In this document: positions 1-41,155 of the stretch, in pieces | Layout of the letters: every line of letters begins with the position of its first letter | Position numbering within the stretch: position 1 is the first letter of the stretch | DNA from: an uncultured Gammaproteobacteria bacterium | Lineage (GTDB): Bacteria; Pseudomonadota; Gammaproteobacteria; GCA-001735895 | Direction of reading: 5' to 3' | NCBI GenBank assembly: GCA_937984095.1 | Contig: CALJYH010000108.1 | Span: 1 to 41,155, forward strand | DNA: 41,155 bases | Notes under the pieces: model-generated | What the model saw: only the letters and a program-made list of their open reading frames with translations | What the model was told of the DNA's origin: nothing | Databases searched by the model: none | Translations under genes and position numbers: made by a program

Positions 1-1518
1 CACGGTTATTTGTTGCATAATTTTCTCAATCCGTACTTCAACAAGCGTAATGATGAATATGGCGGCACGGTGGAAAACCGGGTGCGCTTGCTGCGCGAAG
101 TGATCGAGGATGTCAGCGAGGTCGTCGCCGGACGCTGTGCGGTAGCGGTCCGCTATTCAGTTCCACTGCAATTCGATAACGATCCCCAGGAACTGATCGA
201 GTCTTTCAAACAAATCGCCGAGCTACCCGACCTGTGGGATATCACGGTCAGTGACTATAACATTGAGATGGGTAGTTCGCGCTTCGTCAAGGAGGCGGCG
301 CAGCAGACGCCAGTCGCAGAGCTTAAAACTCTAACCAGTAAACCGGTAGTCAGCGTGGGTCGATTTACGTCACCCGAAACCATGCTTAAGCAGATAAAAG
401 TCGGTGTGCAGGATTTCATCGGTGCGGCGAGGCCGTCGATCGCCGATCCTTTTTTACCACAGAAAATCGACCAGGGTCGTCTCGAAGATATCCGCGAATG
501 TATCGGCTGTAATGTTTGCTATGCACATAATTCGTTAGCTGTTCCAATTCGTTGCACGCAAAATCCGACCATGGGTGAAGAATGGCGTCGTGGCTGGCAT
601 CCGGATCGGATCGAACCCCGGCATGCAGACGAATCGGTATTAATTGTTGGTGCCGGTCCCGCAGGCCTTGAAGCCGCCTGTGCCCTTGGCCAACGCGGTT
701 ACCCGGTGATCCTGGCCGAAGCAGAACAGGCGCTCGGCGGACGAGTCAGTCGTGAATCGCGCTTGCCCGGAATGTCTGAGGTTGCCCGGGTACGTGACTG
801 GCGCCTGGGGCAGCTGGCACGCATGGCGAATGTCCAGATCTACCCGGAAAATAGACTCGATGGGGACGCGATTCTCGAGCTCGATAGCCAGCATGTCATC
901 CTTGCGACCGGTGCCCATTGGCGTGACGATGGCATCGGTCGCTGGAACAATGTTGCTTTTGAAGGATACGATCAGGATAACGTGGTTGGTGTCGAGCAGA
1001 TACTGGACGGATTTGTGCCCAACGGACATGTGGTTATTTATGACGATGATCACTATTATCTGGGCAGTGCGATCGCGTTGTTGCTGCGAGAGAGAGAAAT
1101 GGCGGTTACCATCGTCACGCCGGAGACTGCAGTTTCAAGCTGGAGTATCTTTACCGACGAGCATGCATCGCTTATGAAAGAACTGATCGAAGCCGGGATC
1201 GAAATCGTTACCGCCAAGGGCCTGCATGCGTTCGTACCAGGAGCGGTTCAACTAGAATGCGTCTTTAGCGGTACCGAATCGCAAATTGCGGCAGATTTCC
1301 TGGTTCCTGTCTGCGCGCGGATTCCTAACGACGTGCTCTGGCGTGAACTGGTGGCACGACGCGAAGAATTTGATGCACGGGGAGGCTTGTCGGTTCAGCG
1401 AATCGGCGATTGCCAGGCTCCGGGGATTATCGCTGCCGCGGTATACGCGGGCCATAAAGCAGCGCGTGAACTGGGATGCAGCGAAGTTGAATTTAAACGT
1501 GACCGGGTAGTGGTGTAG
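1..1518 (+). CDS. TMADH-family flavin/4Fe-4S amine dehydrogenase, 5' end outside window
   Basis: C-terminal three quarters of a flavoprotein of the trimethylamine/dimethylamine/histamine dehydrogenase and DgcA family, which oxidises amines and passes electrons through FMN and a 4Fe-4S cluster. The frame is open to base 1 (reading HGYLLHNF, an inner barrel motif), so the TTG at 10 is not the real start and the N-terminus lies upstream. Visible parts: the end of the FMN-binding TIM barrel with the ARPSIADPFLP motif, the cluster motif CIGCNVC followed by a fourth Cys in RCTQNP, then an ADP-binding fold starting at VGAGPAGLE. It is a clear paralogue of the next gene, and the two overlap by one base (TAGTG), so they are co-transcribed and probably translationally coupled. 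The residue matching the TMADH substrate residue Trp355 is Asn here, so the substrate is probably not trimethylamine. Family certain; substrate unknown. Confidence 0.9.
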   Translation, partial: HGYLLHNFLNPYFNKRNDEYGGTVENRVRLLREVIEDVSEVVAGRCAVAVRYSVPLQFDNDPQELIESFKQIAELPDLWDITVSDYNIEMGSSRFVKEAAQQTPVAELKTLTSKPVVSVGRFTSPETMLKQIKVGVQDFIGAARPSIADPFLPQKIDQGRLEDIRECIGCNVCYAHNSLAVPIRCTQNPTMGEEWRRGWHPDRIEPRHADESVLIVGAGPAGLEAACALGQRGYPVILAEAEQALGGRVSRESRLPGMSEVARVRDWRLGQLARMANVQIYPENRLDGDAILELDSQHVILATGAHWRDDGIGRWNNVAFEGYDQDNVVGVEQILDGFVPNGHVVIYDDDHYYLGSAIALLLREREMAVTIVTPETAVSSWSIFTDEHASLMKELIEAGIEIVTAKGLHAFVPGAVQLECVFSGTESQIAADFLVPVCARIPNDVLWRELVARREEFDARGGLSVQRIGDCQAPGIIAAAVYAGHKAARELGCSEVEFKRDRVVV

Positions 1519-3572
1519 TGGCAAGAGATCCAAAGTACGACATATTGTTTGAGCCGGTAAAAATAGGGCCAGTAACGGCACCGAACCGATTTTTCCAGGT
1601 GCCACATTGTAATGTACTGGGTCATGGTCGCCCGCGCGCTGAAGCTGCTAATCGAGGCGTTAAGGCCGAAGGTGGCTGGGGCGTGGTCTGCACCCAGGAA
1701 GTTGAGATCCATCCGAGCGCGGATATAACACCCTCTCTCGAGGGACGCATCTGGGATCAGCATGACATTCCACAGCATCGTTTGATGACCGATGCGGTGC
1801 ACCAGCATGGCGCTCTCGCTGGTATCGAGCTTGTCTATAACGGCAGTCATACCCCCAATCTGTATAGCCGCATCGCACCGATGTCTGCGAGTGCGATCCC
1901 GGTACATACCGATTTACCGATCCAGGCACGTGCAATGAGCAAACGCGACATCGCCGACGTACGGCGTTGGCACGTCGAAGCAGCCAAACGCTCGCAGCAG
2001 GCGGGCTACGATATCGTCTATGTCTATGCCGGGCATAATTTGAGCCTGTTACAGCATTTTTTTAAACCCCAGTATAACCAGCGCAGTGATGAGTATGGCG
2101 GTAGCCTCGAAAACAGGGTCAGATTCGCCAGGGAGGTATTAATTGATGTTAAAGAAGCCGTTGGCGATCAATGTGCCGTTGCGTTTCGCTTTGCAACCGA
2201 TGAATTGATGGGACCGGATGGCTTGCGCTGGGAAAGAGAAGGACGCGATATTGTCGGCATGCTGGCCGAGATTCCGGATCTCTGGGATGTCAATATCAGC
2301 GATTGGGCTAATGATTCGGCCACGGCGCGGTTTGAACCCAACGAAGGTTTCCAGGAACCCTATACCGCGTTTGTCAAAACGCTGACCAGTAAACCGGTCG
2401 TAGGGGTAGGGCGGTTTACTTCGGCAGACGCGATGGTTTCGCAAATCAAGCGCGGGGTGCTCGACCTGATCGGCGCGGCGCGTCCCTCGATCGCCGATCC
2501 GTTTTTACCGCGCAAGATTGATGAAGGTCGTATCGAGGACATCCGTGAATGCATAGGCTGTAATATTTGTGTGGCCCAGGACAACCTGGTGGCACCAATT
2601 CGCTGTACTCAAAACCCGACCCAGGGAGAGGAGTGGAAGCAAAACTGGCATCCGGAAAAAATCGATGCGGCGCTTAGCGACGATACGGTACTGGTGGTCG
2701 GTGCCGGGCCTGCAGGTCTTGAATGCAGTATGCAGCTTGCAAATCGGGGTTACGCGGTAACACTGGCGGAAGCTAGCGAGGTCCTCGGTGGAAGAGTCGT
2801 ACGCGAGAGTGAATTGCCGGGAATGGCAAGCTATGCGCGGGTGCGTGATTATCGAGAGAATCAGATCCGGCAAAAACCCAATGTCGATATCTACCTCGGT
2901 AATTACTTGAGTACGAACGACATCATCGAACTGCAGATACCGCATGTATTGATTGCAACCGGCGCGCACTGGCGCCGCGATGGCGTTGGCCGACAGCACG
3001 CTTTCCCGATTGAAGGCCTCGAAAATGCCTTGGTTTTAACCCCGGACGATGTGCTTGCGGGCGCAGAAGTCGACGGCAGGGTACTCATTTACGATGACGA
3101 TCACTATTTCATGGGCAGTACCATCGCCGAGCGCTGTCGTAACCAGGGTCATGATGTCTGCTTGGTTACGCCACAGTCGAAGGTGTCGAGCTGGACCGAT
3201 TACACGCTTGAACAGGAGAAAATTCAGGCGAGATTACTGACGCTGGGGGTAGAGATAGTTGTTTCGCATGAACTGCTGGAGGTTGAAGGGGGTCGTGCGA
3301 CGATTACGAATATTTACAGCGACGCGCATCAGCAGCAGCTCGATTTCGAGACCTTGATTCTGGTGACTTCGCGGCAATCGGATGATGTGTTGTACCAGGC
3401 ACTGCTGGAGCACGAAGATCGTTTTAAAACTCTGCGCGCAATCGGCGATTGCAATGCCCCGGGTACGGTCGCAGCCGCGGTTTACGATGGCCACTCGGCG
3501 GCACGCTACCTGGAGTCGACTCAGGATATTTATGCGCCACTGTTCACGCGAGAAATGCCCGCGCTGGATTAA
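1518..3572 (+). CDS. TMADH/DgcA-family flavin and 4Fe-4S amine dehydrogenase
   Basis: Full-length 684-residue paralogue of the preceding gene, with a GTG start inside the previous stop. The N-terminus (ARDPKYDILFEP, then QVPHC) closely follows Methylophilus trimethylamine dehydrogenase, including Cys31, the equivalent of the Cys30 that carries covalent 6-S-cysteinyl-FMN there. The TIM barrel spans about 1-340. Cluster cysteines are C345, C348, C351 and C363. An ADP-binding fold begins near 390 (VVGAGPAGLE), with a second nucleotide-fold region to the C-terminus. From memory of the family, the TMADH aromatic bowl uses Tyr60, Trp264 and Trp355; here the first is Glu and the last Asp, which resembles amine dehydrogenases acting on more charged amines. 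Two diverged copies side by side suggest two substrates or a hetero-oligomer. It ends six bases from the convergent agmatinase-like gene. Dimethylglycine or another N-methylated compound remains possible. Confidence 0.88.
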   Translation: MARDPKYDILFEPVKIGPVTAPNRFFQVPHCNVLGHGRPRAEAANRGVKAEGGWGVVCTQEVEIHPSADITPSLEGRIWDQHDIPQHRLMTDAVHQHGALAGIELVYNGSHTPNLYSRIAPMSASAIPVHTDLPIQARAMSKRDIADVRRWHVEAAKRSQQAGYDIVYVYAGHNLSLLQHFFKPQYNQRSDEYGGSLENRVRFAREVLIDVKEAVGDQCAVAFRFATDELMGPDGLRWEREGRDIVGMLAEIPDLWDVNISDWANDSATARFEPNEGFQEPYTAFVKTLTSKPVVGVGRFTSADAMVSQIKRGVLDLIGAARPSIADPFLPRKIDEGRIEDIRECIGCNICVAQDNLVAPIRCTQNPTQGEEWKQNWHPEKIDAALSDDTVLVVGAGPAGLECSMQLANRGYAVTLAEASEVLGGRVVRESELPGMASYARVRDYRENQIRQKPNVDIYLGNYLSTNDIIELQIPHVLIATGAHWRRDGVGRQHAFPIEGLENALVLTPDDVLAGAEVDGRVLIYDDDHYFMGSTIAERCRNQGHDVCLVTPQSKVSSWTDYTLEQEKIQARLLTLGVEIVVSHELLEVEGGRATITNIYSDAHQQQLDFETLILVTSRQSDDVLYQALLEHEDRFKTLRAIGDCNAPGTVAAAVYDGHSAARYLESTQDIYAPLFTREMPALD

Positions 3573-3578
3573 ACGGGG

Positions 3579-4502
3579 TTAGCTCGCATCCTTGTTGGCG
3601 GCGAACCGGTAAAGCATCTCGAGGCCGAGGGTGGCGCCCGCCAGTGAAGTAATCTCTGCATGATCATAGGACGGGGCGACTTCGACCAGGTCCATGCCAA
3701 CCAGTTTAATTCCCGACAGGCCACGGATGATTTTGAGTGCGCGATCCGTAGATAATCCGCCCACCACCGGGGTGCCCGTGCCCGGCGCATAACTCGGGTC
3801 GAGGCAATCGATATCGAAGGTCAGGTAGCAGGGACTATTACCCACTCGATTATGGATACGCTCGACAATGGCTTCGACACTGAGGTCATTGGCAACTGCA
3901 GCGCTGACAACTTCGAACTCGTGCCGGCTCTCGGTGTAGGTGGTGCGAATCCCGATCTGGATACTGTTATCGGCATCGATAATGCCTTCGCGCGGCGCAT
4001 AATGGAACATGCTGCCATGGCTGCAGTTCGACCCTTGCTCGGCATAGGTGTCCGTGTGGGCATCAAAATGAATCAGTGCGAGCTTGCCGTGCTGTTTGTG
4101 ATGGGCGCGCAACAAGGGCAGGGTGACGAAGTGATCGCCACCAAAACTGAGCGTCGTTTTACCGGCGGCGAGCAAAGGGCCGTAATGCGTTTCAATTTCA
4201 GCAAAAAATCCTTCGGTGCTGCCGGTTGGGAATTCAAGGTCGCCGTAATCGGCGACGCGAATCCGGTCATTCAGGGAGAAATCCCATGGCCAGCGTTGTT
4301 CCTCCCAGTTCAGGAAGGCGCTAGCCCGGCGTATCGCAACCGGCCCGCTGCGGGTACCGGAACGCCCGGTGGTTCCGAGATCGTAGGGTAGTCCAATTAC
4401 AAATACGTCGGCATCGTCAGCATTACGGGACAGCGGCTTGCCCAGGTAACCATAGACATTGGCGTACATTGAATCGCCGGTGGTGAAGTTAGTTTCGCTC
4501 AT
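3579..4502 (-). CDS. speB: Agmatinase/ureohydrolase family enzyme
   Basis: A 307-residue arginase/agmatinase-family hydrolase, which removes urea from a guanidino compound (agmatine to putrescine, or guanidinobutyrate to GABA). All manganese ligands are visible: His124 in GGDH, Asp147, His149 and Asp151 in DAHTDT, and Asp230 and Asp232 in DIDCLDPSYAPGTG. Length is typical of bacterial agmatinases (about 300-320). The ATG directly abuts the stop of the upstream glutamine-synthetase-like gene (TAAATG), so both are one transcript. Pairing with a gamma-glutamyl-amine-synthetase-like gene points to polyamine or guanidino compound use as nitrogen source. Guanidinobutyrase or another ureohydrolase cannot be excluded from sequence alone. 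Confidence 0.85.
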   Translation of the reverse strand: MSETNFTTGDSMYANVYGYLGKPLSRNADDADVFVIGLPYDLGTTGRSGTRSGPVAIRRASAFLNWEEQRWPWDFSLNDRIRVADYGDLEFPTGSTEGFFAEIETHYGPLLAAGKTTLSFGGDHFVTLPLLRAHHKQHGKLALIHFDAHTDTYAEQGSNCSHGSMFHYAPREGIIDADNSIQIGIRTTYTESRHEFEVVSAAVANDLSVEAIVERIHNRVGNSPCYLTFDIDCLDPSYAPGTGTPVVGGLSTDRALKIIRGLSGIKLVGMDLVEVAPSYDHAEITSLAGATLGLEMLYRFAANKDAS

Positions 4503-5864
4503 TTACAGGTACCAGTCATATTCCCTCGGGCTGATGAAATTTTGGAAAGCGGCAGCCTCGGCGCTGCGGTGTCGACAGTATAGATCGACAAAATAGCGGC
4601 CCATAAGATTATTAAGCGCTCCACTGTCAAACGTTGCCGCCAGTGCCTTCGTCATATCAAGGGGCAGGTTCTCGTCACGACCGGTAACCGCCTCGGTGGT
4701 GGGTGCGCCGGGATCCAGCTGGTTTTCAATGCCGTGTAACATGCCTGCCAGGGTTGCTGCCATGGCCAGGTAGGGATTGGCATCGGCGCCCGGAACGCGG
4801 TTTTCGACCCGCCAGGCGCCTTGCTTGGCGAGGGGAATACGGAATGCGACGGTGCGGTTTTCGTTACCCCAGGTCAGGCTGACCGGGGCACAGCTGGTAC
4901 CTCCGCGGTAACGACGATAAGAATTGATGTTGGGTGCCCAGAATGACATCGCGGCTGGCATCGTCGCGAGCAAACCTGCGATCGCCTGATGCAGTCGTGG
5001 ATGCGCCTTGTTGCCCCTGGCGAAGACATTCTTGCCTTTGCTGTCGACCACGCTGATATGCATGTGCAGCCCATTACCTGCATGTTCCAGCATCGGCTTG
5101 GCAATAAAGCTGGCTTCCATACCATGTTTCTTGGCTACCTCGATGACGATTCGTTTGAACAAACAGGTTTCATCAGCGGCTCGAAGTACGTCGGCGTGAT
5201 GATTGAAATTAATCTCGAACTGGCCTGGGCCCAGTTCTGAAGAAATGGCCCCGGTATCGATATTCTGCAATTGACAGGCGTGAATGATGTCGTCGATAAC
5301 CTCTTCGAAATCACCAATCCGCGTGTTCGACAGGACTGTCGCGGTATCGACGCGACCTGTTTTCGGATTACGCACCAGTTGCACCAGGCCGTTGGCGTCA
5401 CGCTGGGCCTGGAACAGGTAAAACTCGAGCTCGAAGGCAACCATCGGCTGCCATTTCCTGGACGCGAAGGCGGCCACCACTCTTTGCAGTACCTGGCGCG
5501 GCTCGAAATATGATGGTTGATCGCTACTACAGGTTGTCGCGAGCACCTGGGCGCGCGGCCGATTGCCCCATTTGGTCAGACACAGACTGCCAGGCACCAG
5601 GTAAAAATGTGCATCGGGGTCACCATCGTCAATGCCGTAGTGCAGGCCATCCAGTGGTTCGCCGAGCGTACTCAGGACAAACATACTGGCCGGCATCGCA
5701 AGTCCTTCCTGTGCAAACGTAGCCAGTTTGCTTACCGGGTAACGCTTGCCAAAAAAGTGCCCGCAAATATCCGAGGTCAGTACCTCGAACTGTTTTACAT
5801 CTGGATTTGCCTTCAAAAACCGGGTGATTTCACGCTTTAGCTGATTGCTGTCTGGATGATTCAT
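4503..5864 (-). CDS. Glutamine-synthetase-like gamma-glutamyl-amine ligase (PuuA-like)
   Basis: A 453-residue member of the glutamine synthetase superfamily, best matching the catabolic branch (PuuA, gamma-glutamylputrescine synthetase; related to gamma-glutamylmethylamide synthetase), which joins an amine to glutamate using ATP. Seen: an N-terminal beta-grasp region (DICGHFFGKRYP), a catalytic glutamate strand (AFELEFYLF), SELGPGQFEINF, the ATP-site segment GNGLHMHISV, and NSYRRYR with RVPGADANPYLAMAATLAG. The end REYDWYL is typical of this branch, and the adenylylation loop Tyr of GlnA is not evident. It lies between a GntR regulator gene (131 bases upstream) and the agmatinase-like gene, all on the minus strand. 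Most likely role: glutamylation of putrescine or another small amine to start its degradation. The amine is not determined by sequence. Confidence 0.85.
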   Translation of the reverse strand: MNHPDSNQLKREITRFLKANPDVKQFEVLTSDICGHFFGKRYPVSKLATFAQEGLAMPASMFVLSTLGEPLDGLHYGIDDGDPDAHFYLVPGSLCLTKWGNRPRAQVLATTCSSDQPSYFEPRQVLQRVVAAFASRKWQPMVAFELEFYLFQAQRDANGLVQLVRNPKTGRVDTATVLSNTRIGDFEEVIDDIIHACQLQNIDTGAISSELGPGQFEINFNHHADVLRAADETCLFKRIVIEVAKKHGMEASFIAKPMLEHAGNGLHMHISVVDSKGKNVFARGNKAHPRLHQAIAGLLATMPAAMSFWAPNINSYRRYRGGTSCAPVSLTWGNENRTVAFRIPLAKQGAWRVENRVPGADANPYLAMAATLAGMLHGIENQLDPGAPTTEAVTGRDENLPLDMTKALAATFDSGALNNLMGRYFVDLYCRHRSAEAAAFQNFISPREYDWYL

Positions 5865-5894
5865 AGAATTGAAAGTGAACCTTTAAGTTGGGTG

Positions 5895-5907
5895 ATTTGT
5901 GATCACA
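5895..5907. promoter_or_regulatory. Candidate operator before the GS-like gene
   Basis: TGTGATCACA (5898-5907) is a perfect 10-base palindrome about 35 bases upstream of the GS-like start. The nine bases ATTTGTGAT (5895-5903) recur in inverted orientation at 6740-6748, in front of gntR. A short motif shared by two promoters of one presumed regulon fits a binding site for the GntR protein, but the motif is short and could be chance or a CRP-like half site. Confidence 0.25.
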
Positions 5908-5995
5908 GTATTTAGCCCTGATGACGATTTCCGGCCCACAGATATTCTTCGCTTGTTAATGAAATTGATTACCATGTCTATCCAGGGATTGGCGC

Positions 5996-6706
5996 TCAGG
6001 CAACTCCCTGGAAATAGTCATGAATACCGTCAACGGTTTTTATCGACGCGATACCGTCGCGAATATCCGCTTCGATCGCTCGCCTCAAGCCAAACAAATT
6101 TCTTTGCCTGAGTGCTTCAAGAGCTTCTACATGACGATCAACCAGGTAAACTTTTTCTAGCTTGCTGATTGCGATCCGCGAAAATGGACCGAGTTGCAAC
6201 CACAGGCTTTCAATCAATGGAACCGCAATCTGGAATGGATTTGCGCAATACAGGTGCCGGTGAAACGCCTGGTTGTGGAGACTGATATTATCAACGTCGT
6301 TGTGCTCAACGGCCGCGTCAATTTTCGCGTCGATTTGCTCGAGAATTTCGATATCCTGTTCTTTTATATAGGGTAATGCGCCTTCCGCAGCATGGGTTTC
6401 GAGAAGTATTCGCAGTTCGCAGAGTTCGCCGAATTTCTCTGCGGTCATGGATGGCACGATAACCCGACGATTGTTTTTGACCTCGACGGCGCCCTCGCAT
6501 GCCAGGCGATGCAGTGCTTCGCGTACCGGCATCGGGCTGACCTGCAGGATTTCGGCGAGGCCACGAATGGTCAGGGGTTTGCCCGGTTCGATACGGCCAC
6601 ACAACAGGTTATTGCGCAGTAACTGGTAGACCCATTGGTGGGTTTTCAAGTCATCCGATTTTTCTATCATTAACAGCTTTAAATCTTTCGGATCGCTCGA
6701 TTTCAT
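5996..6706 (-). CDS. GntR-family transcriptional regulator, FCD (FadR) subfamily
   Basis: A 236-residue DNA-binding regulator. Residues about 20-90 form the winged helix (TIRGLAEILQVSPMPVREALHRL, with the classic PVREAL recognition helix). Residues about 95-225 form the all-helical FCD ligand domain, with the metal-site pattern given by Glu/Asp and His residues around ELRILLE, HNQAFHRHLY and the later VDRHVEAL. This subfamily usually senses organic acids or amino acid derivatives and represses its neighbours. It is divergent from the glutamine amidotransferase gene and upstream of the GS-like and agmatinase-like genes on the same strand, so it probably controls this amine cluster and itself. 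A second in-frame ATG 36 bases in is a possible alternative start. The ligand is unknown; a polyamine-derived or glutamyl intermediate is an inference. Confidence 0.88.
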   Translation of the reverse strand: MKSSDPKDLKLLMIEKSDDLKTHQWVYQLLRNNLLCGRIEPGKPLTIRGLAEILQVSPMPVREALHRLACEGAVEVKNNRRVIVPSMTAEKFGELCELRILLETHAAEGALPYIKEQDIEILEQIDAKIDAAVEHNDVDNISLHNQAFHRHLYCANPFQIAVPLIESLWLQLGPFSRIAISKLEKVYLVDRHVEALEALRQRNLFGLRRAIEADIRDGIASIKTVDGIHDYFQGVA

Positions 6707-6753
6707 AGGGTCATGTCCATATTGCAGACGAAATATTTAATCACAAATGTAAT

Positions 6754-6789
6754 GGCATCACCAACAGCAGTGTTGCTAATGGTGTTGCC
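6754..6789. promoter_or_regulatory. Inverted repeat over divergent gntR/amidotransferase promoters
   Basis: GGCATCACCA (6754-6763) and TGGTGTTGCC (6780-6789) form a 10-base inverted repeat with one mismatch and a 16-base spacer. The right arm falls between the -35 and -10 of the plus-strand promoter proposed here, and the left arm covers a possible minus-strand -35 (TTGGTG, complement of 6759-6764). This placement fits an autoregulatory operator for the GntR protein. Confidence 0.4.
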
Positions 6790-6802
6790 GGGTCGATAGA
6801 AT
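6773..6802 (+). promoter_or_regulatory. Candidate sigma-70 promoter of the amidotransferase gene
   Basis: TTGCTA (6773-6778) and TAGAAT (6797-6802) are separated by 18 bases, which predicts a transcript start near 6809. That start lies about 85 bases before the ATG at 6895 and makes the upstream in-frame codon at 6820 an unlikely initiator. Only moderate matches to consensus. Confidence 0.4.
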
Positions 6803-6807
6803 ATGAT

Positions 6808-6822
6808 CACCTTTTTAAGGTG
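6808..6822. promoter_or_regulatory. Short perfect palindrome at predicted transcript start
   Basis: CACCTT and AAGGTG flank a three-base TTT spacer right at the predicted transcription start of the amidotransferase gene. It could be a second operator or a small 5' stem. The evidence is symmetry and position only. Confidence 0.25.
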
Positions 6823-6894
6823 CGTGCGCGAATTTGTGCTGGCGATAAAACTGGTGGTGGTATATTTGCGCGCTTAACGAACGGGAAAAAGCTC

Positions 6895-7647
6895 ATGAAA
6901 ATCGGAATACTCGAAGCCGGACTGCTACGTGAAGAAATGGCCGCTCGTTTCGATCCCTACCCAGTCATGTTTGAACGCTTTATTGGGGTCTCCGGGCATG
7001 ATTTCGAATTCGAGTCATTTTGCGTGATAGAAGGGGAAATGCCGGCATCGATCAACATATGCGATGGCTGGTTGATTACCGGCTCACGGCATGGTGTTTA
7101 CGATAACCTTGACTGGATGTTTCCACTGGAGGATTTTATTCGCCAGCTGGCAGGCACTGAAATTCCGCTAATCGGAGTATGCTTTGGCCACCAGATCATT
7201 GCCCAGGCGCTGGGTGGCGAGGTCGTCAAATCGGATAAAGGCTGGGGCGTTGGTCTGCACCGATATCGTATCGATCAGACGCATTCCTGGATGGGCAACG
7301 GATTGCTACAGGTCGGAATCTATGCCTTCCATCAGGACCAGGTAGTAAAGCTCCCTGATTCAGCCGAGGTATTTTCAAGCTCTGATTTTTGTCCGTACGC
7401 GGGTCTCAGCTACGGTAATTCGATTATAAGTTTGCAAGCTCACCCCGAATTTGAAGAGGACTATGAAATTGCACTGCTCGAAGCCTATGGGGGAACCGTG
7501 GTGCCTCAGGAGGTGGCACAACAGGCGCTTGATTCGATGAGTGGTGGTAATACGGAAGACAGGCAGGTGCTCGCTAGCTGGTTCGCCGAGTTTTTCCGGT
7601 CGCGCCAGCGCCGTCAGCAAACCGACCAGTCCAGGCAAGCGCAATAG
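6895..7647 (+). CDS. Class I glutamine amidotransferase-like protein
   Basis: A 250-residue stand-alone glutamine amidotransferase domain of the GMP-synthase type. The nucleophile is Cys96 in GVCFGHQ, and the His-Glu pair is His183 and Glu185 in QAHPEFEEDY. GSRHGVYD (about 63-70) contributes the oxyanion region. The ATG at 6895 was chosen because homology begins there (MKIGILEAG), a purine-rich GGGAAAAAG lies upstream, and the longer frame from 6820 would add an unrelated 25 residues. It is divergent from gntR and probably in its regulon. In an amine cluster with a gamma-glutamyl-amine ligase, hydrolysis of a gamma-glutamyl amide (a PuuD-like job) is a reasonable guess, although the sequence is not PuuD-like overall. 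It runs convergent with the next gene, 27 bases apart. Confidence 0.85.
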   Translation: MKIGILEAGLLREEMAARFDPYPVMFERFIGVSGHDFEFESFCVIEGEMPASINICDGWLITGSRHGVYDNLDWMFPLEDFIRQLAGTEIPLIGVCFGHQIIAQALGGEVVKSDKGWGVGLHRYRIDQTHSWMGNGLLQVGIYAFHQDQVVKLPDSAEVFSSSDFCPYAGLSYGNSIISLQAHPEFEEDYEIALLEAYGGTVVPQEVAQQALDSMSGGNTEDRQVLASWFAEFFRSRQRRQQTDQSRQAQ

Positions 7648-7674
7648 CGGCTCCATACAATCTGCAGGGATTGA

Positions 7675-9429
7675 TTACGATTGGGCCTGGATCGGTTTTT
7701 CGAGCTGTGCAATAAGAAAGTCTTCAAACTCTGTACGCGGCATGGGCTTGCCAAAAAAGTAACCCTGTACAAAATCGCAGTTGAGTGACCTCAGGAATTC
7801 CCACTGCTCGGCGGTTTCCACGCCTTCAGCGATAACCTCGAGGCGTAATCCCTGGGCCATCGCGATGATTGCCTGCACCAGGACTGCATTTTCCTTATCA
7901 CCAGGCAGGTCCATAATAAAGCTGCGATCGATTTTTACGGTATTTACCGGATAATTCTTCAAATAGCTGAGTGCGGAAAATCCGGTGCCGAAGTCATCCA
8001 CCGAAAGCCTGACACCGCATTTACTGATTTCGTTAATATAGGTATTAACTTCGGGCGAGTCATCCAGTAACAGGCCTTCGGTGATTTCCACTTCGAGTAA
8101 ATCCGGGTTCCATGCGTACGTTTCGAGCTGTTCCTTTATCGTGTCAAACAACAGATTGTTGCGGAACTGGATCGACGATGCATTAACCGCAATACGCAAG
8201 CCGGTACCAAACTGCTTATTCCAGTGAGCCCCGGTTTCAATTGCCTTTTTTAACACCCAGCAACCGAGTTCGGGTATCAAACCGGCACTTTCCGCGGCAG
8301 GAATGAATTCGTCGGGAAATACCTGCCCAAGATTTGCACTCTCCCACCGCAGTAAAGCTTCTGCCGAAACGACCTGGCCGGACGCGGCATCGACGATGGG
8401 TTGGAAAAATACGGTGAACTCGTCGTTGGGTAGTGCCTTGCGCAGGTTATCCTGGAGTTCGCGTTGGCGATGCGCCTTAATGTTGATATCTTCGGTAAAA
8501 AAGCGAAAGGTATTCTTGCCCTGGTTCTTGGCCTGGTACATGGCCTGGTCGGCATGGTGTAACAGGGTTTCGACGTCGTCGCCATGATCCGGGTAGAGCG
8601 CAATGCCGATACTCGCACCGACCGTAATATTGTGTCCCTTGAAATCTAGTGGGAGCGAGGCTTCGGTGAGCAGCTTTTCAATCTTGGTAATCAGTGTTGT
8701 TTCGCTATCGATGTCGGTCAACAACACGATGAACTCATCTCCGCCAATTCTGGCGACGGAATCGGTCTGACGCACGATACCTCTGAAGTTGTCGGCGACC
8801 TGGGTTAACAGCTTATCGCCCGCTTCGTGGCCGAAGTGATCGTTAACATGCTTGAATCCATCGAGGTCAACGTAGATAACGGCACTTGAGAAATTATAAC
8901 GCCGTGAGCGGTAAATCAATTCGCTGAGTTCTTCGTACAGGCCCCGTCGATTCGACAGGTTGGTCAGGGGGTCATGGGTCGCCAGATGTTCGACGCGATG
9001 CTCGGCTGCGCGACGTTGTTCAACCTCCAGTTCAAGACCATGTCGCAGTGACCAGAGATCGAGAAATACAAGAACCTTGGAGATTAGTACTGTTTTGCGA
9101 ATGGGTTTTTCGATATAGTCGACCGCTCCCGAGAGATAGGCCTTTTCAATCTGGCCGTCATCCTGGGTAGCCGTAATGAATATGATCGGTATCGATCGTG
9201 TTCTTTCATTTTCATTTAGTAGCCTGGCCACCTCGAACCCGTCCATTACGGGCATCTGCACGTCAAGCAGAATCAGCGCAATATGATCTTCATGCTCTTC
9301 CGCGGCCAACAGGGCCTGTTCACCGGATTCGGCCGTAATGATGTTGGCATCGATCGGTTTCAACAGCACCTGCAGCGCAACCAGGTTGGCCTTGGTGTCG
9401 TCGACGATAAGAATCTTGGCTTCAGGCAT
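7675..9429 (-). CDS. Response regulator with REC, GGDEF and EAL domains
   Basis: A 584-residue soluble regulator of cyclic-di-GMP. REC domain 1-125 has the acidic pair Asp10/Asp11, phospho-acceptor Asp56 (LILLDVQMP), Thr86 and Lys108 (EKPI), so it looks phosphorylatable. GGDEF domain about 145-312 has DLDGFKHVND, an intact GGDEF at 229-233 and the inhibitory-site RxxD at 220-223, five residues before it. EAL domain about 325-575 keeps E357 (EALLRW), Asn416 (NAS), EITEG, DDFGTG, KIDRSF and AEGVET, so all catalytic carboxylates appear present. Synthesis and hydrolysis therefore both look possible, with phosphorylation choosing. No histidine kinase gene is adjacent. It is divergent from the degenerate paralogue at 9666, sharing a 236-base intergenic region. 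Confidence 0.93.
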   Translation of the reverse strand: MPEAKILIVDDTKANLVALQVLLKPIDANIITAESGEQALLAAEEHEDHIALILLDVQMPVMDGFEVARLLNENERTRSIPIIFITATQDDGQIEKAYLSGAVDYIEKPIRKTVLISKVLVFLDLWSLRHGLELEVEQRRAAEHRVEHLATHDPLTNLSNRRGLYEELSELIYRSRRYNFSSAVIYVDLDGFKHVNDHFGHEAGDKLLTQVADNFRGIVRQTDSVARIGGDEFIVLLTDIDSETTLITKIEKLLTEASLPLDFKGHNITVGASIGIALYPDHGDDVETLLHHADQAMYQAKNQGKNTFRFFTEDINIKAHRQRELQDNLRKALPNDEFTVFFQPIVDAASGQVVSAEALLRWESANLGQVFPDEFIPAAESAGLIPELGCWVLKKAIETGAHWNKQFGTGLRIAVNASSIQFRNNLLFDTIKEQLETYAWNPDLLEVEITEGLLLDDSPEVNTYINEISKCGVRLSVDDFGTGFSALSYLKNYPVNTVKIDRSFIMDLPGDKENAVLVQAIIAMAQGLRLEVIAEGVETAEQWEFLRSLNCDFVQGYFFGKPMPRTEFEDFLIAQLEKPIQAQS

Positions 9430-9665
9430 TATTTGTTTTAACTAACCATGCGTATAGTCCAGGCCGCCAGTACTGGGTTGCTGGCAGTCGTTTGCTTAGC
9501 GCTTTTATCGGCATATTCATATAAATATTAAGTTTTCTGACTATATAGAGACTTATTCCAGGTTGAGGACCGGAGTAACCAGATTTGCTGGCCAATATTG
9601 CGATCGATGCTAAAGCATCTGCTTTCTTCAACTATAGTCTGCTGATTACCCTTAATTTATAGTCA

Positions 9666-10802
9666 ATGTCTGAGCAAAAAGAGAAACCTACAATCCTGCT
9701 GGTTGCGAGTTCGGCACACAGCATCAAGCTGGTTAGCAAGCATTTGCAGAAACATTTCGCGCTGCTAACGGCCGAGGATGCAGAAGCAGCCTGGGATTCG
9801 CTACTGAAGGATCGCGAGATTGTGCTGGTTATTTGCGAGCTGGAAATAATGATTAATCAATTCGGCCTGCTCGAAAGAATCCGTAGTGCCGGCGACAGTT
9901 GGCTTGCGGCAACTCCGATACTGTTACTGGTTGGGGAAAACGACGCAGACGCGGGACGTGAGCTTGCTTTTCAGATGGGGGCGACCGACTTTATTAACCT
10001 TCCCTTCGCCAGTAGCGAGCTGACGGCCAGGGCACGCTTGCACGCAAACCTTTACTTGCAACACTCGATGGAATCACCCGAGGAAATGCAACAGGTTTCC
10101 GCGGCCAACCTGTTACAGCAATTATCACAAACCAACTTCTTTAATTCACGTGCACACCAGGAATTATCTTTTGCGCAACGCCATCGGGGTAATTTTAGCC
10201 TGTGTAAGCTCAAGCTCGACAATGTCAAGTCGATTATGCAGAGCTTCGATAAAGCGAAAACAACTAGCATCGTAAAAGGGGTGGCCGGGATAATCCAGCA
10301 AACACTGCGTACAGAGGACACAGCGTGCTATCTCGGTAATGCCGAGTTTTACCTGCTGTATCCTGCAACCAACGGCATTGGGGCAACCGATGGCGTCAAC
10401 CGTATTCTAAAGCGAGTTTCCAGTTCCCAGATGCGTATTGATGACGTGCGGGTCAAGGTGACTTTAAGCGGAGCGGTATATAGCTGCCTGGCAACTGATA
10501 ACAGTGACCTCGAACAGATATATGCACGACTCGACGCCAGCCTGGAGCAGGCCCAATCTGCGGGTGGTAACCGGGTTGTCAGCTCATCGGCATCGAGTGA
10601 AGAGCGTCGTGTTTCGGTCGATCGAGCTTTAAAACTGATTGAGCAGGGTAGTACCGACGAGTTGACTTCGGATGCCGCACCATTGTTATTAAGTATTCTG
10701 CCACTGCTCGAATTTGCGGACGGGGTACTCAAGCTTGGGTTACGATCGGTCAACTCGAAACTTCGCGAAAAGCTCGATATCCTTTCTGGATCTGACTCTT
10801 AG
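9666..10802 (+). CDS. Degenerate REC plus degenerate GGDEF protein
   Basis: A 378-residue protein with the same plan as a REC-GGDEF response regulator but with key residues lost. In REC (8-130) the acidic pair is replaced (VASSAH), the acceptor Asp is Glu (ICELEIM, about 58), and the conserved Lys-Pro is Leu-Pro (INLPF). In the GGDEF-like domain (about 150-305) the signature is GNAEF (224-228) and DxDxFK has become KLDNVKS, so cyclase activity is not expected. The RxxD inhibitory-site motif (RTED, 215-218) is kept with the correct five-residue spacing. The last 60 residues are a helical tail with no recognised domain. The ATG at 9666 follows an AT-rich promoter region. Best reading: a phosphorylation-independent c-di-GMP-binding or partner protein, perhaps for the divergent REC-GGDEF-EAL gene. 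Confidence 0.85.
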   Translation: MSEQKEKPTILLVASSAHSIKLVSKHLQKHFALLTAEDAEAAWDSLLKDREIVLVICELEIMINQFGLLERIRSAGDSWLAATPILLLVGENDADAGRELAFQMGATDFINLPFASSELTARARLHANLYLQHSMESPEEMQQVSAANLLQQLSQTNFFNSRAHQELSFAQRHRGNFSLCKLKLDNVKSIMQSFDKAKTTSIVKGVAGIIQQTLRTEDTACYLGNAEFYLLYPATNGIGATDGVNRILKRVSSSQMRIDDVRVKVTLSGAVYSCLATDNSDLEQIYARLDASLEQAQSAGGNRVVSSSASSEERRVSVDRALKLIEQGSTDELTSDAAPLLLSILPLLEFADGVLKLGLRSVNSKLREKLDILSGSDS

Positions 10803-10899
10803 TAATAGTTGCAATTTGAAACTATATATTGCCGGTAGAGTCAAATTATTATAGTGTTAGGAACTGCTTAATCGACCCTAAAATGTTCGAGTTTCCCGA

Positions 10900-13416
10900 A
10901 TGAATATTCTGCTCCTGTTGGGTGCCCTGTTTGCATTGTTTTATGCGATCGCCCGGCATCAAATTCCGTTTCGTACCCTGGCCTTGATGACCCTGTTCTT
11001 TCTCGTGATATTTACACTTGCGGGCGGGTTCAGTTTCTTTTGGGGGCTGATATTCTGGACCGCGTTTCTGGTACCTGCGGTGCTACTTGGATTGCCGCAC
11101 ATTCGCCAGCAGTTCCTGACCCGTCCTTTACTGCATCGCATACGCAAGATACTGCCGCCGATGTCCGAAACAGAACGTGATGCTATCGAGGCTGGCAACA
11201 TCTGGTGGGAAGCGGAATTGTTTCGAGGCGCCCCCGACTGGCAGCTGTTAAAGAATTACAGATTGCCCGTGTTAAGCGACGAAGAGCGGGCTTTTATCGA
11301 GGGCCCGGTAGAACAGCTGTGCGCGATGATCGACGACTGGGACATCACTCACAAACGACTGGACCTTCCTCCAGAGGTTTGGGCGTTTTTGAAGCAGCAT
11401 CGTTTTTTCGGCATGATCATTCCCAGGCACTACGGGGGTCTCGAATTCTCGGCCTACGGTCATTCGGCCGTGGTGACAAAAATAGCGTCACGCAGTATTA
11501 CAGCCGGGGTCACCGTCATGGTCCCGAATTCACTCGGTCCGGCCGAGCTGTTGTTACATTATGGAACCGATGAACAAAAGGATTATTACCTGCCGCGACT
11601 GGCCGATGGACGTGAAATTCCCTGTTTTGCATTAACCGGGCCGTTTGCTGGTTCTGATGCCGGGGCTATACCCGACCACGGCGTGGTCTGCATGGGGGAT
11701 CATGAGGGCAAGCAGGTACTCGGTTTACGTCTCAACTGGGAGAAGCGCTATATCACGCTCGGTCCGGTAGCAACTGTGCTGGGTCTCGCATTCAAGGCTT
11801 TCGATCCCGACGGCTTGCTTGGCGACGAGGAAGAACTCGGAGTCACCTGCGCCTTGATCCCGTCCGACACTCCCGGGATTACGATTGGTAAACGACATTT
11901 CCCGCTAAACGTTGCGTTCCAGAATGGGCCTAATAGTGGCAAAGATGTATTCATCCCCCTGGAATACGTCATCGGTGGGCAACAGAATATCGGCAACGGC
12001 TGGCGTATGCTGGTGGAATCCTTATCGGTCGGACGCGGTATCTCACTGCCAGCAGTTGGCGTGGCGGCAGGTAAGGCAAGCGTCCGCACTACCGGCGCCT
12101 ATGCCCACGTGCGCAAGCAGTTCAACACCTCGATCGGCAAATTTGAAGGTGTCGAAGAAGCACTCGCCCGAATCGGCGGCATGACATACATGATGGAAGC
12201 AGGACGACTGCTGACCCTGAGCGCACTCGATAGCGGTGAGAAACCTTCGGTCATTACCGCGATACTTAAATACTACAATACCGAGCACATGCGCCAGGTC
12301 GTCAATGACTCAATGGATATACACGGGGGCCGGGGTATCTGTATCGGGCCTACCAATTACATCGCCCGTGCCTACCAGTCTATCCCGGTCGGGATCACGG
12401 TCGAGGGCGCCAACATACTGACCCGCAGCATGATTATTTTCGGGCAGGGTGCTATCCGTTGCCATCCCTTTCTGATGGCCGAGATGCAAGCCGCGATGAT
12501 GGAAGACCAGTTGGACGCGGAAGATGCTTTCGATAAGGCATTACGTGGCCATGCAGAGTACTTTTTAACCAATTTCTGCCGTGCCTTCGTTTATGGAATC
12601 AGTGGTAGCCATTTGGCGCCAGCACCCTACCCGGGTCGCATCGGTGACTACTACCAGCGTCTGGGCCAGATGAGCGCGGCGTTTGCTGTATGCGCTGACC
12701 TCGTGTTAATGGTTTTGGGCGGTTCTTTCAAACGCAAGGAAATGCTTTCTGGTCGATTTGCTGACGCACTGGGTTACATGTTCTACGCCTCGGCCGCGTT
12801 GAAAAAATTTGATGCCGATGGCCAGCCGCGAAACGATTTACCGCTGGTTGAGTGGTCAACCAAGTACTGCCTCTACCAGGTACAGATGGCGCTTGACGAG
12901 ATTTTGCGCAATTTTCCAATAAAGTGGTTGGGTGTACTGGTGCGTCATACCATATTTCCGCTGGGACTCAATTTGCGTCAACCAAACGACTCGCTCAGTC
13001 ATCGGGTTGCAGCCCTGGTGATCAGGCCGGGAGAAGCGCGTGATCGATTAACCGCGGGCATCTATAGTACCGATGACCCGAATGATATAACCGGTTGTCT
13101 CGAGGATGCGCTGCACAAGGTGATAAAGGCGGAACCAATCGAACGACGTCTGCGCCACGACCAGCTGGAACAACACGGACTTGAAGATTACCAGCAGTGG
13201 GTTGGCAGGCTCAAACAATCGGGTCAGGTTTCAGCCGAGGAAGCTGATATACTGCTGCAGGCTCGGGCAGCGACGACAAGGGTTATCATGGTGGATGACT
13301 TTACGACCGACGAGATGACAAATAAAATGAGCGCATCTAAAAGGGCCGCGCCGAAAAAAAAGGCGGTAAAGCCATCGAAGAAAAAGGCTGTAAAAAAGAA
13401 ACCGACAGCTAAATAG
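10900..13416 (+). CDS. fadE: Acyl-CoA dehydrogenase FadE with lysine-rich tail
   Basis: An 838-residue FadE-type acyl-CoA dehydrogenase (E. coli FadE is 814), catalysing the first, FAD-dependent step of fatty acid beta-oxidation. Residues 3-66 hold two or three hydrophobic segments that anchor it to the membrane. The dehydrogenase core follows, with FAD and substrate segments such as CFALTGPFAGSDAGA, SVGRGISLPA, DIHGGRGICIGP and GITVEGANILTRS. A FadE-specific C-terminal domain runs to about 809. Residues 810-838 are an extra tail rich in Lys, Ala and Pro (AAPKKKAV, PSKKKAVKKK), resembling histone-H1-like or AlgP repeats and not part of the usual enzyme. The tail is encoded across an A8 run. 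fadD follows in the same direction after 70 bases, so the two probably share a transcript. Confidence 0.95.
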   Translation: MNILLLLGALFALFYAIARHQIPFRTLALMTLFFLVIFTLAGGFSFFWGLIFWTAFLVPAVLLGLPHIRQQFLTRPLLHRIRKILPPMSETERDAIEAGNIWWEAELFRGAPDWQLLKNYRLPVLSDEERAFIEGPVEQLCAMIDDWDITHKRLDLPPEVWAFLKQHRFFGMIIPRHYGGLEFSAYGHSAVVTKIASRSITAGVTVMVPNSLGPAELLLHYGTDEQKDYYLPRLADGREIPCFALTGPFAGSDAGAIPDHGVVCMGDHEGKQVLGLRLNWEKRYITLGPVATVLGLAFKAFDPDGLLGDEEELGVTCALIPSDTPGITIGKRHFPLNVAFQNGPNSGKDVFIPLEYVIGGQQNIGNGWRMLVESLSVGRGISLPAVGVAAGKASVRTTGAYAHVRKQFNTSIGKFEGVEEALARIGGMTYMMEAGRLLTLSALDSGEKPSVITAILKYYNTEHMRQVVNDSMDIHGGRGICIGPTNYIARAYQSIPVGITVEGANILTRSMIIFGQGAIRCHPFLMAEMQAAMMEDQLDAEDAFDKALRGHAEYFLTNFCRAFVYGISGSHLAPAPYPGRIGDYYQRLGQMSAAFAVCADLVLMVLGGSFKRKEMLSGRFADALGYMFYASAALKKFDADGQPRNDLPLVEWSTKYCLYQVQMALDEILRNFPIKWLGVLVRHTIFPLGLNLRQPNDSLSHRVAALVIRPGEARDRLTAGIYSTDDPNDITGCLEDALHKVIKAEPIERRLRHDQLEQHGLEDYQQWVGRLKQSGQVSAEEADILLQARAATTRVIMVDDFTTDEMTNKMSASKRAAPKKKAVKPSKKKAVKKKPTAK
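13356..13362 (+). other. Slippery heptamer in fadE tail
   Basis: Eight A residues (13354-13361) followed by G encode Lys819-821 of FadE, giving A AAA AAG in the reading frame. This is the same heptamer as the dnaX frameshift site. A -1 shift would give about 16 different, non-basic residues ending near the normal stop, and a +1 shift would stop after one codon. Whether slippage occurs is unknown; no obvious stimulatory stem was identified. Confidence 0.35.
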
Positions 13417-13492
13417 AAGCGGACCAGGGAAACGGCCAGGAATCCTTGCCCGCGACAATAATAATACCGTTGCCAGCTTTGGGGGCATGCAA

Positions 13493-15148
13493 ATGGAGAA
13501 GGTCTGGTTAAATAGTTATCCTCCCGGGGTTCCGGAAGAGATTGACATCGATGCCTATCGGTCAGTCACCGATGTGTTTGAACAGGCAATCAAGTACTTT
13601 GGCGAAAGTCCCTGTTTTTCCAACCTTGGAACCACGCTCAGCTATAACGATATGGATCGTTATACCGACCAACTCGCGAGTTATTTACAAAGCCTGCCTG
13701 GATTAAACAAGGGAGATCGTGTTGCCGTCATGATGCCTAACGTGCTACAGAATCCAATCGCAATTTTTGCAATCCTGCGGGCCGGGTTTACTGTCGTCAA
13801 CACCAACCCGCTATATACACCTCGTGAGCTCGAGCACCAGTTATCAGATTCGGGTGCCAAAGTCATTGTTGTGATGGAAAACTTTTGCCATACCCTGGAT
13901 GAAGTCATCGGCGATACCCCGATTCAGCACGTTATTACAACCCAGCTCGGCGATATGCTGCATTTCCCGAAGTCCCTGATTGTCAACCTGGTCGTCAAGT
14001 ATATAAAAAAAATGGTGCCCAAATTTTCCCTGCCGCAAAGAATAACTTTCAAACAGGCGCTGCAGCTGGGCTCAGATCAGCGTCATCAAGCGGTGCCCTG
14101 TAGTCACGATGATCTTGCGTTTTTGCAGTACACGGGCGGTACTACCGGTGTGGCCAAGGGCGCCATGCTCTCGCATGGCAATATGATCGCAAACATGCAA
14201 CAGGCTTCCTCCTGGATCACGAATTCTGTCAAAGAGGGTGAGGAAGTCATTATTACGGCACTTCCGCTTTATCATATTTTTTCGTTAACCGCTAACTGCC
14301 TGACCTTTATGAAGGTTGGCGCGCTCAATTACCTGATTACCAATCCGCGCGATATGCCGGGCTTTGTCAAGGAGCTGCAAGGCCTTAGATTTACCGCGAT
14401 AACTGGGGTTAATACGCTGTTCAACGGTTTGATGAATACGCCCGGGTTCGAGGAAATCGATTTTTCCAATCTGAAACTCTCGCTCGGCGGTGGTATGGCG
14501 GTTCAGCAGCCGGTAGCCGAGCGTTGGAAGAAGTTGACGGGTACCCCGTTACTCGAAGCCTATGGATTGACCGAAACTTCGCCAGCGGTATGCATAAATC
14601 CTTTAACTGTGAGTGAATACAATGGCAGCATCGGTTTGCCGGTGCCGTCGACCGAAGTCTCGGTGCAGGATGAGGATGGCAATTTGCTGCCCCAGGGTGA
14701 AACCGGCGAACTATGCGTACGCGGCCCCCAGGTTATGCAGGGTTACTGGCAGCGACCCGGGGAAACCGCCAAGGTATTGTCTGATGATGGTTGGTTTAAA
14801 ACCGGTGATGTCGCGCAAATGGATGAACTGGGATTCTTCCGTATTGTCGATCGACTCAAGGATATGATCCTGGTATCCGGATTCAATGTTTATCCAAACG
14901 AAATTGAAGCCGTAATTGCGGGCCATGAGGGCGTGCTCGAGGTGGGTGTTATCGGTGAGCCCGATCGGGACAGCGGCGAGGTTGTTAAAGCAGTTATAGT
15001 GAAAAAGGATCCCACGCTTGACGAGGCGTCGGTAATAGCGCATTGCCGCGAGAATTTAACCGGATACAAGGTGCCTAAAATAATAGAATTCAGGGATGAA
15101 TTACCGAAAACCAACGTCGGTAAAATACTGCGGCGCGAATTGCGGTAA
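13493..15148 (+). CDS. fadD: Long-chain fatty acid--CoA ligase FadD
   Basis: An acyl-CoA synthetase of the AMP-forming family, activating long-chain fatty acids at the inner membrane for beta-oxidation. Two starts are close together: ATG 13487 and ATG 13493. The second is preferred because GGGGG at 13481-13485 sits seven bases before it and the protein then begins MEKVWLNSYP, like E. coli FadD. Counting from 13487 (553 residues), the ATP loop YTGGTTGVAKG is at 215-225, the AYGLTETSP motif follows near 360, and the fatty-acid signature DGWFKTGD...GFNVYPNEIE lies near 435-475. The C-terminal catalytic lysine is in KTNVGKILRREL. It works directly with the fadE product upstream. Confidence 0.95.
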   Translation: MEKVWLNSYPPGVPEEIDIDAYRSVTDVFEQAIKYFGESPCFSNLGTTLSYNDMDRYTDQLASYLQSLPGLNKGDRVAVMMPNVLQNPIAIFAILRAGFTVVNTNPLYTPRELEHQLSDSGAKVIVVMENFCHTLDEVIGDTPIQHVITTQLGDMLHFPKSLIVNLVVKYIKKMVPKFSLPQRITFKQALQLGSDQRHQAVPCSHDDLAFLQYTGGTTGVAKGAMLSHGNMIANMQQASSWITNSVKEGEEVIITALPLYHIFSLTANCLTFMKVGALNYLITNPRDMPGFVKELQGLRFTAITGVNTLFNGLMNTPGFEEIDFSNLKLSLGGGMAVQQPVAERWKKLTGTPLLEAYGLTETSPAVCINPLTVSEYNGSIGLPVPSTEVSVQDEDGNLLPQGETGELCVRGPQVMQGYWQRPGETAKVLSDDGWFKTGDVAQMDELGFFRIVDRLKDMILVSGFNVYPNEIEAVIAGHEGVLEVGVIGEPDRDSGEVVKAVIVKKDPTLDEASVIAHCRENLTGYKVPKIIEFRDELPKTNVGKILRRELR

Positions 15149-15199
15149 CCTGACTGCCAGCAAAGGACAGCTGTAACCTTCTGTCGACGAACAGAATCC

Positions 15200-15514
15200 T
15201 TAATAACCGCTGATTTTTGCGTGCATCGGCCTGGTGTCTTCGAAACGCTGTTTTTGCTCGTCACTCGCGCTGGTTTGAAAATCTCGCTTCCATTCCTCAT
15301 TACTCATACCGTACACATATTTTTGCGCCGCGGCGTAGTCGAAGTCCGGCTCAATCTGTTTGGCGGCAGCGGAGTACCATTTAGACAGGCAGTTGCGACA
15401 AAAGCCCGCGAGGTTCATGAGATCGATATTCTGCACATCACTGCGTTGTTGCAGATGGGCTACCAGAGATCGAAATGCTGCCGCTTCGGCTTCGGTTTGC
15501 TGATCTTTTGTCAT
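15200..15514 (-). CDS. DUF1244 family protein
   Basis: A small 104-residue protein of the DUF1244 family, recognised by HLQQRSDVQNIDLMNLAGFCRNC-type sequence in its first half and a conserved KWY. The family is widespread in proteobacteria, with structures known but no assigned biochemical function. Two cysteines in FCRNC could bind metal or be redox active, which is only a suggestion. It is divergent from tmcA, and its start codon overlaps the predicted tmcA promoter -35 region. A good ribosome-binding sequence (GGTGAG) stands about ten bases before its ATG. Convergent with fadD. Confidence 0.85.
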   Translation of the reverse strand: MTKDQQTEAEAAAFRSLVAHLQQRSDVQNIDLMNLAGFCRNCLSKWYSAAAKQIEPDFDYAAAQKYVYGMSNEEWKRDFQTSASDEQKQRFEDTRPMHAKISGY

Positions 15515-15535
15515 GGTTTGTTACTCACCTATAAT
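15508..15535 (+). promoter_or_regulatory. tmcA: Sigma-70 promoter for tmcA
   Basis: TTGTCA (15508-15513) and TATAAT (15530-15535) are 16 bases apart, a near-consensus promoter. It predicts a transcript start near 15542, downstream of two in-frame ATGs (15513, 15534), and so supports ATG 15564 as the tmcA start. The -35 element includes the first codon of the divergent DUF1244 gene. Confidence 0.6.
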
Positions 15536-15563
15536 GGACTGCTTTTTTAACATAAAAATCTCG

Positions 15564-17609
15564 ATGCCGGCAAACGATATAAACCGATGGATGTCCGCCT
15601 TGCTCGCACAGCTGGAGTTCAGTCGACAGCGCCAGCTGGTTGCATTGCAGGGACCGCAATCCTGGTGTGACGAACAATTTAATAAACTGTTTCGGGTGGA
15701 TGCATCGATGCAGCTGGTGTCAAATCGAAAGCTTAACGCGACTGCAGTCCCTTTCAGCAAGGCCGATACCTGTCTCGGAGGCGAGGCTCGGCTCGTGGTG
15801 CTGGATCTGTTTGATGGATTCAATGCCGATGTTTTGTGTATCGTCGCCGGGCTGGTGCAGGCAGGTGGGGTTCTACTGTTACTGTCTCCGACAGTTAAAG
15901 ACTGGAATTTGCGAACCGACCGCTACGGCTGTTGGCAGGATCAAAAGTTGTCCTTGCAAGCACGTTTCGTCGAGTATTTTTTTTCTTCGCTGGAGCAGGA
16001 TAGGGAAACCGGAATACTGGTAACCCCAGATTTTGACTTTAGTGCAATAGACTCATTACCCGAGCTAAAGGCGTTACATAAAACTCAGCTCGAGCAGGGA
16101 CAGAGCAACGGCCAGGCGCACTGCCTGCAGCGAATCGAGCAGTGGGTGCAAAGCGGTCAAAACGGGGTTGCATTGATCAATGCCGAGCGTGGTCGCGGCA
16201 AGAGCACCTGTCTGGGACTGTTGGTAAAGCGCTTGCAGACAAGGTGTCGGATATTGATTTCGGCGAACTCGAAACAAACCTGCGCACAGCTGTTGCAACT
16301 GGTGCCGGATGCTGAATTTGTAGCGCCCGATAGACTGATGCAAAAACGCCTCGAAGCCGATCTGCTGGTCATCGATGAGGCCGCGATGATCCCTTTGCCG
16401 ATGTTGCATCAATTAGCCAGGCTTTACCCGAGGCTGGTGATGGCAACTACCAATGGTGGATACGAAGGTACCGGACAGGGATTTATGCTGCGCTTTGTCA
16501 CGGCACTGGATTCAAAAAAACTGATGCAGCTTAGCCTGGATAAGCCGGTGCGCTGGTGTCAGGGTGATCAACTGGAGGCCTGGCTCAATCGCACGCTAAT
16601 GTTGAAGTCAGACAGGCTCGATCCCCCGCCGGCGATGGATCCAGGAGCCTGCGAGATGCAATTGCTGAAGGATCCGGGCGACCCTGATAATTTTTCGTTG
16701 TTACGACAGGTTTACGCATTGCTGAATGCGGCACACTACCGTACCAGGCCTTCGGATTTGCGCATGATGATGGAGAATCCTGATCTGTTGCTGATCGCTG
16801 CATTCCAGCAGGGCGTTGTTGTCGGTGCCGCATTACTAAATATCGAGGGTGGACTCGACGATGATTTGTGCCGTGAGATTTTTCTCGGGAGACGCCGACC
16901 GAGGGGGCATCTGCTGGCACAGATGCTAACCGCCCAGGCAGGCCTGAAAAATTTCGCCGGGTACAGAGGTATACGTGTTCAGCGCATCGCCGTGGCCGAA
17001 ACCCATCGACGCCGGGGTTTCGGAACCCGCTTGCTTGAATTTGCACTGCGCTATGGACAGGAAAATTCCCTGGATTACCTGGGCGCGAGCTTTGCGCTCG
17101 ATCCGGAAACCCTGTGTTTCTGGCAGCAGGCTTGTTTCTCGCTGGTTCATGTCAGCTACGCCCAGGGTAAATCAAGCGGCGATCAATCGATCGTCGTATT
17201 GCGTTCGATCACGCCTGAGATCGATGCTGAAATAGATTTACTGCAGCAGCGAATTCAGCGACAACTGCCGACCTGGATGACACAGTTCCTGCAATATATG
17301 AGTGCCGATCAAGTTTCGTCGCTGTTGCGCTTTGCCGATTTTCGTACTTCTATCGACGAGCTTGAGCAACAGGAAATCGAAGCCTTTGCCCGTGGTAACA
17401 GGGGATTCGAGCTATGTTTTGCGAGCCTGCAAAAATGGGTCATGCAACGCGTTGCGCGATCTTCCGACGAATCCGATAGCCTGCTAATTGAAAAAGCGAT
17501 TCAGAACCGAAGCTGGGATTTGCTCGAGCGTGAATCCGGTGCAGAAGGGCGTAAAACCCTGCAGCAGCGCTTGCGCAGGCAGGTCGATGCCCTGTTAAAA
17601 GACTGCTAA
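15564..17609 (+). CDS. tmcA: tRNA(Met) cytidine acetyltransferase TmcA
   Basis: A 681-residue enzyme making N4-acetylcytidine at the wobble base of elongator tRNA-Met from acetyl-CoA and ATP/GTP. Domain order: an N-terminal DUF1726-type domain (about 1-180), a RecD-like helicase domain with Walker A ERGRGKST (208-215) and Walker B LLVIDEAA (about 267-274), then a GNAT acetyltransferase domain with the acetyl-CoA pyrophosphate loop RRRGFGT near 480, and a helical tail. The start at 15564 gives a length close to E. coli TmcA (671), and the promoter at 15508-15535 rules against the earlier ATGs. The DUF924 gene follows 24 bases downstream. Confidence 0.92.
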   Translation: MPANDINRWMSALLAQLEFSRQRQLVALQGPQSWCDEQFNKLFRVDASMQLVSNRKLNATAVPFSKADTCLGGEARLVVLDLFDGFNADVLCIVAGLVQAGGVLLLLSPTVKDWNLRTDRYGCWQDQKLSLQARFVEYFFSSLEQDRETGILVTPDFDFSAIDSLPELKALHKTQLEQGQSNGQAHCLQRIEQWVQSGQNGVALINAERGRGKSTCLGLLVKRLQTRCRILISANSKQTCAQLLQLVPDAEFVAPDRLMQKRLEADLLVIDEAAMIPLPMLHQLARLYPRLVMATTNGGYEGTGQGFMLRFVTALDSKKLMQLSLDKPVRWCQGDQLEAWLNRTLMLKSDRLDPPPAMDPGACEMQLLKDPGDPDNFSLLRQVYALLNAAHYRTRPSDLRMMMENPDLLLIAAFQQGVVVGAALLNIEGGLDDDLCREIFLGRRRPRGHLLAQMLTAQAGLKNFAGYRGIRVQRIAVAETHRRRGFGTRLLEFALRYGQENSLDYLGASFALDPETLCFWQQACFSLVHVSYAQGKSSGDQSIVVLRSITPEIDAEIDLLQQRIQRQLPTWMTQFLQYMSADQVSSLLRFADFRTSIDELEQQEIEAFARGNRGFELCFASLQKWVMQRVARSSDESDSLLIEKAIQNRSWDLLERESGAEGRKTLQQRLRRQVDALLKDC

Positions 17610-17633
17610 CATGAGTCGTCGAGCGAGGTTTTT

Positions 17634-18173
17634 ATGCTACAGCAAATAATTGATTTCTGGTTTTCGGATGCAACCCGAAAACTCTGGTTTAAATCGACCC
17701 CGGAATTTGACCAGGAATTATACGAGCGTTACCAGGATACCTGGGAACGAGCGCGACGGGGTGAGCTTGATCACTGGATGCAAACCGCTGAGGGCTGTCT
17801 GGCTTTGGTGATTATTCTGGACCAGTTTCCGCTGAACATGTTTCGCGGCAGCGCGCAAGGCTTTGCCAGCGAAGCCCAGTCGCGTGATGTCGCGGCGGTT
17901 GCGATCGAGCAGGGTTTTGATAAGGCTCTGCCCACAGAACAACGGTCATTTTTATATATGCCATACATGCACAGCGAAATACTCGAAGACCAGGAACTGG
18001 CGCTGCAACTGTTTGACCAGCCTGGGCTCGAATCCAACCTGCGCTTTGCCAACCATCACCATGCCATCATCGAAAAGTATGGACGCTTTCCACACCGTAA
18101 CGCCGCATTAGGCAGGAGCAGTACTGATGCTGAAATTGAATACCTGAATTCCAAAGAGGCCTTTACCGGCTAG
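17634..18173 (+). CDS. DUF924 family protein
   Basis: A 179-residue all-helical protein of the DUF924 family, recognised by the opening IIDFWF, the WFKSTPEFD segment, the central LALVIILDQFPLNMFRG motif, and RFANHHHAIIEKYGRFPHRNAALGR near the end. Structures show a TPR-like fold, and the function is not established. It sits 24 bases after tmcA and 9 bases before yihY in the same direction, so it is probably in that operon. The TTT-rich leader GAGCGAGGTTTTT provides an AGG before the ATG. Confidence 0.87.
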   Translation: MLQQIIDFWFSDATRKLWFKSTPEFDQELYERYQDTWERARRGELDHWMQTAEGCLALVIILDQFPLNMFRGSAQGFASEAQSRDVAAVAIEQGFDKALPTEQRSFLYMPYMHSEILEDQELALQLFDQPGLESNLRFANHHHAIIEKYGRFPHRNAALGRSSTDAEIEYLNSKEAFTG

Positions 18174-18182
18174 GGTAGCTTG

Positions 18183-19520
18183 ATGCTTGAACAACTACGC
18201 CAGTACATCTGGAGTTATAACGCCCACGATGGCGAGGGAGTTCGCTCGCCATGGCGACATTTTTTACAAATAGTCGTGATGGTTGGCCGCGACCTGATGG
18301 ATGGCATGATCACCCTACGGGCGATGAGTCTCGTCTATACCACGCTGCTGTCCATGGTGCCCTTGTTGGCCGTGAGCATCTCGGTTTTGAAAGGATTCGG
18401 GGTCCACGATCAGTTAGAGCCCACCCTCACTAGCATTCTGGCTCCCCTGGGCGAGCAGAGCGCGGAAATTAGCGCACATATTGTCGGTTTCGTCGACAAC
18501 ATGAAAATAGGCGTGCTCGGTGCGCTGGGTTTAGGGCTGCTGATATATACGGCGGTTTCACTGATTCAAAAAATTGAAGCGGCGTTCAATTATACCTGGC
18601 GACTGCAGAACAGCCGCAGCCTGATGCAGCGTTTCAGCGACTACCTGAGCGTTATTATGGTGGGTCCGGTCCTGTTGTTTTCAGCCGTGGGTATTACGGC
18701 TTCGCTCAGCAGCAATCAGATTGTTGAATTCCTGAACACGCTTCCTTATATGAATGATCTGCTGCGTCTGATGGGAAAGATGCTGCCCTTCCTGTTGGTT
18801 ATCGCCGCCTTCACCTTCGTTTACATGCTGGTACCAAACACCCGTGTAAAATTTCGTTCAGCATTCTACGGGGCTGTCATTGCCGGCATCTTGTGGCAGG
18901 TAACCGGTATTCTCTTTACTTCATTTGTGGGTGGCTCAACCAGTTATACGGCGATTTATTCAGGCTTCGCAATCGTGCTGGTATTTATGATATGGCTTTA
19001 CCTGAGCTGGGTCATTTTACTGATCGGAGCCAGCATCTCGTTCTATCATCAGAATCCCGACCAGCTCAAGCGAGAGCAGATTGATTTCCATATGAGTGGA
19101 CGTATGCGCGACCAATTGGCGCTGCAAGTGATGGTAAGCATTGCTCGCGCGCACGATCAGCAGCCTGAATTGCCCCCCAGCCTTGAAAATCTCGCCAGTT
19201 ATCAGCAGGTACCGGTGGGGGCACTGAAGCGCATGCTGGATGCGTTGCAAAGCGATGGTTTGATTCAGCTTTCGGCACAAAATCCACCGCTTTATTTGCC
19301 GGCTGCATCGTTGCAGCGTATTAAACTCGCAGATATTCTGCGCAGTGCACGTGCGGCTGAAGACGATGGCCAGACCGATAGCTGTCGCAGCGATGCAGAG
19401 GTGTCAAAGTTTCTGAAGGAGATCGAACAGGAGCTCGAAGCACATATGGGTGAGGAATCGCTGGACGAGTTTCTAAAAAGATTTGAGGATGGCTCGAGGC
19501 ATGAAAATAGTATCGTTTAA
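18183..19520 (+). CDS. YihY/BrkB family inner-membrane protein
   Basis: A member of the YihY family (UPF0761; formerly misassigned as RNase BN). About six transmembrane segments lie between residues 45 and 290, for example VYTTLLSMVPLLAVSISVL and GALGLGLLIYTAVSLI. The family motif PNTRVKFRSAFYGAVIAG and the TAIYSGFAIVLVFMIWLYLSW stretch are clear. A cytoplasmic C-terminal region of about 150 residues includes a winged-helix-like part (VPVGALKRMLDALQSDGLIQL) and an acidic end. The function is unproven; a role in envelope or transport has been proposed. ATG 18183 is preferred over TTG 18180 and has AGGGTAG just upstream. Its 3' end overlaps the start of xthA. Confidence 0.88.
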   Translation: MLEQLRQYIWSYNAHDGEGVRSPWRHFLQIVVMVGRDLMDGMITLRAMSLVYTTLLSMVPLLAVSISVLKGFGVHDQLEPTLTSILAPLGEQSAEISAHIVGFVDNMKIGVLGALGLGLLIYTAVSLIQKIEAAFNYTWRLQNSRSLMQRFSDYLSVIMVGPVLLFSAVGITASLSSNQIVEFLNTLPYMNDLLRLMGKMLPFLLVIAAFTFVYMLVPNTRVKFRSAFYGAVIAGILWQVTGILFTSFVGGSTSYTAIYSGFAIVLVFMIWLYLSWVILLIGASISFYHQNPDQLKREQIDFHMSGRMRDQLALQVMVSIARAHDQQPELPPSLENLASYQQVPVGALKRMLDALQSDGLIQLSAQNPPLYLPAASLQRIKLADILRSARAAEDDGQTDSCRSDAEVSKFLKEIEQELEAHMGEESLDEFLKRFEDGSRHENSIV

Positions 19521-20325
19521 TGTGAATAGCGTGCGCCAACGCCTGCATCAATTGCAGAGTGTGGTCGACAAGCACTCACCTGAATTTATCGGGTTGCAGG
19601 AAACCAAGGTGCAGGACCATGAATTCCCGTTAGACGCAATCGCCGAGATGGGCTACCAGACTATCTATGCCGGGCAGAAAACCCACTACGGTGTTGCGCT
19701 GATGTCGCGCCCGCCCTGCAGTAATCCCTGCTATGGTTTCCCAGGGGACTCGGAAGATGCGCAAAAACGATTTATTGGCGGCGAATATCAGCTGGATGGG
19801 CAATCGGTGCTGGTTTTCAATGGCTATTTCCCGCAGGGTGAAAGCCGCGATCACCCGATTAAATTTCCAGCAAAACAGCGTTTTTATCGTGATCTGATTC
19901 AATTTCTGGGTGCTTATGATATGACACGATCGAACTTGATCGTGATGGGCGACTACAATATCGCTCCGCAAGACCTGGATATTGGCATCGGTGCAGATAA
20001 CGCCAAACGCTGGCTTAAAACGGGCAAAACCAGCTTTCTTCCCGAGGAACGCGGGTGGTTTCAGGAACTCGAGGGGCTTGGCTTACACGACGGTTTCCGG
20101 CTGTGTCACGCCGATACTGACGATTGTTTTAGCTGGTTCGATTATCGTAGCCGCGGATTCGAGCGCGAACCAAAACGGGGCCTGCGCATCGATCATCTGC
20201 TGGTTTCGGAACAACTCAGGTCCAGAGTGGTCAATGCAGGGGTAGATTATGATATCCGGGGGATGGAAAAACCTTCCGATCACGCGCCGACCTGGATCGA
20301 ACTAAACCTTGCCGGCGGCGTCTGA
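19501..20325 (+). CDS. xthA: Exodeoxyribonuclease III
   Basis: An ExoIII-type AP endonuclease of 274 residues for base excision repair. Seen: the start MKIVSFNVNSVRQRL, the metal-binding Glu in LQETK, the LIVMGDYNIAP motif (Asp and Asn of the active site), and the terminal SDHAPTWIEL with the catalytic Asp-His. ATG 19501 is the right start because it matches the family N-terminus and follows GAGGATGGCTCGAGG. The first 20 bases overlap the 3' end of yihY, which suggests translational coupling. Confidence 0.94.
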   Translation: MKIVSFNVNSVRQRLHQLQSVVDKHSPEFIGLQETKVQDHEFPLDAIAEMGYQTIYAGQKTHYGVALMSRPPCSNPCYGFPGDSEDAQKRFIGGEYQLDGQSVLVFNGYFPQGESRDHPIKFPAKQRFYRDLIQFLGAYDMTRSNLIVMGDYNIAPQDLDIGIGADNAKRWLKTGKTSFLPEERGWFQELEGLGLHDGFRLCHADTDDCFSWFDYRSRGFEREPKRGLRIDHLLVSEQLRSRVVNAGVDYDIRGMEKPSDHAPTWIELNLAGGV

Positions 20326-20361
20326 TTGTAAGCCACGGTTACAACTAATCAGGAGTTACTC

Positions 20362-20985
20362 ATGTTTGGCAGACCAACCTCTCTTCCCTCAGCAGACCAG
20401 GCTTTGCCTGGCCGCGACCAGGCGATTCAATTCGATCCGATCCATGCTGTCCTCGGAACCTCGATGGTGGAGCCGTTTCCAGAAGATTGTGAACAGGTAA
20501 TTCTGGGCCTCGGATGTTTCTGGGGAGCCGAACGCAAGTTCTGGAATCTTCCCGGGGTTTATACAACCGCGGTAGGATACGCCGCCGGTCATACTCCTAA
20601 CCCGAGCTACCAGGAAGTCTGTACCGGTATGACCGGGCATAACGAGGTCGTGCTGGTGGTTTACCATCCTGGCCAAATCGACTTCCAGACCCTGTTGAAG
20701 ACATTCTGGGAGTCGCATAATCCGACCCAGGGCATGCGCCAGGGCAATGATATGGGAACCCAGTATCGGTCGGGAATCTATTACTGTAATGAAAGTCAGC
20801 GTGAGGCGGCACAGCAAAGCCTGGAACAATATCAACAAAAACTTCGTGACGCGGGCCATGCGGCCATAACCACCGAAATAATGCCGGCTGGTCCGTTCTA
20901 TTACGCGGAGGATTATCACCAGCAGTATCTCGAAAAAAATCCGGCGGGCTACTGTGGCCTCGGTGGGACCGGGGTATCCTGTTAG
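20362..20985 (+). CDS. msrA: Peptide methionine sulfoxide reductase MsrA
   Basis: A 207-residue MsrA, reducing the S form of methionine sulfoxide in proteins with thioredoxin. The catalytic Cys52 lies in GCFWGAE; resolving cysteines are Cys198 and Cys207 in the glycine-rich C-terminal tail ([10 protein letters not shown]), the same arrangement as E. coli Msr[19 protein letters not shown] and the [11 protein letters not shown] motif confirm the family. A strong AGGAG lies seven bases before the ATG. It follows xthA by 36 bases, a repair/oxidative damage pairing. Confidence 0.96.
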
Positions 20986-21077
20986 AAGTATTGTTAAAAA
21001 GATCGCTTAAGTCCGGGATAATTATAATTATTGGACTATCATAAATAGATCTAAATCCAGTCAATCCGGCACTTGCT

Positions 21078-21305
21078 ATGACGAAAATGGGCGTTAGTCG
21101 ATCCCTGGCTGCGGGATTGGCTGTATTCATTACGGTGGCTATATTATTTTCCTCTCGGACGGTCCTTGCTGCCGATAAGCCATCTCAATTTGAAAATCTC
21201 GGGTCGCGAGCGGTCACTATCGTGATCGGTCTAGAAAAATTGGCCTGGTTTCAGGATGGATTCATTGAAGCGCAGGATAAGGATTATCCCTACGTGATCG
21301 AGTAG
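21078..21305 (+). CDS. Small exported protein of unknown function
   Basis: A 75-residue protein with a signal peptide: basic start (MTKMGVSRS), hydrophobic core LAAGLAVFITVAILF, and a likely cleavage at VLAA-DKPS. The mature part is only about 43 residues, with no cysteines and a mostly acidic C-terminus. A second ATG at 21087 is possible. It ends four bases before the TTG start of the membrane GGDEF-EAL gene, so the two are almost certainly co-transcribed and coupled, and its periplasmic location would place it beside that protein's sensor domain. No homologue is recognised. It could instead be the remnant of a longer periplasmic protein cut short by the stop at 21303. Confidence 0.6.
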   Translation: MTKMGVSRSLAAGLAVFITVAILFSSRTVLAADKPSQFENLGSRAVTIVIGLEKLAWFQDGFIEAQDKDYPYVIE

Positions 21306-21309
21306 ATCA

Positions 21310-24042
21310 TTGCTCTCGCGTCTCTACAGTTTCAAATTCATCATCGGTTTCGCCCTGCTTTGGCTGGGTGCGTTAGCTTATGGTTTGGCGATTTATAGTA
21401 CCCACGTATATCGCGATCAGGCAATTGAGTCTCAGGTCATATCGATCCAGTCATTGCTCGAACACGAAAGCAGGGAAGCCATCCAGCGACTTTACGATGA
21501 TCAGAAAGAGTTTGCCCTGAAGATACAGAGAGAAGCGTCATTTTTAAAAGCCCTTGATAGTCGTGATGTAGCCATGATGGAGGCTGGACTAAAGGAAAGT
21601 TTTAACCGTAAACAGGCATCCGCGGGCATTTTGAATTTGAAGTCAATTATCGTGCGCGATCTGTCCGGTGATATTTTTGCGCAAAGCTCCGATGATGGCT
21701 TGAACGGCTACGCCGGCTGTCCCAAGTTGTTAGAGTCAGTTGTTGGGACATTGATTCGGTTGTTAAAACCGAAATACTCACTATGCAATTTCGATGATCA
21801 GCTCCTGAGCGAGGTGCTGGTGCCGGTTGGTGCCCCGGAACCGAAGGCTTACCTGCATATTGTGGCTTATGCAATCGACGGTTTGAAAAGTGTAGAAAGA
21901 AATACCGGGGTTCCGTTAAGAGTAATCCACGGCTCAGGAGGCAGCCTCTATCAATCGGAGGACTGGGTAGATTTCGCGGCGGGTACACATTTATATCCGA
22001 GTTATAAGCTTTTTGCCGACGATGCATTTCTCGGCGCTACCATCAGCGCATCGGTTGACCAAAAACCTATCATCGAGCGGTTACGTGAAACGGAAACCAG
22101 TTTCTTCATCATAACTACAATCGCGACCGTATCGGCCCTGGTACTGGTGTTGATCTTGCTGAATCGAGCCTTCATGCCGATGAATAAGCTGCGTAACTCA
22201 GTGGGCGCATTGTTAACTGGAAAGTATGCGTCAATTAGCGAAGAAAAATTGCCCAGTGAATTAAAAGACCTGGTCGTCGCCTATAACGAAATGGTAGAAG
22301 GCCTGGAGGTGGAAACCATTTCACGGCGGCAAATCGAGGAAAAGTTACGCTCGGAGAAAGATTTCATTTCAACCACGCTCGATTCGATTACCAACCCGGT
22401 AATCGTTATCGACTCCAAGGACCGAATAAAACTGGTTAATCCGAGCGCCGAAAAGTTGTTTGGCGACAGGGAGCCTGAACTGATCGACACCTCGATTCAC
22501 GAAATTCTGATCCTGTATGCAAACCGACAAACCACGCGCATTGTTGACCTGAACCAGCTGCTGAGTCGTAAACTCTCGATCAGCTCGATGTTTTTTTACG
22601 ATGCCGATCGCAATCTTGTCGAACTTGAATTTTCGGCATCTCCGATGATCGATATGGAAGCAGAGGATGTCGGTTTTGTTATTATTCTCAAGGATGTATC
22701 GGAGGACCGTAAGCTACGCCGTAAACTGAACTACGAGGGTAGCCACGATCAGCTTACCGGGTTTCTAAATCGCAACGCATTTGAACAAAAATTTGAAGGC
22801 CTTGTGACCGAGGATAGTAACACCACGGTTCAGCATGTATTCGCTTACCTCGATGTCGATCAGTTCAGAGTTGTCAATGAAACCTGTGGCAGTGCCGCCG
22901 GGGATCTGCTGTTGAAACAGATTAGTACCATGATCAAGAAGCATGTGCGTAAATCTGACATAGTGGCGCGTTTAAGTGGTGATGAGTTCGGCATCATCAT
23001 GCCCTTTTTTGAAATGGAGCGTGCCCTACAGACCATCCAGAAGATTATTATCGAGATACAGCATTCAGGTTTTATCTGGAATGATCAGGAGTACCAGGTT
23101 ACGGCGAGTATCGGAGTAATGGCCTTTGGGCGGATGAGCGATGAGTATGCCGAGTTTTACTCCAAGGTCACGACCGCCTGTTTCCTGGCCAAGCAAAATG
23201 GTGGTAATCAATACCACTTCATTGACGAAAACGATGAGAAGGTAATGGCGCAGCAGGTCTCCATGGAATGGGTTTCGGGCATCATGGAAGGCTTTTCCGA
23301 GGATCGCTTTTGTCTCTATGTACAACCCATCGTTTCTATCGACAAGGATGAGCAACATACCCACTACGAGGTTTTAATTCGTTACCGCAGTTCTGATGGC
23401 AGCATTATCTCCCCCAATGACTTTCTACCGCCCGCAGAACGCTATAATCTGATAGAACGCATCGACAGCTGGGTGATCGGTAGTGTTATCGAATGGCTGG
23501 AACAGCACCAGGAGAAAATGCGTGACGTGATGTTTTCCGTGAATCTTTCGGGACGCAGTATCGGCTCCCAGACCTTTCACAATTTCCTGCATGAGTCCCT
23601 GGCCTCAAGTGACATTAATAAGAGTTCATTGTGTTTTGAAATTACCGAAACCGCGGTTGTCGATAATGTCGAGCGTTCGGTGGAGTTCATCAACTCGATC
23701 AAGCAGCTTGGCGCCAAGTTTTCACTCGACGATTTTGGTACCGGGTTATCCTCCTTCAGCTATCTCAAACAGTTTCCGGTGGATTACCTGAAAATCGACG
23801 GCGAGTTTGTGCGCGATATTCTCGAAGATGACAAGAGTTTCGTATTCGTTCGCTCGATGACCGAAGTAGGGCACGCTCTTGACATGGAGGTTATTGCCGA
23901 GTTCGTCGAGTCGGATACGATGTTCGATAAGCTGCGCGAGGCTAATGTCGATTACATCCAGGGCTATACGGTCGGAAAACCGGTTGCAATTGAAACCTTG
24001 CTAGACGACCTCGATAAAGCCGATACTAAAAAAGTCGGATAA
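21310..24042 (+). CDS. Membrane HAMP-PAS-GGDEF-EAL cyclic-di-GMP enzyme
   Basis: A 910-residue sensor. Transmembrane 1 at about 8-30; periplasmic sensor domain 31-262 (two cysteines, 137 and 159, could form a disulfide); transmembrane 2 at about 264-285; HAMP about 286-340; PAS about 350-465; GGDEF about 475-640; EAL about 650-900. The cyclase signature is SGDEF (556-560), with the inhibitory-site RKSD at 547-550. The EAL domain has EVL at 687-689, Asn745, EITE 777-780, DDFGTG 807-812, KID 828-830 and AEFVES, so phosphodiesterase activity is likely; the usual AEGVE Gly is Phe. The start must be TTG 21310, since its frame is closed by a TGA at 21295. The small exported protein directly upstream may be its partner. 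Convergent with the SDR gene. Confidence 0.92.
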   Translation: MLSRLYSFKFIIGFALLWLGALAYGLAIYSTHVYRDQAIESQVISIQSLLEHESREAIQRLYDDQKEFALKIQREASFLKALDSRDVAMMEAGLKESFNRKQASAGILNLKSIIVRDLSGDIFAQSSDDGLNGYAGCPKLLESVVGTLIRLLKPKYSLCNFDDQLLSEVLVPVGAPEPKAYLHIVAYAIDGLKSVERNTGVPLRVIHGSGGSLYQSEDWVDFAAGTHLYPSYKLFADDAFLGATISASVDQKPIIERLRETETSFFIITTIATVSALVLVLILLNRAFMPMNKLRNSVGALLTGKYASISEEKLPSELKDLVVAYNEMVEGLEVETISRRQIEEKLRSEKDFISTTLDSITNPVIVIDSKDRIKLVNPSAEKLFGDREPELIDTSIHEILILYANRQTTRIVDLNQLLSRKLSISSMFFYDADRNLVELEFSASPMIDMEAEDVGFVIILKDVSEDRKLRRKLNYEGSHDQLTGFLNRNAFEQKFEGLVTEDSNTTVQHVFAYLDVDQFRVVNETCGSAAGDLLLKQISTMIKKHVRKSDIVARLSGDEFGIIMPFFEMERALQTIQKIIIEIQHSGFIWNDQEYQVTASIGVMAFGRMSDEYAEFYSKVTTACFLAKQNGGNQYHFIDENDEKVMAQQVSMEWVSGIMEGFSEDRFCLYVQPIVSIDKDEQHTHYEVLIRYRSSDGSIISPNDFLPPAERYNLIERIDSWVIGSVIEWLEQHQEKMRDVMFSVNLSGRSIGSQTFHNFLHESLASSDINKSSLCFEITETAVVDNVERSVEFINSIKQLGAKFSLDDFGTGLSSFSYLKQFPVDYLKIDGEFVRDILEDDKSFVFVRSMTEVGHALDMEVIAEFVESDTMFDKLREANVDYIQGYTVGKPVAIETLLDDLDKADTKKVG

Positions 24043-24178
24043 CTTTATCCGGTCACTTTCAGTTGATCTGGAGAATTATGCAACTCGCGCAAGCCAGGAA
24101 CATCATCCTGTTGTAAAAATCTCCGGTATTCCTGATCGGTGCGTGAACTGACTACCTACTTTTAGATATTTTAGCCTG

Positions 24179-24901
24179 TTACTGAGGTAATGATTTTTTA
24201 CCGAGGCTAATCGATTTTACGCGCGGCGAAAGATTGACTTCATCAATGACGATATCGTGACTGGATTGCATTATCTGCCAGACAACTTCGGCTACATCTG
24301 TCACTTTGATCGCATTCATCGATTCTGGTCCTGGCTCAAATGACAGGTCATCAAAGAAAGGGCTGCGCACCATGCCCGGATTCACCAGGCTCACCTGGAT
24401 GCCATCGCTGCCACAGTCTTCGCGCAGGGACTGGCAAAAGCCCCGCAGTCCGTACTTGGCGGCACTGTAGAGCGCACTTTTTTTGCCCGCACGAAGAGCC
24501 GATTCGGAACCGATGAAAATAAGACGACCTTTACCCTCGCGCCGAAATGCCGGCACCAGGCTGCGACATATCACCATTGCACTGGTCAGGTTTATGCGAA
24601 TCGAGGCTTCGATTTGCGCGATAGAAAATTGCTCGATAGATCCGAAATGACCCTGTCCGGCCGCATGAACAAAACAATCAACTTTGCGGGATTCCAGTAC
24701 TTCCCTGATACTCGATTCGAGATTTTCGAGGTCGCCGAGATCAAGCGCCAGGGCGCTAAAACTGTCATGTTCGAGCTCCGCTACCTGGCCACGCCGACTA
24801 AGTCCAATCACATTGTAACCCTGGCCTAGCAACAGGCGCGAAGTCGCAAGCCCGATGCCCGAGCTAGCGCCGCTTATCAATACCGTTCCGGTTTCAGCCA
24901 T
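24179..24901 (-). CDS. Short-chain dehydrogenase/reductase
   Basis: A 240-residue classical SDR oxidoreductase. The nucleotide-binding motif GASSGIG is at 11-17, with Arg residues after the second strand (LSRRG) suggesting NADPH preference. HAAGQG and the Asn of the helix-4 region (RINLTSA) are present, with Ser132 and the catalytic Tyr145/Lys149 in YSAAK. The substrate is unknown. Its start overlaps the end of the radical SAM gene by eight bases (ATGGCTGA), so it is the last gene of the minus-strand set 24179-27543. Confidence 0.85.
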   Translation of the reverse strand: MAETGTVLISGASSGIGLATSRLLLGQGYNVIGLSRRGQVAELEHDSFSALALDLGDLENLESSIREVLESRKVDCFVHAAGQGHFGSIEQFSIAQIEASIRINLTSAMVICRSLVPAFRREGKGRLIFIGSESALRAGKKSALYSAAKYGLRGFCQSLREDCGSDGIQVSLVNPGMVRSPFFDDLSFEPGPESMNAIKVTDVAEVVWQIMQSSHDIVIDEVNLSPRVKSISLGKKSLPQ

Positions 24902-25898
24902 GCCACTCGCAAGGGTGATAGGTTTGATGAGGGATATGTTTCATTAACTGGGCTTCACAGTACTCGACCATTTCCCGCTCGCGCTCCTGCGGATAGCTGA
25001 TAATACCATTGTCGAGATCCATTTTTTGTGCGAACAGGGGTTCTTCGGGGTAAAGCCGCGCCACCTTGCGAAAGTGGTCGCGGGTTAAACGGAAACTGCC
25101 GAGACTTACCGAGTGTAGTTTTTGTGGATCGACTGTCGTAAAAATCTCGTCAAGCAGGTTGACGAATGCTGCCTGGTAGTCCTGGTGATACACAACAGGA
25201 TCGAATCGTAAACCGATCGTCCAACCCGCGTCGATCAGGCGCCGCATTGCGTCGACCCGTTTTGCTATCGAGGGTACCCCGTGCTCTAGTTTGCTGTGGC
25301 TGACAGGGTCGGTAAAACTAAACGCGGTCACAACGCGCTCGCATGGCTGCAGCTTCAGCATCGATCGTACCTGGGTGCTTTTGGTGCGCAGTTCCATCCA
25401 GGCGTTATCGATTGACGCAACCAGTGGAATGAAATAATCGGTAAATTCTGTCATGGGTTCATTCGCCAGGCTGTCGCAGTCGTATCCCGAGTAAAACCAT
25501 ACCGTTTCACCCTGATGTCTGGCGGCGAGCTGTTTAATTCGCTCACCAAAGTCTTCGTAATTGATAAACAGAATCTGATGGGCGGATTGGTACATGCCCT
25601 GTAGAAAACAGTAGCGGCAATCGTAGATACAGTTCAGCATGTGTGAAAAATAATAATTGTGTTTGCCACCAAGACCGTAGCCTTTTGGTGCCGCAAGTAC
25701 GTGGCCATCGTTTTTGCGTGCAATAATGATTGCCGGATTCTTCTTTTGCAAACGGAAGTTTTGCGCGCGCGGATTAAACACTTCTCCATAGTGTTCGATT
25801 TCAACCACGGGTAAATTGCGCAGCCGTTCGAGCAGTTTCCGAGCCCTGGGATGGTCACGAATTTCGGATTCGATATAGACGCTGCTGACCATCGTCAC
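24894..25898 (-). CDS. Spore-photoproduct-lyase-like radical SAM enzyme
   Basis: A 334-residue radical SAM protein of the SplB (spore photoproduct lyase) family. The cluster motif is C90-x3-C94-x2-C97 (CIYDCRYC), exactly the spacing of SplB, and Cys141 in YDCDSLANE sits where SplB has its hydrogen-donating Cys141. The Tyr between the last two cluster cysteines is kept, while the following SplB Tyr is Phe. FNPRAQNFRLQKKNPAI, the PKGYGLGG segment and a C-terminal PCEW also fit. SplB repairs the thymine dimer photoproduct of dried spores, and a gammaproteobacterium makes no spores, so the substrate here may be another DNA lesion or different altogether. Start is GTG 25898 overlapping the upstream stop (GTGA), or ATG 25892. 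Confidence 0.85.
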   Translation of the reverse strand: MTMVSSVYIESEIRDHPRARKLLERLRNLPVVEIEHYGEVFNPRAQNFRLQKKNPAIIIARKNDGHVLAAPKGYGLGGKHNYYFSHMLNCIYDCRYCFLQGMYQSAHQILFINYEDFGERIKQLAARHQGETVWFYSGYDCDSLANEPMTEFTDYFIPLVASIDNAWMELRTKSTQVRSMLKLQPCERVVTAFSFTDPVSHSKLEHGVPSIAKRVDAMRRLIDAGWTIGLRFDPVVYHQDYQAAFVNLLDEIFTTVDPQKLHSVSLGSFRLTRDHFRKVARLYPEEPLFAQKMDLDNGIISYPQEREREMVEYCEAQLMKHIPHQTYHPCEWHG

Positions 25899-26704
25899 AG
25901 ACCCTCACTGTCCTGGTAACTAAGCAGTTCCAGGGTACTGATGATGGTCGCAGCAGAAGAGCAACCACTGATTTTTTGTAGAACTGTTTCGGCACTGGTG
26001 TCGCGGTTCATGAGGTAGCGCCACAACACGCGTAGTCGATTCTTCTGGGTCTGGCTGAAATGGGCCAGCGCAATCAGCTGCTGCCAGGATTCGGGGGTAA
26101 CCGCTAGCCCGGCAACCTCATTGTTGAGCGCGATCAGATCGTTTGCCTGCTGGTTGATTGTCTCGATATTCTGATGGATTAAATCGCTTACCTGTTGGCG
26201 GTTTTTGCCGGTTTTGTGCTCGCGATTATCACTGACGATTTTTATACATTGCGTCAACTCGGCGCTGCTGAAGCGCAGCGTGCTGTACATGAAACCACTG
26301 GCCTCCATATCGAACAGGGTGTCTTCGCGGTAGTCTTCGCTGGGTTGACTCAGGGTCAGGCATGCACTGCCGGGCAACACCGAGCTGGTACAGCTGACCG
26401 GATAGTGCCGTTGACCGCTATCGGCATCGATAACCTGGTTAAGCGAAAAGGCCGCCCCGATTGCATGTTGACCGCTTCCGGCGACACCCAGGTTTATCCA
26501 GGCGATAGAGGCTTCGTGATCATATCGAGCTGCAATCCAGGCGCAGGCCGCGGCACTTGCAATCTTGCCGACACCGCTAATGATGCAAAGCATGTCATCA
26601 CCACGATAAAGATCGAATGCGCTGTCATCATGCGATTTTTTCAAGCGGTAATAGTCGATTACAGGCTTGGCTTCACAGTGCAATGCAGCTACCCAGATTA
26701 ACAT
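25895..26704 (-). CDS. MTA/SAH nucleosidase-like protein
   Basis: A 269-residue protein whose first about 165 residues follow the purine nucleoside phosphorylase / methylthioadenosine nucleosidase fold: Glu11 in the first loop, ISGVGKIASAAAC (glycine loop), INLGVAGSG, the ribose-binding DMEASGF (132-138) and SDN (158-160), where the catalytic Asp of MTA/SAH nucleosidase would be. The last 100 residues are a helical extension not in MTAN. It overlaps the glycosyltransferase upstream by seven bases and the radical SAM gene downstream by four. Proposed role (inference): remove 5'-deoxyadenosine or S-adenosyl by-products of the neighbouring radical SAM enzyme. Another nucleoside substrate is possible. 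Confidence 0.72.
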   Translation of the reverse strand: MLIWVAALHCEAKPVIDYYRLKKSHDDSAFDLYRGDDMLCIISGVGKIASAAACAWIAARYDHEASIAWINLGVAGSGQHAIGAAFSLNQVIDADSGQRHYPVSCTSSVLPGSACLTLSQPSEDYREDTLFDMEASGFMYSTLRFSSAELTQCIKIVSDNREHKTGKNRQQVSDLIHQNIETINQQANDLIALNNEVAGLAVTPESWQQLIALAHFSQTQKNRLRVLWRYLMNRDTSAETVLQKISGCSSAATIISTLELLSYQDSEGL

Positions 26705-27543
26705 TGTGGTACCTGATCCCCATGTCGATACCAGGTGTCACGCAGCGGGATAAATTCGTCGAGCAGCGTCTGGTTATGATGTTTGACGGCGCCATTGATC
26801 AATATATCGAGTTTGCCCAGCAGGATCTCCTCGGCGGCACGATAGTATTCTGGTTGCAGGGTTGCCGTTTTTAACAGTCGATGCAGCGCGTGGATACGAA
26901 AACGATCCATTGCCGTATATTGCTGCGAGAGCTGATCATCGTGCCCCCCGTACTTGGTGATTAATGCCTTGTCTATATAGTGCACCGGGAATTGATGACA
27001 CAATCGTAGCCACAAATCATAGTCTTCGCAGGCCGGCAAATCTTCATCAAACATGCCGAGTGATTCCAGGGTTGATTTACTGATTACCGAGGCCGAGGGT
27101 GATATCGCACACAACGGCAGGCAGCTTTCAAATATCCAGCCACCGCTCTTGCAGTGCTTGTGTTTCGGATTGACGCGAACCCCGTGGCGGATCCAGATTT
27201 CATCCGAGTGATAAAGCACGAATTCAGGATGTCGCTGTCGAGCATCACGGAGCAGTGCGATTTTTTGCGGCATCCAGCTATCGTCAGAGTCCAGCAGGGC
27301 AATCCATTCGAAGCGGGCAGCTTTGATACCGCGGTTGCGTGCCGCGCTGACACCGAGATTTGACTGGCGCAGAATATTAACCTGTGGAAATAGTCGTTTG
27401 ATCATGTCGCTGCTGCCATCGGTCGAGCCGTCATCGACGAGGATGACTTCGTCTACCGTCGAAGTCTGATCGAAGACCGACCGCAGTGCCCGTTCAAGGG
27501 TGTGCCTGCGGTTGTAGCTGGGAATTACGACGGAGATTTGCAT
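26698..27543 (-). CDS. Family 2 glycosyltransferase
   Basis: A 281-residue GT-A fold glycosyltransferase. ISVVIPSYNRRHTLERALRS opens the domain, VDDGSTDGS (36-44) binds the nucleotide, the metal-binding motif is DSDD (85-88), and the probable catalytic acid lies in CEDYDLWLR (about 172-180). No transmembrane segment, so it is cytoplasmic. ATG 27543 was chosen because homology begins there; the longer frame to 27660 would run through the DUF1820 gene. It is the first of four overlapping genes (glycosyltransferase, nucleosidase-like, radical SAM, SDR). Acceptor and donor are unknown, and no O-antigen or capsule genes are nearby. Confidence 0.88.
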   Translation of the reverse strand: MQISVVIPSYNRRHTLERALRSVFDQTSTVDEVILVDDGSTDGSSDMIKRLFPQVNILRQSNLGVSAARNRGIKAARFEWIALLDSDDSWMPQKIALLRDARQRHPEFVLYHSDEIWIRHGVRVNPKHKHCKSGGWIFESCLPLCAISPSASVISKSTLESLGMFDEDLPACEDYDLWLRLCHQFPVHYIDKALITKYGGHDDQLSQQYTAMDRFRIHALHRLLKTATLQPEYYRAAEEILLGKLDILINGAVKHHNQTLLDEFIPLRDTWYRHGDQVPQC

Positions 27544-27562
27544 TGCTGCCTGTGGCAGTGCA

Positions 27563-27901
27563 CTAGGTATTCTGTGGAATGGTCGCTTGCCCCGGGAAAC
27601 TGGTAACGGTTGAGCCGTCATTGTCGAGGATGCGGTTTTTGCCGCTGCGATCGACCTCATCTATTCGAATCACCGCGAAATGGGGGATATAGGTATGCTT
27701 AACATTACCGAACTCGTGCTTCAGTTTTTCCTCTGCCGGATCAATCAGGAGCCTGGAATGTTCACCGAAAATTATTTCTCCGATTTCGATGAAACCCGCC
27801 ATCTGAGACTGGCTGACTTGATGTGCGTAGAGCTCATAAATCTTGTTGTTGTTATGAAACTGGATGCGGAAGGTTGATTTTTTTGTCTTCGTCATAGTCA
27901 C
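27563..27901 (-). CDS. DUF1820 family protein
   Basis: A 112-residue protein of the DUF1820 family, seen in FRIQFHNNNKIYELYA, VSQSQMAGFIEIGEIIFGE and YIPHFAVIRIDEV. The family is found in gammaproteobacteria and has no assigned function. Start is GTG 27901 or the in-frame ATG at 27895. It begins four bases after grxC, so it is in that operon, and the glycosyltransferase gene follows 19 bases later. Confidence 0.85.
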   Translation of the reverse strand: MTMTKTKKSTFRIQFHNNNKIYELYAHQVSQSQMAGFIEIGEIIFGEHSRLLIDPAEEKLKHEFGNVKHTYIPHFAVIRIDEVDRSGKNRILDNDGSTVTSFPGQATIPQNT

Positions 27902-27904
27902 AAA

Positions 27905-28165
27905 CTAGTCCGCCTGCATTAACTCGTCAAGCTCGCCATCCATATGCAGTTCGGTCAGCTCGGAAAAACCACCGATTGGATTGCCATCGATGATAATTTG
28001 AGGCACCGTGCGCGCGCCCTGGGTAACCTCGGTGAATTGTTTCATTGCTGCATGATCAGTGTCGATACGAACCTCGTCAAAAGCAATCTCCCATTTTTCC
28101 AGTAAGGCTTTGACATTAGTGCAGTACGGACAATTAGCGGTGCTGTAAACGGTGACTCGGGACAT
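27905..28165 (-). CDS. grxC: Glutaredoxin 3
   Basis: An 86-residue dithiol glutaredoxin with the active site CPYC (Cys12, Cys15), TVPQIIIDG (the cis-Pro loop) and GGFSELTEL (glutathione binding). It reduces protein disulfides and mixed disulfides with glutathione. Typical GrxC length. It leads the minus-strand set, and DUF1820 follows after three bases. Confidence 0.95.
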   Translation of the reverse strand: MSRVTVYSTANCPYCTNVKALLEKWEIAFDEVRIDTDHAAMKQFTEVTQGARTVPQIIIDGNPIGGFSELTELHMDGELDELMQAD

Positions 28166-28252
28166 TAATGTTTTAATCTGAAATTCGGGTCCGCAATTCT
28201 ACTACAGAACTGGACTGCGACCATAGTCTCTGTCGCCGGTTGAAGGAGTCAA

Positions 28253-30682
28253 TTAAGCGCGGCTTTTAAGCGCAAGTATCGCCTGGTTACGAAGGGTTTT
28301 GATGAGGCCGAGTTGACTTTCAGTGATCATGATCGATTCGGCACTTGCGCTGTCGATATAAATCAATGCGATTGGTGCCTCGTTGACAAGGATAGGGAAT
28401 ATTGTGAAGCTGCGGGCCGCTATGTTCTGGTGATACCAGGCGGGGATCCGATCGCGAATTTTCTCATCTCCGGTGTTCTCGATACGGATATCGACGTTGT
28501 TTTTGAGTGCGACGTGAAACACGTCTGATTGATCCTGTAAAGGCAACGAGAAATGATCGATAAATTTTTCTATGTCTTCACCATAGCCAAAACGGGCCCG
28601 GATGCAGCCAGTTTTACTGCCTTTCAGGCACAGCACCACGCGAGAACCGTTAAACGCGCTATAGATAGTTTCCATGATCATTTGCAGGATCTGGGTGATG
28701 TTGTATTCACCCGTCATGGTATCGGTTATATCCTGGATTCCGTTGGTGAGCACTTTTTCAACCGACCTCGATAACGGATCAGCCCGTTCCACCAGGATCT
28801 CAACGCTATCGGAAATGCCTAACTCATGGTTTTGAGTCGAATCCTGCGGTAATTCCGGTTGCTGGCTACCGCTAGATGAAATTTTCTGGTAATAGAAACT
28901 TTTATCAAGATCGAACTGGATCAGCCTGGAATATTCGATCAGTTCCTTGTGGCAATTTTCGAGCAAGCCCAGTAGCTTGCTCTCATCGATCTCGAGTACT
29001 GACGAAAACTGGTTACTGAGCTTCTTGATCTCCGTTGCCTGTTGCTCTAACGGTAATGCCAGGCACGCAGCCAGCGCATTGCTGAATTGTGCAATTAGTT
29101 GCAGTTCGTCCTGGCTACCCGAGCCCTTCAAATTATCGAAGTCTAGTGGAAGCATGCTATCGATGATCGGCTTGGGGAATCCCCATTCGCGTGCCACCGA
29201 CATGCCTAGACGTGGATAACTGATACCGATTACGCGCGTAACTGCTGCCGCTTCGCCACAATCCTGCTGCAACATCAGCTTGTCGATAGCCTGTGCCTCT
29301 TCGTGCAGGTAAAAGCACACTAGCATCTTGCCGAGCTGCTGCAACAGCGCGCATAGAAAAGCTTCCTCGTGGTTTGGTATCCCGAGAGTTTTTGCCAGCG
29401 AATTTGCCAGCAAGCCGCTGAATAATGCCTGCACCGCGTTTTCCTTGAGCTGTGATGACTGTAACTTGTTCTGCATATGCTCGAACAGCATCAAACCGGT
29501 TGCGATACTGCGTACCGGATTGATTCCCAGCATCACTACCGCACGCGATATGGTGCTGATTTTGCCGCCGCCGCGGTTGTAATGAGCCGAATTAACCAGG
29601 CGTAACACTTTGTTGGTCAGGGAATAGTCCTTGAGAATGGTGTTGGAAACCGTCGTCAGGCTTTCGGTATCGCTCGTCGAGGCCTGGTTCAGCACACTGA
29701 TGGTGTGAGAAAAAACAGGAAAGTCTTTCTTGTGTCGCATTCGTCGCAGTAAAAACTTAACCGTAGCGTCGCTGTTCTCCTTTGGTGACGTTGTATCGTC
29801 CAGTGCCAGGTAGTTATTAAACGCGTTTAACATGGCATTCGCATCTGCGTAGCGCTCATCAGGTTTTTTTTCCAGGGATTTCAGGATCAACGCATCCAGA
29901 CCTTCGTCGATACCTGGGCAGGCCTGGGATGGAGGGACAACTTCGGTATTCGCGATGGCGTTGATAACCTGGTATACGTCGTTCCCGACGAAAGCCGGTT
30001 TACCGGTCAATAGCTCGTAGCCCACCAGCCCGATAGAAAATACATCGGATACCTTTTGGTGCTGCCGGGTTTCAATGTATTCGGGGGCCATATATTGTGG
30101 TGTGCCATAAAGCGCGTCATCGGCTCCGCCCGCCGCATCGGCGAGCAGGGCAAGACCGAAATCGGTGACCTTTGCCTGTCCCTGCTGACTGATCAGGATA
30201 TTGGCAGGCTTGATATCACAGTGAATGACATTGCGCGCGTGAGCCTCCGCCACCCCGCTCAAGATGTCACGTAGAATCTTCATTTTCTGATCCATACCCG
30301 GGTCTTCGGGGATCAGCTTTTGCAGTGATTCACCATCGATGTATTCGAGCACCAGGTAGGGATTTTCATCCAGCATGCCAATATCGAAAATGGTCACGAT
30401 ATTGGCATGCTGAAGCTTGCTGACAGCGCGGGCCTCGCTGAGCAACTGTTCGATATTGCCGTTGCGCTGTATTTCGGCTTTGAGGTTAACCGATTTGATT
30501 GCAACTTCACGTCGTAGTTCTGGATCATCGGCCAGGTAGACAATACCCTGACTGCCCCGGCCGAGAACCTTGCGAATGTTAAAGCGATCTATTTTTTGCG
30601 GAAAACTGGCTGCCACGTCAAACTTCAAGACCTTGCTGTGTCTCCAAAGTATAGACGCCAGCCCAAACTCTGCCGCATTCAT
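28253..30682 (-). CDS. Ser/Thr protein kinase - HDOD - GAF fusion protein
   Basis: An 809-residue soluble signalling protein. Kinase domain about 34-292: glycine loop GRGSQG (41-46), Lys63 in VAIK, catalytic HCDIKPAN (Asp156), DFG (174-176), APE (199-201). The Arg of the usual HRD is Cys, so this is a non-RD kinase that may not need activation-loop phosphorylation. HDOD domain about 315-520, with AVVMLGINPVRSI and repeated LL-rich helices. GAF-like domain about 650-809. No transmembrane segment. HDOD proteins often act in motility or c-di-GMP-linked signalling without a catalytic role. The start is uncertain: ATG 30682, or TTG 30628 / GTG 30616, all before the kinase domain. The palindromic element lies upstream. 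Confidence 0.88.
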   Translation of the reverse strand: MNAAEFGLASILWRHSKVLKFDVAASFPQKIDRFNIRKVLGRGSQGIVYLADDPELRREVAIKSVNLKAEIQRNGNIEQLLSEARAVSKLQHANIVTIFDIGMLDENPYLVLEYIDGESLQKLIPEDPGMDQKMKILRDILSGVAEAHARNVIHCDIKPANILISQQGQAKVTDFGLALLADAAGGADDALYGTPQYMAPEYIETRQHQKVSDVFSIGLVGYELLTGKPAFVGNDVYQVINAIANTEVVPPSQACPGIDEGLDALILKSLEKKPDERYADANAMLNAFNNYLALDDTTSPKENSDATVKFLLRRMRHKKDFPVFSHTISVLNQASTSDTESLTTVSNTILKDYSLTNKVLRLVNSAHYNRGGGKISTISRAVVMLGINPVRSIATGLMLFEHMQNKLQSSQLKENAVQALFSGLLANSLAKTLGIPNHEEAFLCALLQQLGKMLVCFYLHEEAQAIDKLMLQQDCGEAAAVTRVIGISYPRLGMSVAREWGFPKPIIDSMLPLDFDNLKGSGSQDELQLIAQFSNALAACLALPLEQQATEIKKLSNQFSSVLEIDESKLLGLLENCHKELIEYSRLIQFDLDKSFYYQKISSSGSQQPELPQDSTQNHELGISDSVEILVERADPLSRSVEKVLTNGIQDITDTMTGEYNITQILQMIMETIYSAFNGSRVVLCLKGSKTGCIRARFGYGEDIEKFIDHFSLPLQDQSDVFHVALKNNVDIRIENTGDEKIRDRIPAWYHQNIAARSFTIFPILVNEAPIALIYIDSASAESIMITESQLGLIKTLRNQAILALKSRA

Positions 30683-30749
30683 GCCAGCCCGATACTTGCG
30701 TCAGTTTGCCGGGGAACCAGCCCGGATCTTCAAACATTTGATGCTGTGA

Positions 30750-30895
30750 GCTACCCCGGGGGATACGCCTGCAAAAGTGTAGCGAGGCAGGATGCCGCGG
30801 TCCGACGCTTCGAGCTTCAAGCGATTCCATGGATGGACCAACCGGCGCCTGCGCCGGTTGGAAGCGTCTTTTGCAGGCGTATCCCCCGGGGTAGC
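30750..30895. repeat. Nested palindromic intergenic element 1
   Basis: A perfect 28-base inverted repeat: arms 30750-30777 and 30868-30895, each containing CCCCGGGG and GCAAAAG-type ends. Inside is a second hairpin with a 10-base stem (30838-30847 / 30852-30861, CCAACCGGCG) and four-base loop. On the minus strand the interior reads CATCCATGG (30827-30835), GCTCG (30811-30815) and CATCCT (30789-30794) in order, the same three words as element 2 at 38371. It lies between the end of DUF2288 and the start of the kinase gene. It may end the oxyR-DUF2288 transcript or act as a small mobile or structural repeat. No open reading frame is likely in it. Confidence 0.88.
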
Positions 30896-30925
30896 GTGGT
30901 GTTGGTTTAGTTAGATCTTAGAAAA

Positions 30926-31249
30926 TCAGGATTCGGGGCTGATTGTTTGTACCAGAACCCAGGGTTTGACGACCACGGCCCAGAGCAATGCGTCAGTGGT
31001 GATCCAGTCCTTGGCCTGGTCATCCGGCACTGGCATAACCTGCAGGGCTTCGGTCCAGCTTTTGACCTGGTCGACATCGTCTTCCTGCAACGCAAAGGCC
31101 ACATCAACCAGATCAAGTTCGGGGGTGACCAGCATGACTTTTCCAGCGGCAAAAAAACGTTGTAATTCCTGCCACGGAATCCTGGCGGTTTCACTGATTA
31201 TCTTGACGCGCTTGAGCTCGCGGTCCTGCCGCAACAATTCTTCGATCAC
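30926..31249 (-). CDS. DUF2288 family protein
   Basis: A 107-residue protein of the DUF2288 family, identified by SETARIPWQELQRFFAAGKV, the PELDLVDVA segment and a terminal LWAVVVKPWVLVQ. The function is not known. It begins with GTG overlapping the oxyR stop by four bases (GTGA), so it is translated from the oxyR transcript. Confidence 0.83.
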   Translation of the reverse strand: MIEELLRQDRELKRVKIISETARIPWQELQRFFAAGKVMLVTPELDLVDVAFALQEDDVDQVKSWTEALQVMPVPDDQAKDWITTDALLWAVVVKPWVLVQTISPES

Positions 31250-32175
31250 GCGACCGACTGGATGATTTCGACGCCATCCAGTGGGCTAGTTTGTATGGTG
31301 TCGCGAATCGTAAAAATGGCTTCTTTGCGCGGGTAGTGCTTGCGCCAGGCGATGGCCACGGTGCGACCAGGAGAGGGCTTGGCAAACGGTTTGATGTCTA
31401 TCAACGATTCACTTTTCTGGCTGTTAGGGATACTGCTGCGCGGCAATACGGTGATACCGGTGCCAGCTGCAACCATGTGGCGCATGGTTTCCAGTGAACC
31501 ACCCTCGAGGGTGCGAGTTAATTCACTATCTCCCGACATGCAGTCGGGACAGGCCTTGATTACCTGGTCGCGAAAGCAATGTCCTGCGCCGAGCAGCATT
31601 AAATCCTGTGATGCTAAATCCCCGGGTTGTATCTGGTCGCGATTTTTCCATTCATGATTTCGTGGTAAAGCAACAATAAAGGGTTCTTCGTAAAGTGGCG
31701 CCGTCTCGATACCGGGTTCGTCGAATGGGTATGAAATGATAATGGCATCCAGCGATCCCTGCTTGAGCGACTGAAACAGGTTGGCGGTAAAATTTTCTTC
31801 GATAATTAGCTTCAGATTGGGGGCGGTTTTTCGCAGTTTGGGGATAAGGCTGGGTAACAGGTAGGGTCCGATAGTGTAGATGACACCAAGCCTGAACTGT
31901 CCCGATAAAGGATCCTTCCCCTGTTGTGCGATTTCTATCAGAATCTGAGCCTCTTGCAATACGATATAGGCCTGGTTGATCACCTGTTGTCCAATTTCAG
32001 TGATGCGGATTTCGTTCTTTGAGCTGCGCTCGAAAAGGCGCACATCGAGTTCTTCTTCGAGTTTCTTTATCGCGATACTTAAGGTAGGCTGACTCACGAA
32101 ACAGGCCTGAGCCGCCTTCCCGAAATGATTTTTCTGGGACACGGCGACGATGTATCGAAGTTCGGTTAGCGTCAT
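31246..32175 (-). CDS. oxyR: LysR-family peroxide sensor OxyR
   Basis: A 309-residue LysR-type regulator. The winged helix is at 1-60 (HFGKAAQACFVSQPTLSIAIKKLE). The regulatory domain has the OxyR signature GHCFRDQVIKAC, whose Cys200 and Cys209 match E. coli Cys199 and Cys208, the pair that forms a disulfide on contact with hydrogen peroxide. The protein should therefore be a redox-active activator of peroxide defence. It is divergent from the TerB-like gene across about 70 bases; no convincing full OxyR box was found there. DUF2288 is coupled downstream. Confidence 0.92.
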   Translation of the reverse strand: MTLTELRYIVAVSQKNHFGKAAQACFVSQPTLSIAIKKLEEELDVRLFERSSKNEIRITEIGQQVINQAYIVLQEAQILIEIAQQGKDPLSGQFRLGVIYTIGPYLLPSLIPKLRKTAPNLKLIIEENFTANLFQSLKQGSLDAIIISYPFDEPGIETAPLYEEPFIVALPRNHEWKNRDQIQPGDLASQDLMLLGAGHCFRDQVIKACPDCMSGDSELTRTLEGGSLETMRHMVAAGTGITVLPRSSIPNSQKSESLIDIKPFAKPSPGRTVAIAWRKHYPRKEAIFTIRDTIQTSPLDGVEIIQSVA

Positions 32176-32246
32176 AATAGTTAAAATTTATTAATCAATT
32201 CGATAGATTTTGCATAAACCCATCGCGTTTGCAATCGATTATTGCT

Positions 32247-32702
32247 ATGAGAAAAATCCTACTCAAATTCCTGACAATAGAAACAATCGAGACCAGCCCG
32301 GCAGATATCGAGCACGCGTTGCGGGTCGCTACTGCAGTGTTGCTGGTCGAAGTTACGCGTGCTGATTTCATTATCGTTCCAGCTGAAAAACTCAGGTTAA
32401 GGGAATTACTGGAGCAGCAATTTAACCTGTCCACGCAGGAACTGGACGCCTTGCTGGAGGAAGCGGAGACGGGCGCCGACCGCATGGTTTCGATACAGCA
32501 CGTTACCCGGTTGCTTAATGAACACTACGATCACGCCATGAAACGGAGGATTGTCGAAATGATGTGGCAGCTGGTCTACGCCGATGGCGTAAAGGATCAT
32601 TATGAAGAGCACTTGATACGGCAGGTCGCGGATTTGCTCTACGTTTCACACGGCGAGTTTATTCAGGCACGACACAAGGCCGAAGCGGAAAGCAGTACCT
32701 AA
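32247..32702 (+). CDS. TerB-like (tellurite resistance B fold) protein
   Basis: A 151-residue helical protein of the TerB superfamily, recognised by ATAVLLVEVTRADFIIVPAEK, the Asp/Glu-rich turn, and MMWQLVYADGVKDHYEEHLIRQVADLLYV with the acidic metal-binding residues. TerB-fold proteins bind metal ions and appear in stress and membrane-associated systems. No other ter gene is nearby, so a tellurite role should not be assumed. ATG 32247 is preferred to TTG 32229. Its stop codon overlaps the convergent yggT stop (32699-32702). Confidence 0.8.
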   Translation: MRKILLKFLTIETIETSPADIEHALRVATAVLLVEVTRADFIIVPAEKLRLRELLEQQFNLSTQELDALLEEAETGADRMVSIQHVTRLLNEHYDHAMKRRIVEMMWQLVYADGVKDHYEEHLIRQVADLLYVSHGEFIQARHKAEAESST

Positions 32703-33304
32703 AAATTGCCGAGATAAATGATTGGCGGCACGATCAGCATTTTTGCCACCAGAATCAGTAAGGTAGCAAACAGGGGCGACAGGTCGAGCCCGCCAAGCGG
32801 GGGGATTAGTTTACGGATCGGTTTTAGTACAGGTTCTGCAAGCCTATTTACGAGGCCTATTACCGGATTATATTGTCCCGGGCTAATCCAGCTCAAAATG
32901 ACATGGATAATCACTGCGATCAGGAAAACCGTGAGTATCAGGGCGATCAAATCAGCAACGCTGAACAGCGCCAAGCCCACATAGCTGGCGCCGCCGATGG
33001 GAGCCATTACCCCACCGATATTCACCGCCGGGATCGATAGTGCACGCATCAATAAAAACTTGCCATATATTAATGCCAGGCAAAACACGATTGACGCGGA
33101 ATCCTGTCCGGCAGCGCTCGGGATAATGCGACGTAATATCCGCAATGGCGGAGATGTCAGTTTGACGATGAACTGGGAGACCGGGTTATAAAAATCAGCC
33201 CGTAACATCTGTAGCATGAAACGCAATAGCACCAGCAAAATGTATAAATCGAATAAGGTGTTAATAATAAGCATTAACGGTGATGTAAAATAACCCGAAC
33301 CCAT
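32699..33304 (-). CDS. YggT family membrane protein
   Basis: A 201-residue inner-membrane protein made of two YGGT repeats (about 8-95 and 100-195), each with two hydrophobic helices and the motif FYNPVSQFIVKLTSPPLRILRRIIP or YNPVIGLVNRLAEPVLKPIRKLIP. The family is linked to osmotic stress and cell-division-associated loci. It is the third gene after yggS and proC, 11 bases downstream of proC. A later ATG at 33274 would fit the shorter family N-terminus. Confidence 0.9.
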   Translation of the reverse strand: MGSGYFTSPLMLIINTLFDLYILLVLLRFMLQMLRADFYNPVSQFIVKLTSPPLRILRRIIPSAAGQDSASIVFCLALIYGKFLLMRALSIPAVNIGGVMAPIGGASYVGLALFSVADLIALILTVFLIAVIIHVILSWISPGQYNPVIGLVNRLAEPVLKPIRKLIPPLGGLDLSPLFATLLILVAKMLIVPPIIYLGNF

Positions 33305-33315
33305 ATCGCTGTTAC

Positions 33316-34134
33316 CTAGTCTTTGGTTAGTTCTTGAGCCAATTCCAGCGAGCGCCGATGTGCCGCCGCGGTAGCCTCGTAAACCAGATGGTCGAGCTGG
33401 TTTTCCTGGAAGGAGAGTATGGCTTGTTCAGTCGTGCCTTTTCTGGAAGTCACCTGGGCGCGTAATTTGATCACGTCTTCGTCCAGCGCCATGCTCGCTG
33501 CACCCAACGCGGTCTGGCGCGCCAGGGTCGCCGCGGTTTTCCGTGGCAGTCCAAGCTCAACGCCGGCCGCTTCCAGTAGCTCGATGAAATAAAAAAAGTA
33601 AGCAGGCCCGCTTCCAGAAATTGCGGTTACTGCGTCAAGGTCAGATTCCTTATCTACCCATATGCTGATACCGACTGCATGCATAACAAGCGCGGCGGAT
33701 TCCCTCTGATCGGTGCTTACCCGTGAATTGGCAAACAGGCCTGTAGCGCCAAGCTTCAGTAATGAAGGGGTATTCGGCATGCAACGTACGATCGCCCTGT
33801 CATCCCCGAGCCACGCATCTATCGCGCTTGCAGGTACACCCGCCGCAATGCTGACAAACAGCTGTTGCGGATTTGGCGGTAATGTGGAAAGTGCTTCGCA
33901 GACCGCACGCATTACCTGTGGCTTGACCGCGAGCATCACGATCTCGGCGCTGCTCGCGCAGGCAAGGCTATCCTGCGAGATATTGATCTGGAAACGTTGC
34001 TGTAATTGCTGCAACTGCTCGATGTCAATATCACAGGCGGTAATTTGCGTTGCCTGGTACTGGTTCGCGATCAACCCACCGATCAGGCTGGTTGCCATAT
34101 TACCGGCACCGATAAAACAAATTGCCTGTTTCAA
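33316..34134 (-). CDS. proC: Pyrroline-5-carboxylate reductase
   Basis: A 272-residue ProC, which reduces pyrroline-5-carboxylate to proline with NAD(P)H. The Rossmann motif FIGAGNMATSLIGG opens the protein; VRCMPNTP and the ALTAISGSGPAYFFYFIE-like segment (here AVTAISGSGP) and the ARQTALGAA region are present. Its start is TTG 34134, overlapping the yggS stop (TTGA). Conserved yggS-proC-yggT order. Confidence 0.95.
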   Translation of the reverse strand: MKQAICFIGAGNMATSLIGGLIANQYQATQITACDIDIEQLQQLQQRFQINISQDSLACASSAEIVMLAVKPQVMRAVCEALSTLPPNPQQLFVSIAAGVPASAIDAWLGDDRAIVRCMPNTPSLLKLGATGLFANSRVSTDQRESAALVMHAVGISIWVDKESDLDAVTAISGSGPAYFFYFIELLEAAGVELGLPRKTAATLARQTALGAASMALDEDVIKLRAQVTSRKGTTEQAILSFQENQLDHLVYEATAAAHRRSLELAQELTKD

Positions 34135-34814
34135 AATCTCTCTCCAAAAATCGCGGTTCCTATTCGCACCAGCGTTGATCCTTCTGCAATCGCAGCTTCC
34201 ATGTCCTGTGTCATTCCCATCGACAAGGTATCACAGTCGATTCCCTGTTGCCGCAATGACTCAAGTGCGGTGGCTAATTTTGCAAAGGCAGCGCGCTGCA
34301 GGGCGAACGATTCTTGTGGGGCCGGAATCGTCATTAGTCCCCGTAATCGAATACCGGGAAGCTGGTGAATTTCATTCGCGAGCTCGGGAAGCTCGACCAG
34401 TTCGATCCCGGCCTTGCTGGATTCATGATCGATATTGACTTGAATACACACGTTTAATGGCTCCATATCCGGAGGACGTTGTGCGCTGAGACGTCTGGCA
34501 ATTTTGGCTCGATCGATACAATGTGCCCAATCGAAGGCTTCAGCTATGTTGCGAGTTTTGTTGGATTGAATGGCGCCTATGAAATGCCATGTAATGTCCA
34601 GGTCTTTGAGTTCCTCCATTTTCTGCAACGCTTCCTGCAGGTAATTTTCACCGAAATCTCTTTGTCCAAGTTCCCATGCCTGGCGAATATCACTAGCCGG
34701 TTTTTTCTTGCTTACCGCGAGCAACAAAATCGAATCTGGTTTGCGCTCACAGGCAATCGCAGCTTGTACTATTTGCTCGTGCACATGATTTAGATTTTTT
34801 TCCATGTTATTCAT
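34131..34814 (-). CDS. yggS: YggS/PLPBP pyridoxal phosphate homeostasis protein
   Basis: A 227-residue alanine-racemase-fold PLP-binding protein of the YggS family. PLP-binding Lys is in LLAVSKKKP; FGENYLQE, WHFIGAIQSNKTR, VNIDHESSKAG and the SMGMTQDMEAAI phosphate-binding segment are all present. It keeps free pyridoxal phosphate levels in check and has no known catalytic activity. ATG 34814 or 34805. First gene of yggS-proC-yggT, divergent from pilT. Confidence 0.93.
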   Translation of the reverse strand: MNNMEKNLNHVHEQIVQAAIACERKPDSILLLAVSKKKPASDIRQAWELGQRDFGENYLQEALQKMEELKDLDITWHFIGAIQSNKTRNIAEAFDWAHCIDRAKIARRLSAQRPPDMEPLNVCIQVNIDHESSKAGIELVELPELANEIHQLPGIRLRGLMTIPAPQESFALQRAAFAKLATALESLRQQGIDCDTLSMGMTQDMEAAIAEGSTLVRIGTAIFGERF

Positions 34815-34943
34815 ATGTTTTGCTATAGTTATCTGTTAATACAAAGCTGCAGCGAGCGCGCTGATTATAACCGTTTGCTTGCGGTCGAAAAACAAAACCT
34901 GTCATGAATTCTATAATACCTGTAAACCGATAAAGGAAACTCC

Positions 34944-35978
34944 ATGGATATAGCTCAACTCCTGGCATTTGGCGTAAAGCAAGGCGCCTCTGATTTACAC
35001 CTGTCAGCAGGATTACCGCCGATGATTCGTGTCGATGGTGACATTCGTCGTATCAATGTTCCGGAGATGGATCACAAGCAAGTGCACGACATGATTTATG
35101 ACATCATGAGTGACAAGCAGCGTAAGGATTATGAAGAATTTCTGGAGACTGACTTTTCATTCGAAATCCCGGGCCTGGCACGCTTTCGAGTTAACGCCTT
35201 TAACCATAATCGTGGAGCGGGTGGCGTATTTCGGACCATCCCGTCGAAAATCCTGAGTTTGGAGGATTTGAATGCGCCGAAAATTTTCCAGGAAATCTCC
35301 GAGTATCCACGCGGCATCGTTTTGGTAACCGGCCCGACCGGTTCTGGGAAATCAACCACGCTGGCGGGGATGGTAGACTACAAGAATGATAGTGAATACG
35401 GGCATATCCTGACCGTAGAAGATCCCATCGAATTTGTACACGAAAGCAAGAAATGCCTGGTTAACCAGCGCGAGGTTCACCGTGATACCCTTGGTTTTAA
35501 CGAGGCACTGAGATCGGCATTGCGTGAAGATCCGGATACTATCCTGGTGGGCGAGATGCGTGACCTGGAAACCATTCGACTGGCGCTCTCTGCCGCCGAG
35601 ACCGGGCACCTGGTTTTTGGCACCCTGCACACCAGTTCGGCGGCCAAGACGATTGACCGTATTGTCGATGTGTTTCCGGCGGCGGAAAAAGCCATGGTTC
35701 GCTCGATGTTGTCTGAATCGTTAAAGGCGGTTATTTCGCAAACACTGATGAAGAAAATCGGCGGTGGCCGTATTGCCGCCCATGAAATCATGATTGGCAC
35801 GCCGGCGATTCGAAACCTGATTCGAGAAGATAAAGTCGCACAGATGTACTCGGCGATACAAACCGGACAGAACGTCGGTATGCAGACGCTGGATCAAAAC
35901 CTCAAGAGCTTGCTCGCTTCGGGTGTTGTTTCGAAGGATGAAGCACAACGAAAAGCTGCCAATCCTGAGGCCTTGTAA
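34944..35978 (+). CDS. pilT: Type IV pilus retraction ATPase PilT
   Basis: A 344-residue hexameric ATPase that depolymerises type IV pili for twitching motility. N-terminal PAS-like domain 1-100 (QGASDLHLSAGLPP), Walker A GPTGSGKST (130-138), the Asp box around HILTVEDPIEF, Walker B with Glu204 (LVGEMRD), the His box GTLHT, and the PilT-specific AIRNLIRE (288-295) needed for retraction. AAAGGAAACTCC gives a good ribosome site, and TATAAT at 34912-34917 is a possible -10, without a clear -35. pilU follows 28 bases later. Confidence 0.97.
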   Translation: MDIAQLLAFGVKQGASDLHLSAGLPPMIRVDGDIRRINVPEMDHKQVHDMIYDIMSDKQRKDYEEFLETDFSFEIPGLARFRVNAFNHNRGAGGVFRTIPSKILSLEDLNAPKIFQEISEYPRGIVLVTGPTGSGKSTTLAGMVDYKNDSEYGHILTVEDPIEFVHESKKCLVNQREVHRDTLGFNEALRSALREDPDTILVGEMRDLETIRLALSAAETGHLVFGTLHTSSAAKTIDRIVDVFPAAEKAMVRSMLSESLKAVISQTLMKKIGGGRIAAHEIMIGTPAIRNLIREDKVAQMYSAIQTGQNVGMQTLDQNLKSLLASGVVSKDEAQRKAANPEAL

Positions 35979-36006
35979 TCTTACGCTGAAATTGTAGAGG
36001 GTTTTA

Positions 36007-37176
36007 ATGGATCGTAATAAGGCAATTAGTTTCATGCATGACCTGCTCCGCATGATGGTGAGCAAGGATGGGTCTGATTTATTTATTACCAGTGGATCAC
36101 CACCGGCGATGAAGGTCGACGGTAAAGTGATAACCGTCTCCAAGCAAAACCTTTCGCCTAATCATACGCAGATGCTGGCGCGTTCGATTATGAACGATAA
36201 GCAGGTTTCGGAGTTTGAAGAAAAGCAGGAGTGTAACTTTTCGATCGCTTTACCCGGCGTGGCCCGTTTTCGTGTTAATGCCTTTGTCCAGCGTGGCAGT
36301 TCAGGATTGGTACTGCGTATCATCAATTCCGAAATACCCAGTTTCGAAGAATTGAACCTGCCACCGATTTTAAAGGACATTTCCATGACCAAGCGTGGCC
36401 TGGTAATTTTCGTCGGCGGCACCGGCTCGGGTAAGTCAACTTCGCTTGCGTCGATGGTGGATTATCGTAATCGTAACTCGCATGGTCACATCATAACCAT
36501 CGAAGACCCGGTGGAATTTGTCCACGATCATCAAAATTGCCTGGTGACGCAGCGCGAGGTTGGCGTCGATACCGAATCTTACGAGATCGCACTGAAGAAT
36601 ACCCTGCGCCAGGCGCCGGATGTGATCCTGATAGGCGAGATTCGCGACCGCGAAGCCATGGACCATGCGATAGCGTTTGCCGAAACCGGGCACCTCTGTC
36701 TTTCGACATTGCATGCCAACAGCACCAACCAGGCGCTGGACCGTATCATCAACTTTTTCCCGGACGAACGCCGAATGCAGTTGCTGATGGATTTATCGCT
36801 TAATTTAAAGGGACTGATATCGCAGCGCCTGATCCCGAATATCGACGGTGTCGGTCGAATCCCGGCAATCGAAGTCATGTTGAACACCCCATTGATGGCC
36901 GACATGATCTTCAAGGGTGAGGTGCATGAGATGAAATCGTTGATTGCAAAATCTAACGAGGCGGGGATGAAGACCTTTGACCAGGCATTGTTCGATCTCT
37001 ACGAGGAAGAAAAAATTACTTTCGAAGATGCCTTGCGTAACGCGGATTCAGTGAATGATATTCGTCTGCGTATTAAATTGGAAAGTGATACCGCGCGCAA
37101 AACCGGCGTCGTTGAAGACCATCGTGAATTCGAACTGGAGGAATCCGACGATGAGCAGGCAGGAGGTATGATTTAG
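36007..37176 (+). CDS. pilU: Type IV pilus retraction accessory ATPase PilU
   Basis: A 389-residue PilU, the PilT paralogue that boosts pilus retraction together with PilT. Walker A is GGTGSGKST (137-145), with the Asp box HIITIEDPVEFVHDH, Walker B LIGEIRD and His box STLHAN. In place of the AIRNLIRE motif it has NTPLMADMIFKGE, typical for PilU. The acidic C-terminal tail is also PilU-like. It overlaps the next ATPase gene by one base (TAGTG). Confidence 0.93.
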   Translation: MDRNKAISFMHDLLRMMVSKDGSDLFITSGSPPAMKVDGKVITVSKQNLSPNHTQMLARSIMNDKQVSEFEEKQECNFSIALPGVARFRVNAFVQRGSSGLVLRIINSEIPSFEELNLPPILKDISMTKRGLVIFVGGTGSGKSTSLASMVDYRNRNSHGHIITIEDPVEFVHDHQNCLVTQREVGVDTESYEIALKNTLRQAPDVILIGEIRDREAMDHAIAFAETGHLCLSTLHANSTNQALDRIINFFPDERRMQLLMDLSLNLKGLISQRLIPNIDGVGRIPAIEVMLNTPLMADMIFKGEVHEMKSLIAKSNEAGMKTFDQALFDLYEEEKITFEDALRNADSVNDIRLRIKLESDTARKTGVVEDHREFELEESDDEQAGGMI

Positions 37177-38336
37177 TGGCACGCGAACCGACCACGGCCC
37201 TGCTAGAACCTTATCTTAAGATCATGGTTGACAAACAGGCGTCCGACATCTATTTCGTAACCGGCGCTCCGCCCAATATGAAAACCCAGGGCAATACCGG
37301 TCCAATTGCGAAAAATCCGTTTCAAGGTGGGCAGGTTCAAAAACTGGCCTATAGCCTGCTTAATGATGAGCAGGTTCGTGATTTCGAGATCAGCCGTGAA
37401 TTAAACCTCGGTTTCACGCTCAACGATGTGGGTCGTTTCCGGGTCAATATTTTCATTCAGCGTTCCGAAGTGTCGATGGTTATCCGTTACATCAAGTGGG
37501 AGATACCGACGATTGACGAGCTCGGGCTGCCACAGGTACTCAAGGAAGTCGTTATGAACCAGACCGGGCTGGTGCTGGTGGTGGGCTCAACCGGCTCAGG
37601 TAAGTCTACGTCGCTCGCATCGATGTTGGATTACCGTAACGCTTCGGTTGGCGGACACATACTGACGATCGAGGACCCGATTGAATTCGTGTTTCGACAC
37701 AAGAAGTCCGTTGTTTCACAACGCGAGGTTGGTATCGATACCCTGAGTTACGAAAATGCGCTGCGCGAAGCCTTGCGTGAAGCACCGGAAGTCATCATGA
37801 TCGGTGAGGCGCGGGACAGGGAGACGATGAAATCGGCGATCGACTTTGCCGATACCGGTCACCTCGCCCTGACAACCTTGCACGCGGTTAACTCCAACCA
37901 GGCAATGGACCGGATAATGAACATGTTCCCGACCGATTCGCGTGAACAGCTGTTGATGGACTTGTCGCTTAACCTCAGGTGCGTCATCTCGCAGCGCCTG
38001 GTGCCAGGGATGCAGGGTAAACTGGCCTGTGCCGTCGAAATCATGATGAATACCCCCTATATTTCGGAATTGCTGCGCGAGGGTAACTTCAACGAGATCA
38101 AGGAAATCATGGAAAAAGGCGATACCACCGGAATGCAGACTTTCGACCAATCGCTTTACAACCTCTACAAGTCTGATGCGATTACGATCAAGAACGCGCT
38201 CGCCTATGCGGACTCGAGCACAAACCTCGAATGGAAAATCAATTTTGGCGGCGAACATCAATCACAGGATACTCGCCATAACCTCAATAAGCAGGGTGAC
38301 CTGGAAGATCTGAGTCTCCCCTCCGAAGAAAATTAA
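37176..38336 (+). CDS. Third PilT/PilU-like ATPase
   Basis: A 386-residue secretion-superfamily ATPase closest to PilU, most likely from duplication of it. Walker A is GSTGSGKST (137-145), at the same residue as in PilU, with HILTIEDPIEFVF, MIGEARD and the His box TTLHAV. The PilT retraction motif is replaced by NTPYISELLREG. The N-terminal PAS-like part is kept (KQASDIYFVTGAPP). GTG start overlapping the pilU stop, so its translation is coupled to PilU. Pseudomonas carries pilT-pilU; a third copy in tandem is less usual. It may act as an alternative retraction motor or as a mixed partner. Confidence 0.9.
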   Translation: MAREPTTALLEPYLKIMVDKQASDIYFVTGAPPNMKTQGNTGPIAKNPFQGGQVQKLAYSLLNDEQVRDFEISRELNLGFTLNDVGRFRVNIFIQRSEVSMVIRYIKWEIPTIDELGLPQVLKEVVMNQTGLVLVVGSTGSGKSTSLASMLDYRNASVGGHILTIEDPIEFVFRHKKSVVSQREVGIDTLSYENALREALREAPEVIMIGEARDRETMKSAIDFADTGHLALTTLHAVNSNQAMDRIMNMFPTDSREQLLMDLSLNLRCVISQRLVPGMQGKLACAVEIMMNTPYISELLREGNFNEIKEIMEKGDTTGMQTFDQSLYNLYKSDAITIKNALAYADSSTNLEWKINFGGEHQSQDTRHNLNKQGDLEDLSLPSEEN

Positions 38337-38370
38337 AGCAGTCATCCTGTTGTTTGGCCTGTTCCCGAAC

Positions 38371-38481
38371 GGTGCGGACACCGGGATGTCTTTTCAGAAT
38401 CGCCGTGAATACATCCATGTAGGCTCGCGCGCAACATCCTTGTTGCGCAGCGTTCTGAAAAGACATCCCGGTGTCCACACC
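38371..38481. repeat. Nested palindromic intergenic element 2
   Basis: A long inverted repeat between convergent genes. Arms 38371-38399 and 38453-38481 pair over 29 bases with one mismatch, of which 24 (38376-38399 / 38453-38476) are perfect. The interior holds CATCCATG (38412-38419), GCTCG (38423-38427) and an eight-base stem GCGCAACA / TGTTGCGC (38429-38436 / 38441-38448) around the loop TCCT. The same ordered words occur in element 1 at 30750 in opposite orientation, so the two are related despite different arms. It could serve as a two-way transcription terminator for the third pilus ATPase and the pyr operon. Confidence 0.88.
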
Positions 38482-38530
38482 TGAAGGCGCTACCTTTGTG
38501 AGATCTACTCTGAGGTAGTGAGAGGTTCTA

Positions 38531-39808
38531 TCAGGCTTTGTAGACGATGTTACCGGCAACCAGGGTGTGGGTTACGCTGCCGTGGAAATCCCAGCCCTCA
38601 AAAGGGGTGTTTTTGCCCTTGGAGACGAAACTGGAGGCGTTGCAAATCCAGTGGGAATCCGGATCGACGATAATTAAATCCGCGACCTCATCGATGCCAA
38701 TCCTGCCGCCTGGCAGGCCCATAATGGCAGTGGGATTAAGCGTCAGTTTAGCGATCAGGTCAGCCAGTGGAAGCACGCCTTCTTCGACCAATCGCAATGC
38801 CAGCAGCAATAAAGTGTCGAGCCCACTGATGCCGGGTTCGGCAGAAGGAAAGGGCTTTAGCTTGGCATCGACTTCATGCGGCTGATGATCCGAACACAGG
38901 CAATCGATGGTGCCATCGGCAACACCCTCGCGTAACGCATCTCGATCATACTGACTGCGCAGCGGCGGAATGGTAAACATATTGCTATCGAAATTTCCGA
39001 TGTCATGATCGGTTAAAAACAGTTGATGAATCGCACAGTCGGCCGTTATCGGTAAACCTTTCGCCTTGGCGCTACGGATCATGTCTACCGAGCGTGCACT
39101 GGACAGTTGCCCAAAGTGAGTACGGGCACCGGTTTGTGCTACCAGTTCGATGTCCTTTGCCAGCGCAGCGGTTTCAGCAGCCTCAGGAATCGCAGGCAGC
39201 CCAAGACGGGTGGCGACGGCCCCTTCGTGGGCGCAACCATTTGCGAGCAGGTCGTGGTCGATTGGTTGAATAATAACCAGTGAATGCTGACCCCCAGCGT
39301 AATCCATGGCCCGGCGTTGGACCAGGTTGTTGGCGAGCGGGATTTTAGCATTGCTGAATGCGATGCAGCCGTTAGCGCGCAAGCTGGCCATGTTGCTGAG
39401 TTGTTCCCCGCCGAGACCACGCGTCAATGCTCCGATCGGGTAAACATGTGCCTGGTGGCCAAACATTTCATTGCGGTGATGAATCAGTTCGACCGTGGCC
39501 GAATTGTCGATGGGTGGTTGCGTATCGGGGGGGATGCACAGGCTGGTGATACCATTTTCGATCGCGGCTTTAGTTTCACTCTCTATATTGGCCTTTTCCG
39601 GTTCCCCTGGATCTCGAAGACGTGCCTGGCAATCGATCAGACCGGGCAGAATCCAGTGACCGGCGGCGTCGATCGTTTGCTCGGCCTTGAAGCTTTTTGG
39701 TGCTGAACCTAGTCCTGCGATTTTACCGTCCTGTAAAAAAAGATCGGTCTTGACTACTGTCGTTTCAAGTGGATTGACGACCTGGCCGTTTTTGATCTGC
39801 AGACTCAT
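38531..39808 (-). CDS. pyrC: Dihydroorotase-like protein, probably inactive (PyrC'/PyrX)
   Basis: A 425-residue dihydroorotase homologue. The metal-binding DxHxH of active enzymes is DCQAR here (59-63), so both histidines are lost and catalysis is not expected. Later motifs, such as CAIHQLFL and CSDHQPHE, are partly kept. In Pseudomonas and relatives the pseudo-dihydroorotase is encoded next to pyrB and holds the aspartate carbamoyltransferase complex together. Its ATG overlaps the pyrB stop (ATGA), which fits equal production of both subunits. An active dihydroorotase must be encoded elsewhere. Confidence 0.9.
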
Positions 39809-40785
39809 GCGTCGCTGCCTGATTGCAGGCCGGATTGACCGACGATCATTGACATCACCGCCATGCGTACCGAGATACCGAAACTCACCTGTTGCAGGAT
39901 GACCGACTGGTCGCCATCCATAACACTGGATTCAATTTCGACACCACGGTTAGCCGGACCCGGATGCATGACGATAGCATCGGGTTTCGCGAGCTGGAGG
40001 CGTTCCTGGGATAATCCGAACTTGCGGAAATACTCTTTCTCGCTGGGCAGCAAAGCCCCGCGCATTCGTTCCTTCTGCAGGCGCAACATAATGATGACGT
40101 CAACCCCCTCGAGTCCCTGCTCGAGATCCTCGTAAACCGAAACCCCGAGAGACTCGGTATTCATCGGCAGAAGCGTGCGAGGCGCAATCACCCTTACTTC
40201 CGCGGTATTGAGCAGGTTGAGCGCGTGAATTTGCGAGCGCGCCACGCGTGAGTGCAAAATATCGCCGACGATTGCGACTCGCAAGCTGCTGAAATCCTGT
40301 TTGTGGTGGCGAATCGTGTACATATCGAGCATCGCCTGGGTTGGATGTTCGTGTTGCCCGTCTCCGGCATTGAGCACCGATACACCGGGACGCACGTGTT
40401 GGGCAAAAAAATGGGCGCTGCCGCTGTCCTGGTGACGTATGACAAACATATCAATCTGCATTGCTTCCAGATTTTGCAACGTATCGAGCAGGGACTCACC
40501 TTTGACCGTTGCCGAAGTGCTGACGTTCAGACTCAGAATGTCGGCCGAGAGACGTTGTTCGGCGAGCTCGAACGTTGATCGTGTGCGTGTGCTTGCCTCG
40601 AAAAACAGGTTGGCGACCGTCTTGCCGCGCAGGATAGGCACTTTTTTGATGGTACGGTCGGTAACCGAGGTGAACGAATCGGCCGTATCCAGAATCTCGT
40701 TAAGAATGGTCTGGTTTAAACCCTCGATACTGAGAAAATGCCGGAGTTTGCCATTATCGTCGAGCTGGATACTGTTACTTGGCAT
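39805..40785 (-). CDS. pyrB: Aspartate carbamoyltransferase catalytic subunit
   Basis: A 326-residue PyrB, which makes carbamoyl aspartate in pyrimidine synthesis. Carbamoyl-phosphate motif STRTRST is at 65-71, HQDSGSAHF and [11 protein letters not shown] follow, and [12 protein letters not shown] closes the aspartate site. It overlaps the end of pyrR by 11 bases and the start of the pseudo-dihydroorotase by four. Together with that subunit it should form the class A dodecameric complex. Confidence 0.96.
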
Positions 40786-41155
40786 GGCTCTCCAGGGTTT
40801 TGATAACCAGCTTTAGAGGGTCGGGTCCCTCGAGCTTGATATGATTGCCGGAATCAAGTTTCATGGTTTCGCCAGTAATGTCCGCCTGTATCGGTATTTC
40901 GCGCTCGCCTCTATCGATCAGGATCGCGAGCACGATTTTCCGGGGTCGCCCATAGTCAAAAATCTCGTTCATGGCGGCCCGAATCGTTCTACCTGATTGC
41001 AGGACATCATCGATCAGAATGATAGTTCTATTGTCGATATCGACAGGCAGGCTGGAAGGTCTTACCGTTGGATGCAGGCCAGTCCGGGTGAAATCATCGC
41101 GATAGAAGGAAATATTGAGTCGTCCCAGCTCGGCGTCGGGAGCTATGCGTTGCTG
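40775..41155 (-). CDS. pyrR: PyrR bifunctional regulator/uracil phosphoribosyltransferase, 5' end outside window
   Basis: The frame is open to the window edge, so the first part of the protein is missing; at least 126 residues are visible. The PRPP-binding motif reads [17 protein letters not shown], preceded by FYRDDF and followed by [19 protein letters not shown], all characteristic of PyrR. In gammaproteobacteria PyrR often keeps uracil phosphoribosyltransferase-like sequence while a role in controlling pyrBC varies. First visible gene of pyrR-pyrB-pyrC'; the ATG at 40972 is internal, not the start. Confidence 0.93.

Follow-up and report, generated by a model that had tools for sequence, protein, structure and literature searches.

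The window analysed here, a stretch of 41,155 nucleotides from an uncultured gammaproteobacterium, contains a gene for a receiver-GGDEF protein in which the residues of phosphorylation and of cyclase activity have been replaced. This raises the question of what function is left to such a protein. Because its active site and phosphorylation switch are lost while its c-di-GMP-binding site is kept, it is a probable c-di-GMP sensor, and we put at about 0.75 the probability of what its sequence suggests, a c-di-GMP receptor that is catalytically dead and works independently of phosphorylation. Table 1 gives the coordinates of the features discussed.

Table 1. Features of the focal gene and its neighbourhood, in window coordinates.
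Feature	Position	Strand	Basis or remark
Class-I glutamine amidotransferase-type gene, far side of EAL gene	6820..7647	+	
REC-GGDEF-EAL gene, intact signatures; divergent neighbour, not obligate partner	7675..9429	-	Pfam 86, 172, 244 bits
Gap between divergent start codons, 236 bp	9430..9665	.	Geometry
Focal gene: pseudo-receiver, degenerate GGDEF, helical C-terminal tail	9666..10802	+	ATG start, 378 aa
Receiver domain without phosphorylation residues, residues about 8-125	9687..10040	+	A14-S15, E58, V89, L112
GGDEF domain, active site lost, residues about 147-306	10104..10583	+	Pfam, alignments, Z about 20-22 against GGDEF structures
Arg172 codon, secondary I-site	10179..10181	+	Aligns with DgcR Arg163; role of WspR R198
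R215-T-E-D218, primary I-site	10308..10319	+	Aligns with DgcR R206xxD209 and PleD RAID motif
Y222 codon	10329-10331	+	Position just ahead of signature
GNAEF, degenerate catalytic signature, residues 224-228	10335..10349	+	Sequence, family alignment
Arg246 codon	10401..10403	+	Aligns with DgcR R237 / PleD R390
C-terminal helical tail common to family, residues 315-378	10608..10799	+	Model, tail alignment
FadE-type acyl-CoA dehydrogenase gene, downstream neighbour	10900..13416	+	

The focal protein matches the Pfam GGDEF model at 50.4 bits over residues 153-303 (cut-off 23.8) and passes the cut-off of the NCBIfam GGDEF domain model TIGR00254; no NCBIfam equivalog model reached its cut-off against the protein. 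The Pfam model Response_reg scores 22.6 bits, under its cut-off of 30.2, and no Rfam model matched across the window. A model predicted by AlphaFold2 (mean pLDDT 80, pTM 0.48) has the expected fold with an uncertain domain arrangement. Single GGDEF domain structures fit it at about 2 Å rmsd, and WspR and PleD structures align to it with Z about 22 over both domains, in an arrangement that differs (rmsd 13-25 Å). The gene is under purifying selection, with whole-gene dN/dS of 0.10-0.19 in all six pairs compared. These values, and the absence of internal stops from the 14 same-genus orthologues, rule out a pseudogene or a gene in decay.

The initial annotation described the receiver as having lost its acidic pocket, its acceptor Asp (now Glu), and its Lys, and all of these losses were confirmed: A14-S15 replaces Asp-Asp, E58 stands at the acceptor position, and L112 occupies the place of the Lys. 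In addition, V89 is found where relatives have Thr. The focal receiver lacks, in sum, the set of residues (Asp-Asp pocket, acceptor Asp, Thr/Ser, and Lys) that marks a phosphorylatable response regulator. The same chemistry is lost in all 17 members of the window's branch, that is, 15 from the same genus (the window included) together with L033 and L150; only L022 among the seventeen has Asp at the acceptor place. Intact Asp-Asp, Asp, Thr, and Lys occur in 52 of 52 family members outside this branch, which therefore probably combine phosphorylation with c-di-GMP. Because the branch forms one clade with support 100/100 (14 of its 17 members are in the tree), loss of the receiver's chemistry happened a single time, in the common ancestor of the window's taxonomic family, and left the I-site in place. 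In five of six pairs the dead receiver is the most constrained part of the protein, with dN/dS of 0.03-0.16; the sixth pair has 0.18. A dead receiver so strongly constrained must therefore still do something, and the job retained by this pseudo-receiver is probably dimerisation or partner binding.

The catalytic signature of the GGDEF domain reads GNAEF, at G224-N-A-E-F228, exactly as first noticed. In the alignment, catalytic positions 183, 191, 200, 226, and 297 are all changed; in PleD these are metal ligands and guanine contacts. The acids of both metal ligands are replaced (A226 and K183), and the signature departs from the GG[DE]EF of an active cyclase. K442 and the A-site acids are mentioned in PMC3509222. 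Across the 62 non-redundant members of the family described below, the ordinary GGDEF residue is retained by none at N191 or G225, by 3 at K297, by 4 at G199, and by 18 at D183.

The I-site has been kept. The motif RTED had been placed exactly five residues ahead of the signature, and R215-T-E-D218 is separated from G224 by five residues. An alignment with DgcR (6zxm, solved with c-di-GMP) runs without a gap near the motif and pairs R215 and D218 with construct residues R226 and D229, which are DgcR R206 and D209; entries 6zxc and 6zxb, of I-site mutants, carry Ala at these two positions. Counted on the 6zxm alignment, R172 corresponds to DgcR R163 and R246 to DgcR R237, and the RAID motif of PleD likewise aligns gaplessly with R215-D218; the I-site geometry of the focal protein is read from these alignments, not from measured distances. 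In DgcR, as described in PMC8041772, a c-di-GMP dimer connects two subunits, bound by R206xxD209 on one side and by R163 on the other; R237, the counterpart of PleD R390, lies too far from the ligand to touch it in the crystal. The I-site of WspR employs R242 and R198 likewise, and the R242A and R198A mutants are reported to purify nucleotide-free (PMC2270323).

A search of 39 genomes, including the source genome, found 14 same-genus orthologues of the focal protein at 47-92% identity; no orthologue came from nine of the 23 further genomes of that genus, and several of the genomes are incomplete. The wider family was collected by a genome-collection scan and by a class-wide search of 369 genomes, about 69 of which had a match of at least 179 bits, with some of the lower-scoring matches ending before the tail; the best 30 loci of the class-wide search were taken, and 27 of them used. 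Its members join a receiver to a degenerate GGDEF domain, and most end in the C-terminal tail seen in the focal protein. From a set of 69 members, removal of 7 that were over 90% identical left 62 non-redundant sequences. L017, which ends at residue 290, was omitted from alignment A1 and from the tree; L056, an ordinary GGEEF protein, served as out-group and control and is not a family member; the fragment L059 and L029-L032, which are copies of genus loci or near relatives, were kept out of the family. Among the open-licence PMC papers searched, we found no description of this family, and the focal protein apparently belongs to a widespread and uncharacterised gammaproteobacterial family.

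Mean identity in the GGDEF domain among the 62 non-redundant members is 27%. No position of the domain is invariant other than Arg215 and Asp218 (62 of 62, in a set whose collecting profile contains RxxD and so gives RxxD members an advantage of a few bits; the lowest-scoring sequence included had 188 bits). The next most highly kept are Arg172 (60/62), Glu217 (58/62), and Arg246 (56/62). According to these alignments conservation in the domain is highest at the I-site as a whole, beyond RxxD alone, and this site matches the crystallographic I-site residues. Position 222 is Tyr in all 16 aligned rows of the focal branch, and Arg in 50 of 53 other rows and in 21 of 21 ordinary domains; c-di-GMP affinity could therefore differ in the focal branch.

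From the loss of the A-site, the loss of receiver chemistry, the selective retention of the I-site, and the selection acting on the gene, all of them read in the sequences themselves, we infer c-di-GMP binding, a subunit clamp, and output to a partner. An intercalated c-di-GMP dimer would bind R215 and D218 of one GGDEF domain, with R246 helping, and would also engage R172 of another, so that two subunits are clamped together in the manner of DgcR, PleD, and WspR. In this clamped state a protein-binding surface on the pseudo-receiver or on the C-terminal helical tail would be exposed or hidden, and this surface might pass the signal to a protein partner, candidates being BipA or, in genomes that have it alongside, the divergent EAL protein. 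In the window's taxonomic family c-di-GMP would be the only input; in the rest of the family phosphorylation of the intact receiver would come as a further one.

The pattern of signature and metal-ligand loss, RxxD spacing, and secondary arginine would place the focal protein in the class of degenerate-GGDEF I-site receptors. A likeness to PelD and PopA had been proposed at the outset; the working principle, an I-site kept beside a lost A-site, appears to be the same, but the focal protein has the architecture of neither. PopA of Caulobacter is described as a response-regulator-like c-di-GMP receptor with a degenerate GGDEF domain and an intact I-site (PMC10333796, PMC3509222). By that description, the only basis of the comparison, PopA has the layout REC-REC-GGDEF and takes part in cell-cycle proteolysis, whereas the focal protein has one dead receiver (residues 8-125) ahead of its GGDEF domain, not two, and a C-terminal tail behind it. 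PelD of Pseudomonas aeruginosa binds c-di-GMP through the RxxD of a degenerate GGDEF (PMC10333796). It differs, as described, in being membrane-integrated, in serving Pel export, and in having a GAF domain, in whose place the focal protein has a receiver; a search of the focal protein for a GAF domain gave no match up to E 1, and a receiver-like domain fills its N-terminal part.

Other comparisons extend the class. CdgA of Bdellovibrio has a dead GVNEF signature with RxxD five residues upstream, and is described as having no cyclase activity and as binding c-di-GMP with a Kd of about 2 uM (PMC3271064). It comes from another lineage and has, as described there, a polar role in predation; the comparison covers the GGDEF region only. 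SgmT and ActA of Myxococcus also combine a degenerate A-site with an intact I-site, ActA being a receiver plus such a GGDEF domain; SgmT differs in being a hybrid kinase, for which c-di-GMP binding has been demonstrated (PMC3509222). The I-site of SgmT binds c-di-GMP, yet its I-site mutants are described as having no motility or fruiting phenotype (PMC3509222), and binding alone would therefore not prove an important output. The closest solved relatives are DgcR of Leptospira, WspR, and PleD, which have the REC-GGDEF fold and the same I-site residues but are all, unlike the focal protein, active cyclases. The receptor side of c-di-GMP signalling is poorly mapped, and a family with the I-site as the only invariant feature of its domain is a clear candidate receptor set. 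The intact receivers of many of these candidates may integrate phosphorylation and c-di-GMP, and the focal branch would then offer a natural experiment, one of the two inputs having been taken away. The focal protein itself is a well-supported candidate for a receptor of a kind already known, here in a new form.

A more specific alternative makes the focal protein the sensor half of a two-gene unit, binding c-di-GMP and directly controlling the divergently encoded REC-GGDEF-EAL enzyme. The initial annotation had suggested such a sensor/enzyme pair, facing each other across a shared promoter region. The opposite-strand neighbour is, as claimed, an intact REC-GGDEF-EAL protein, with its GGDEF signature kept and an RQTD motif of its own. 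The shared promoter region survives as geometry only, in the spacing of the divergent starts; a consensus search of positions 9400-10920 for sigma-70-like promoters found none, against a mean of 2.1 in shuffles, a result that says little. Although the EAL gene adjoins the focal-gene orthologue in 10 of 14 same-genus cases, an adjacency held while the orthologues drift to about 50% identity, joint presence of the two genes is not conserved. The orthologue has no EAL gene beside it in genomes G007, G014, and G016 (the search for EAL orthologues elsewhere in the genomes of the genus covered G001-G014) or at the out-group loci L033 and L178, and in G017 it lies in another context. Conversely, in G012, a genome listed as 100% complete, the EAL gene stands next to fadE with no focal-gene orthologue beside it or elsewhere. 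The EAL protein, moreover, already has its own GGDEF and RxxD, and the whole block is syntenic across the genus, so that adjacency of the two genes may be simple inheritance.

The earliest branches of the tree are lineages without an adjacent EAL gene, and with them L033 and L178 (locus of L150), where the order is bipA, family gene, thioredoxin-like gene, thioesterase-like gene, fadE. Because the basal members and both of these out-groups lack the EAL gene at this place, it must be viewed as a late insertion; the adjacency to fadE is a remnant of an older block. An obligate pair is unsupported, each gene being found also alone, and the pair hypothesis as a whole, weak and only partly supported, is in our judgment unlikely to be correct. 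At the G012 locus (L176, about 9200-9390) the fadE and EAL frames lie about 180 bp apart, with no remnant of the focal gene by tblastn.

Control domains bear on another alternative, that folding or dimer contacts account for the retention of RxxD and its companion arginines, the protein being a ligand-free scaffold. A single RxxD is weak evidence, because about half of all GGDEF domains carry one: the frequency given in PMC3974145 is 44-57%, and RxxD occurs in 16 of the 21 other aligned GGDEF domains of the source genome (15 of 21 in a second alignment). Ordinary GGDEF domains have Arg at the first of these places in 17 of 21 cases and Asp at the second in 18 of 21. All four I-site residues occur together in 26 of 47 control domains as well, so the quartet alone is not diagnostic. 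What such a scaffold leaves unexplained is the invariance of RxxD in this family, together with a quartet present in 55 of 62 members versus 4 of 21 ordinary domains of the source genome. The GGDEF fold does not need RxxD, since degenerate-signature domains outside the family often lack it (it is present in 5 of 15, namely 3 of 9 from other bacteria and 2 of 6 from the source genome). By these counts, retention of RxxD is barely above chance for one protein and far above chance across the family; the diagnostic feature, as the alignments indicate, is I-site invariance beside a dead active site. We regard a ligand-free scaffold as quite improbable. That the focal protein might still be an active diguanylate cyclase despite its odd signature is scarcely credible, for while activity is described as possible in AGDEF and SGDEF proteins (PMC3974145), here Ala takes the third signature position (otherwise Asp/Glu), and replacements extend to the first metal Asp (183), Asn191, Asp200, and Lys297, so that metal ligands and guanine contacts are gone.

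For the preferred reading, a c-di-GMP receptor with output to a protein partner, the most interesting lead is linkage to bipA/typA, an older neighbour of the family gene than the EAL gene. Of 47 wider-family loci, 11 (10 of them distinct, and drawn from several clades) have it as the immediate upstream gene in the same orientation, with 3-172 nt between the open frames; some of the 47 end too soon for an upstream gene to be visible. The loci are L033:1586-3421, L178:4993-6867, L145:4790-6880, L036, L041/L186, L180, L183, L190, L194, and L196. In the source genome, bipA is on a different contig from the focal gene. BipA reportedly controls biofilm colony form in Vibrio cholerae, according to an eLife paper (PMC7886329), so that a link to c-di-GMP biology is at most plausible. 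If functional, the linkage would tie c-di-GMP to translation. A broader reading, which we offer as speculative and rather doubtful, is that these c-di-GMP receptors (receiver, GGDEF with an I-site only, and helical tail) form a gammaproteobacterial family, widespread but undescribed, that takes two inputs and was ancestrally coupled to BipA/TypA, and that the window's lineage has shed phosphorylation to become a pure sensor of c-di-GMP; were the coupling true, a ribosome-associated GTPase would link c-di-GMP to translation or ribosome assembly.

Matches of DgcR, WspR, and PleD to the focal protein stop near residue 310, ahead of the C-terminal tail. A sequence search of the PDB with the tail gave nothing convincing, the best match being to designed proteins at E 0.14, and a Pfam search found no family, with one weak match in 1 of 33 members at E 0.007. 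The tail alignment, A2, contains 33 of 55 listed tails.

Further GGDEF proteins were observed in the course of this work. The source genome has six more degenerate signatures (L122-L127: QGAEF, GSDKF, ERNLF, GAFSY, GQNGL, and NEDEF), the weaker of which may be misaligned. The window itself has another GGDEF protein, encoded by a 910 aa open reading frame at 21310-24042, whose signature is SGDEF with RKSD. A second receiver-GGDEF gene, resembling a tandem copy, lies directly upstream of the family member at L050:837-2195 and L053:6032-7162. Genes for HDOD-domain and leucine-rich/HEAT repeat proteins are found beside the family gene at L037-L040, L044, L049, L184, and L185, in a single group of genomes, some of which are labelled Ectothiorhodospiraceae.
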